From Planctomycetota bacterium (GTDB lineage: Bacteria; Planctomycetota; Brocadiia; Brocadiales; Bathyanammoxibiaceae), in the NCBI GenBank assembly GCA_023261505.1, contig JAHFOV010000009.1:3036-49621 (forward strand): a stretch of DNA of 46,586 bases, written 5' to 3'. Positions 1 to 46,586 of this stretch are shown here, piece after piece; within the stretch, counting starts at the first letter, position 1, and each line of letters begins with the position of its first letter. The notes beneath the pieces were generated by a model. It was not told the origin of the DNA and ran no database searches. It was given only the letters and a program-made list of their open reading frames with translations. A program made the position numbers and the translations under genes.

Positions 1-123
1 CATAAGGTTGAAATGCCAGAGAGTTTGGGAAGTCTCCGCCTCTTTGATAAAAGGAGTTATGGAGACACTACATTAACTTTTTGGAGATTGCATGATTTTG
101 AGGTCGCGGAACCTGGAGATTGA
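1..123 (+). CDS. C-terminal fragment of a CDS (HKVEMPESLGSLRLFDKRSYGDTTLTFWRLHDFEVAEPGD*), possibly an RsmD-type 16S rRNA methyltransferase
   Basis: Open frame from base 1 to TGA at 121-123. 'YGDT-l-f' resembles the C-terminus of RsmD proteins. Confidence 0.4.
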   Translation, partial: HKVEMPESLGSLRLFDKRSYGDTTLTFWRLHDFEVAEPGD

Positions 124-171
124 GCGCAAGTAAGAGGTAGCCGCACCCTTCAGGTTGCTCTATTTTAATTA

Positions 172-195
172 CGCAGGCTAAAGCCTGCGGCTACA
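172..195. repeat. Dispersed palindromic repeat (acgcaggctaaagcctgcggctac)
   Basis: CGCAGGCTAAAGCCTGCGGCTAC occurs again at about 24780-24802. Confidence 0.7.
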
Positions 196-203
196 AGTTA
201 TCT

Positions 204-1103
204 ATGAATAAAAGGCTAAAACTACAGGCACATGCTAAGATTAACCTCTTTCTAGAAGTCTTGGGCAAGAGGCAAGACGGTTATCACGAGATTGAAACCG
301 TTATGCAGGAGATAGGTCTGGCAGATACGCTGGAGATAGAAGAAAGCGGTAGCACCGCAGGCGACAAAGGTATAGAACTCACTTGTACCGACCCGGACCT
401 CCCTTCTAACGAAGGCAATCTGGTATGGAAGGCGGCGAAACTCTTCCAGGAAGAACTTAGAATCAACAGGGGTGTGAGGATAAACTTGAAAAAGAGTATC
501 CCTGTAGGGGCAGGCTTGGGCGGGGGTAGTTCGGATGCGGCAACGGTATTAAAAGGATTGGACACTTTATGGCGGACAGGCATTGGGAACGAGAGGCTTA
601 TGGAGATGGCCTCAAGGCTTGGCTCTGATGTCCCTTTCTTCATTCTGGGCGGGACCGCCGTTTGCCGCGGAAGAGGAGAAAGGGTAAATCCACTAAAGGT
701 GAGCAGTGGTTATCATGATTATTATTATACCCTCCTTTATCCAGGCATAAAGATTTCCACCGCTATCGTTTATAATAATCTTAAAATAGACTTGACAAAA
801 AGTTGCAAAGATGTTAACCTTCTTTTTGCTGCCCTTGAGACAGGAAATGCTGCGTCTTTAGGGCAGTTGCTCTTTAATAGATTAGAGGCTGTGGCTTTCG
901 GCCTGTATCCGGAGCTTCAAGAGATAAAAACCCTTCTTGAAAGTTATCGTCCCTGTGGAGTCTTGCTCTCAGGGAGCGGTTCTTGCATTTACGGTCTTTA
1001 TGAAACAAGGAGGGAGGCTGAAGAGACTGGACTAGAGCTTAAAAGGAAAGGGTTTGACAAGGTATATATAACCCAACCCCTTTTGAGAGAGGAGGAATCT
1101 TGA
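204..1103 (+). CDS. ispE: 4-diphosphocytidyl-2-C-methyl-D-erythritol kinase
   Basis: GHMP kinase motif PVGAGLGGGSSDAA; N-term AHAKINLFLEVLGKRQDGYHEIETVM; LSGSGSCIYG. Confidence 0.95.
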   Translation: MNKRLKLQAHAKINLFLEVLGKRQDGYHEIETVMQEIGLADTLEIEESGSTAGDKGIELTCTDPDLPSNEGNLVWKAAKLFQEELRINRGVRINLKKSIPVGAGLGGGSSDAATVLKGLDTLWRTGIGNERLMEMASRLGSDVPFFILGGTAVCRGRGERVNPLKVSSGYHDYYYTLLYPGIKISTAIVYNNLKIDLTKSCKDVNLLFAALETGNAASLGQLLFNRLEAVAFGLYPELQEIKTLLESYRPCGVLLSGSGSCIYGLYETRREAEETGLELKRKGFDKVYITQPLLREEES

Positions 1104-1147
1104 GCAATTTTTAATCAGCTTGACTCTGAGTTAGGGAGGGGTGCCCC

Positions 1148-1621
1148 GTGGAGATTACAGAGGTAATGGTAAGGCTCACAGAATCCAGGGAAAATCGTTT
1201 ACAGGCCTTTTGTGGTATTATCATTGACAATGAATTTGTAGTGAAGGATCTGAAGATTATCGAAGGGCATAATGGCGCATTTGTGGCCATGCCGAGCCGT
1301 AAAATCACCGATAGGTGTCCCAAATGCAGGGGAAAGAACCACCTTCGGTCTCACTATTGTAGTGATTGTGGAACAAAGCTGGATGAAAAACGCTACTTAC
1401 GTGAGGGTACAAAGATACAAATTTACGCTGATACTGCGCATCCAATAAATGCTAAGTGTCGTGAGGTCATTCAACAGAAAGTTCTGGCTGCCTTTAAGGA
1501 AGAGTTAAAAAAATCTACACAATTAGGCTATAAGCCTACAGAAGTTGAACATTTAGAAGATATTGACAATGGAAAAGACCACCCTGAAGAAGAACGTTTT
1601 GGAGAAGGCATTCTACCTTAA
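1148..1621 (+). CDS. spoVG: SpoVG family protein with an inserted C4 zinc ribbon
   Basis: SpoVG signature (DNEFVVKDLKIIEGHNGAFVAMPSRK ... AHPINAKCRE) interrupted by CPKC-X10-CSDC. Directly downstream of ispE. Confidence 0.85.
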   Translation: MEITEVMVRLTESRENRLQAFCGIIIDNEFVVKDLKIIEGHNGAFVAMPSRKITDRCPKCRGKNHLRSHYCSDCGTKLDEKRYLREGTKIQIYADTAHPINAKCREVIQQKVLAAFKEELKKSTQLGYKPTEVEHLEDIDNGKDHPEEERFGEGILP

Positions 1622-1827
1622 CTTATTACCCACCCCATTGTTCCTTGTAGTAGTAGCCTAGGGAGGCTTGTACGCCTCAGGCTCTGGACATAAGGGTTAG
1701 CTGTCAGCCTGAAGCGGTTATAAGTCTCCCCGAACTGTTGCCCTACAATTTGTTTTTTCCTTTAATATTTTTTAATATAATTTATATTATTTAATTTGTT
1801 CACATCTACTAAACTCTCTGAATAACT

Positions 1828-3522
1828 ATGGCAAAAACAGGTGCACAAGTCCTTGTTGATATGTTAGTCAATAAAGGGGTGGAATACGCTTTTGGCATCC
1901 CAGGGGGAGCTGTGTTGCCCCTTTTTGATGTACTTTACGATTCTCCCATAAAATTAATCCTTACCAGGCACGAGCAGGGGGCAGGACACGCTGCCGATGG
2001 TTATGCCAGGGCAACAGGAAAGGTGGGTGTTTGCCTGGCCACCTCTGGTCCAGGGGCCACAAACCTTACCACTGCTATCGCCACCGCCTTCATGGACTCC
2101 ATTCCTATGGTCGCCATCACGGGCCAGGTCAGACGCAAGTTCATTGGAAGCGATGCCTTCCAGGAGGCCGATATCACGGGCATCACCCGTCCTATTACTA
2201 AGCATAATTACCTTGTAAAAGATATTAGAGACATCCCCAGGGTGGTCAACGAGGCCTTTTATATCGCCAGTACAGGCAGGTGTGGCCCTGTGGTGATAGA
2301 CTTGCCAGTTGATATTACTACAGAGAGTTGGGATGGCCCCTACCCTGAAGACAATGAGGTGCATCTTCCCGGTTATAAACCCCGTTACCAGGGTAACCCA
2401 AGGCAGATACGTATCGCTGCCGAGGCCATCAATAATGCCAAAAAACCAGTGGTTTATGCCGGTGGAGGTATAATTCATTCAGGCTGTCACAGAGAGCTTC
2501 TAGAGCTGGCAGAAAAGGGCAACCTTCCTGTTACCACCACACTTATGGGACTGGGAGGTTTCCCAGAAGACCACGAACTCTCCTTGCGTATGCTGGGTAT
2601 GCACGGCACCTTATACGCTAACCATGCCGTCACGGAGTGTGACCTGCTTATAGCTATCGGCGCCCGCTTCGATGATAGAATCACAGGTAAGTTAGATGAG
2701 TTTGCACCTCATGCAAAGATTATCCATATAGACATAGACCCGGCATCCATTAGCAAAACTATAAAAGTCGACATACCTGTGGTAGGAGATGCCAAAAACA
2801 TCCTTACAGAACTCCTCCCCTTAATACAACAGGTGGAAAGGAAAGAGTGGCATGAACAGATTAAAGAGTGGAAGAAAAAATATCGCCTTTCCTACGATAA
2901 CAATGGAGTACTGCCGAAACCTCAATATATTATTGAGCAAATCTCTGAAATAACCAGGGGAAAGGCCGTCATTGCCACAGAGGTGGGGCAGAACCAGATG
3001 TGGACTGCCCAGTATTATACCTTTACCAGCCCGCGCACCCTTATATCCTCTGGCGGGCTAGGCACAATGGGCTTCGGTTTCCCTGCTGCTATAGGGGCAC
3101 AATTGGGCTGTCCTGATAAAACTGTGATAGACATCGCAGGAGATGGGAGCTTCCAGATGAATATACAGGAACTGGCTACAGTGGTCCACTACAAGCTTCC
3201 CGTAAAAGTAGTCATTATGAATAACGGCTATCTGGGAATGGTGCGCCAGTGGCAGGAACTTTTTTACAAGAAGAGATACTCCGGTACTCATCTTGAGGAC
3301 AACCCCGACTTTGTCAAGGTGGCAGAGGCCTACGGGGCTAAGGGTTTTCGGATAGAACGTAAAGAGGAGGTGAGGCCTACTCTGGAGAAGGCCCTCGCCA
3401 TAAGGGAGCCTGTGGTAATAGATTGTAAGATCGGACAGGAAGAAAATGTATACCCCTTTATCCCCGCAGGCAAGACCGTCAGGGATGCTATCATAGAAGG
3501 AACTTTTGGAGGTATGGCATGA
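1828..3522 (+). CDS. ilvB: Acetolactate synthase large subunit
   Basis: ThDP enzyme motifs GIPGGAVLPLFD, TSGPGATN, GDGSFQMNIQEL...NNGYLGMVRQWQ. Confidence 0.97.
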   Translation: MAKTGAQVLVDMLVNKGVEYAFGIPGGAVLPLFDVLYDSPIKLILTRHEQGAGHAADGYARATGKVGVCLATSGPGATNLTTAIATAFMDSIPMVAITGQVRRKFIGSDAFQEADITGITRPITKHNYLVKDIRDIPRVVNEAFYIASTGRCGPVVIDLPVDITTESWDGPYPEDNEVHLPGYKPRYQGNPRQIRIAAEAINNAKKPVVYAGGGIIHSGCHRELLELAEKGNLPVTTTLMGLGGFPEDHELSLRMLGMHGTLYANHAVTECDLLIAIGARFDDRITGKLDEFAPHAKIIHIDIDPASISKTIKVDIPVVGDAKNILTELLPLIQQVERKEWHEQIKEWKKKYRLSYDNNGVLPKPQYIIEQISEITRGKAVIATEVGQNQMWTAQYYTFTSPRTLISSGGLGTMGFGFPAAIGAQLGCPDKTVIDIAGDGSFQMNIQELATVVHYKLPVKVVIMNNGYLGMVRQWQELFYKKRYSGTHLEDNPDFVKVAEAYGAKGFRIERKEEVRPTLEKALAIREPVVIDCKIGQEENVYPFIPAGKTVRDAIIEGTFGGMA

Positions 3523-3625
3523 GCAAGGTAACAGGTAACAGTAGACAGGAAAAGAAAGGAGCCAAGTCAAGGGTGACATGGTACAGGGAAAATATAATTT
3601 TCCTGTTCCCTGTAACCTTTTAATT

Positions 3626-4105
3626 ATGAGACATGTCATCACAGCACTGGTGGAAAATAAGGTGGGTGTCCTGGCCAGGATTGCAGGACTCTTCAGTAGC
3701 CGCGGCTTTAATATCGACAGCCTCAGCGTTGGGGAGACAGAAAGCCCTGAACTCTCCAGGCTCACTGTGGTTGTCAGGGGAGACGACTCCACCATCGAAC
3801 AGGTCCGCAAACAATTAGGAAAAGTCATTGACGTCATCAAGGTCATAGACCTTACTGACACTCCCTATGTAGAGAGGGATTTGATGCTTGTAAAGGTCAA
3901 CGTGCCCCCAGGAAGAAGGGGAGAGATACTGGAGATGGTGGATATCTTCCGCGGGAAGATAATAGATGTGGGACAGAAAGACATGATTATAGAATTATCG
4001 GGAACTGAGGACAAACTCGAGGCCATGATTAAACTACTCCACACTTATGGCATTAAGGAGATGGCCCGAACAGGTCAGATTGCAATGGCAAGGGGAACCA
4101 AATAA
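3626..4105 (+). CDS. ilvN: Acetolactate synthase small subunit
   Basis: ACT domain N-terminus MRHVITALVENKVGVLARIAGLFSSRGFNIDSLSVG. ATG 3626 preferred over the ORF-track start at 3578. Confidence 0.95.
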   Translation: MRHVITALVENKVGVLARIAGLFSSRGFNIDSLSVGETESPELSRLTVVVRGDDSTIEQVRKQLGKVIDVIKVIDLTDTPYVERDLMLVKVNVPPGRRGEILEMVDIFRGKIIDVGQKDMIIELSGTEDKLEAMIKLLHTYGIKEMARTGQIAMARGTK

Positions 4106-4109
4106 ATCC

Positions 4110-4139
4110 TGTAGGGGTTGAAAATATTCAACCCCTACA
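4110..4139. repeat. Perfect palindrome TGTAGGGGTTGAA-AATA-TTCAACCCCTACA, copy 1
   Basis: 13-nt arms with a 4-nt loop; same arms as the copy at 5195-5222. Confidence 0.85.
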
Positions 4140-4202
4140 TCACGCCCGGCCTTGAGCCGAAGCGGAGCACCAGCTAACGGACATTAAAGGAGCAGCGAAC
4201 GA

Positions 4203-5198
4203 ATGGCAAAAATATACTACGATAAGGATGCAGACTTTAATTACTTGAAAGGTAAAAAGTTAGCAGTAATAGGCTACGGAAGCCAGGGTAAGGCTCAGGC
4301 TCAGAACGCAAGGGATAGCGGGGTGGAGGTCATCATCGGGCTGCGGCCTGAAGGGGCCAGTATTGAACAAGCACAGAAGGACGGCTTCAAAGTCTTCAAT
4401 ATTCCAACAGCCTCCCAGGAAGGAGATATTATTCACATGCTCCTTCCAGACGAGGTCCAACCCCCTATTTATAAAAATCAGATAATGCCTCACCTTAAAA
4501 AGGGAAAGACCCTGTGCTTCTCCCACGGTTTCAATATACACTACCATCAGGTTGTCCCTACCCCTGATATAGACGTCATCATGGTGGCCCCCAAAGGCCC
4601 TGGGAGATTGGTGAGGTCGGAATATCAAAAAGGCGGCGGTGTACCATGCCTCCTGGCCGTATATCAGGATGTTTCGGGTAAGGCAAAGGACGTGGCTCTG
4701 GCCTACGCTAAGGCCATTGGCGGCACAAGGGCAGGGGTGATTGAGACTACCTTTGCCGAGGAGACAGAAACTGACCTCTTCGGAGAACAGACAGTGCTAT
4801 GCGGAGGAGTCAGCGCCCTGGTGAAGGCTGGCTTTGAGACCCTGGTGGAAGCGGGCTACCAGCCAGAACTGGCCTATTTTGAGTGCTTTCACGAACTCAA
4901 GCTCATTGTGGACCTCTTTTATGAAGGGGGACTTGCCCAGATGCGCAAATCCGTAAGTAACACTGCCGAATTTGGTGACCTGACCAGAGGGCCGAGAATA
5001 ATCAATGAAGAGACCAAAAAGGAGATGAATAAAATCCTCAAGGAGATACAGAGCGGCCAGTTCGCAAAAGAATGGGTCCTCGAAAATCAGGCAGGCTCTC
5101 CCTCCTTTGAGGCCCTTAGGGCCAGAGAAAAAGACCTGCTAATTGAAAAGGTGGGCAGGGAGCTCCGACAGAAGATGGGCTGGATTCAGGCCAAGTAG
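4203..5198 (+). CDS. ilvC: Ketol-acid reductoisomerase (NADP+)
   Basis: [40 protein letters not shown]; full-length KARI. Confidence 0.97.
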
Positions 5199-5222
5199 GG
5201 GTTGAATATTTTCAACCCCTAC
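5195..5222. repeat. Palindrome GTAGGGGTTGAA-TATT-TTCAACCCCTAC, copy 2, containing the ilvC stop codon
   Basis: Same 12-nt arms as copy 1; the ilvC TAG (5196-5198) lies in the left arm. Confidence 0.85.
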
Positions 5223-5378
5223 ATGCTGTGCCTAGTTTTTAAACCAGTCCATATCTTTGGGCAGAAGTTCGGACTTTATAGGAACAACGTTCCCTGTCAT
5301 TCTGAGCGAAGCTTCGCCTTCGGCGAATCTGCCGAAGGCACTAGAAGAAATCCGCTGCCCCCTTCTCTAAAGAAACGT

Positions 5379-5460
5379 AAGGACAGGTTTTTAAACCTGT
5401 CCGATAAGAACCATCCCCGTTCATATCTCAGACTTGGACAGACCTGAAGGTCTGTCCCTA
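5379..5460. repeat. Cluster of palindromic repeats (AAGGACAGGTTTTTAAACCTGTCC; GGACAGACCTGAAGGTCTGTCC)
   Basis: Two inverted repeats read directly, just downstream of a CATTCTGAGCGAAGC-type repeat (5298-5350). Confidence 0.6.
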
Positions 5461-5729
5461 CGTTATAATTTTGTGGCGTGTGAGTTCATCTCGCACGGCT
5501 GACCACCTGAGGCACCAATGAACGGTCAGGAAACTGCCGTCCTCCCTCCATTGGCAGGAAGGAATCATCTCCTCAGAGCACATTCCTTTTTAATGTGAAT
5601 GAGGAGGTAGTTCTCAGCAAAGAGGACTCCTTCTGGTCATCGTCAGCATTATGAGAAAGATTCTTTTCATTTTGACACTGTCAAAAATAGACTTTTAAAT
5701 TAGGGGTCGAAAGTGTTAAAATTGGCAAA

Positions 5730-6071
5730 ATGTACGCAGTTCTACTGCTGGCTTCGGCGATTTTCATCCTGGAGTTTAGCGAACTAATGGCGGAGGATCA
5801 ACCTCAGGCCCCAGCCGTGAGCCATTCCGCTCAGGCTCAACCCGGAGGCACAATCGAACCGGAAGCAAAGGATGGGGGGGTAGAGTCAACCCAGGCGGTA
5901 GAGGACGAATGTTGTGAAGATGCTGACATCCTTGAGGAAGAGCTTCCATTAGAAGAGAAAGAGGGGGAGGTTTTGGAAAGGAGAGGAGAAGAAAAAAAGG
6001 TTCGCCAAGTCGAATCAACAGAAGGCATTACAGGAGAGTATTACCATGGTGGAGGCAGGGAAGGCAATTAA
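5730..6071 (+). CDS. Hypothetical acidic protein with hydrophobic N-terminus
   Basis: ORF with MYAVLLLASAIFILEF N-terminus and Glu-rich body; overlaps the next ORF by 26 nt. Confidence 0.4.
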   Translation: MYAVLLLASAIFILEFSELMAEDQPQAPAVSHSAQAQPGGTIEPEAKDGGVESTQAVEDECCEDADILEEELPLEEKEGEVLERRGEEKKVRQVESTEGITGEYYHGGGREGN

Positions 6072-6444
6072 GGCAAACATTCTGCTAATAGACTATGAGG
6101 AGACCCACCGCAGTATCTACACCAGTTTCCTGCGTTACGCTGGCTACACAGTAACGGCTGCTCCAGACGGAATTGAAGGACTAAGCCTTTTCAGAAAGGG
6201 TTCTTACGACCTGGTACTCTGTGCCCTGGAGATGCCCTATCTCTCGGGTGTAGATGTAGCAAGGGCTATAAGTTCTTTCTGTCTGGAAAAGGGGAGAAAA
6301 GTACCATTCATCATGATAGCCAGCAGATCCCGTGAAATCACCCAAGAGGAGATGAAAAAAACTGGAATTGATACTGTATTCTTTAAGCCACTCAGGTTAG
6401 ATCGTCTCTCAGAGTCTATCAGCGGACTCATTCACTCCCGATAG
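6046..6444 (+). CDS. Response regulator receiver domain protein
   Basis: ILLIDYEETHRSIYTSFLRYAGYTVTAAPDGIEGLSLF...DLVLCALEMPYLSGVDVARAI...FFKPLRLDRL: CheY-like with a Lys-Pro motif. Confidence 0.8.
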   Translation: MVEAGKAIKANILLIDYEETHRSIYTSFLRYAGYTVTAAPDGIEGLSLFRKGSYDLVLCALEMPYLSGVDVARAISSFCLEKGRKVPFIMIASRSREITQEEMKKTGIDTVFFKPLRLDRLSESISGLIHSR

Positions 6445-6963
6445 ATGATAGAAATTATAAGATACCGGAGGGCCTCTATTGAGGATATATCTCAAATAGA
6501 GGAGATGGAAGAGTTATATTTTCCAACGGAGGCCTTTGGCAGGAGGCAAATAAGATACCTCCTCCAATCCCCTAATGCCGTAACTCTGGTGGCCTGTTCC
6601 GACAGTAAGGTTCTGGGTTATGTTATCGGTGTGGGACGCAGGGGGTCTCCAACTGTAAGGATATACACCTTCTGCGTGAGGGAAGATTACAGGCAGAAAG
6701 GTATTGGCACCTCTCTGCTTCAGAGGCTGGAATGGGAGTGCCAGAAAATGGGGTTACATCACCTGATCCTTGAGGTAGGAGATTACAATCTTCCCGCCAT
6801 AAAGTTTTATACAAAAAATGGATTCGTGGAGTTTTCAAGAATTCCAGAGTACTACAGAAACGGTACCACTGCCATAAGGATGAAAAAAACGATAACCCAG
6901 CCGTTAGGGGCCAACGATTCAGAGTTAACAGAAACCACAGAAAGATACAAGAAGCCTCGTTAA
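6445..6963 (+). CDS. GNAT N-acetyltransferase, RimI-like
   Basis: CVREDYRQKGIGTSLLQRLEWECQKMGLHHLILEVGDYNLPAIKFYTKNGFVEF. Confidence 0.85.
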   Translation: MIEIIRYRRASIEDISQIEEMEELYFPTEAFGRRQIRYLLQSPNAVTLVACSDSKVLGYVIGVGRRGSPTVRIYTFCVREDYRQKGIGTSLLQRLEWECQKMGLHHLILEVGDYNLPAIKFYTKNGFVEFSRIPEYYRNGTTAIRMKKTITQPLGANDSELTETTERYKKPR

Positions 6964-7068
6964 AAAACGTCAACCTCTCAAGGTAATACTTCTTGCACTC
7001 CTCATGCAAAAAACACTTGCGTCAAGAAAACTTTTTGCTAGTATTATGCGCTTTCAGGAGGCCCGGAG

Positions 7069-8451
7069 GTGAATTCCACCGAATTTGACTGGAAGAGGTA
7101 CCCGGAGGCAGAAGCCTTTTTTCTGGAAGGCCTAGAGGCCTGCCTCGCAACCCACCAGTTAGCGGCACGCCTTGAGCAAAGGATGAGAGAACAAACCAGT
7201 ACAAAGCTTATTGACTGGGTTGACCACATAGTGCTACCAGATTCTGAACCCACCAGGGAAAGACTCGCCGAAATGGGTTTCACCGTGGAACTACTTGGAG
7301 AGACACCCCCAGGCAGGACAGCCTTTTACCACCCGGGCGCCGTATTTCCTAAGGTAGTGCTGGAAGAAAGTAAGTCTCGAAGTAACTTCTTTGAGGTGGC
7401 CCTGAAGGTAGAATCTGTGGCAGATTTTGCAGCAAAACAGGAGATAAACCGGTCATTGGAAGGCGCACCCAAGAGCCGCTACAGGAAGGTTTTGGTGGCT
7501 GAAGAAGGGGGGCTTAGCCTACTGGCTGTGGAACGCAGGGCCTACAGGGGTTACCTCTGTGAAACCCCTCCAGCAGAGTATTACAGGGAATATCTCAGGG
7601 CAGAGGAACTCTGGCGTACCAGGCCTCGCCACTTTTTTGATGATCCTGCCGAGGGGTTCAGGAGGACGATGGAGATACTTGAAGACGGCTCGGCTAGGCT
7701 TGGTAAAGGGCTGGCAGCCCATATCTTCTTTGAAGAAGAGCGGAAATACTGGCAGGAGAGAAACAAGGCGGGCCGCCTCCAAAAGGAAAGACAAGATTAT
7801 TTAGGGCTGGGTTGGGCCAATCACGACCATCACACCTTCCGCTGTTCCAGAAAGCACCTCCAAGATCTAGTGCGTTTTCTGGAGTGCATGGGCTTTCAGT
7901 GTAGAGAAAGATTTTACGCCGGGCAGGAGGCAGGGTGGGGGGCACAAGTTATGGAAAATCGCTTGCTCGGAATAACAGTCTTTGCCGATTTGGACCTCAG
8001 CCCGGAAGAAACGGTGGAAGACTTCGCACATCAGCCCCTATCCATGAAAAAAGATCTCGGTACAGTAGGTCTCTGGGTTGCCCTGCATGGGGAGAGCTTC
8101 CTTGAGGCGGGGATGCATCATCTCGCCATAAGGGCGGATTTTGATGCCCTACGCAGGGACATGGCAGAGGCAGGAATACAAACCATGAAGCCTTTTTCGG
8201 ATTTTTCCTTCCTACGCCAGGCCTTCACTCAAGGAGAGCAGTGGAGGATAGAACCGAACCGAGCTAAAGAGCTCTTGAGCTTGGGTAGTATAAACCAGGA
8301 ACAATATCAAAAATTTTCGACCCAGGGTGCCGTTGGTAGCCACCTTGAGAACATAGAACGTAAGGAGGGATTTAAGGGTTTCAACCAGCGCTCCGTCAGC
8401 GCTATAATTCAGGCCACTGACCCAAGGGCTTACAGCCAGGTCTCAGCGTGA
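7069..8451 (+). CDS. Hypothetical protein, possibly VOC/glyoxalase-fold (two repeated modules)
   Basis: 460-aa ORF (GTG start). His/Glu-containing segments WVDHIVLPDSEPTRERLAEMGF, HDHHTFRCSRKHLQDLVRFLECMGF and MHHLAIRADFDALRRDMAEAGI look VOC-like; family not certain. Confidence 0.55.
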   Translation: MNSTEFDWKRYPEAEAFFLEGLEACLATHQLAARLEQRMREQTSTKLIDWVDHIVLPDSEPTRERLAEMGFTVELLGETPPGRTAFYHPGAVFPKVVLEESKSRSNFFEVALKVESVADFAAKQEINRSLEGAPKSRYRKVLVAEEGGLSLLAVERRAYRGYLCETPPAEYYREYLRAEELWRTRPRHFFDDPAEGFRRTMEILEDGSARLGKGLAAHIFFEEERKYWQERNKAGRLQKERQDYLGLGWANHDHHTFRCSRKHLQDLVRFLECMGFQCRERFYAGQEAGWGAQVMENRLLGITVFADLDLSPEETVEDFAHQPLSMKKDLGTVGLWVALHGESFLEAGMHHLAIRADFDALRRDMAEAGIQTMKPFSDFSFLRQAFTQGEQWRIEPNRAKELLSLGSINQEQYQKFSTQGAVGSHLENIERKEGFKGFNQRSVSAIIQATDPRAYSQVSA

Positions 8452-9941
8452 AAAAATACAGGTCTTCGCTATTACAAAGGTGCCACATTAAGACTCTCAG
8501 GTTGTTATTCCTTGGCCTTATGCTTTTAGCGTCAGAACGGGCCTTTGGCCAGGTCCCAGGGGTCCTCAGCCTTCAAGAGATTCAACAATATCGAACCGAA
8601 AGATTGGAGAGGGAGACAAGGAAGGCCCTGGAATATCTGGGGAGGCCCAGTCAGAGGTTCCTATTTGATTACGGAGGATGGTACAGGTTCAGTTATCTTT
8701 CCTTCGACGATCTAAACAACGACCTTACCGCAAAGTTGAAAAGGGTCATGCGTATACACGACATCAGGCTCTGGGCCGCGCTGAACCTTGACAATGTCCA
8801 AACGTTTTATGTCCGGCAACGAACCGCCCTTAACGACTGGGACCATAACGACAATTTCAGAACAGGCGATACCGACCTGGACTTTGAGCTAGACCAGGCC
8901 TTTTACTCTGTCCAGATTGACAACGCCCTGCGTCGATACTTTGAGGTAAAACTTCCTTTGAGACTCCAGTTTACAGGAGGACAATTTTTCTCTGAGGTAG
9001 GCACTGGCCTCGTATATTCCAGGAGAGGGATAGGAGTGGAGCTAAAAGGATGGTCTCGTTTTGTGAACTTTACCACCTTTTGGTCCAGGACGCCTCCTCG
9101 GGAGAACAACATAGACTTCAGCGTGCCGGGCTTCCGAACTGAGGGCCAGGACCGTCATTTCACCGGCGTTGTGCTGTCCTATCCTGGCTTTAGCCACCAT
9201 GAGCCTTATTTCTTCTGGGTACAGCAAAAAGACCATTCAGAACCGGTACCCCCGCATCCAATTCAAAGCAAATTTGACTACGACTCCTATTACTTCGGCC
9301 TGGGCTTAAGAGGCGAACTCTTCATAAAGAATCTTAACTATGAAATAGAGGGAATTAGAGAAATCGGTAGAAGCTACGGGGATCAGGTACGCTTTGGTGG
9401 CCCTCAGAGCCCAAATAGTATCAGTGCCTGGGCGGTTTCTACCAGACTTACAAAAATCTTTGATGTGTTAACCCGCCCGAGGCTAGATCTGCGGTATGCC
9501 CTTGCCACAGGGGATAAGGACAGGCTCAACCCCACTAATACTGTCGGTGGCAGTGCCCCCGGTACAACAGATCGAAATTTCCTACACTTTGGATATATAG
9601 AGACAGGCTACATGTTATCTCCCAGGTTATCTAACCTACAAATGTTAAGAATCGGTGGTTCTATAAAACCCCTGGACTTTGATTTAGATTTAAAAGATAA
9701 TCTGGAGGTCGGGGTTTACTATTACCTTTACAAAAAAGATGTGGCAAAAGGAGGCATCAGTGATTTCAGGGCCAACAGACCCTTAAACTCGTTGGGACAG
9801 GAATTTGATGCCTACATCAACTATAAGGTCTTATCCGATGTATTCGTCAATTTTAACTATGGTAAATTCTGGCCCTCAGGCGCCTTTGGCGAAAAGACTG
9901 GCAGGGAGTACTTCCTTGCAAGCCTCACTTTCCAGTTCTAG
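8448..9941 (+). CDS. Outer-membrane beta-barrel, alginate-export/porin-like
   Basis: Signal peptide, alternating beta-strand pattern, C-terminal FLASLTFQF; overlaps the preceding stop by 4 nt. Confidence 0.7.
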   Translation: MKKYRSSLLQRCHIKTLRLLFLGLMLLASERAFGQVPGVLSLQEIQQYRTERLERETRKALEYLGRPSQRFLFDYGGWYRFSYLSFDDLNNDLTAKLKRVMRIHDIRLWAALNLDNVQTFYVRQRTALNDWDHNDNFRTGDTDLDFELDQAFYSVQIDNALRRYFEVKLPLRLQFTGGQFFSEVGTGLVYSRRGIGVELKGWSRFVNFTTFWSRTPPRENNIDFSVPGFRTEGQDRHFTGVVLSYPGFSHHEPYFFWVQQKDHSEPVPPHPIQSKFDYDSYYFGLGLRGELFIKNLNYEIEGIREIGRSYGDQVRFGGPQSPNSISAWAVSTRLTKIFDVLTRPRLDLRYALATGDKDRLNPTNTVGGSAPGTTDRNFLHFGYIETGYMLSPRLSNLQMLRIGGSIKPLDFDLDLKDNLEVGVYYYLYKKDVAKGGISDFRANRPLNSLGQEFDAYINYKVLSDVFVNFNYGKFWPSGAFGEKTGREYFLASLTFQF

Positions 9942-9955
9942 ATAAAGGGTCAAAA

Positions 9956-10459
9956 ATGGTAAGTTCTTTTATTTTACCTCTTATCTTCGTACGGCTGAGA
10001 GACTACTTCTGTATATTAATTCTTTTGCTTGCAAGTGTACTTATGCTGCCTGACGTCGTATCGGCCCAGGCTAGTTTCCTTAGGGACCTCCCTGACAAAG
10101 GCGTTGCCACCTTTGAGGATGGATGCCGGGGCGTTGTTGCGCTGCTAAAGATTTCTCTCCCTGACCCTGCATTTGAAAAGGTAGCAAAAGAGCTGCTGGA
10201 CAGAAAGATAATCCGTAAAGACTGGGCAGAAAAGCCAGCTACCCCTCTAGCCTGGGGCCGGATATCTTACATGGTTTGCAGGACGCTGAAGATTCGAGGA
10301 GGTCTGACTATGACCATCATTGGACCCACTGAGCGATATGCTTACAGGGAATGTATTGACAAAGGGCTTATGCCCGTGGGACACAAGGCCAAATACCTTA
10401 CCGGAGCTGATCTAATGGCAATACTATATAAGGCCGAGATTTACATTAGGGAACATTGA
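9956..10459 (+). CDS. Hypothetical exported protein
   Basis: Hydrophobic leader then SAQASFLRDLPDKGVATFEDGCRGVVALL; compact spacing with neighbours. Confidence 0.6.
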   Translation: MVSSFILPLIFVRLRDYFCILILLLASVLMLPDVVSAQASFLRDLPDKGVATFEDGCRGVVALLKISLPDPAFEKVAKELLDRKIIRKDWAEKPATPLAWGRISYMVCRTLKIRGGLTMTIIGPTERYAYRECIDKGLMPVGHKAKYLTGADLMAILYKAEIYIREH

Positions 10460-10472
10460 ATCCCCTTGACGG

Positions 10473-13364
10473 ATGTTGGTTGTGCTTCATCCCCTTCTTA
10501 AAGCCTTCATAATAGGCATCATAAGTTCAGCCGTAATTATCCCTTTTACCTTTACCAAGTTCTACAAGTCCCTGGAACTTCGCTTCTATGACCAGCGATT
10601 AAAGCTGCGACCCCTCCGTAACGCTACAGACAAGGTTACCCTCATAGCCATAGATGATGAGAGTATAAAAACCCTGGGTAGGTGGCCCTGGAGCCGGGAC
10701 AAACATGCCACACTCATTGACACCCTTACCTCCCTGGGTGCAAAAAATATAATAATGGACATAGAATTCCTGGAAGAAAGCCCGGCCACCCTACCAAAAG
10801 AGATGGTGGATGATACCCTAAAAGAGGTAAAAGAAAGACTGTATCGCCTGCAATCTTTGTCCAATCTACCAGGAATGCAGCATACGGAACCCAGCGGCCA
10901 CCCCTCCTCCAGTCTCCTAGAGGAAACCGGGGCGATGGAGAAGACCCTGGAAGGGATGCTGAAAGATTATGACAAAGAACTGTCCGAGTCTATAGCCCTT
11001 TCTGAGCGTACCTACCTGGCTTTTCACCCCGTTGAACCTTTGCCTCGCCAAAGCTCCTTAAGACATTTTTATCCTACCCTCAAGAAAATTATTATCCAGG
11101 AGGATGCCATTAACACTGAGGAGTTGGCGGCAAGGTTATCTCTTAATAAGAAACAGCTTAAAGAATTGGGAGAGTATCTTCCGTCACTCAAGAAACATAT
11201 ACTGCTGGAACAGGTTGAGGAAGAGCTAAGGAAAAACACCGACATATCCCCTGAGGAACTAAAGCAACTCGTCGTCTGGAAAGATATGGATGAGCTGCAA
11301 GAGGCTTACAGGAAGGCCCGCCTCATGCAGTATGTAGAAGACAGGTTCGGCAAGGAAATTAAAGTCATAGTACCCTTCTCACAAATACAGCCCTGCCCTG
11401 CTCCCTACCTTGAGGTTCCCATATCTCCACTGCTTGAACACAGTAAGGAGATTGGTCACGTTGCCATCTTACCAGATGAGGAGGATGGTGTCGTTAGGAG
11501 CGTTCCCCTACTGATACAGAGGAACCACAAATATTTTCTACACCTTGCCCTGATGGCCGTCGGTGATTATCTGGGGGTAGGGAATGGAGGTTTGGTTTTT
11601 TATCCCGGCAAATCTCTATCATTATTTTCGGCCTCAGGAAAGGAGATAAAAATACCTGTAAACTCCTCAGGGCAGGCATTGATTGATTTTGCAGGCCGAT
11701 CAGGGCATTTGGGATGGCAAGACTCTTTCACTATCATATCTTATCGCCTCCCACTTGAACTATCTTCCACGAGAAGAGACTTGACTCTCCTCCAGGAAGC
11801 ACTGGATCAAAAGTACACCAGGGGTAGTATAAGCCGTCTGAGACAGACATTATCCACTGCTACATCGCCCGAAGAGAAAGATAAATTGGAAGAACAGATA
11901 ATCACTAAAGAAAAGGAGCTAGAGGCCTTTATAAAACTTTCTATAGAAAAAACGCGGGCCTTACATCTAGTAGCCGAAGGAGAAAAGAAGGAGCAACTTG
12001 CCGCGACCCTAAAGGAAATGAAGCAAGAACTCTTTGCCCTGACCCGTTTAAAGGAAAGGGAAAAAGCCCCCTCCAGCTACTTGAGAGAAAGGGTAGAGGG
12101 TAAGATATGCCTGGTGGGAACTCTGTTTACGGGAGGAACAGACTTCTACCCAACCCCTTACGACCCCTCCAGCCCTAACATAATCCTTTACTGTAATCTC
12201 ATCAATATGGTTCTCAATGAGAGTTTTATAAAGTACGACAAGCAAAAATACAACCTGCCCATCCTGGCGACGCTGGGCACTGGAACAGCCGTGATAACCA
12301 TGGCTGTAGGTAGTCTCAGGGGCGGTGGGGCACTGGCTGGTCTCATCGGTCTATATCTAGGGATTTCTTTTTCCCTCCTGGCCTATTTCGGAATCTGGCT
12401 CCATGCGGCAGGGCCTTTAATCGCCATGATAACCAGCTATACAGCCGTTACCGTTTACAAACAATTAACTGAAGAAAGGATGCGAAGGCAGATAAAACAC
12501 CTTTTCGAGCACTACCTCCACCCCACAGTGGTAAATGAGCTGATAAAAGACCCGAAAAAGCTCCGCCTCGGAGGGGAAAGAAAAGAACTGACCGTTTATT
12601 TTACAGACATCCAGGGTTTCACCCCGATGGCTGAATCCATGAGGCCTGAGGAACTTGAAAAGCTCCTCAATGCCTACCTATCCACAATTACAGACATAAT
12701 CCTCCAGTACGGGGGCACGGTGGACAAGTTTGAAGGAGATGCCATAATGGCCTTTTTCGGTGCCCCTGTGGATCAGAAGGACCACGCCATAAGGGCCTGC
12801 AAGGCCGCCCTTGAATCCCTAAAAGCCTTAGAGCAACTAAAATCTCAGTTCATAAAAAGTGGCTGGCCCCCTATAAGGGCAAGGACGGGTATAAACACTG
12901 GCACTGTTGTTGTAGGTAATATGGGTACCAAAACGCGCTTTGATTACACCGTCATAGGAGACAGTGTTAACCTGGCAGCCCGCCTTGAGACTGCAAACAA
13001 GGCCCTCCAGTCTTCCATCCTTATTGGCCCAGAAACCTTTGAACAGGTAAAAAGTGAAGTCTTGTGCCTTTATCTTGGACTTATTCATGTGAAGGGAAAG
13101 ACAAGGGCCATAGAGGTTTATGAACCCATCGCCACCATGCAGGAGGCCACCCCAAAAGAGGTAGAAATGGGACGCCTCATGTACGCAGGCATTAAGTATT
13201 ACCAAAATGGGAACTGGAAGCTAGCGTCAGAGTATTTTTCCAGAGTGCTTGAAATAAGGCCCAATTATGGTCCTGCCTCTGTTTACTCAAAAAAGTGCCA
13301 CGAAAACATGGAAAGGCCACCCCGCCCAGATTGGACGGGGGAGATAGTGATGGAAGAAAAGTGA
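10473..13364 (+). CDS. CHASE2 sensor domain-adenylate/guanylate cyclase
   Basis: N-term DQRLKLRPLRNATDKVTLIAIDDESIKTLGRWPWSRDKHATLI (CHASE2); three TM segments; class III cyclase ELTVYFTDIQGFTPMAESM...GDAIMAFFGAP...TRFDYTVIGDSVNLAARLE; TPR-like tail. Confidence 0.9.
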   Translation: MLVVLHPLLKAFIIGIISSAVIIPFTFTKFYKSLELRFYDQRLKLRPLRNATDKVTLIAIDDESIKTLGRWPWSRDKHATLIDTLTSLGAKNIIMDIEFLEESPATLPKEMVDDTLKEVKERLYRLQSLSNLPGMQHTEPSGHPSSSLLEETGAMEKTLEGMLKDYDKELSESIALSERTYLAFHPVEPLPRQSSLRHFYPTLKKIIIQEDAINTEELAARLSLNKKQLKELGEYLPSLKKHILLEQVEEELRKNTDISPEELKQLVVWKDMDELQEAYRKARLMQYVEDRFGKEIKVIVPFSQIQPCPAPYLEVPISPLLEHSKEIGHVAILPDEEDGVVRSVPLLIQRNHKYFLHLALMAVGDYLGVGNGGLVFYPGKSLSLFSASGKEIKIPVNSSGQALIDFAGRSGHLGWQDSFTIISYRLPLELSSTRRDLTLLQEALDQKYTRGSISRLRQTLSTATSPEEKDKLEEQIITKEKELEAFIKLSIEKTRALHLVAEGEKKEQLAATLKEMKQELFALTRLKEREKAPSSYLRERVEGKICLVGTLFTGGTDFYPTPYDPSSPNIILYCNLINMVLNESFIKYDKQKYNLPILATLGTGTAVITMAVGSLRGGGALAGLIGLYLGISFSLLAYFGIWLHAAGPLIAMITSYTAVTVYKQLTEERMRRQIKHLFEHYLHPTVVNELIKDPKKLRLGGERKELTVYFTDIQGFTPMAESMRPEELEKLLNAYLSTITDIILQYGGTVDKFEGDAIMAFFGAPVDQKDHAIRACKAALESLKALEQLKSQFIKSGWPPIRARTGINTGTVVVGNMGTKTRFDYTVIGDSVNLAARLETANKALQSSILIGPETFEQVKSEVLCLYLGLIHVKGKTRAIEVYEPIATMQEATPKEVEMGRLMYAGIKYYQNGNWKLASEYFSRVLEIRPNYGPASVYSKKCHENMERPPRPDWTGEIVMEEK

Positions 13365-13389
13365 GTGGCGCCCACGGGAAAATAGAGAC

Positions 13390-13436
13390 ATCTGTTTAAA
13401 TCCCCCTAAATCCCCCTTTTCTAAAGGGGGATTAAT
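13390..13436. repeat. Dispersed palindromic repeat (AAATCCCCCTAAATCCCCCTTTTCTAAAGGGGGATT)
   Basis: Inverted repeat; related element at 17236-17285. Confidence 0.6.
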
Positions 13437-13521
13437 GGAAACTGAAGGTGAATTACTTCTCCATCTCAGGTGTGAAGATGCCACTTTTTCATACGCTTCC
13501 AGGAAAAAGATTTGACAACTC

Positions 13522-14889
13522 ATGCACAAAATGTTAGTTTTTCGCAAATATAAGGCGGGTGTAGGTTTCAAAGCGGGCTATATGCTACTATATCGCTTCA
13601 TACCTTTTGTGTTGTTTTTATGCCTCCTCTCTGCATGGGCCTTCGCGCAGCCCCTGGAGGTTACGATAAAGGAGGTTGATGGGGATGTTGAGGTACGCTT
13701 CCCTGACAAGTTAGACTGGGAAAAGGCTGCAGTAGGGATGAGGCTCAAAGAGGGGGTAGAAGTGAGGACAGGGCCCTTCTCCCATGCTACCCTAGATTTT
13801 CAGAATCTTAGCACCTGCATAATAGACTCCTTTAGCTACCTCACTATTGATAAATTCCTCCTGACGCCTACAGCCGCTGTCACCCGCCTGAACCTTAAAG
13901 TAGGTGCAATTATCAGTAATGTCAAACCCGACGCAAAACTTCCTGCAGACTACAAGGTTATTACGCCTACACTGGTGGCCTCTGTGAGAGGAACCGAAAT
14001 AAAAGAGATAAAAGCAGGTAGAATCTTTCCAGATGAAGTAAAAATGGGCCAACGGGGTAAACTAGAAGTTAGTGATAAGTTGGGGAATATCCGCTTCGTC
14101 TCTGCTAAGGAAAATACTGATACCAAGTTGACCCGCAGCGCAGACCTCTTTACGAGAGACAGCATTGTCCATTTTTCACCACTTGGAGTCACAAATACGG
14201 AAGCCCAGGGTGCCTTACATAACTTCGCCAGACTTTCCAGCTTAGATTCCGACCTCGCTCAGAATCTTGTCCTTCCAAATCCATCTAACCTGGCAGAGAA
14301 CTTGGGGATACCCTTACTCGGGCAAGCACCACCTTCACCGCCCCTATTTTCTGATAATTTTTCTAATGGCCTCGGCAACTGGAACTCATCTAACGCCTTT
14401 GTAGCTAACAGCTTTGGCCCTCTCACAAGCCCTGACAATAGCCCTTTTGCTGTAATCCATACCGGTTTTGGAGGAGGAGAAGGAGGAAACAATGCTGGAC
14501 TTTTGTCCAGAGGATTCAATCTATTAACACCTAGCGATCTTAACTTTGGTTTCCAATACAATTTCATCACCACTGAATTTCCTCAATATGTAGGGAGCCA
14601 ATTTAATGACTTCTTCATCGCAGAAGTGCACACTCCCAATACTGGCTCGGCGGTGGGTCAAGGAATAATCCTTGCACATGAGACGGTGAATTCTTCAACC
14701 TTTACACCTGTAAGTGGTTTACCGAACGTGTTAGACCTTTCTACTGGTGGACAGACTGGATGGAAGACGGTCAACACACCATTAAGCATACCAAGCGGAC
14801 CTTCTGAGCTTCACTATCACGTGCACAATGTGGGAGATAATAGTCATGATTCTGCAGTTCTTTTAGATAATGTAGAAGTAAGAAAATAA
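13522..14889 (+). CDS. FecR-domain secreted protein
   Basis: Signal peptide; VTIKEVDGDVEVRFPDKLDWEKAAVGMRLKEGVEVRTGPFSHATLDFQN...TPTLVASVRGTEI typical of FecR. Confidence 0.8.
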   Translation: MHKMLVFRKYKAGVGFKAGYMLLYRFIPFVLFLCLLSAWAFAQPLEVTIKEVDGDVEVRFPDKLDWEKAAVGMRLKEGVEVRTGPFSHATLDFQNLSTCIIDSFSYLTIDKFLLTPTAAVTRLNLKVGAIISNVKPDAKLPADYKVITPTLVASVRGTEIKEIKAGRIFPDEVKMGQRGKLEVSDKLGNIRFVSAKENTDTKLTRSADLFTRDSIVHFSPLGVTNTEAQGALHNFARLSSLDSDLAQNLVLPNPSNLAENLGIPLLGQAPPSPPLFSDNFSNGLGNWNSSNAFVANSFGPLTSPDNSPFAVIHTGFGGGEGGNNAGLLSRGFNLLTPSDLNFGFQYNFITTEFPQYVGSQFNDFFIAEVHTPNTGSAVGQGIILAHETVNSSTFTPVSGLPNVLDLSTGGQTGWKTVNTPLSIPSGPSELHYHVHNVGDNSHDSAVLLDNVEVRK

Positions 14890-15152
14890 GATTTGCTATT
14901 GGTACGGGGGGTCTTTTTCTAACATTAACTACTAAACCTTCACTATCACTATTGGGCTACAATTAATCTGACCTTCGCTTTGGAGTCGTACCTTCCTATA
15001 AGTTCTGTTAGGAAACCTTTAAGGATTATAAAGATAAATAGGTCCATCTCTATTTGGGGGTTGGGCCCTTTTCCCTTGAAATATGGACTTTTATCCTTAT
15101 AATTTGAGACTTCAAATCCCGTTTTTTTACCTTTCTTTAGGACGAATTAAAA

Positions 15153-16046
15153 GTGCCTGCACAGCTTATTAGTGGAGAGGTTATTGCTAGTAGGATTAAA
15201 GAAGAAGTAAAGAGGGAGGTAGAGTCCCTCAAGCAGGAGGGTAAGGAGGTGCACCTGGTAGCAATCCAGGTGGGGGAGAATCCGGCCTCCGAGGTATATC
15301 TACGCAGCCAGAGCCGCCTCTGCGAGGAGGCAGGCATAAAACACACTTTGCACACCCTCCCTGCAGATACCTCAGAGGAATCTCTTGTAGCTTACATAGA
15401 GGGATTAAATAAAGACTCAAAAGCTACTGGTATAATCCTTCAAATGCCCCTGCCCAAGGGAATAAATGCACAGAAGGTGCAGTCGTCTATCGCCCCTCAT
15501 AAGGATGTAGAGGGAATGAATCTAGCCAATATGGGGCAATTGGTTTATGGGAAGGCCAGGCTTGCTCCATGTACTGCTGTAGCCTCTGTGGAATTGATAA
15601 AGAGTACCGTTCCAGCGGTAAGAGGCAAGGAGGTCGTTATATTAGGTAGAAGTGCTATAGTCGGGAAGCCTCTAGCCCTCCTTATGTTAGATCTTGATGC
15701 TACACCGACGATATGCCATACCAAGACAAGGGATTTAACCTTCCATACGAGAAGGGCCGATATCCTTGTAGTGGCCGCTGGCAAGCCAGGACTGATAAAG
15801 GCTGACATGATTAAACCAGGGGCTGTAGTAATAGACGTGGGTATAAATCGTGTACCCGAGTACGATGTCCAGGGAAATCCTGTATTGGATAAAAAGGGAA
15901 AGCAAAAGATGAAGACCGTAGGCGACGTGGACTTTGAAGGGGCAAAAGAGGTGGCCTCCTTCATAACCCCTGTACCTGGAGGCGTAGGCCCTGTTACAAC
16001 GGTAATGCTCCTGAGAAACGCAGTGGAGTCAGCTAAGGGGGAGTAG
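15153..16046 (+). CDS. folD: Bifunctional methylenetetrahydrofolate dehydrogenase/cyclohydrolase
   Basis: VAIQVGENPASEVYLRSQSRLCEEAGI...LQMPLPKGI...VVILGRSAIVGKPLALLML...TPVPGGVGPVT; GTG start. Confidence 0.96.
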   Translation: MPAQLISGEVIASRIKEEVKREVESLKQEGKEVHLVAIQVGENPASEVYLRSQSRLCEEAGIKHTLHTLPADTSEESLVAYIEGLNKDSKATGIILQMPLPKGINAQKVQSSIAPHKDVEGMNLANMGQLVYGKARLAPCTAVASVELIKSTVPAVRGKEVVILGRSAIVGKPLALLMLDLDATPTICHTKTRDLTFHTRRADILVVAAGKPGLIKADMIKPGAVVIDVGINRVPEYDVQGNPVLDKKGKQKMKTVGDVDFEGAKEVASFITPVPGGVGPVTTVMLLRNAVESAKGE

Positions 16047-16136
16047 GCAGTAGACAGTAGGAAGTAGGCAGTAAACGGTGAGCAAGGACAAGGAAAAGGT
16101 GGAAAATATTTTTCCCTGACTACTGTCTACTTTCAA
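16044..16136. repeat. Heptad palindromic repeat (GTAGGCAGTAGACAG-type), overlapping the folD stop codon
   Basis: GTAGGCAGTAGACAGTAGGAAGTAGGCAG ... CTGACTACTGTCTACTTTC. Confidence 0.75.
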
Positions 16137-16165
16137 TTGCGGTTACTCTTATAAACATAAAGAAT

Positions 16166-16195
16166 TTGACAAGGCAAGCCACATTAGAATATAAA
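16166..16195 (+). promoter_or_regulatory. Putative sigma70-type promoter for hemB (TTGACA-18-TATAAA)
   Basis: Consensus boxes directly upstream of the hemB ATG. Confidence 0.45.
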
Positions 16196-16203
16196 TCTAA
16201 TTT

Positions 16204-17202
16204 ATGGAATTTCCCATTTACCGCCCAAGAAGGCTACGGAAGCCAGAGAAACTCAGGAGTCTGGTAAGGGAGACCTCTCTTGAGGTGAACGACTTCATTA
16301 TGCCCCTCTTTGTCAGACCTGGAAAGGGGATTAAGAAAGAGATAGTCTCCATGAAGGGAAATTACCAGATGTCTGTAGACGTGCTGGCAGAGGAGGTAAA
16401 GGAGCTAGAAGGGTTAGGGATTCCTGGCGTCATGCTCTTTGGTATACCTGAGGAGAAGGACCCCAAGGCCAGCGGGGCCTATGCGGAAGATGGCATAGTG
16501 CAGCAGGGAATCAGGGCGATAAAAGAGGTGGCTAAAGACATCCTGGTCATTACCGACGTCTGCCTGTGTGAGTACACTGACCACGGCCACTGTGGCCACA
16601 TAAAGCATGACAGAAAGGGCCAGTGGGATGTGGATAATGATTCCACCCTGGAATTACTTGTTAAGACTGCGCTATCCCACGCCAGGGCAGGGGCGGATAT
16701 TGTAGCACCCAGTGATATGATGGACGGGAGGGTAGGAGCCATAAGGAAGGCTCTGGACGAGGTAGACCTACAGGATGTACCCATAATTTCTTACGCCGCC
16801 AAGTACGCCTCAGCCTTTTATGGTCCATTCAGGGAGGCGGCTGAATCACCCCCAAAATTTGGCGACCGCCGCACCTATCAAATGGACCCTCCAAACGCAC
16901 GTGAGGCACTGAGAGAGGTCGCCCTGGATATCCAAGAAGGGGCAGATATTGTCATGGTAAAACCTGCCCTGCCTTACCTGGATATAATAAAAATGGTAAA
17001 AGATGCGTTTGACTACCCCGTGGCGGCCTACAACGTTAGTGGAGAATACTCTATGGTGAAGGCCGCCGCGGAATTGGGTTGGCTGGACGAAAAAAAGATT
17101 GCAATTGAGGTCTTGACCTCTATAAAGAGGGCAGGGGCTGATATCATCCTTACCTATTGGGCCAAGCAGGCCGCCAGGTGGTTAAAGGAGGGTTTGATTT
17201 AA
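16204..17202 (+). CDS. hemB: Delta-aminolevulinic acid dehydratase (porphobilinogen synthase)
   Basis: [15 protein letters not shown]...[14 protein letters not shown]...[17 protein letters not shown]...[12 protein letters not shown]. Confidence 0.97.
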
Positions 17203-17235
17203 TCTCTTTTTTTACTGAATATGTCAGTCAATTCT

Positions 17236-17285
17236 AACCTCCCCTTTATCCCCTCCTTACAAAGGAGGGGATAGGGGTGGCAGAT
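17236..17285. repeat. Dispersed palindromic repeat (CCCCTCCTTACAAAGGAGGGGATAGGGGTGG)
   Basis: Inverted repeat downstream of hemB. Confidence 0.6.
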
Positions 17286-17310
17286 TTAAAGGGGTTACAT
17301 TTTTAAATTA

Positions 17311-17535
17311 ATGCAATACGTTTATACTGCCCATGCCCTTGAACGAATACAATTAAGAAATGTTACTGAAGAAATGGTTATAAAGACCGTAGAATCACCT
17401 GAAAATACGGGCAAGGGTTATAAGAATCGGAACCTGGCTTTCAGAAGATTTCCTGAAGATATTCTCAAGGTGGTATTCAGCAGGGAAAAAGATAAAATTA
17501 TTATAATAACAATTATTTGGGAAAGGAAACGCTAA
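17311..17535 (+). CDS. DUF4258-like small protein
   Basis: MQYVYTAHALERIQLRNVTEEMVIKTVESPE...KVVFSREKDKIIIITIIWERKR. Confidence 0.7.
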   Translation: MQYVYTAHALERIQLRNVTEEMVIKTVESPENTGKGYKNRNLAFRRFPEDILKVVFSREKDKIIIITIIWERKR

Positions 17536-17747
17536 TGAGAATTACATATGACCCTAAGGCAGATGCCATGTATATAAAACTGAAAGAGGGCCCGTTTGCC
17601 AAGAATGAAGAGATTAAAGAAGGGATAATCCTCGATTTGGGTCCCGAAGGTGAACTTTTGGGAATAGAGATACTAGAAGTAAGCTCTCGCTATTCCCTGA
17701 AAGAAATCTCTCACTTGGATATTGAAATGCCTCTTATTGCTAAATAA
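17535..17747 (+). CDS. DUF2283-like small protein
   Basis: MRITYDPKADAMYIKLKEG...EIKEGIILDLGPEGELLGIEILEVS; ATG overlaps the upstream stop by 1 nt (TAATG). Confidence 0.8.
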   Translation: MRITYDPKADAMYIKLKEGPFAKNEEIKEGIILDLGPEGELLGIEILEVSSRYSLKEISHLDIEMPLIAK

Positions 17748-17788
17748 CATGTCAATTGGAAAGAGTCGCTACTGGACTCAGGCAAAAG

Positions 17789-18316
17789 ATGCCAAAAGTA
17801 GTCAACGAAAGGCAAGTATTGAACGCCCTTTGTGAAGAAGCGGAGCGACTGGGGGCTACAGAGGCAAAGATTATAAATGTCTCCAGCGTTGTGATAGAGC
17901 CCTGGGTGCAACTCAAGTGCCGCTTCGGATGTCCTCAATATGGCAAGAGTAAAACCTGCCCACCTTTCGCCCCTACCTGTAAGGAAACTAAGAAGATACT
18001 GAAATGTTACACCCATGCCATTTTAGTAGAAGGCCAACCTCCTGGACGCGACTTCAAGGAAATGCTGCTCAGGCTCGAGAGGGAGGCCACCCTGGCAGGC
18101 TACCATAAGGCCTTTGTTATGGGTGCAGGGCCTTGCCCCCTGTGTGCCCGCTGTCCAGAAGACTCACCCTGTACTCTACCAGATAAGGCCCGTCCCGCTA
18201 TGGAGGCCTGTGGGATAGATGTCTTTCAGACCGTCCGTAACAATGGATTTACGGTTAGCTTCCTGGAAAAGAAGGGGGCGTATGTGAAATACTTTGGCCT
18301 TTTGCTCCTGGAATAA
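17789..18316 (+). CDS. DUF2284 putative metal-binding protein
   Basis: LKCRFGCPQYGKSKTCPPFAPT...GAGPCPLCARCPEDSPCTLPDKARPAMEACGIDVFQT. ATG 17789 preferred over the ORF-track start at 17756. Confidence 0.85.
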   Translation: MPKVVNERQVLNALCEEAERLGATEAKIINVSSVVIEPWVQLKCRFGCPQYGKSKTCPPFAPTCKETKKILKCYTHAILVEGQPPGRDFKEMLLRLEREATLAGYHKAFVMGAGPCPLCARCPEDSPCTLPDKARPAMEACGIDVFQTVRNNGFTVSFLEKKGAYVKYFGLLLLE

Positions 18317-18395
18317 CTGGTTTAATCCGAAAAATAAAGATTAAAAATTAATACTCATTTAAACATACCCTCCACAATTTTTTCTGGCTGTTTCC

Positions 18396-18423
18396 TTGAC
18401 TTTTTAGAATAATATGTTATAAT
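18396..18423 (+). promoter_or_regulatory. Putative sigma70-type promoter (TTGACT-16-TATAAT) for dnaG
   Basis: Near-consensus boxes about 30 nt upstream of the dnaG start. Confidence 0.6.
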
Positions 18424-18454
18424 TACGAATTTGAAGATAGCACACTACTGGACC

Positions 18455-20218
18455 GTGTATATACCAAAGGAAAAAGTTGAAGAGGTCCAAAGGCATACAG
18501 ATATTGTAGCCATAGTTAGCCAGTATGTACCCCTCAAACGTCGAGGGGAGAATTACTTAGGTCTTTGTCCCTTCCATAACGAAAAAACCCCTAGCTTCAC
18601 AGTAAGCCCGGCAAAACAGTTTTTCAAATGCTTTGGCTGTGGAGAGGGTGGTACTGTTTTTAACTTCTTGCTGAAAAAGGAAGGGCTATCCTTCTCTGAA
18701 GCGGTAAGGGCCCTTGCGAGGAAGGCAGGGGTGGATTTACCTCAGGGTAGGGATGTTTCCCATGCGAAGAAGGATTACCTCTACCAGGTAAACACTCTGG
18801 CGGTAGAGTTTTTTAAGAGATGTTTATTCTCGGAGGAAGGCAGGAAGGCTAGAAAGTATTTAAGCGATAGAGGTATAAACGAGGATTCTATAGAGAAATT
18901 CCATATAGGTTATGCTCCAGACCGTTGGGATGCCATCCTATCGGCGGGCCAAAGTAAAGGTTTTTCTCCTGATGTTCTATTGGAGGCAGGTCTGGTTGTA
19001 GCCAGGGAAGGGAAAAAGGGCTACTACGACAGGTTCCGAAATCGGCTAATGTTTCCCATCTCTGACCTGACCGGCAAGGTAATAGCCTTTGGGGGCAGGT
19101 CGTTAGACGGAACGGAACCTAAATACCTTAATTCCCCTGAAACTCCCCTCTTTCAAAAAGGTAAGTGTCTCTATGGAATAGACTTAGCCAGAGGAGCCAT
19201 TTTTAAGGAAAAGAAGGTCTTGGTAATGGAAGGTTATACGGATGTGATTATGGCCCATCAATATCAGATACCCTGGGCGGTAGGTGTACTAGGAACCTCT
19301 CTCTCGGAGGAACATATAAGGCTCCTTCGTCCGTGGACAGAGGTGGTGATGTTGGTTATGGATGGTGACGCCCCTGGCCTGAAGTCTGCCGAGAGAAACA
19401 TGGAAACTCTTATAAAAGAAGACGTTGAGACCAGGGTGGTAGAACTTCCTGAAGGGTACGACCCCTGTGACCTCCTCTTAAAAGAAGGAAGGAGCTCCTT
19501 CCTGGAAAAGGTAGCCGAGGCTCAGGAGTTTTTTAGCTTTAAGATAAGGAGGGCCTCGCAGAAATGGGATATCTCCACTCCAACGGGAAAGCTGGCCGTG
19601 GCTAGGGAACTCCTCTCTCTTATAGTCAAAATACCAGATGAACTAAAGAGGGAGCTTGCCATTAAACACCTGGCCGAGAAGCTATCAGTGGAGGAGAGGG
19701 TGCTACGGCGGCAGCTCTCACGGCAGAAATCATTTTCAGAGGAAGGGCAGGTCGCGGCTAGTGAGCCAACATATAAGGGTATAACTGAAAAAGAACTCTT
19801 AGGACTACTCCTGGCCCACAATGAATTAATAGAAGAATATCTATTAGAGGTTGGACACAATAAATTTACTAATCAGGCTGTAAACCAACTGGCAGAAAAG
19901 GCCTTTGAGCTATACCAACAAAAAGGGAAGGTAACAGAAAAAGACCTTGGCCCCCTTTTTGACCAGAGTGAAATGGCAAGGGTGCTGGCAGACATTGCTA
20001 TGGCTGAAGAGAAGGGAGATTACCGCCATCGCTTTACAACCTATCTCCACTTCATAAAGAGGCAGGAAAATAAAGCAAAAATAGGTTATACTAAAGAAAG
20101 GTTAAAGGAATCAAAAGGCCAACATGACGAGGAAAGGCGCCTCCTTTTAGAGTTCCATGAAAGGAACAAAATAAGGGTGCGCCTCCTTGTACGTAAAAAT
20201 AAAGGTGGAGGTTTTTAA
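18455..20218 (+). CDS. dnaG: DNA primase
   Basis: YIPKEKVEEVQRHTDIVAIVSQYVPLKRRGENYLGLCPFHNEKTPSFTVSPAKQFFKCFGCGEGG. GTG 18455 gives the usual M-IPKE N-terminus; the ORF track starts at 18431. Confidence 0.95.
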   Translation: MYIPKEKVEEVQRHTDIVAIVSQYVPLKRRGENYLGLCPFHNEKTPSFTVSPAKQFFKCFGCGEGGTVFNFLLKKEGLSFSEAVRALARKAGVDLPQGRDVSHAKKDYLYQVNTLAVEFFKRCLFSEEGRKARKYLSDRGINEDSIEKFHIGYAPDRWDAILSAGQSKGFSPDVLLEAGLVVAREGKKGYYDRFRNRLMFPISDLTGKVIAFGGRSLDGTEPKYLNSPETPLFQKGKCLYGIDLARGAIFKEKKVLVMEGYTDVIMAHQYQIPWAVGVLGTSLSEEHIRLLRPWTEVVMLVMDGDAPGLKSAERNMETLIKEDVETRVVELPEGYDPCDLLLKEGRSSFLEKVAEAQEFFSFKIRRASQKWDISTPTGKLAVARELLSLIVKIPDELKRELAIKHLAEKLSVEERVLRRQLSRQKSFSEEGQVAASEPTYKGITEKELLGLLLAHNELIEEYLLEVGHNKFTNQAVNQLAEKAFELYQQKGKVTEKDLGPLFDQSEMARVLADIAMAEEKGDYRHRFTTYLHFIKRQENKAKIGYTKERLKESKGQHDEERRLLLEFHERNKIRVRLLVRKNKGGGF

Positions 20219-20221
20219 TTA

Positions 20222-21880
20222 ATGGAGAAGCTGGGACAGAGAATTAAGACCCTCGTTCAAAAGGGGAAAGAAAAAGGCTATCTAACCTACGAGGAACTAA
20301 ACGATCTCCTCCCCGAGGACGATGTCGTATCTCCTGAAAAAATAGATGACATCCTGATAATGCTGGACGAGATGGGGATAGACCTCGTTGATGAGTCGGA
20401 GGCAGAGAGCAGAGAGGATATTTTAGTTCCAGCGGGGGAAGCGGAGGTCTTTCCTGAAGAAGAGCTAGAAGAGGGTATTCCAGAGAAGATAGATGACCCC
20501 GTAAGGATGTACCTTACACAGATGGGGGAGATATCCCTTCTCACCAGAGATGAGGAAATCGCGTTAGCAAAAACAATAGAGCTAACCAGAAAACGTATTG
20601 TACGCAAGGTCTTTCAATCAGACCACGTTATAGAAGAATACATAAAGTCCCTGGAGTCCTTTAACAATCTCGGGTCACGTACAGAGCGTAACGAACGTAA
20701 TCTCAAGATTGACCTTTCAGCGGAGGATGGCAAGGAAAAAATATTCCAGAAGCTACCCCACTATCTCAAGAGGCTTAAGGCCCTACTAAAAAAGAACACA
20801 GATGCATATGCGAAGGTTCGCTCCAGAAGCACCGCAGAGAATGAACGCCTAAGGCTTCTGAGAAAGATAAGGGCCAGGCGCAGAGAAGCCCTAGAAATCA
20901 TCGAAAAGATCAACATAAAGACAAAGAAATATAACCCCTACGTCAAGCAACTACATGAAGTATACGATGAGATAAGCGCCTTAAAGACCCAGCTAGCCTC
21001 CCTTTCAGCTAAGGCTAGCACTAACGGTCGTGCAAAGGAACTTGAACTGCGCCTTACAGAACTGGAATCCAGAATGGCTGAATCTCCCGAAAGCCTTAAG
21101 AGGAGACTGGAAGTTCTCGACAAGCTCTGCGAGGAACACGAAAAGGCCAAGAGAAATCTTTCTAGTGCAAATCTCCGCCTGGTAGTAAGTATTGCCAAGA
21201 AGTACCGCAACAGAGGCCTGAGCTTCCTTGACCTCATCCAGGAGGGTAATACCGGCCTCATGAGGGCAGTGGATAAATACGAATACAAAAGGGGTTACAA
21301 ATTCAGTACTTATGCGACATGGTGGATACGTCAGGCCATAACCCGCGCTATTGCAGACCAAGCCAGGACTATAAGGATACCTGTGCATGTAATAGAAACT
21401 ATGAGTAAGATAAGGAACGTATCCAAAAGGTTGGTCCAGGAGGTGGGTAGGGAGCCAACCCTGGAAGAGATTGCCAGGGAGGTAAAAATCACCGTACCCG
21501 AGGCCAGGAGGATAATGAAGATCTCCCGGTATCAAATCTCCCTGGATAGGCCAGTAGGGGAAAGCGAAGACAGCGCCTTTGGAGATTTTATAGAAGACGA
21601 AAAGGCTGAATCTCCCGTTTCGGCCGCTACCCAGGAGATGCTTAAGGAAAAGATCAATGCTATCCTGAATACCCTTACCTATAGGGAGCGGGAGATTATA
21701 AAACTCCGCTACGGCATAGGTGATGGCTATACCTACACCCTGGAAGAGGTAGGAAAGAAATTCAATGTCACCAGAGAGAGGGTACGCCAGATAGAGGCTA
21801 AGGCCATCCGTAAGCTACAACATCCTATAAGAAGTAGAAAATTGGAGGGCTTTCTAGATGGCATTGGAAGTAACCAATAA
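20222..21880 (+). CDS. rpoD: RNA polymerase sigma factor RpoD (sigma-70)
   Basis: [26 protein letters not shown]...[63 protein letters not shown]...[22 protein letters not shown]. Confidence 0.97.
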
Positions 21881-22592
21881 AGGCACCCTTGCCGATAAGA
21901 TTGGAGTCTTGAGGCACTTACAATCCGTTGACAGCAGGTTAATTGAGCTTACTAGAAAAAAGGAAAACCTTCGAGAAGCCCTTGAAAAAAAGAAGGCCCA
22001 GCTCCATCAAACAAAGGGACTGTTGAGTCAAAGACAAAAAGAGGCTAAAGACTTTCAAAAACTAATAGATAGCAAGGAGCTAGACCTCAAATGCCTCGAA
22101 GAGGAGATAAAAAAAACAAGGGGTAGACTTTTCCAAATCAAGAACAACAAAGAATACAGCGCCCTTTTATCAGAGATAGGAAGCAAAGAGGCAGATAAAA
22201 GCGTGCTAGAAGACGAAACCCTTTCCATGATGTCCAAATTCGAAGGACTCCATGCTGAGGAAAAACAGTTAGCACAAAAAGTCCAGGAAGAAGAAAAGGA
22301 TCTCACGGTATACGCCAGTTCTGTAGAGACAGAACTGAAATCACTAGAAAAAGATATCCAGGCGGCAAAAAAACAGTGGGAAGAAAGTGCCGAACTCCTT
22401 AATAAAGAAGCCCTCGCCCTGTACCGCAGACTCATTGAAAAAGATGGCCTTGCCGTAGTGGATGTAAACGGCGATGTCTGTGGAGGATGCAACATGAGCC
22501 TGACACCACAGACTATAAATCTTTTACTTCGCCGCCAGGAAGTAATCCTTTGCAAGAGTTGCGGTAGAATCTTATGCCTGCCCGTGGAATAA
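21858..22592 (+). CDS. C4-type zinc ribbon coiled-coil protein (DUF164 / zf-RING_7 type)
   Basis: Long coiled coil followed by [14 protein letters not shown]...[15 protein letters not shown]; overlaps rpoD by 23 nt. Confidence 0.85.
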
Positions 22593-22645
22593 GATGCAAA
22601 TTATAGATTTAAAATTTGTAATTTGAAATTTATAATGTGATTTTT

Positions 22646-23246
22646 GGGAGGGGCCAGGTGGCCGCCCGTTCGTCTGGCTGCAGGCGGACGAGAGGAAAGT
22701 CCGAGCTCCACAGGGCAAGGTGGTGGGTAACACCCACCGGGACCCTCGTAATGGGGGTCCTAGGGAAAGTGCCACAGAAAACATACCGCCCGTGAACTAG
22801 GGGTTAGAGGTTAGGGATCAGGGATTGGTGATTAGAAAACAATTGTTTGCCCCTGGCCCCTAGTCCCTAGTTTATGGGTAAGGGTGAAAAGGCGGGGGGG
22901 CCAATTAAGGCCCCTTAATGTAAGAGCCCACCGCAGTACTGGTGACAGTACTGGTTCGCGAAAGCGAATCCGCCAATCTTCGCCATTGGCGAATATGCCT
23001 TTGGCATGACTTTTGGCGGACACGGCAAACCCCACCTGGAGAAAGGCTAAATAGGGAGGGAAAGAAGTGGCCCGCTTCAAGGTTGTTTATTGTAGGGTGC
23101 GTCTTGACGCACCGTAATACATAATACGACATCCCTCCGGGTAAGCCGCTACGCTGAACCTCATCGGTTCAGGGCGAGGTAGTGGGCAACCACTACCCTA
23201 GAGTAATGGCCACTCACGACAGGACTCGGCTTATCGGCCCCTCCCC
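22646..23246 (+). ncRNA. rnpB: RNase P RNA, bacterial class A, enlarged
   Basis: Conserved cores GAGGAAAGTCCGAGCTCCACAGGGCA, GGGAAAGTGCCACAGAAAACATACCGCC, GGTAAGGGTGAAAAGG and ACAGGACTCGGCTTATCGG; P1 arms GGGAGGGGCC / GGCCCCTCCCC delimit the ends. Confidence 0.93.
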
Positions 23247-23405
23247 TTACCTTCTTGATATTCAGAGTTATATCTGTTTAGCCTCTCTCCTACACGCTCC
23301 TTTGCCATCTACTAAAAGATTGACTAAAATCTATGGCTAAAAGAGTAAATCCAATATAAAATAATAGGAAATGTTTCATATTTAATACTATAAGAGGTAA
23401 AAACC

Positions 23406-23999
23406 ATGGATAGGATAATTGCTGTTCTATTGCTTGTAGCGATGCTTGCCTTTATCAGCATCAAGTCCCAGGACTCTCCTGATATGGTGGTGGATAAATA
23501 TCTTAAGGCAGTCAGGGCTAGTGACTACGAAAGGGCCTATACTTTTATCTCAAAAACCGATACCACGATTATTGATTGGCTGGAACTAATAAGGTACATA
23601 AAGCAGGTAGCTCCGCCTAAGTTGGCCACTCTCATTGACCTTGCCCACTGCGCAACACGGCAGGAGATAGTGAATACAACAGTGGAAGGTAACACTGCTG
23701 TTGTAGAAATCCGCTCCACAGTCCCTGACATGGAAGAAACCCTGAAGGTCACCCACAGGGTGGAGGAGATAAAGTCCCTCCTTGACCAGGGCAAACTGCC
23801 AATGAAGGAGAGAATAGGGGGCTGCGAACTTGTAGTGGAAGAAGGGGCGTGGAAGATATCCAAGGTCAGGGGCGTATCCGCTGGTCAGGCGGCAGAGATT
23901 GCCACTGACTTAGCGGAACAAATCCTGGGGAAAGATGAAGCCGAGAGGCTAGCCCAAAAGATTAAGGAATTTGGACAGAGACGGCCAGAAGGGGCATGA
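23406..23999 (+). CDS. Hypothetical exported protein, NTF2/DUF4878-like
   Basis: N-terminal TM segment; DSPDMVVDKYLKAVRASDYERAYTFISK pattern. Confidence 0.6.
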   Translation: MDRIIAVLLLVAMLAFISIKSQDSPDMVVDKYLKAVRASDYERAYTFISKTDTTIIDWLELIRYIKQVAPPKLATLIDLAHCATRQEIVNTTVEGNTAVVEIRSTVPDMEETLKVTHRVEEIKSLLDQGKLPMKERIGGCELVVEEGAWKISKVRGVSAGQAAEIATDLAEQILGKDEAERLAQKIKEFGQRRPEGA

Positions 24000-24039
24000 G
24001 ATATTTGTGGCTGCGACGTAGCCGAGACCACTGAAAAAT

Positions 24040-24122
24040 ATCATTCTGAGTTGCTGAAGGCAAAGAAGAATCTCAGTTAAAAACTGAGATTCTTCTCCGC
24101 CTAAGGCGGGTCAGAATGACAC
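24040..24122. repeat. Palindromic repeat (ATTCTGAG...AAGAATCTCAGTTAAAAACTGAGATTCTT...TCAGAATGACA)
   Basis: Inverted repeat; shares the CATTCTGAG motif with 5298. Confidence 0.55.
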
Positions 24123-24315
24123 TTACTGTTGATGAGACTTTTTCAAAGACCTCATAGACAGAAGCTTGGCGCATTTGGGTCAGCCAACATTTTTCTTCCA
24201 CCGTAAATGCCTCGTTAAGCACATAATGCTTTAACTCTGCCCTTAACGTTGCCGTAGGAAAGAAATCGTTAACCCCTTTATCAAACTACCCTTACGGTCT
24301 CTGTTAGACTACTAC

Positions 24316-24610
24316 TTATGGCAGAGAAGCAACTATTTGCCGGTTTTCATCCTCCGTGAAGGCGCGAAGTGTCTCTGTGCGAATGTTACCCAACGAACCG
24401 ATGGCGAGTGCTGCTTTGGCCATTGTTTTATCGTCTGGCGCTCCTAGAATGCAGACCGCATCACACTGGCCCATTACCGAATATACCGTTTTCAGCTCCA
24501 CACCCATGTCTCGAAAGGCTTTTTTTGGCCTTCTCTTCCCGAGAGGGACTTTCTTTGATGTTCTGTATACCTTGCTGAGTAAGATGTATCAGCATGATGC
24601 AAGTGGCCAT
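24316..24610 (-). pseudogene. GYD-domain protein gene with an apparent +1 frameshift in an A7 tract
   Basis: MATCIMLIHLTQQGIQNIKESPSREEKAKK | AFRDMGVELKTVYSVMGQCDAVCILGAPDDKTMAKAALAIGSLGNIRTETLRAFTEDE. The frames join at the homopolymer 24520-24526. Confidence 0.7.
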
Positions 24611-24779
24611 TCTATTACCTCCTTTCTTTCAAAGGTTTCAAATGACCGTGGTAAAAATTGTGATATTATCCCCCCTTTTTTTTATTAAGCAGCAATAGGG
24701 TAAATCTTTTGCCTAGATTCGTCAATCTTTTGTTTAAAAAGTTAGCCATACGTTTACGGCTTATAGCTTGCATTCACCA

Positions 24780-24802
24780 CGCAGGCTAAAGCCTGCGGCT
24801 AC
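24780..24802. repeat. Dispersed palindromic repeat CGCAGGCTAAAGCCTGCGGCTAC, second copy
   Basis: Same sequence as at 172-195. Confidence 0.7.
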
Positions 24803-24815
24803 AGTTTATCCGGAT

Positions 24816-25394
24816 CTAGGGGGTTATTGTGTCACTACTCCGACTGGCACGTTCGATGAGTTTGTTTGATGATAAGGTTGGATCGAGGACCTTCCGGGAA
24901 CTGTCAATGCCAGCGACCGGCAGGGTCTTGTCATCAATTAGACCGAGCTGGACGAGAACGGAGGCCTGATCCCAGTAGATGTGCTCGTGGGCTATCTTGC
25001 CATTTTGAAACTGGATTACAACGACCAACGGCACTTCAACCCGCTTTCCAGTCGGAGGAATACCCGGCAACATCCACTCCATTTCAATCGTATGTGTGAA
25101 CTTAAAGATTAATTCATCAACCAGCCGGTCGTTGCCGATGGTTCGCGATATCAGCGTAGTCTCCGTGTCTGGGGGTATCTGAGGAATGAAGCGTTTGGAG
25201 TAAAACTCACGCACTTCATCCCGGTCCACACCACCAGTTAACACTGGGATATGGTTAACATAAGGGTCGTCAACCATAGTATTGAGGGTATCGTCGACGC
25301 TCTTCATTTCAAACTCTGAGCGCATGTGCTTTTCCCATAGGTCGGCCATAGCCTGCTGGGAGGCCGTGAGGTTTGCGCTTTCTTGTTTCTTCAT
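24816..25394 (-). CDS. SnoaL-like / NTF2-fold protein
   Basis: Sequence pattern of SnoaL-like polyketide-cyclase-type proteins (PYVNHIPVLTGGVDRDEVREFYSKRFIPQIPPDTETTLISRTIGNDRLVDE...GKIAHEHIYWDQASVLVQLGLID). Confidence 0.75.
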   Translation of the reverse strand: MKKQESANLTASQQAMADLWEKHMRSEFEMKSVDDTLNTMVDDPYVNHIPVLTGGVDRDEVREFYSKRFIPQIPPDTETTLISRTIGNDRLVDELIFKFTHTIEMEWMLPGIPPTGKRVEVPLVVVIQFQNGKIAHEHIYWDQASVLVQLGLIDDKTLPVAGIDSSRKVLDPTLSSNKLIERASRSSDTITP

Positions 25395-25499
25395 GATTTG
25401 CTCCTCCGTAAAAACTTCTCTATTTCCATTCTATTCCTTCGGTCGATAACTGCAAGGTATCCAGGTACGAACGGCAAGCATGTCAAAATTCTACAAGGC

Positions 25500-25527
25500 T
25501 TGACTTCATGGCAACACTGGATATACA
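25500..25527 (+). promoter_or_regulatory. Putative promoter (TTGACT-16-TATACA) for the 29-aa ORF
   Basis: Boxes read directly, about 40 nt upstream of the sORF ATG. Confidence 0.4.
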
Positions 25528-25567
25528 CTAAAAGTAGCTAGATGTAATATTTTTTGAGGTACTTAAA

Positions 25568-25657
25568 ATGGAAAAAATCTTGGCGATACTGGAGAAATTT
25601 ATAGAAATACTTGCACTTATCTTCACTGGCCGCTGGCGTCCTGTACCTCCAGCGTAA
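25568..25657 (+). CDS. 29-aa ORF, predicted amphipathic helix peptide MEKILAILEKFIEILALIFTGRWRPVPPA
   Basis: ATG preceded by GAGGT at 7-nt spacing; upstream promoter-like boxes; below the ORF-track cutoff. Confidence 0.45.
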   Translation: MEKILAILEKFIEILALIFTGRWRPVPPA

Positions 25658-25812
25658 ACTGTATTACTAAAAAGTAACTGTGAAAGATAAGAAAAGGGGA
25701 AATTATCTAAAAGGAATAAGCGAGTTTTATCCCCATTTCTGCCACGTTATTTAGGATTAGTTATTCTCCTATCCCATGTTTTGTAACTAATAATTATAAG
25801 CTATAAGACATT

Positions 25813-26346
25813 ATGATACTCAGATTACTTATATTTTTACTTATATCTCTTGTCGGTTGTGCTACACCTCCCAGGGCAGTAACACTCTCAGAGGTTGCTA
25901 AAAATCCGCTATTGTATAAAAATACGCCTATTCAGTTCGCAGGGCTAATTAAGGAGAATCATTATAGTGAAAATTTTTTGGGCCGATGGGAGGTGTTAGT
26001 GACCGACGGTCAGACCGAGCTTTACTGCTTCAAAAAGGGCTACAACCTTGGCCTTCTGAGGCGCGGGGCCAAACTGGCTGATGAGGCAAAAGAGGAGGAG
26101 GGAACAGTATCGGTCACAGGGAGGTTAGTGACACTCCACACCATTAAAGAAACGCCTACCCTGGAGATCCAAAGGTTGAGCTACAAAGGCAAGAGTGTCA
26201 ATGTTGAAACAGCAGATTATCCTGACTACTATTATGGCCGATACCCTTATTATCCTGGTTACTATTATTATCCCTTTTACCCCGGTTTCTCCCGTCCTTT
26301 TCCTCACCATCATCATGGACATCACGGGGGTCGTAGGTGCCGTTAA
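25813..26346 (+). CDS. Predicted lipoprotein with Tyr/Pro- and His-rich C-terminal tail
   Basis: Lipobox LISLVGC; tail DYPDYYYGRYPYYPGYYYYPFYPGFSRPFPHHHHGHHGGRRCR; Slp-like body. Confidence 0.7.
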   Translation: MILRLLIFLLISLVGCATPPRAVTLSEVAKNPLLYKNTPIQFAGLIKENHYSENFLGRWEVLVTDGQTELYCFKKGYNLGLLRRGAKLADEAKEEEGTVSVTGRLVTLHTIKETPTLEIQRLSYKGKSVNVETADYPDYYYGRYPYYPGYYYYPFYPGFSRPFPHHHHGHHGGRRCR

Positions 26347-26508
26347 AAAGTAGAAAACGCCATCATCTTCTGATTTCGCAGGGTTCTTGTCTCTTCGCAA
26401 AGGTTCAAATTATGCAAAGCCTCTCGGTTACTGCTTTTTAAAATTCCAACTAGCCAAAGGAAAACAATCTTGTTCCAATAACGGCTGTTATTTTATCATT
26501 ATCATATC

Positions 26509-27150
26509 ATGTGTAGACATCTGCCTATGTTCTTGTTTTTTGCATTGCTTGTGCCTTTACCTCTATGCCTAGGCCAGGATATAGAATCCCGGGGTAAATC
26601 GCTGATTAGCAGATACCTTGAGAGCGCCGAGGCGCAGGATAGGGAGGAAATTCTCAAGGCTCTAGAAGTATTAGGTGCTGACCTTACCAAGATTAAAGAA
26701 TGGGTGAGGGTGGGGGCAAACTACACGCCCCAGCCGTCGGGTTTACAGAGGAAATTGTTACTTATTGGAGAAAGAAGCTTTGAGTACTTTGTCTAGATCC
26801 CCCCTTCCTATACGCCTGATAAGTCGTGGCCTGTCGTACTGGCACTGCATGGAGTTGGAGGCAGCGGCTACGGAACAGTCATGGCATGGTTAAGGTTATC
26901 TGCACATACTAACTAATTTATCTTTATAGCACCTACATACAGCCCTGCAATATGGTGGGAGGAGGAGGCAGAAAGAGTCGTCCTTTCAACCTTTGATAAG
27001 GCTAAACAGGACTACAATGTAGACACAAATAGGGTCTATCTCACGGGGTTTTCGAGTGTGCCCACGGCGTGTGGTATATGGCCATTCGTTATCCCTGGCT
27101 GAATAAGTTGAATTATGCCAAAGCACTTCATGGAATAATAATTATCGTAG
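26509..27150 (+). pseudogene. Decayed secreted esterase/depolymerase-like alpha/beta hydrolase
   Basis: Continuous homologous-looking frame with in-frame TAG (26794) and TAA (26914) around PPSYTPDKSWPVVLALHGVGGSG; frame shifts near the expected GFSxGG nucleophile elbow before HGVWYMAIRYPWLNK. Confidence 0.75.
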
Positions 27151-27157
27151 AGGCAGA

Positions 27158-27278
27158 CCTGCGTGTCTGCCCATTATTTGTCAATTCAAATAATCCAATG
27201 AGTGAACAGTGAATAGCTAAGGGGCAACCACGTTGGTTTGCAAAAAAATGGGCGAACACACAGGTTCGCCCCTACCAA
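27158..27278. repeat. Two dispersed palindromes (GGCAGACCTGCGTGTCTGCCC; GGGCGAACACACAGGTTCGCCC)
   Basis: Inverted repeats read directly. Confidence 0.55.
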
Positions 27279-27408
27279 AAATTGTACAATGGTTTACAAC
27301 AATGACCACGAATGAATATATTTGCGGCACTAGACAAGAGGTCTTATGAACAAAAGCTATTGAACTAATTATTTATTGAACTTATAATAAAAAGAAATAA
27401 TAATTTAG

Positions 27409-28413
27409 TTGGAAAAACTGCACTATCTTTATTTATCACCCTTGGCAAAAACAAAAGTAAAGGATAATATTCAAACCCTCAAGACCGAGGTTGAAAAGGT
27501 CATCGTAGGGCAGCAGGAGCTTATAGAAGGGATACTGGTGGGGCTACTCTCCGATGGGCACATCCTCTTGGAGGGCTACCCTGGCCTGGGCAAGACAATG
27601 ACTGTTAGAACCCTGGCCAGGGTCATAGATGCTGAATTTCACCGCATCCAGTTCACGCCAGACCTGGTCCCAGGCGATATCCTCGGCTTCGAGATGCTGG
27701 AGCCGGGTTCTATGAAGACTTCCGTGCACAAAGGGCCTATCTTCACTAACCTCCTCCTGGCCGACGAGATAAACCGTGCACCTGCCAAGGTACAGAGTGC
27801 CTTACTTGAGGCCATGCAGGAGCGGCAGGTGACCATCGGAAGGACAACCTACCCCCTTGAGAAACTCTTCCTGGTACTGGCCACTCAGAACCCTATTGAA
27901 GTAACCGGGACCTACCTACTCCCAGAGGCCGAGGTGGATAGGTTCATGCTCAAGTTAAAGATTACTTACCCCTCTTATACTGAGGAAAGGAGTATTACAC
28001 AAAGACAGGTATTAGACGAGGAGCCGGTGCTAAAGAAGGTCTTCACACCGAAGGAAATCCTGGCCCTGAGGCACAGCATTGTAGAGAGCTATCCTCTCAA
28101 TGAAGAGTCCCCCATATTGCGGTATTCTACACGCATAGTACGGGCTACCAGGCCTGAATCAGCCGATAACGGTTACATAAGAGGGCTGGTGGCCTTCGGC
28201 GCCTCTACCAGGGCCAGCATCGCCCTGGCCAAGGCCGCTAGGACTTATGCCTTCCTCCAGGGGGAGGATATAGTGATGCCTGAACACGTAAAAAGGATGG
28301 CCTATCCAGTCCTGCGTCACAGGATAATCCTCACCCATGAGGCTGAGGCTAGAGGGGTAGAGCCAGATGAGGTTATTAGCAACGTACTTGATACGGTACC
28401 TATATTAGATTGA
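27409..28413 (+). CDS. MoxR-family AAA+ ATPase
   Basis: ILLEGYPGLGKTMTVRTLARVI...RIQFTPDLVPGDILGFEM...LLADEINRAPAKVQSALLEAMQERQVTI. Start uncertain (TTG). Confidence 0.95.
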   Translation: MEKLHYLYLSPLAKTKVKDNIQTLKTEVEKVIVGQQELIEGILVGLLSDGHILLEGYPGLGKTMTVRTLARVIDAEFHRIQFTPDLVPGDILGFEMLEPGSMKTSVHKGPIFTNLLLADEINRAPAKVQSALLEAMQERQVTIGRTTYPLEKLFLVLATQNPIEVTGTYLLPEAEVDRFMLKLKITYPSYTEERSITQRQVLDEEPVLKKVFTPKEILALRHSIVESYPLNEESPILRYSTRIVRATRPESADNGYIRGLVAFGASTRASIALAKAARTYAFLQGEDIVMPEHVKRMAYPVLRHRIILTHEAEARGVEPDEVISNVLDTVPILD

Positions 28414-28509
28414 AAGTAGACCGTAGACAGAAAACAGTAGACAGGGAAAAGAATTGTTCCTTTTATTATTTACTGTCTACTGTCTACTACCTACTGTCTA
28501 CTGCCTGCT
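28414..28509. repeat. Heptad palindromic repeat between moxR and the DUF58 gene
   Basis: GTAGACCGTAGACAG...CAGTAGACAGGG...TTTACTGTCTACTGTCTACTACCTACTGTCTACTGCC. Confidence 0.85.
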
Positions 28510-28513
28510 ATAA

Positions 28514-29371
28514 ATGGCGGATAGCCGAAAAAAGATAAGATTATACCTAAGGAGGCTTGTAAGCAACCTCTTTGAGGGTGTGTTTCCTAGCTCAGTTAGG
28601 GCCAACCGCGGGCTGGAACTGGAAGAGATAAGGGAATATCAGCCAGGTGACGACCTCCGTTCTATTGACTGGAAGACCTCTTTAAGGGTCGGTCAGCTTC
28701 ACGTCAGGGTCAGACTGCCTGACCGAAGGACACCGGTAATCTTCCTAATCGATAAGAGCGGTTCTAAGAAATTTGGCTCTAGTGCCGTAAAAGAGGACGT
28801 ACTCTTTGAAGTCCTGGACCTCCTGGCACTGGCTGTGGGAGAGACAGGAAACCCTATGGGTTTCATAACTTTTACTGACAGAGTAGAGCGATACATCCCG
28901 CCGGCCCTAGGTCAGCGCCTATCTTTTAAGGTAATAGAGCAACTAAAGACAGAACCTCCTACGAGCCCCCTCACCGACCTGGATAGTGCCTTTTCTTATC
29001 TCAGCGGGCTGAATCTTCCTCCTTCCCTTGTATTTATCTTATCGGACTTCCTGGCAGCAGAGAATTACGAGCCATCTATTACAGTCCTCTCTAAGAGGCA
29101 TGAGTTAATTCCTATCCTAATAAGAGATGAGAGGGAGACCACCGTACCCCCTTTCAGAGGTTTTCTCACAGTAAGAGATTTAGAGAGCAAGGAACTAGCC
29201 TTTTTGGACCTGACCTCCCCTCTGCAAAGAGACCTCTTTCCTGTAGAAGTCTTTCTCAAGCTTGGGCTGGACTATTTAACTATAGGCGCCCAAGAGGGGG
29301 TGGAGTTATGGACAGAAAAACTTTCTAACTTTTTTGAGCAGAGGGCAATGCGCAGGAGGGCAAGGAGATGA
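28514..29371 (+). CDS. DUF58 domain protein
   Basis: VFPSSVRANRGLELEEIREYQPGDDLRSIDWKTSLRVGQLHVRVRLPDRRTPVIFLIDKSGS. Confidence 0.92.
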   Translation: MADSRKKIRLYLRRLVSNLFEGVFPSSVRANRGLELEEIREYQPGDDLRSIDWKTSLRVGQLHVRVRLPDRRTPVIFLIDKSGSKKFGSSAVKEDVLFEVLDLLALAVGETGNPMGFITFTDRVERYIPPALGQRLSFKVIEQLKTEPPTSPLTDLDSAFSYLSGLNLPPSLVFILSDFLAAENYEPSITVLSKRHELIPILIRDERETTVPPFRGFLTVRDLESKELAFLDLTSPLQRDLFPVEVFLKLGLDYLTIGAQEGVELWTEKLSNFFEQRAMRRRARR

Positions 29372-30786
29372 GGCAGCAAATAGTAGGCAGTAGGCAGTAT
29401 GCAGTAAGCACCAAAATCTACCACTTACTGCTCACTATTTTCCTGCCTACTGCCTACTTCTTACTCCTTACTGCTTACTCTACAGAGGGTTTCGGGCAAT
29501 ACGGCCAGGTACAGGGTTCGCTCCCAGCACCTGGCATGGAGAAACCCGTTACGGAGGTCCCCACCACTGAGAGGCCAGTAGAGATATGGGTCTTCCCCAG
29601 CACCCAAAGGTTAGTGACAGGCAAGGACTTGCTCCTCACCGTACAGGTCATATGGCGCCTGGGTATAAATGTGGTTATAGAAGAACTGGAAAAGGTGGAT
29701 ATGTCCCCATTTAAGATGGAGAAGGTTACTATTGGGGAGAGGCAGATATTTGAGAACGAGAGGGATTTCCGTATCGTTCAGTACATCCTATCCCTCCCTG
29801 AGCGTGCTAAAGAAGGGGAGTACATAATACCCTCATTCGCTATCTCCTATAGTGATGAGGTAGAAAAGAGGACAGGTAGGGCAAGCTCCTCACCTGTAGT
29901 GGTTAGAAAGGTTCCCATACTAGCTCAGGCCCATGTGGATAGGGATGTCATAGAAACGGGGGATATAATCCGCTACAGCCTGACCATCCTTCACGAGAAG
30001 GATACAGAGGTACTCCTGAAAAACATCGAAAGGCCCAACTTTGAACCCTTTACCCTACTAAGCATAAACCATCGGAAAGTCCAGACTCCGCATCTCCAGA
30101 AGACTATCATAGATTACGCCCTCTCCATATATGAGCTGGGAGGGGAAAAGAAATATGAAATACCGGAGCTTTCCATTTACTATTATAAAACAGGCCAAAC
30201 CAAGAAGGGAGTAATAGAGACCAAGGAGATACGCACACCTGCGATACCAATAATAATCAACAAGCTCTTGAAGACAGTGGATGTCCCCCTTGAGGGCGTA
30301 AAGGGTCCCGTCACCTACAGAAGGGCAGCACTTTTCGCCCATAGTTACGTCCCTATATCCTTTGGAATTACCCTGCTTCTCCTCCTATTTGGCCAGGCGG
30401 GATTCAGGAGAATTAGAGAAAGCCTCTTCCCTCCTCAGGAAACGCCTGTAGAAACCCCAGAGCTGGCCCGAGCCCAGTTAAAGTCCCTTCTTTCTGCAAT
30501 ACAGTCTAGTGATAACCTGGAAGATATGAGACAGGACTTAGAGGGACTGGATAAGGCCCTCAGGTACTATCTGGGTTCTCTTGCCGGGCTTTCCAGGGAA
30601 CGCTCCCTTTCCCTCTCTTCTGCCCAACTCCTTGAAATTCTACCTCCCGAACTGTCCTCGGGTGCCAAGGGGGTTCTTGGTAATCTGGACAGGATGATTT
30701 TTGGAGGCCGAGTTGAAAAGAAAAAGATAGAAGAAGTTTTTATTTGTATAGAAGAACTCTTAAAAAATTCAAAGCCAACCAAATGA
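29368..30786 (+). CDS. BatD-like (oxygen tolerance) membrane protein
   Basis: Between DUF58 and VWA genes; exported, beta-rich ectodomain plus TM. The signal peptide lies in a heptad repeat. Confidence 0.75.
   Translation: MRQQIVGSRQYAVSTKIYHLLLTIFLPTAYFLLLTAYSTEGFGQYGQVQGSLPAPGMEKPVTEVPTTERPVEIWVFPSTQRLVTGKDLLLTVQVIWRLGINVVIEELEKVDMSPFKMEKVTIGERQIFENERDFRIVQYILSLPERAKEGEYIIPSFAISYSDEVEKRTGRASSSPVVVRKVPILAQAHVDRDVIETGDIIRYSLTILHEKDTEVLLKNIERPNFEPFTLLSINHRKVQTPHLQKTIIDYALSIYELGGEKKYEIPELSIYYYKTGQTKKGVIETKEIRTPAIPIIINKLLKTVDVPLEGVKGPVTYRRAALFAHSYVPISFGITLLLLLFGQAGFRRIRESLFPPQETPVETPELARAQLKSLLSAIQSSDNLEDMRQDLEGLDKALRYYLGSLAGLSRERSLSLSSAQLLEILPPELSSGAKGVLGNLDRMIFGGRVEKKKIEEVFICIEELLKNSKPTK
29372..29479. 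repeat. Heptad palindromic repeat inside the 5' end of the BatD-like ORF
   Basis: AGTAGGCAGTAGGCAGTATGCAGTAAGC...CCACTTACTGCTCACTATTTTCCTGCCTACTGCCTACTTCTTACTCCTTACTGCTTACTC. Confidence 0.85.
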
Positions 30787-30880
30787 AATCCAAAGCCCAA
30801 ATGCCAACTCAATATCAAAGTCCTAATAGCAAAAAAGGGATTTTCTTTGGACTTTTGATTTTGACATTTGGATTTTTCAG
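30782..30880. repeat. Heptad-type palindromic repeat (CCAAAGCCCAAATGCC...GGACTTTTGATTTTGACATTTGGATTT)
   Basis: Imperfect inverted repeat starting at the BatD-like stop codon. Confidence 0.65.
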
Positions 30881-30894
30881 AGAAGAGTATTGAA

Positions 30895-31989
30895 ATGACA
30901 CTTGGCGACCCCTGGTTATTATTGCTTATACCTCTTTTTTATCTACTACTAAAGGTCTTCAGTGGCAGGACTTACCTGGGTTATTCTAGAATAAGCGCCC
31001 TACCCCAGTTAACGCCCTTTAAAGCCCTGCTTGTATGGCTTCCTGGGTTCTTCTTGTTTGTGGCTGTCACCTTTACCGTACTGGGTTTGTGTCATCCCCA
31101 GTCTGACCTTCAGGAGACGACGCTTCACACTCAGGGGCTCGAGATGATACTAGCCATAGATACCTCCTTCAGTATGACAGGACACGCCCTCGAGGTAGTC
31201 AAGGGCGCTGTAAAGGACTTCATCAAGAGGCGACCCAACGACCTTACAGGCATAACCATATTCGGTACGGATGCCGCCCTGGTAGTGCTGCCAACCAGGG
31301 AGTATACCCTTCTGGAAAATTCCATTGATAGGATACAGGCCTCACAGGTGGGTTTTCAGACGGCCATCGGCGAGGGTCTTTTTACCTCCATCATGGCCCT
31401 GGTGGAAGGAGATATGGGCAAAGAGTTTTATATTAATACGGTTAGAGACAGCATAAATGCGCCACACTTAAAAGACTACGCCCTTAAACTTGCAAAGAAG
31501 GTGGGCCTTAAGAAGAACCGTGTAATAGTGCTTTTTACCGATGGCATATACAACGTGGGTATTGACCCAACTAGACCCCTGAGGCTGGCCAGCCGCCTGG
31601 GTATCAGGGTGTATGTATTGGCCGTAGAGCCCTCGGCCGAGACCGGCGTGGAACCAGAACAGGCCGCCAGGAGGATAGCTGAACTCCAGAGCGGGGTGGC
31701 CGCCACAGAAGGAAAATATTTGAAGGCTGAAGGAGTAGAAGCTTTAAAACAATCCGCCTCAGGCGGAGCAGAGTTGGATGCGAGGGCTATCTGGGCGAGC
31801 CTTTCTGCTGATGACATGTCTAGCGAGGTTGAGAGGCTATATAAGGAGGTAGATTCAATAGAGAGGGACAGGCTCTTCCTGGAAAAGACTACCAGAAGGG
31901 AAGACCTCTACTTTTATCCCGCCCTCCTGGGATTAATCTCTCTTTTAGGTATGGTGGTAGTAGAGAATATTTGGGTCAGGATACCTTAG
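30895..31989 (+). CDS. VWA domain membrane protein (BatA-like)
   Basis: MILAIDTSFSMTG MIDAS motif; VIVLFTDGIYNVGIDP; TM at both ends. ATG 30895 preferred over TTG 30868. Confidence 0.88.
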   Translation: MTLGDPWLLLLIPLFYLLLKVFSGRTYLGYSRISALPQLTPFKALLVWLPGFFLFVAVTFTVLGLCHPQSDLQETTLHTQGLEMILAIDTSFSMTGHALEVVKGAVKDFIKRRPNDLTGITIFGTDAALVVLPTREYTLLENSIDRIQASQVGFQTAIGEGLFTSIMALVEGDMGKEFYINTVRDSINAPHLKDYALKLAKKVGLKKNRVIVLFTDGIYNVGIDPTRPLRLASRLGIRVYVLAVEPSAETGVEPEQAARRIAELQSGVAATEGKYLKAEGVEALKQSASGGAELDARAIWASLSADDMSSEVERLYKEVDSIERDRLFLEKTTRREDLYFYPALLGLISLLGMVVVENIWVRIP

Positions 31990-31999
31990 AGGAATATTT

Positions 32000-32572
32000 A
32001 TGGACATTACGAAAATTGTAAAAGGGATATTAGGGCTGCTGGCGATTGGCCTCGTAATATATGGATTTGGTTTCTATAGTCGCTACCTCCTAACAAAGGA
32101 GGCGGAAGAGGATATACAGATGGGGCGGTATAATTTAGCCTTTAAGAAGCTTGAGAAGGTAAGGAACTCAGTATTACCAAGGTCGGCCAGGGAGGTGGCC
32201 TTGCACGAGTATAATCTTGGCGTGGTTAATGTCTTCTTAGGAGAGAACAAGGTGGCACAGGAGAATTTCAAAAAGGCCTCCCAGACTGGTGATTTGCTGT
32301 TAACGGCCAGGGCGCTGTACAATGAGGCAAATATTCTTGCCCAGGAACTAGACTTTGCCAACGCCGCCCAGGGTTATGCAAGAGCCTTAGAAATAGACCC
32401 TAGCGACTTCCAGGCTAAAAAGAATCTGGAGAGGATGCGGCTGGGACAGCAGCAATTCTCAACCCTCTTCAGCCCTGAAAAAGAGGAGCGAGAGGAGAGG
32501 GTGCAGGCCCTTAAACTCATGCCATGGGGCAACAGATATAAGTACAGTGGTGAGCAAAAACTAAGGTGGTAA
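32000..32572 (+). CDS. TPR-repeat membrane protein
   Basis: N-terminal TM; ALYNEANILAQELDFANAAQGYARALEIDPSDFQAKKNLERM. Confidence 0.8.
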   Translation: MDITKIVKGILGLLAIGLVIYGFGFYSRYLLTKEAEEDIQMGRYNLAFKKLEKVRNSVLPRSAREVALHEYNLGVVNVFLGENKVAQENFKKASQTGDLLLTARALYNEANILAQELDFANAAQGYARALEIDPSDFQAKKNLERMRLGQQQFSTLFSPEKEEREERVQALKLMPWGNRYKYSGEQKLRW

Positions 32573-32573
32573 T

Positions 32574-32643
32574 GGGGAGTAGGTAGTAGGCAGTACGAAG
32601 TAAGTAGCAAAATATTTAGTGCTTACTGCCTACTGCTTACTAT
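32574..32643. repeat. Heptad palindromic repeat between the TPR and VWA genes
   Basis: GAGTAGGTAGTAGGCAGTACGAAGTAAGTAGC...GTGCTTACTGCCTACTGCTTACTATT. Confidence 0.85.
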
Positions 32644-32661
32644 TATAAAACGAGGTGTTAG

Positions 32662-33672
32662 GTGTTAGTCTTTCTCCATGAAGAGTATCTCTGGGCTGTT
32701 GGCCTTGTAAGTCTTGTAGTTTTTCTTCTTTACCTCTTCAATCTCTACAGGAAGCGGGCATGGATGATGGACTTCGGGAGGATGGAGCTCCTCCTGAAGG
32801 CGGGCAACTTTCCAGGGATTCTACGGAACGCTGTTAGAGGTCTCTTTATAAGTCTAGCAGTTGCAGGGCTGGCACTGGTACTCTTGGGACCTCAGTGGCT
32901 GACCCAGGAAGAACAATACGAGAGGGAGGGGTTGGAGATAGTCTTTGCACTGGACGTCTCGCTGAGCATGCTGGCTGAGGATGTGAAGCCAAATCGCTTG
33001 CAGAGGGCAAAGGCAGAGATCTCCAATCTTGTCAGTGAACTTAAAGATGACCGTGTAGGTATTGTGGTCTTTGCAGGGAAGGCCTTCTCTCTCTTGCCTT
33101 ACCTCACACAGGACTACGAACGCATATTTCTGAGAACCCTTTCCCTTATAAACGAGCGTTATGCCAGGTTTGTTCCCTATGGGACTAACATTGGCAACGC
33201 ATTGCTACTCTCACTTGAGGTCTACAGCGATAAACCCAACGAAAAGGTGCTAATACTCTTGACCGATGGGGAAGAGCAGATTGCTGTTAGGAGCCAGATG
33301 GCCGAGGCTGTAAAACTTCTTCTGGAGAAGAAACACATCTCCCTTTATATGGTAGGTATTGGAGACCCTTCCGTTTTCTCCCGTATTCCCCATAAAGACA
33401 GTAGTGGTCAAATTGTAGGTTTTGAAAAAGACATTGAGGGAAAAATTATCGAAACCTGCCCCAACCCCTCCTTCCTTAACGAAATTGCCCAGCTTACCGG
33501 GGGCAAATATACTCACGATGCCACAGGAGACGAGCTAAAGAACATCTTTCGCAAGGCCATCGAGGAACACAGAAAGGTGGTTGGCATAAAGACCCGGAAG
33601 ATCCTAGTAGACCTTTCACGCCATTTTCTGGCTGGTGTTTTGACGTTATTATCCCTTGCTCTTTTGGTATAA
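32662..33672 (+). CDS. VWA domain membrane protein (BatB-like)
   Basis: IVFALDVSLSMLAEDVKPNRLQRAK...VGIVVFAGKAFSLLPYLTQDY...LILLTDGEEQ; TM at both ends. Confidence 0.9.
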   Translation: MLVFLHEEYLWAVGLVSLVVFLLYLFNLYRKRAWMMDFGRMELLLKAGNFPGILRNAVRGLFISLAVAGLALVLLGPQWLTQEEQYEREGLEIVFALDVSLSMLAEDVKPNRLQRAKAEISNLVSELKDDRVGIVVFAGKAFSLLPYLTQDYERIFLRTLSLINERYARFVPYGTNIGNALLLSLEVYSDKPNEKVLILLTDGEEQIAVRSQMAEAVKLLLEKKHISLYMVGIGDPSVFSRIPHKDSSGQIVGFEKDIEGKIIETCPNPSFLNEIAQLTGGKYTHDATGDELKNIFRKAIEEHRKVVGIKTRKILVDLSRHFLAGVLTLLSLALLV

Positions 33673-33752
33673 AAGATAAAAGGGGAAAGATCATTTGGTT
33701 CATATTTAGGAAATCAGAAATTGATTAATCCTAATTACGAGGATTTAATATC

Positions 33753-33932
33753 ATGAAAATGTTGGAACATCCTGTTACACTATTTGCAACAATAGAAGAA
33801 TCGCAGCACGAAGCACTACGGTATATTGCGTACAAGGAAAAGAAATCTATTGCGGAGATAGTCCGCGAGGCGCTTGAAGACTATATAAAGAATGTCTCCA
33901 AGAAATATCCCATACATGCGGGAAAGGCGTAA
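33753..33932 (+). CDS. 59-aa ribbon-helix-helix-like protein
   Basis: MKMLEHPVTLFATIEESQHEALRYIAYKEKKSIAEIVREALEDYIKNVSKKYPIHAGKA; RHH-like 'S-IAEIVREAL-DYI'. Below the ORF-track cutoff. Confidence 0.6.
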   Translation: MKMLEHPVTLFATIEESQHEALRYIAYKEKKSIAEIVREALEDYIKNVSKKYPIHAGKA

Positions 33933-33998
33933 ATATTGTTTTAGCGACTATCTTTTAGAAATTTTTTGAAATTTTATTATGTTTTTCATAAAATTTTC

Positions 33999-34026
33999 TT
34001 GACTTTTTCTTAAAAACATATATGCT
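33999..34026 (+). promoter_or_regulatory. Putative promoter (TTGACT-16-TATGCT) upstream of the tiny-ORF region
   Basis: Boxes read directly in an AT-rich intergenic stretch. Confidence 0.45.
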
Positions 34027-34167
34027 GTTTATGAAACAGTAAAAGTTGCTACGTTTAATTAAGGGACTTAGATAAAGGAAGCTCGTGGACGCAGGCGAAG
34101 AAAGCTCTAGTAATAATCAATCGGACGCTGTTCCGCTTAAGTGGTCTGATACATTTCACACATCTAC

Positions 34168-34193
34168 GAAAAAGGTTTTACCTTTTTCTTTTT
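34168..34193 (+). terminator. Terminator/attenuator-like hairpin GAAAAAGG-TTTTA-CCTTTTTC + U-tract
   Basis: Perfect 8-bp stem followed by T5; A/U-rich so possibly weak. Confidence 0.4.
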
Positions 34194-34409
34194 GCATACC
34201 TCTAATTAAGTTTTACAGAAGTCCTACCACCTTTCATCATAGAAACAAGAGCAGGCTTCCAACGAAAACTTCATCAAGCAAACACCTCGCTTGTTCAACG
34301 TCCATGGGGAGACTAATTAGAAAATTTAAAGGGGTATGCGCTTGTTAGTAAAGTGCAGAGGGCGGCAAATTCTGAGACATCGAAACACAAAAATAAGGAG
34401 GCAATAGCG

Positions 34410-34439
34410 ATGAAGAAGGGCAAAGGTCCTAAGAAATAA
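34410..34439 (+). CDS. Tiny ORF 1, 9 aa: MKKGKGPKK
   Basis: ATG with upstream AAGGAGG; matches the other three tiny ORFs in pattern and spacing. Confidence 0.65.
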   Translation: MKKGKGPKK

Positions 34440-34494
34440 GTGTACAGGCTCTAGCAAATTTTTATGAAACCTCTTTAGAAAGGAAGTAATTGAA

Positions 34495-34530
34495 ATGAAG
34501 AAGTCGAAACCTTCTCCTAAGAAGAAGTAG
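34495..34530 (+). CDS. Tiny ORF 2, 11 aa: MKKSKPSPKKK
   Basis: ATG with upstream AAAGGAAG; same peptide pattern. Confidence 0.65.
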   Translation: MKKSKPSPKKK

Positions 34531-34581
34531 TTGCTGTTATAAACTATTGAAATATAAATTTTGCAGAAGGAGGTGATTGCA

Positions 34582-34614
34582 GTGAAGAAGAGCAAACCCT
34601 CTCCTAAGAAGTAG
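34582..34614 (+). CDS. Tiny ORF 3, 10 aa: MKKSKPSPKK
   Basis: GTG with upstream AAGGAGGTGAT; peptide equals ORF 2 minus one Lys, with different codons (AGC/TCG Ser, CCC/CCT Pro). Confidence 0.7.
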   Translation: MKKSKPSPKK

Positions 34615-34665
34615 CTTTACGTTCATGGAGCTAAGGAATAGAATCTTAGAATAGGAGGTGATCCA

Positions 34666-34701
34666 GTGAAGAAAGGCAAAGGATGTAGCCCTAAGAAATA
34701 G
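34666..34701 (+). CDS. Tiny ORF 4, 11 aa: MKKGKGCSPKK
   Basis: GTG overlapping the end of AGGAGGTGATCCAG; same pattern with a Cys. Confidence 0.7.
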   Translation: MKKGKGCSPKK

Positions 34702-34849
34702 GGTTCACGAAATTCGTCTTTTGTTAGGGAAGGATGATTTAAATAGTTCACTAGCCATATTAGTTCTCCTAAAGATGCTAGTCGTGGCATAGAGATGTAT
34801 TGTAAATCAAGTTTTAGTGCTCCTTCCCGAAGGATTTTCAAATCTAAAA

Positions 34850-34880
34850 GGGCATGCCTTAAATAGGCGTGCCCTTTTTC
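34850..34880 (+). terminator. Rho-independent terminator closing the tiny-ORF unit
   Basis: GGGCATGCC-TTAAATA-GGCGTGCCC followed by TTTTTC. Confidence 0.85.
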
Positions 34881-34927
34881 TTTCCCGACTGTAACTTTTG
34901 TATAAAATTTGACATGGCAGGAGTAAA

Positions 34928-35545
34928 ATGTTAAACTTCCCGCATTCCATGAAGCTAGATTTACTTTACATTACCTTTATTATCTTTTCTTATACCCTTT
35001 GGAACTCTCAGGCTTACGGAATTCAGCTAAAGTTGGATGAACGCAGTATAAAGGAGGCCGTTCAATATGGGTTTGATAACAAAGATCTTACCCATCCAGA
35101 GCTATTAAAGGCCTGGAGGATAGACCTTGGTTATGGAGTGGGTTCAGCCACACTAGTCACCCCTTATGGCGGTCTAATTATACTTGGCAAGGAATCTGCC
35201 CTTAAGTTCCGTAAACCTACAGAAACTGAAATAGAAAAAGAATTAGAAGAAAAGGTGGGAAAGCTCAGCTTTGGCTGCGGGCTTTATGGGGAAGAAATAG
35301 ATTTTGCCCCCGGTTGTAAGGCACTACTGGAGTACAAAGGTGAGAAGCGAGAGCCTATATATACAAACCTACCCGCTCCCGCCCGTTACACTAAAACTTA
35401 CCCTACTCCACCCAAGTACTGGGCCCTGTGCTTTTTCAGCTTTCCAATGGCAGGGATTAGTACCAATGATACAGTCACTCTTATCATAACAGACCCAAAA
35501 GGAAAAGAACTGAGATTCACCTTCGACCTCTCTAAATTAAAATGA
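34928..35545 (+). CDS. Hypothetical exported protein
   Basis: Signal-peptide-like N-terminus, 205 aa; overlaps the next gene by 4 nt. Confidence 0.65.
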   Translation: MLNFPHSMKLDLLYITFIIFSYTLWNSQAYGIQLKLDERSIKEAVQYGFDNKDLTHPELLKAWRIDLGYGVGSATLVTPYGGLIILGKESALKFRKPTETEIEKELEEKVGKLSFGCGLYGEEIDFAPGCKALLEYKGEKREPIYTNLPAPARYTKTYPTPPKYWALCFFSFPMAGISTNDTVTLIITDPKGKELRFTFDLSKLK

Positions 35546-36828
35546 ATTACAAAGATAAATTTAAGAAAAACCTAGAAGGCTGGCTGGCAAGACTCTTTCT
35601 CCGAGAGCTGTGCCGCTTTGGGCCTTACTTTGTAAGTAATAGTATCAGTAATGAGATAGAAAGCCTCAACTTCTTGTGGAAGGAAGGGTATAGGTTTTTT
35701 TACAAGGCCTATGCTAATGAGAACCGGGTGGTATGGACCAGCCTATTTGTACCCTCAGAGATACTTTTTGCCTTAGGACTCATACCTTTCAGCCTCGAGG
35801 TGGTGGCCGCCCTCTTTGCTGGTGTAGGCCAAAGTTCAAAGGGTATTAACAAAGCCGAGAGGGAGGGAATCCCAACTGATGTGTGTACTTTCCACCGTTC
35901 TGCCCTGGGTTTCGCTTTCAAAGGCTATTTACCCAGACCTATTATACATGCTACCACCAGTACACTATGTGACTCCAACATTAAAATGTCTAAAATAAGT
36001 GAGTTGTTCACAGGAAAAGAGACACTAGTGCTGGATGTACCCTATGACCTCACAAAGGAATCTATTCGTTATCTTGCTGGTCAACTGGAAGAATTTACCA
36101 AAAAGCTGGAAAAGGTATCAGGAAGGAAAATGGACCCTCTAAAGCTTAGGGAGGTTTTGGAAAGGGCCAATCGAACCAGGGAGAAGATGATAGAGGTAAA
36201 TGAGATTAGAACAAGCCCCTTTTCTCCTATGCCCGGGGCAAGGGCCTTGGGTTTTATGTTCCCAAGCCAAGTCCTACATGGTTCTAACCACGCAGAGGAA
36301 TTTTACACCAGACTCGCCGCAGAACTAAAGGAAAAGGTCGCCGCTAAAGAAAGAAGTAGCGCACATCCAGATGAAAGGATTAGACTATTTTGGCTGGAAT
36401 TGAAACCCTATTACAAGTGTGAAATACCAGCAGAGATAGAGACAAATAGTTATATCAAGATAGCCTTTGAAGAGATTAACCACGTGTATTGGGAACCTTT
36501 GGACCCACAGAGACCCTACGAAAGCCTCGCTAGAAAACTCATTTCCAATCATTACAACGGTCCCTTAGACCGCAGATTAACGGTACTAAAAGACCTAATA
36601 AGGAAATACGATATAGATGGTATCGTTATCTTCTCCCACTGGGGCTGTCGCAGGAATAATGCGGCAGTACCTGCAATAAAAAGTGAGTTGAATAGGGTGG
36701 GCATCCCTGTCGTGAGTTTGGATGGGGATTGCGTGGATGACCATAACTTTTCCCACGGCCAGCTAAACACCCGCTTTGAAGGTTTTATAGAGATGCTGAG
36801 AAGCGGAAGGTTAGTATCCACTTCATGA
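35542..36828 (+). CDS. 2-hydroxyacyl-CoA dehydratase D-component family protein (HgdB/BcrB/DUF2229-like)
   Basis: WTSLFVPSEILFALGLIPFSLEVVAAL...DVCTFHRSALG...TTSTLCDSNIKM...IDGIVIFSHWGCRRNNAAVPAIKSELNRVGIPVVSLDGDCVDDHNFSHGQLNTRFEGFIEML. Confidence 0.88.
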   Translation: MNYKDKFKKNLEGWLARLFLRELCRFGPYFVSNSISNEIESLNFLWKEGYRFFYKAYANENRVVWTSLFVPSEILFALGLIPFSLEVVAALFAGVGQSSKGINKAEREGIPTDVCTFHRSALGFAFKGYLPRPIIHATTSTLCDSNIKMSKISELFTGKETLVLDVPYDLTKESIRYLAGQLEEFTKKLEKVSGRKMDPLKLREVLERANRTREKMIEVNEIRTSPFSPMPGARALGFMFPSQVLHGSNHAEEFYTRLAAELKEKVAAKERSSAHPDERIRLFWLELKPYYKCEIPAEIETNSYIKIAFEEINHVYWEPLDPQRPYESLARKLISNHYNGPLDRRLTVLKDLIRKYDIDGIVIFSHWGCRRNNAAVPAIKSELNRVGIPVVSLDGDCVDDHNFSHGQLNTRFEGFIEMLRSGRLVSTS

Positions 36829-36905
36829 GTAAAAGAAAGACTTCTAATAAGCCACGAACACAAGCCCCTACTTATAAGGAAAAACACCCTCGCTTAAAGA
36901 AGTAA
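36825..36905 (+). CDS. 26-aa Lys/Arg-rich ORF MSKRKTSNKPRTQAPTYKEKHPRLKK, overlapping the HgdB-like stop
   Basis: ATGA overlap with the upstream stop; highly basic; below the ORF-track cutoff. Confidence 0.5.
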   Translation: MSKRKTSNKPRTQAPTYKEKHPRLKK

Positions 36906-36916
36906 GTTAACTACTT

Positions 36917-37159
36917 TTATCCCCCAACTTTCGGGGGTACTACTTTCCGCGGCATCTTTTCCAAGACGCTTTGTATAGTTGCCCACAATAAAAGGACCTC
37001 TTCCAAAGTTTCCTCTTTAACCTGAGGAGTTATATCAATGCCAGAATACTTCTTCAAAAGCAGGTTGGAATAAAAAGCGTTTAAAATGTGGCCGGCCATT
37101 AAGGGCCCAAGTAAAGTAACTTGGTCAATGTTTGCAGTAACATTTATTTCATCAGACAT
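36917..37159 (-). CDS. Hypothetical protein (80 aa)
   Basis: ORF with AGGGAGG SD; convergent with the HgdB-like gene. Confidence 0.55.
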   Translation of the reverse strand: MSDEINVTANIDQVTLLGPLMAGHILNAFYSNLLLKKYSGIDITPQVKEETLEEVLLLWATIQSVLEKMPRKVVPPKVGG

Positions 37160-37190
37160 AAAAAAACCTCCCTATAAAATTGATTTTAGG

Positions 37191-37739
37191 CTACAAAAAC
37201 ACTTCCCGCAGCATCACCTTCAAGCCCTTCAACATAGGTGATTCTATTGTATCTTCCAGCCCATAAATCCCAATTGTCCTGTACCCCCCTTCCTCCAGCC
37301 ACAAGTGCTCTATCTGCCTCTTCTGTGGGTCTACTATCCAGTACTCCTTCACCCCGTATTTCTGGTAAAGCTTCTTCTTGTGCACCTTGTCCCGGTAACG
37401 TAACGAAGGAGAGAGTATTTCAACAATTAGGTCAGGAGCACCCTGAATATTTTTCTCTTTTATTATCCCCAACCGCCCTTTTTCTATAAAAAAGATGTCA
37501 GGCTGAACTACATCCTCATTGGATAGCACAACATCGGTGGGGGCGCTAAACACCTTTCCTAATCCCCTTTTCTTAACAAACTCCCTTACAATGAAATCTA
37601 GATTTCCTGAGACCTCCTGATGATAGGTCAAAAGGGAAGGTACCATGAACAGTTCTCCTTCAATAAGCTCGTAGCGCCTGTCTTCGGGCAGGTGGAGATA
37701 ATCCTGGTAGGTGAACTTAACGGTTGTCGTGGGCATCAC
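37191..37739 (-). CDS. Uma2-family (DUF820) putative restriction endonuclease
   Basis: TYQDYLHLPEDRRYELIEGELFMVPS...QPDIFFIEKGRLGII...GAPDLIVEILSPSLRYRDKVHKKKLYQKYGVKEYWIVDPQKRQIEHL. Confidence 0.93.
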   Translation of the reverse strand: MMPTTTVKFTYQDYLHLPEDRRYELIEGELFMVPSLLTYHQEVSGNLDFIVREFVKKRGLGKVFSAPTDVVLSNEDVVQPDIFFIEKGRLGIIKEKNIQGAPDLIVEILSPSLRYRDKVHKKKLYQKYGVKEYWIVDPQKRQIEHLWLEEGGYRTIGIYGLEDTIESPMLKGLKVMLREVFL

Positions 37740-37851
37740 TACGGCCTCTTCATCAAAAGTATTTTTAAAAATAACATATCACAAATTCTAAGTCCCCATA
37801 AGACTATCTGTCAAGATGCTTAATACAGTCTCCTACTTCAATAATGTAAGG

Positions 37852-38358
37852 TCATTGTCCTGCCTTAATTAATTCCTCGACCCTCTTTTTCAGCTTATTT
37901 GGCGTCTCTTTAGTGAAGCCCAGCTCCTTAAGTCCTATTTTACCTTCCTTATCCAGCAAATAGGTCACAGGAACATACTGAATGTCATAGGCCTCTATTA
38001 TGTCATCACCACCAATAAATATAGGGTACTTTACGCCCATCATCTTCACAAAGGGTTTTACAACCTCTTCCCCTACACCTTCTACTGTGATGCCCAGGAC
38101 TACAAGGCCTTTATCCTTATAACTTGCATAAAGTGTATCAAAGAAGGGCATGGCGTGGCGTGAGGCTGGAGAGGTAGTAGCCCAGAAGTCTATAAGGACT
38201 ACCTTCCCCTTGGCCTCCCTAATCATCTCCCTTAACTCAGAAAGGGTGAGCTTTCTTACCTCAGGCTCTTGCCCTTCTACCTTTTTTAAAGAAAAAGGGA
38301 TAACAAAAAAGGCCAGCAGGAAGAAAATCAGACCATTCTTACATAACTTGGCCCACAT
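37852..38358 (-). CDS. TlpA/thioredoxin-fold protein with SPAS in place of the CxxC motif
   Basis: GKVVLIDFWATTSPASRHAMPFFDTLYASYKDKGLVVLGI...VPVTYLLDKEGKI. Confidence 0.85.
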   Translation of the reverse strand: MWAKLCKNGLIFFLLAFFVIPFSLKKVEGQEPEVRKLTLSELREMIREAKGKVVLIDFWATTSPASRHAMPFFDTLYASYKDKGLVVLGITVEGVGEEVVKPFVKMMGVKYPIFIGGDDIIEAYDIQYVPVTYLLDKEGKIGLKELGFTKETPNKLKKRVEELIKAGQ

Positions 38359-38404
38359 ATGCCTGTGTAAAGAAGAAAGATTGAAATTAATGATTACCTC
38401 CCTG

Positions 38405-38483
38405 TAAAGTAAGGGACTAGGAAATTAGCGATTAGGGACTAATAAGTAAACTAACCCCTAGCCACTGTCCCCTATTCCCTAAT
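38405..38483. repeat. Heptad-type palindromic repeat abutting the stop codon of the Sec-thioredoxin candidate
   Basis: AAGGGACTAGGAAATTAGCGATTAGGGACTAA...CCCCTAGCCACTGTCCCCTATTCCCTAATT. Confidence 0.7.
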
Positions 38484-38963
38484 TTAACCTTCTTCCTTTA
38501 GCAACTCTTTTACCCTTGTCTCAAACCCCGCCTTGCTTTCCTCAGAAAAACCCGTTTCCTCGTGCCTCTTCGTCCCCTTCCTGTCTATAAATATGTGATG
38601 GGGTATGTACTGTATTTTATACTCATCAAAAATGTCTGGCTCCGCCACAAAGATAGGATACTTTATCCCTGCCTTTTTTGAAAAGGCTGTAACCGCCTCA
38701 ACGTCTCCCTCTGTGGAAAGGCCGATTAGCTCAAAACCCTGGTCTTTGTAAGTTTCATACATCTTATTCAGGAAGGGCACCGCCCTTCGGCAGTGGGGTC
38801 AGAAAGTGGTCCAGAAGTCCAGCACAACTACTTTTCCCTTATTAGCTGCCAGCAGGTCATTCAGCCCCTTAATATCAATCGTTCTAACTTCTTGACCTTC
38901 TGCCGGTATCAGAGATAGTGATAAAAAAAGGGGAACGCAAAGGGCAAAAATCAGGTTGCGCAT
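38484..38963 (-). CDS. Candidate selenoprotein: secreted TlpA/thioredoxin-like protein with UPHC active site (TGA at 38799-38801 read as Sec)
   Basis: MRNLIFALCVPLFLSLSLIPAEGQ...GKVVVLDFWTTF-U-PHCRRAVPFLNKMYETYKDQGFELIGLSTEGDVEAVTAF...IQYIPHHIFIDRKG. Both halves share one frame; TGA replaces the first active-site Cys. Confidence 0.75.
38772..38788 (-). promoter_or_regulatory. Candidate bacterial SECIS hairpin: GAAGGGC-GGU-GCCCUUC
   Basis: Perfect 7-bp stem; apical loop GGU at +18 to +20 nt after the UGA, with a G at the start of the loop. Confidence 0.65.
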
Positions 38964-39153
38964 TTGAATGTCTCCTCCACTCTTGAGTTTAAAGGAGCAA
39001 CAAAAACTGTGGACAGGTCGTGCCAGAGGTCCGCCAAAAGAATCGGCGGATTCGCCAATCAGTGTGGCTAACAGACCCACTTCTGGCGGGCATTCAAGTC
39101 TGTCCATCTTGTACTTAGACCCGGCTCGGGCGGATAAAGCCCCACTCCCTCAG

Positions 39154-41769
39154 TTACACTCCAGCCACTACCGCAGGCTCAGCTCTAGTAAAAAGGATAT
39201 TGCCGTCCCTAAGCTGGGCGATAATCTCAGAACCCTCTGGGAATCTTCCCTCTAGTATCTCTATGGCCAGGGGGTTTTCAATAAACTGCTGTATCGTGCG
39301 TTTCAGAGGCCTTGCACCATAGGTAGGGTCAAAGCCCTTCTCCACGAGCATCTCTTTTACTTCTTCATCAAGGGTAAGCTTGAGGTTGTGCTCGGCCAGA
39401 CGTTTCCTCAAGGCCTGCAGTTGTATCTCCACTATCTGTTTAATCTCTTCCTTGCCAAGGCGGTTGAAGATAATTATCTCATCTATGCGGTTTAGAAACT
39501 CAGGGCGGAAAGACTTTCTCAGAGATTCCATGATGCGCGCCTTGAGCTCCTTTTTATCCCTATCACCAAGTTCCTCTACCCAATGGGTGCCGATATTGGA
39601 GGTCATCACTATGATAGTATTTTTGAAATCTACGGTGCGCCCATGACCATCTGTAAGCCTCCCATCATCCAACACCTGCAGCAGGATATTAAAGACATCT
39701 CTGTGGGCCTTTTCAATCTCATCAAAGAGGACTACAGAATAGGGCCTTCGCCTCACTGCCTCTGTGAGCCTGCCCCCTTCCTCATATCCAACATAGCCTG
39801 GGGGTGCCCCAATCAGCCTTGCCACCGAATGCTGTTCCATGTATTCAGACATATCAATCCTCACCATGGCATTCTCATCGTCGAATAGGAATTCTGCCAA
39901 AGCCCGACATAGTTCTGTCTTACCCACCCCGGTGGGTCCAAGGAATATGAAAGAACCAATGGGCCTCTTGGGGTCATGAAGCCCGGCCCTGGCACGCCTC
40001 ACAGCATCCGCTACAGCCCTAACAGCTTCCTCCTGTCCTACAACCCTCTCTTTTAACTTGCTTTCAATCCGGAGAAGCTTCTGCTTCTCTCCCTCAAGGA
40101 GCCTGGACACCGGAATCCTTGTCCACCTGGATACCACCTCGGCTATATCATCAGCATCCACCTCCTCTTTTAGGAGACACCTGCCTTTCTGATACTCTGC
40201 CATCCGGGCCTGTTTCTGTTTCAATTGATTCTCGTACTCTCTCAGGCGGCCGTAACGGATTTCCGCCACCTTCTCCAGGTTGCTTCCCCTCAGAGCAGCT
40301 TGTTCCTCCAATCTGGCCTGGTCTATATTCGCCTTCAGGGTCTGAATTTCTTTTATTACGGACTTTTCCTTCTCCCACTGGGCCTTCAAAGAGCTGAATT
40401 CCTCCCTGTATTCGGCAAGCTGGCGCTCCAGTTTTTCCATCCTCTGCTGGGATTCAGGGTCTTTCTCCTTCTTCAAGGCCTCCCTTTCTATCTCCAGTTG
40501 CATAATCCTTCTCTGAACCTCATCCAGTCCTGAAGGCATGCTGTCAATCTCAATCCTGAGTTTGCTCGCCGCCTCATCTATAAGGTCTATGGCCTTATCG
40601 GGAAGGAAACGGTCGGTAATGTAGCGATTAGAAAGTGTAGCGGCCGCCACCAGCGCCGAGTCCTTTATCCTAACCCCATGGTGTACTTCGTAGCGTTCTT
40701 TAAGGCCCCTGAGGATAGCTATAGTGTCCTCCACAGTAGGCTGTGCAACATAAACGGGCTGGAATCGCCTTTCAAGGGCTGCATCCTTCTCTATGTACTT
40801 TCGGTATTCATCTAGGGTGGTAGCACCCACGCAGCGTAACTCACCCCTGGCCAGGGCAGGCTTAAGGAGGTTGGAAGCCGCAATGGCCCCTTCCGCCGCC
40901 CCTGCTCCTACTACAGTATGAAGCTCATCTATAAAAAGGATTATGCTCCCCTCCGCCTCTTCTATGTCCCTTAAGACTGCCTTAAGGCGTTCTTCAAACT
41001 CTCCCCTATACTTGGTACCTGCCAGTAACGCCCCCATGTCCAGGGCCATCACCCTTTTGTTCTTTAATCCTTCCGGAACGTCACCACTGACTATTCTCTG
41101 GGCCAGGCCTTCCACTATAGCAGTCTTTCCTACTCCAGGGTCACCTATGAGCACAGGGTTATTCTTTGTCCTCCTTGAGAGGACCTGAATGACCCTCCTA
41201 ATTTCATCGTCCCTACCGATTACTGGGTCTAGCTTCCCCTTTCTGGCCAACTCTACAAGGTCCCTGCTGTAACGCTCCAGGGCCTGGTATTTATCCTCTG
41301 GGTTGGGGTCCGTTACCCTGCGGGTACCACGGATGCTCCGTAATGCTTGTAGTACCTCGTCCTTTTTTACCCCTTCCCCCCTAAGTATCTTGCCTGCGGA
41401 GCTATCCTCTTTTTCCATCATGGCAAGAAGGAGGTGTTCGGTACTAATGTATTCATCCTTTAATCTCAGGGCCTCATTCCATGCGACGCTAAGAAGGTCG
41501 CTGAGTTCGGGGCTAATATACATCTGCCCGAAGGCGGTAGCACCGCTGACCTTAGGCATCCTTTCTATAGCCTCCAGGCACTTAGCGTGGATGGCCTTGC
41601 TGTTCACGCCTTGCTTATCCAGTATTGGACCTACCACCCCTCCTTCCTGCTGAAGGAGGGCACAAAGGAGGTGTCCAGGCTCTATGTGCTGCTGACCGTT
41701 TTGTTGGGCCAGTTGCTGAGCCTCCTGAAGGGCCTCCTGGGCCTTGATTGTGAGCTTATCTAGACGCAT
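39154..41769 (-). CDS. clpB: ATP-dependent chaperone ClpB
   Basis: Double Walker A ([38 protein letters not shown]), ClpB middle domain, C-terminal [24 protein letters not shown]. Confidence 0.97.
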
Positions 41770-42433
41770 GCTTTATATCCCGAAATGCAAGTTCCAATGA
41801 CATTACATCACGAGTGTTTAGAAGTATTCCTTCTACTCCCTCTTTTTCAAGGTTCTTCCATGCCCCATTTTGGAAAATACAAATACGAGGCGATACAACG
41901 TATACATCTTTTTCAGAACTAGAGAGCAGATCGTAATCCGAAGGGATATACTTTATCTGGCCAGAATAGAGTACCCCGTTCTTTAATTTGATTACGGCGA
42001 AGGTCACCTTATCATCGGGGAAGCTGCGGGACCATAGGGGAAGAAAAGAACTAATTTCCTTCTTATTCCACTCGTAGTATTTTACCAGAAAAATCCGCCC
42101 ATATAATTGTCCTGCTAACATGGCAAAAGCGCAGTAAATGAACACTACTAAAGGTAACAACCCTGCAATGCGCATAATTTCTATATATGGTTGTCTAGTC
42201 AAGAATAGCTCACTAGGAAAGCATGAGGCCAGTATAACTAATAAAAAAAAGGTGTGAATCCACACACTATAATAAATACTATAAACTGTTCTCTCAAAAG
42301 TAGTGGACCGTCTAAAGGGAAATTTCTTTCTTAATTCTTCTTCGGCCAGAAAGCCCGGAACAATGAATAATATAGTTAAAAGTAAATTTGGTAAGCTTAC
42401 AAACGCCGGGAGATTGGGGAGGTCTGTATCCAA
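41756..42433 (-). CDS. DUF6338-like membrane protein
   Basis: [39 protein letters not shown]; three or more TM segments; overlaps clpB by 14 nt. Confidence 0.65.
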
Positions 42434-42464
42434 GATTCTAATCGCCTAAGTCCGAAGGGCTATA

Positions 42465-42674
42465 TCATTTTTTCTTAGAATCCGACTTCCTAGAGTTATC
42501 TTTGTCGGTAAATGGGTTCTTTATTTTGCTATCTGTAGGCAACTCACGAGTAGTCTGTTGATGCCTTTTAATGTCCAACTCGCCCGGCTCCACCCCTTTG
42601 ATAACTCTCTCAATTACTTCTTTTTGCTTTTCTGTCACGAGTCTTCCTCCAATTATCCTGTTTACGAAAGACAA
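42465..42674 (-). CDS. Hypothetical protein (69 aa) with basic tail
   Basis: ORF between dnaK and the DUF6338-like gene, same strand. Confidence 0.5.
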   Translation of the reverse strand: MSFVNRIIGGRLVTEKQKEVIERVIKGVEPGELDIKRHQQTTRELPTDSKIKNPFTDKDNSRKSDSKKK

Positions 42675-42678
42675 ATCC

Positions 42679-44598
42679 CTAGTCCTTCACCTCATAATCA
42701 GCATCAATAACCTCCCCCTCGCCCTTACCTTTTTTGGCCTTTTCGGTTTTTGGTTCGGTAGAGGGACCTGACTCAGTAGCCCTGGCCCTGGAGGCGGCCT
42801 CGTACATGGCCTGGGCCAGCTTATGAGAGGCAGCGGTGAGCTCCTCAAGGCCTTTTCTTAGTTCATTAAGATTGTCGCTATCCTTGAGGGATTTCAGCCT
42901 ATCCAGGGCCCTGATGACGGCCTCCCTGTCGGACTGGCTAATCTTGTCCCCATACTCTTTAAGGGTCTTTTCTGTGGTATATATAAGCTGGTCCGCCTGG
43001 TTTCGGGCCTCGGCCAGTTCTCTCGTCTTCTTATCTTCCTCACTGAATCTCTCTGCTTCCTTCTGCATCTTCTCCACCTCATCTTTTGACAGACCAGAGG
43101 AGGAAGCGATAGTAATCCTTTGTTCCTTTCCCGTGCCAAGGTCCCTGGCATTGACGTTGAGGATGCCGTTAGCGTCTATATCAAAGGAGACTTCAATTTG
43201 AGGTATCCCTCTGGGGGCAGGTGGTATGCCCATTAGCTGGAAGCGACCCAGTGTGCGGTTATCCCTGGCCATCGGCCTTTCTCCCTGAAGGACGTGGATA
43301 TCTACAGCCGTCTGGCTGTCAGCAGCTGTGGAGAAGGTCTCTTTTTTGCTGGTAGGTATAGTAGTATTCCTGGATATTAGCACTGTCATAACTCCACCCA
43401 GGGTCTCTACGCCCAATGACAGTGGCGTAACGTCCAGTAGCAGTATGTCCCTGACTTCTCCGCTCAAGACGGCGCCCTGGATGGCCGCCCCTACTGCCAC
43501 CACCTCGTCAGGGTTAACCCCTTTATGGGGTTCTCTCTCAAAGAGTCCCTTTACTATCTCCTGCACCCTGGGCATGCGGGTCATTCCCCCCACCAGTACC
43601 ACTTCATCTATATTGTCAGGGGTGAGTTTAGCGTCAGAAAGGGCCATCTTGCAGGGTTTAACACATCTCTGTACCAAAGGTTCTACCAGTTGTTCTAATT
43701 TGGCCCTGGTGATTGTCATACTGAGGTGCTTGGGCCCGGTTTGGTCGGCCGTGATAAAGGGGAGGTTTACATCTGTACTCATAGTATTAGAGAGTTCACA
43801 CTTGGCCTTCTCTGCCGCCTCTCTTAGTCTCTGGTGGGCCATAGGGTCCTTCCTGAGGTCTATGCCGGTCTCTTTCTTGAATTCTTCGGCGATATAGTCC
43901 ATCAGCACCTTATCAAAGTCGTCCCCACCCAGGTGGGTGTCCCCATTGGTAGAAAGTACCTGGAATACACCGTCCCCCACCTCAAGTATGGATATATCAA
44001 AGGTACCTCCTCCCAGGTCAAAAACCGCAATCTTTCCTGTCTTCGTTTTGTCCAGTCCATAGGCCAGGCAGGAGGCTGTAGGCTCATTTATTATCCTTAC
44101 CACCTCCAGTCCTGCAATGGTGCCAGCATCCTTGGTAGCCTGGCGCTGGCTATCATTAAAATAGGCTGGTACAGTGACAACAGCCTTTTTGACAGGGTGT
44201 CCCAGGTAGTCCTCGGCAGACTTTTTCAAATCCTGTAATATCATAGCGGAGATTTCCGGCGGCGTAAGACGCTTGCCCCTTATTTCAACCTGTACGGCCT
44301 CCTCCGGCGCTCCTACTATCCCGTAGGGGACTAGTTTTTCCTCCTCAGCCACCTCGCTGTGGCGCCTGCCCATGAATCGTTTTATTGAGTATACAGTGTT
44401 CTTTGGGTTGATGATGGCCTGCCGCTTGGCCAGCTGCCCTACCAGGCGCTCCCCCTTATCGGTAAAGCCCACGCAGGAGGGGGTAAGCCTGCTACCCTGG
44501 GAATTCACAATGACAGTAGGCTGGTCCCCTTCCATTACAGCTACCACAGAGTTCGTAGTACCTAGGTCAATACCGATAATCTTTTCTTTTGCCGCCAT
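42679..44598 (-). CDS. dnaK: Chaperone protein DnaK (Hsp70)
   Basis: [18 protein letters not shown]...[16 protein letters not shown]...[14 protein letters not shown]. Confidence 0.98.
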
Positions 44599-44808
44599 AC
44601 CGAAACTCTCCTTAAAGACTCAAACTCCTCTGTAAAAAGACTTTAATTTTTCTCCCAATTTCCAAATTATAACAGGAAGACCGATGTTTTCAAGAACAAT
44701 CGAAGAGGGATATTATGTGTAGAGATGGTAGCACCTTATAAGGGGGAAGTCCTTCTTATATCAAGAATAGCAAAGATACAATTCGTTACCCATTTCTATA
44801 CTCCACAC

Positions 44809-45600
44809 TTAGAGGGAGATTACTTGCCGCATCTCATAGAGGCCGGGAGGTTTACCTACCAGGAATTTAGCCGCCCTTATTGCCCCCGAGGCGAAGGTGT
44901 CTCTACTATGAGCAGAATGGACTAGCTCTATAGTCTCCCCCAGCGTGCCAAAGATGACTTTGTGGCCACCTACTGTGTCTCCCACCCTAAGGGCGTGGAG
45001 ACCTATCTGATTTCTAGGGCGCTCACCCGTCATACCCTGGCGGCCATATACGGCCACCTCGTTCAGTTCTCGGCCAGTGGCCTTACATATCTCCTGGGCA
45101 AGCTTCAAGGCGGTCCCACTGGGGGCGTCTTTTTTAAAACGGTGATGGACCTCTACAATCTCTATATCGTAGCCCTCTCCAAGGACCTTAGCCACCTGGG
45201 CCGCTATTTGAAATAGGAGGTTCACCCCCAGGCTCATGTTCGGGGATATAAGGCACGGGATGTATTTAGAGGATTCTTTTAGCCTGGAGAGCTGTTCCTC
45301 GGTATGGCCTGTTGTACCTACCACTAAGGCTATCCCCTGGGATGCGCATAGAGAGGCCTTCGCTACTGAGGAATCAGGCTCTGAGAAGTCTATAAGGACA
45401 TCTGCCTTGACGTTGAGATTATCGGAAACCTTAACACCGAGTTCTCCCTCTCCGACCAGTGAACCCACGTCTTTACCAAGCAGTGGGTGGCCCTGCTTTT
45501 CAAGGGCAGCCACGAGCTTAAGGTCTTTGTCTTTAGATACGAGAGAGGCAACCCTTGAACCCATCCGGCCGCAGACCCCATTGACGGCCACCCTTATCAT
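44809..45600 (-). CDS. dapB: 4-hydroxy-tetrahydrodipicolinate reductase
   Basis: MIRVAVNGVCGRMGSRVASLV...VGTTGHTEEQL...SPNMSLGVNLLF...EVHHRFKKDAPSGTALKLA. ATG 45600 preferred; overlaps the rhomboid stop by 4 nt. Confidence 0.96.
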   Translation of the reverse strand: MIRVAVNGVCGRMGSRVASLVSKDKDLKLVAALEKQGHPLLGKDVGSLVGEGELGVKVSDNLNVKADVLIDFSEPDSSVAKASLCASQGIALVVGTTGHTEEQLSRLKESSKYIPCLISPNMSLGVNLLFQIAAQVAKVLGEGYDIEIVEVHHRFKKDAPSGTALKLAQEICKATGRELNEVAVYGRQGMTGERPRNQIGLHALRVGDTVGGHKVIFGTLGETIELVHSAHSRDTFASGAIRAAKFLVGKPPGLYEMRQVISL

Positions 45601-46457
45601 ACCCTCTTCCCCATCCTCCACTTTCGGTACTTCTTGCTGGCCTTCTGAAGGAACTCCATTTCCTCCTCGGTGAGGTTCTCCAGGCCTACTCTATTCACCT
45701 TGTCAAGCAGTGCGTCTACCTTGCAGCGTATCTCCTCTCCCTCTCTAAGTTCCCTTTCCCGCTGTCTAGCCTGCCAAAGGGACACTAAACTCAGAACCTT
45801 TGGCTCATATTTGACAAACAGGAAGCCGTAGAGGAGACCTCCAAGGTGGGCATAGTAGGCCACGCCACCTCCTATAGGGAGAAGGCAGTTAAGGGCGGTA
45901 AGCCCAGCAAAGAGCATCACCAGGTGTCTAGCCTTTATTGGGAAGATGAACAGTATGATGGTAACATTGGGGAAGAACATGGCAAAGGCCACTTCCACCG
46001 CAAAGATAGAACCGGAAGCCCCAAGGATGGCAGTATGTGGCGTGATGAAAGCGCTAAGAACGGCCGCAAAGACCCCCGCAGTAAAGTACAGGGTGAGGAA
46101 CTTCTTGGTGCCCATGACACGCTCTACATCCGCCCCAAACATCCAGAGGGCGAACATGTTTATTATCAGATGCCAGGGGTCATAAATGCTGTGGAGGAAT
46201 GTATAACTGAAAAACTGCCAGAGCCAGAGATTGCCAATAGCATCCGGAGGATAAAACCAGAAAAGCCTTGTAAAGGGGTCTTGGGTCCAGATTTTACTAC
46301 CTTCCCCAAGCCCAGTAACAACCCAGCGTGAATTTATGGTAAAGAATAGAAGTTCAAGTATAAAGACCCCAATATTGGCAATAACGAGGACCTTTATTAC
46401 CCTTGTCCATTTGCTCCCGAAGGACATACCAAATTCTGGGGTATACCACTCGCTCAT
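45597..46457 (-). CDS. Rhomboid family intramembrane serine protease
   Basis: SYTFLHSIYDPWHLIINMFALWMFGADVERVMGTKKFLTLYFTAGVFAAVLSAFITPHTAILGASGSIFAVEVAFA (GxSG + His). Confidence 0.92.
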   Translation of the reverse strand: MSEWYTPEFGMSFGSKWTRVIKVLVIANIGVFILELLFFTINSRWVVTGLGEGSKIWTQDPFTRLFWFYPPDAIGNLWLWQFFSYTFLHSIYDPWHLIINMFALWMFGADVERVMGTKKFLTLYFTAGVFAAVLSAFITPHTAILGASGSIFAVEVAFAMFFPNVTIILFIFPIKARHLVMLFAGLTALNCLLPIGGGVAYYAHLGGLLYGFLFVKYEPKVLSLVSLWQARQRERELREGEEIRCKVDALLDKVNRVGLENLTEEEMEFLQKASKKYRKWRMGKRV

Positions 46458-46586
46458 CTTATTCCCTCTAGACTTGTCCTGAGCGAAAGCGAAGGATTAG
46501 CTTCCTTGCCCCCTTCCACATCCCAAGCGTGTTCAGGGTCAGGACTCCGGCCTGCTTCAGTTTTTCACTGTTTGGCAGATTCGCCA

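Follow-up and report, generated by a model that had tools for sequence, protein, structure and literature searches.

In insects, the pri/tal gene produces one polycistronic RNA carrying three ORFs of 11 residues and one of 32, with a common LDPTG core (PMC3136413). Bacteria possess lysine-rich H1-like proteins, among them chlamydial Hc2 and AlgP with its tail, which are of low complexity and vary in length by repeats (PMC9239181, PMC2848022). The AlgP tail consists of KPAA repeats and resembles the C-terminus of H1 in composition; KPAA peptides have DNA-binding activity in vitro (PMC9239181). SPKK motifs, present in sperm H1/H2B tails, bind AT-rich minor grooves (PMC9903204). Finally, mccA is a real bacterial gene of only 7 codons (PMC6495379).

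Here we describe an array of four gene-like ORFs of 9-11 codons, encoding near-identical Lys-rich peptides, in a member of Brocadiales (Planctomycetota). The array lies in a window of 46,586 nt, by which we mean the whole stretch of DNA analysed. Pri/tal is its closest counterpart by architecture only: the arrays have three to four tiny ORFs with a common core (MKKGKG or MKKKGG) between one putative promoter and one putative terminator, which would place them on a single RNA; there is no homology, and pri/tal is a eukaryotic developmental regulator whose LDPTG motif is not basic, whereas the array peptides are bacterial and of MKKGKG type. By product, the closest systems are bacterial H1-like proteins, which share with all units described below (compared by composition and net charge) a low-complexity character rich in Lys, Ala, Pro and Gly. 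Known H1-like proteins are, however, single chains 165-352 residues long, some of them including a folded domain, whereas the units reported here encode 7-37 residues, in many cases split over separate ORFs in tandem. Their longer forms matched neither Pfam (25, 33 and 37 aa) nor NCBIfam (22, 33 and 37 aa) at E<=0.1. SPKK occurs in three of the four window peptides, but the eukaryotic motif recurs along a single chain and is under the control of phosphorylation, and here it is not conserved across the family. The mccA product differs in being an antibiotic precursor with dedicated maturation enzymes; none were seen at our units, where the ORF copies are tandem. In open-access literature we found no bacterial tandem micro-ORF unit of such kind described, and the array form appears to be new.

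The region comprises the following features, with notes on the two array-bearing genomes of a sister genus in the same family (G001 and G005, hereafter the relatives; the window's genome is G000). Energies are predicted for pairing with the anti-SD of the common bacterial 16S tail, which may differ from that of the host's own 16S.

33999..34026, + strand: putative promoter TTGACT-N16-TATGCT; TTGACA..TATGCT in both relatives, with spacing and most bases kept
34029..34394, + strand: long leader of the predicted transcript (presumed start), predicted to be structured, of no Rfam family
34085..34107, + strand: conserved 5' RNA motif GTGGACGCNGGCGAAGAAAGYTC
34395..34401, + strand: Shine-Dalgarno 1, AAGGAGG, -11.1 kcal/mol
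34410..34439, + strand: micro-ORF 1, MKKGKGPKK, ATG start; counterpart in relatives MKKGKGR
34480..34486, + strand: Shine-Dalgarno 2, AAGGAAG, weak, -7.2 kcal/mol
34495..34530, + strand: micro-ORF 2, MKKSKPSPKKK, ATG start
34567..34577, + strand: Shine-Dalgarno 3, AAGGAGGTGAT, -20.5 kcal/mol
34582..34614, + strand: micro-ORF 3, MKKSKPSPKK, GTG start; by position, counterpart in relatives MKKGKGKK/KR
34653..34664, + strand: Shine-Dalgarno 4, AGGAGGTGATCC, -24.3 kcal/mol
34666..34701, + strand: micro-ORF 4, MKKGKGCSPKK, GTG start; counterpart in relatives MKKGKGCGSPKK/KR
34727..34828, + strand: 3' UTR hairpin GGGAAGGA / TCCTTCCC
34846..34885, + strand: putative intrinsic terminator of the array unit, AAAAGGGCATGCCT / AGGCGTGCCCTTTT, kept in both relatives
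34909..34937, + strand: separate promoter-like site, TTGACA-N17-TAAACT, for the downstream gene; both relatives have a TTGACA site of similar form at this position

The four ORFs, their peptides (net charge +5 to +6) and their start-to-start spacing of 85/87/84 nt, as listed in the earlier note, were reproduced exactly, and so were the synonymous differences in Ser and Pro codons between ORFs 2 and 3. When the whole 46.6-kb window was searched on both strands for the succession SD, RTG-AAR-AAR and, within 14 codons, a stop, exactly four matches were obtained, all of them the ORFs of the array. Among 5000 dinucleotide shuffles of the 500-nt array region, 4991 contained no match, nine contained one and none contained even two, so the array is far beyond chance. 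Other points of that note need adjustment. The SPKK consensus holds in three ORFs, ORF1 ending in GPKK, and in the relatives SPKK is confined to the last ORF; the linkers, called unrelated, include a 21-nt, 76% repeat covering and preceding the SDs of ORFs 3 and 4; and the extent 34410-34701 is right for the ORFs, while the unit is larger, spanning about 34029-34885. The region is indeed intergenic and below gene-caller cut-offs, and no described match to it was found.

Judged from its sequence, the region is one stand-alone unit, composed of a sigma-70-type promoter, a structured leader, four SD-ORF modules and an intrinsic terminator, from which a single transcript would be expected. In all three genomes the array is followed by its terminator, after which a promoter-like site of its own precedes the next gene; the downstream gene therefore need not depend on the array transcript. 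Across 395 genomes of the phylum, exact matches to the first 20 nt of the 5' motif were confined to the three with the array, and five matches with a single mismatch occurred elsewhere. At the position of the 3' UTR hairpin, TCGGGA/TCCCGA pairing is possible in the relatives (by eye). The array unit matched no Rfam family at the gathering score in the window and eight loci, the window's only match being RNase P, and relaxed thresholds gave sub-threshold matches only, at terminator hairpins and once antisense in locus L021. In the consensus fold of the transcript, two-sided changes occur in 25 of 194 pairs, but as only three sequences were available and the covariation term was +1.33, we make no claim for a conserved fold, which lacks net covariation support.

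Each ORF was said to have its own SD; all four do, that of ORF2 being weak. The SDs of ORFs 3 and 4 are predicted to exceed the best of the window's 27 genes (-14.8 kcal/mol) and also all 41 window ORFs of >=150 aa, the latter scored with their most favourable start (best -14.8 kcal/mol). Throughout the family's units, 18 of 25 micro-unit ORFs have a predicted SD that beats those of all larger window ORFs. Since lysine codons (AAR) are rich in purines, as SDs are, part of the resemblance between units could be convergent.

Next, we consider the same locus in relatives, for which nine genomes of the family (G000-G008) were sampled. Between a BatB-type vWA gene and the gene preceding HgdB, both G001 and G005 carry a syntenic unit which keeps the promoter, the 5' motif GTGGACGCNGGCGAAGAAAG and the terminator, and which contains three micro-ORFs, MKKGKGR, MKKGKGKR/KK and MKKGKGCGSPKK/KR, each with an SD. 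Starts are kept between the genera with ATG/GTG interchange, while the linkers have diverged (start spacing of 200/94 and 199/94 in the relatives versus 85/87/84 in the window). Window ORF4 and its G005 counterpart, with one codon gap allowed, show seven base differences, six in third positions and the seventh being the GTG/ATG start; the few differences between G001 and G005 ORFs are two synonymous codons and two Lys/Arg exchanges. Window ORFs 2 and 3 share little with the ORFs of relatives except the motif, and their comparison with each other shows differences in first, second and third codon positions.

The earlier note had proposed selection on the peptide and named as evidence against it that close relatives had lost the frames or their starts or stops. 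No such loss was found: the reading frames persist in another genus together with their starts, stops and SDs, changes are mostly synonymous and linkers diverge, which supports the proposal. Read from these alignments, the conserved core is MKKGKG plus a basic C-terminus and not SPKK, and the array ORFs appear to rank among the smallest genuine genes. In G002, G003, G004, G006 and G008 the flanking genes lie only ~80-280 nt apart with no array between them, and in G007 a contig end conceals the place. Since five relatives have no unit at the batB locus, the array is not essential in the family.

Two neighbouring ORFs deserve mention. A 59-aa ribbon-helix-helix (CopG-type) protein is encoded beside the array at 33753-33932 of the window, with no toxin partner seen. 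It was rejected as a partner of the array: its gene adjoins the array in G000 and G001, is missing from the G005 locus and stands beside uvrA without an array in G007. In G001, a 104-aa ORF (L022:2476-2790) lies between the BatB and ribbon-helix-helix genes and is missing from the other loci read. A GGGGAGGCAAC SD-like stretch without a proper Lys ORF precedes the first ORF at L021:3779-3805 and L022:3435-3465, and is possibly a decayed copy.

A more general pattern (SD, MKK and Lys before the stop), applied to 76 genomes of the class, revealed a second array in the sister genus. These units are situated between hisF and a gene for a FAD-dependent reductase-like protein. In G007 three MKKKGGKKK ORFs are arranged in 75-nt units, in G005 there are two ORFs (MKKKKGGKK and MKKKGGKR), and both arrays are framed by a TTGACA..TACAAT promoter and a perfect terminator. 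At the same locus, the window's genome has one 15-codon ORF, MKKTAKVAGKKGGKK, and the genus of G002, G006 and G008 has a single ORF of 25-37 codons (MAKKKAKKKAKRKAVKKKKAKGRCR, MAKKKAKKKAKKKVVKKKAKKKAKRKKAKGRCR and MAKKKAKKKVKRAVKKKAVKKKAKKKAKKKKAKKRCR), whose Lys/Ala-rich product resembles an H1 tail (MAKKKAKKKAKKK...RCR). Alignment of six genomes reveals a common TTGACA..TATAAT-type promoter, the SD AAGGAGGTGA and a GCGAAGRRGG..CCTTCTTCGC-type terminator, so that one common frame encloses ORFs of 8-9, 15 or 25-37 codons. In G001 the hisF locus is interrupted by a contig gap.

According to this alignment, the longer H1-tail-like polycation, rich in KAKK, and the separate micro-ORFs are alternative contents of one unit. 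Because arrays of 8-9-mers replace one peptide of 25-37 residues, several short peptides together can apparently substitute for a longer polycation, and it is this hisF series that ties the array to H1-tail-like basic peptides. The alternation is the strongest argument that the amount of short basic peptide is selected; the link concerns the sister unit and not the batB array itself, to which the argument would extend by analogy.

The third kind of unit, a single MAKKKAA..KKKK gene of 11-22 codons, follows nrdG and precedes smc. Its ORFs are:

G004: MAKKKAAKKKK
G005: MAKKKAASKKKKK
G000: MAKKKAAAGKKKK
G003: MAKKAAKKKAKQKSKK
G007: MAKKKAASKKTAGKKKR
G001: MAKKKAASKKKTTKKTAGKKKR

In its first seven codons, nine of ten genome pairs (G003 excluded) differ in third positions only and the tenth shows no difference. 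Over the hisF and nrdG-smc loci together, 14 of 15 ORFs have a predicted SD of -17.5 to -18.8 kcal/mol, compared with -14.8 kcal/mol at best for the 41 larger window ORFs. Three unlinked loci (batB, hisF and nrdG-smc) thus carry Lys-rich units in one Brocadiales family; at least one unit is present in all nine sampled genomes by a census which rests on patterns and may miss members, and the window's genome holds all three kinds.

Outside the family, the patterns used brought up no further array, whether applied to the class, to the 395 phylum genomes or to the GTDB collection. In the scan of GTDB collection contigs, arrays occurred in two MAGs only, which are G005 and G001; each of the other matches was a solitary one, the beginning of a longer protein, or a lone tiny ORF put down to chance. 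Matches outside the family among the 395 phylum genomes, part of which were checked, appeared by eye to be portions of larger reading frames or chance. As no phage DNA matched the array, a phage origin was rejected. Viral pattern scans yielded one and five contigs, mostly with starts of longer proteins.

What might the array do? On balance, we think that it probably consists of genes for free, disordered polycationic mini-peptides which would attach to nucleic acid or some other polyanion, with their dose determined by the array. A transcript would run from the promoter near 34000 to the intrinsic terminator near 34870, and each peptide would be translated from its own ribosome-binding site, giving four disordered, strongly basic 9-11-mers. 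These would act by charge, binding DNA, RNA or possibly polyphosphate in the manner of detached segments of the H1 C-terminal tail, and their dose would depend on the number and strength of the ORFs. We regard nucleic-acid binding by charge as the best mechanism, because tails of such composition bind DNA in bacteria and SPKK binds AT-rich minor grooves. Of the functions suggested in the earlier note, polycationic nucleic-acid binding gains indirectly, since the hisF promoter/terminator frame encodes an H1-tail-like peptide of 25-37 aa in a sister genus, and for the array itself it is a matter of analogy; a specific AT-minor-groove role through SPKK is weakened and not established, as SPKK is not the conserved core. 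Against the preferred reading speak the absence of the unit from the batB locus of five relatives, the possible convergence between units and the fact that the hisF link concerns a sister unit, and also the following points: 7-12-mers with charges of +4 to +6 should bind nucleic acid weakly when single, they could be degraded quickly, and the conserved leader (~365 nt, with its conserved motif) is not accounted for by a pure peptide-source model.

Whether a chromatin-tail-like polycation is made here as tandem stand-alone ORFs of 7-12 codons with strong SDs, alternating at one locus with a longer H1-like gene, is in our estimate evenly balanced. If true, bacteria would have their own version of polycistronic micro-peptide genes, and protein-coding genes as short as 7-12 codons would be lying under annotation cut-offs. 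The natural series from 37 to 8 residues at one locus would then bear on the minimum working length of a histone-tail-like peptide. A concrete and cheap screen would look for a strong Shine-Dalgarno sequence plus a tiny Lys-rich ORF between promoter and terminator.

Several other explanations have to be weighed. Possible, if rather doubtful, is that the peptides are real and basic and their target is not DNA, so that they serve at the ribosome or its rRNA, on other RNA or on polyphosphate, as counter-ions or condensation agents. Their polycationic composition is generic, charge and rough composition are conserved while length is not, and H1-like AlgP localises to polyP granules (PMC9239181); on the other hand, the KA-rich homologues of 25-37 aa look like H1 tails and one locus adjoins smc, though adjacency proves nothing. 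We consider it unlikely that translation itself is the function, the ORFs being leaders or attenuators (sensing, for instance, charged tRNA-Lys) which control the downstream gene or the stability of their own RNA. Short Lys-rich ORFs in a structured leader with a terminator just downstream would suit such a role, and Salmonella mgtCBR has tandem attenuators with short ORFs (PMC3641672). Yet the promoter-like site of the downstream gene comes after the terminator, the hisF array stands alone between promoter and terminator and is replaced in sister species by an ORF of 25-37 codons, and the Lys codons are interspersed with Gly, Ala, Ser and Pro codons instead of forming a pure Lys run.

Still less do we favour the RNA as the product, a structured ribosome decoy whose strong SDs would bind 30S subunits, with the micro-ORFs as by-products. 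Substitutions track codon positions, a leader of this sort is missing from the hisF and nrdG-smc units, and neither an Rfam family nor net covariation in the three-sequence consensus fold backs this possibility, which draws on the exceptional predicted SD strength and on the structured leader with its conserved 5' motif. Exported antimicrobial, signalling or RiPP-type peptides, two of these roles having been raised in the earlier note, are in our opinion very improbable. McC precursors carry a terminal Asn, which is lacking in the array peptides. Beside the units there is no modification, export or immunity gene, their neighbours being BatB, an HgdB-type protein, hisF, nrdG and smc; a Pfam scan of seven neighbours found no MccB-like nucleotidyl transferase or export gene; and the BatB/HgdB neighbourhood is conserved also in relatives without the array. 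This stands against the facts that cationic peptides may have antimicrobial activity and that the size range fits the 7-residue microcin C precursor (PMC6495379).

Similar mini-peptides may exist in phages: the phage-like contig IMGVR_UViG_3300020044_007975 contains a 13-codon ORF, MKKKGGKGGGKRC, with GGAGG 5' of its start (L150:1573-1614). A tiny basic ORF, MKKADKKARR, follows AGGAGGTGA on the minus strand of L233 (G004:C255:22075-22121), and a possible further ORF comes directly after it. Between the nrdG-smc micro-gene and smc there is a conserved promoter-to-terminator stretch of ~170 nt that bears GGGTGGC..TTTCAGAG motifs (L202:2760-2930; equivalent stretches in L155, L201, L212, L223 and L234), which matched no Rfam family in the loci scanned and is a candidate small RNA. 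Finally, at 22646-23249 the window encodes a class A bacterial RNase P RNA of 604 nt, ~240 nt beyond the 367-position model, with inserted stretches that look repeat-like by eye.
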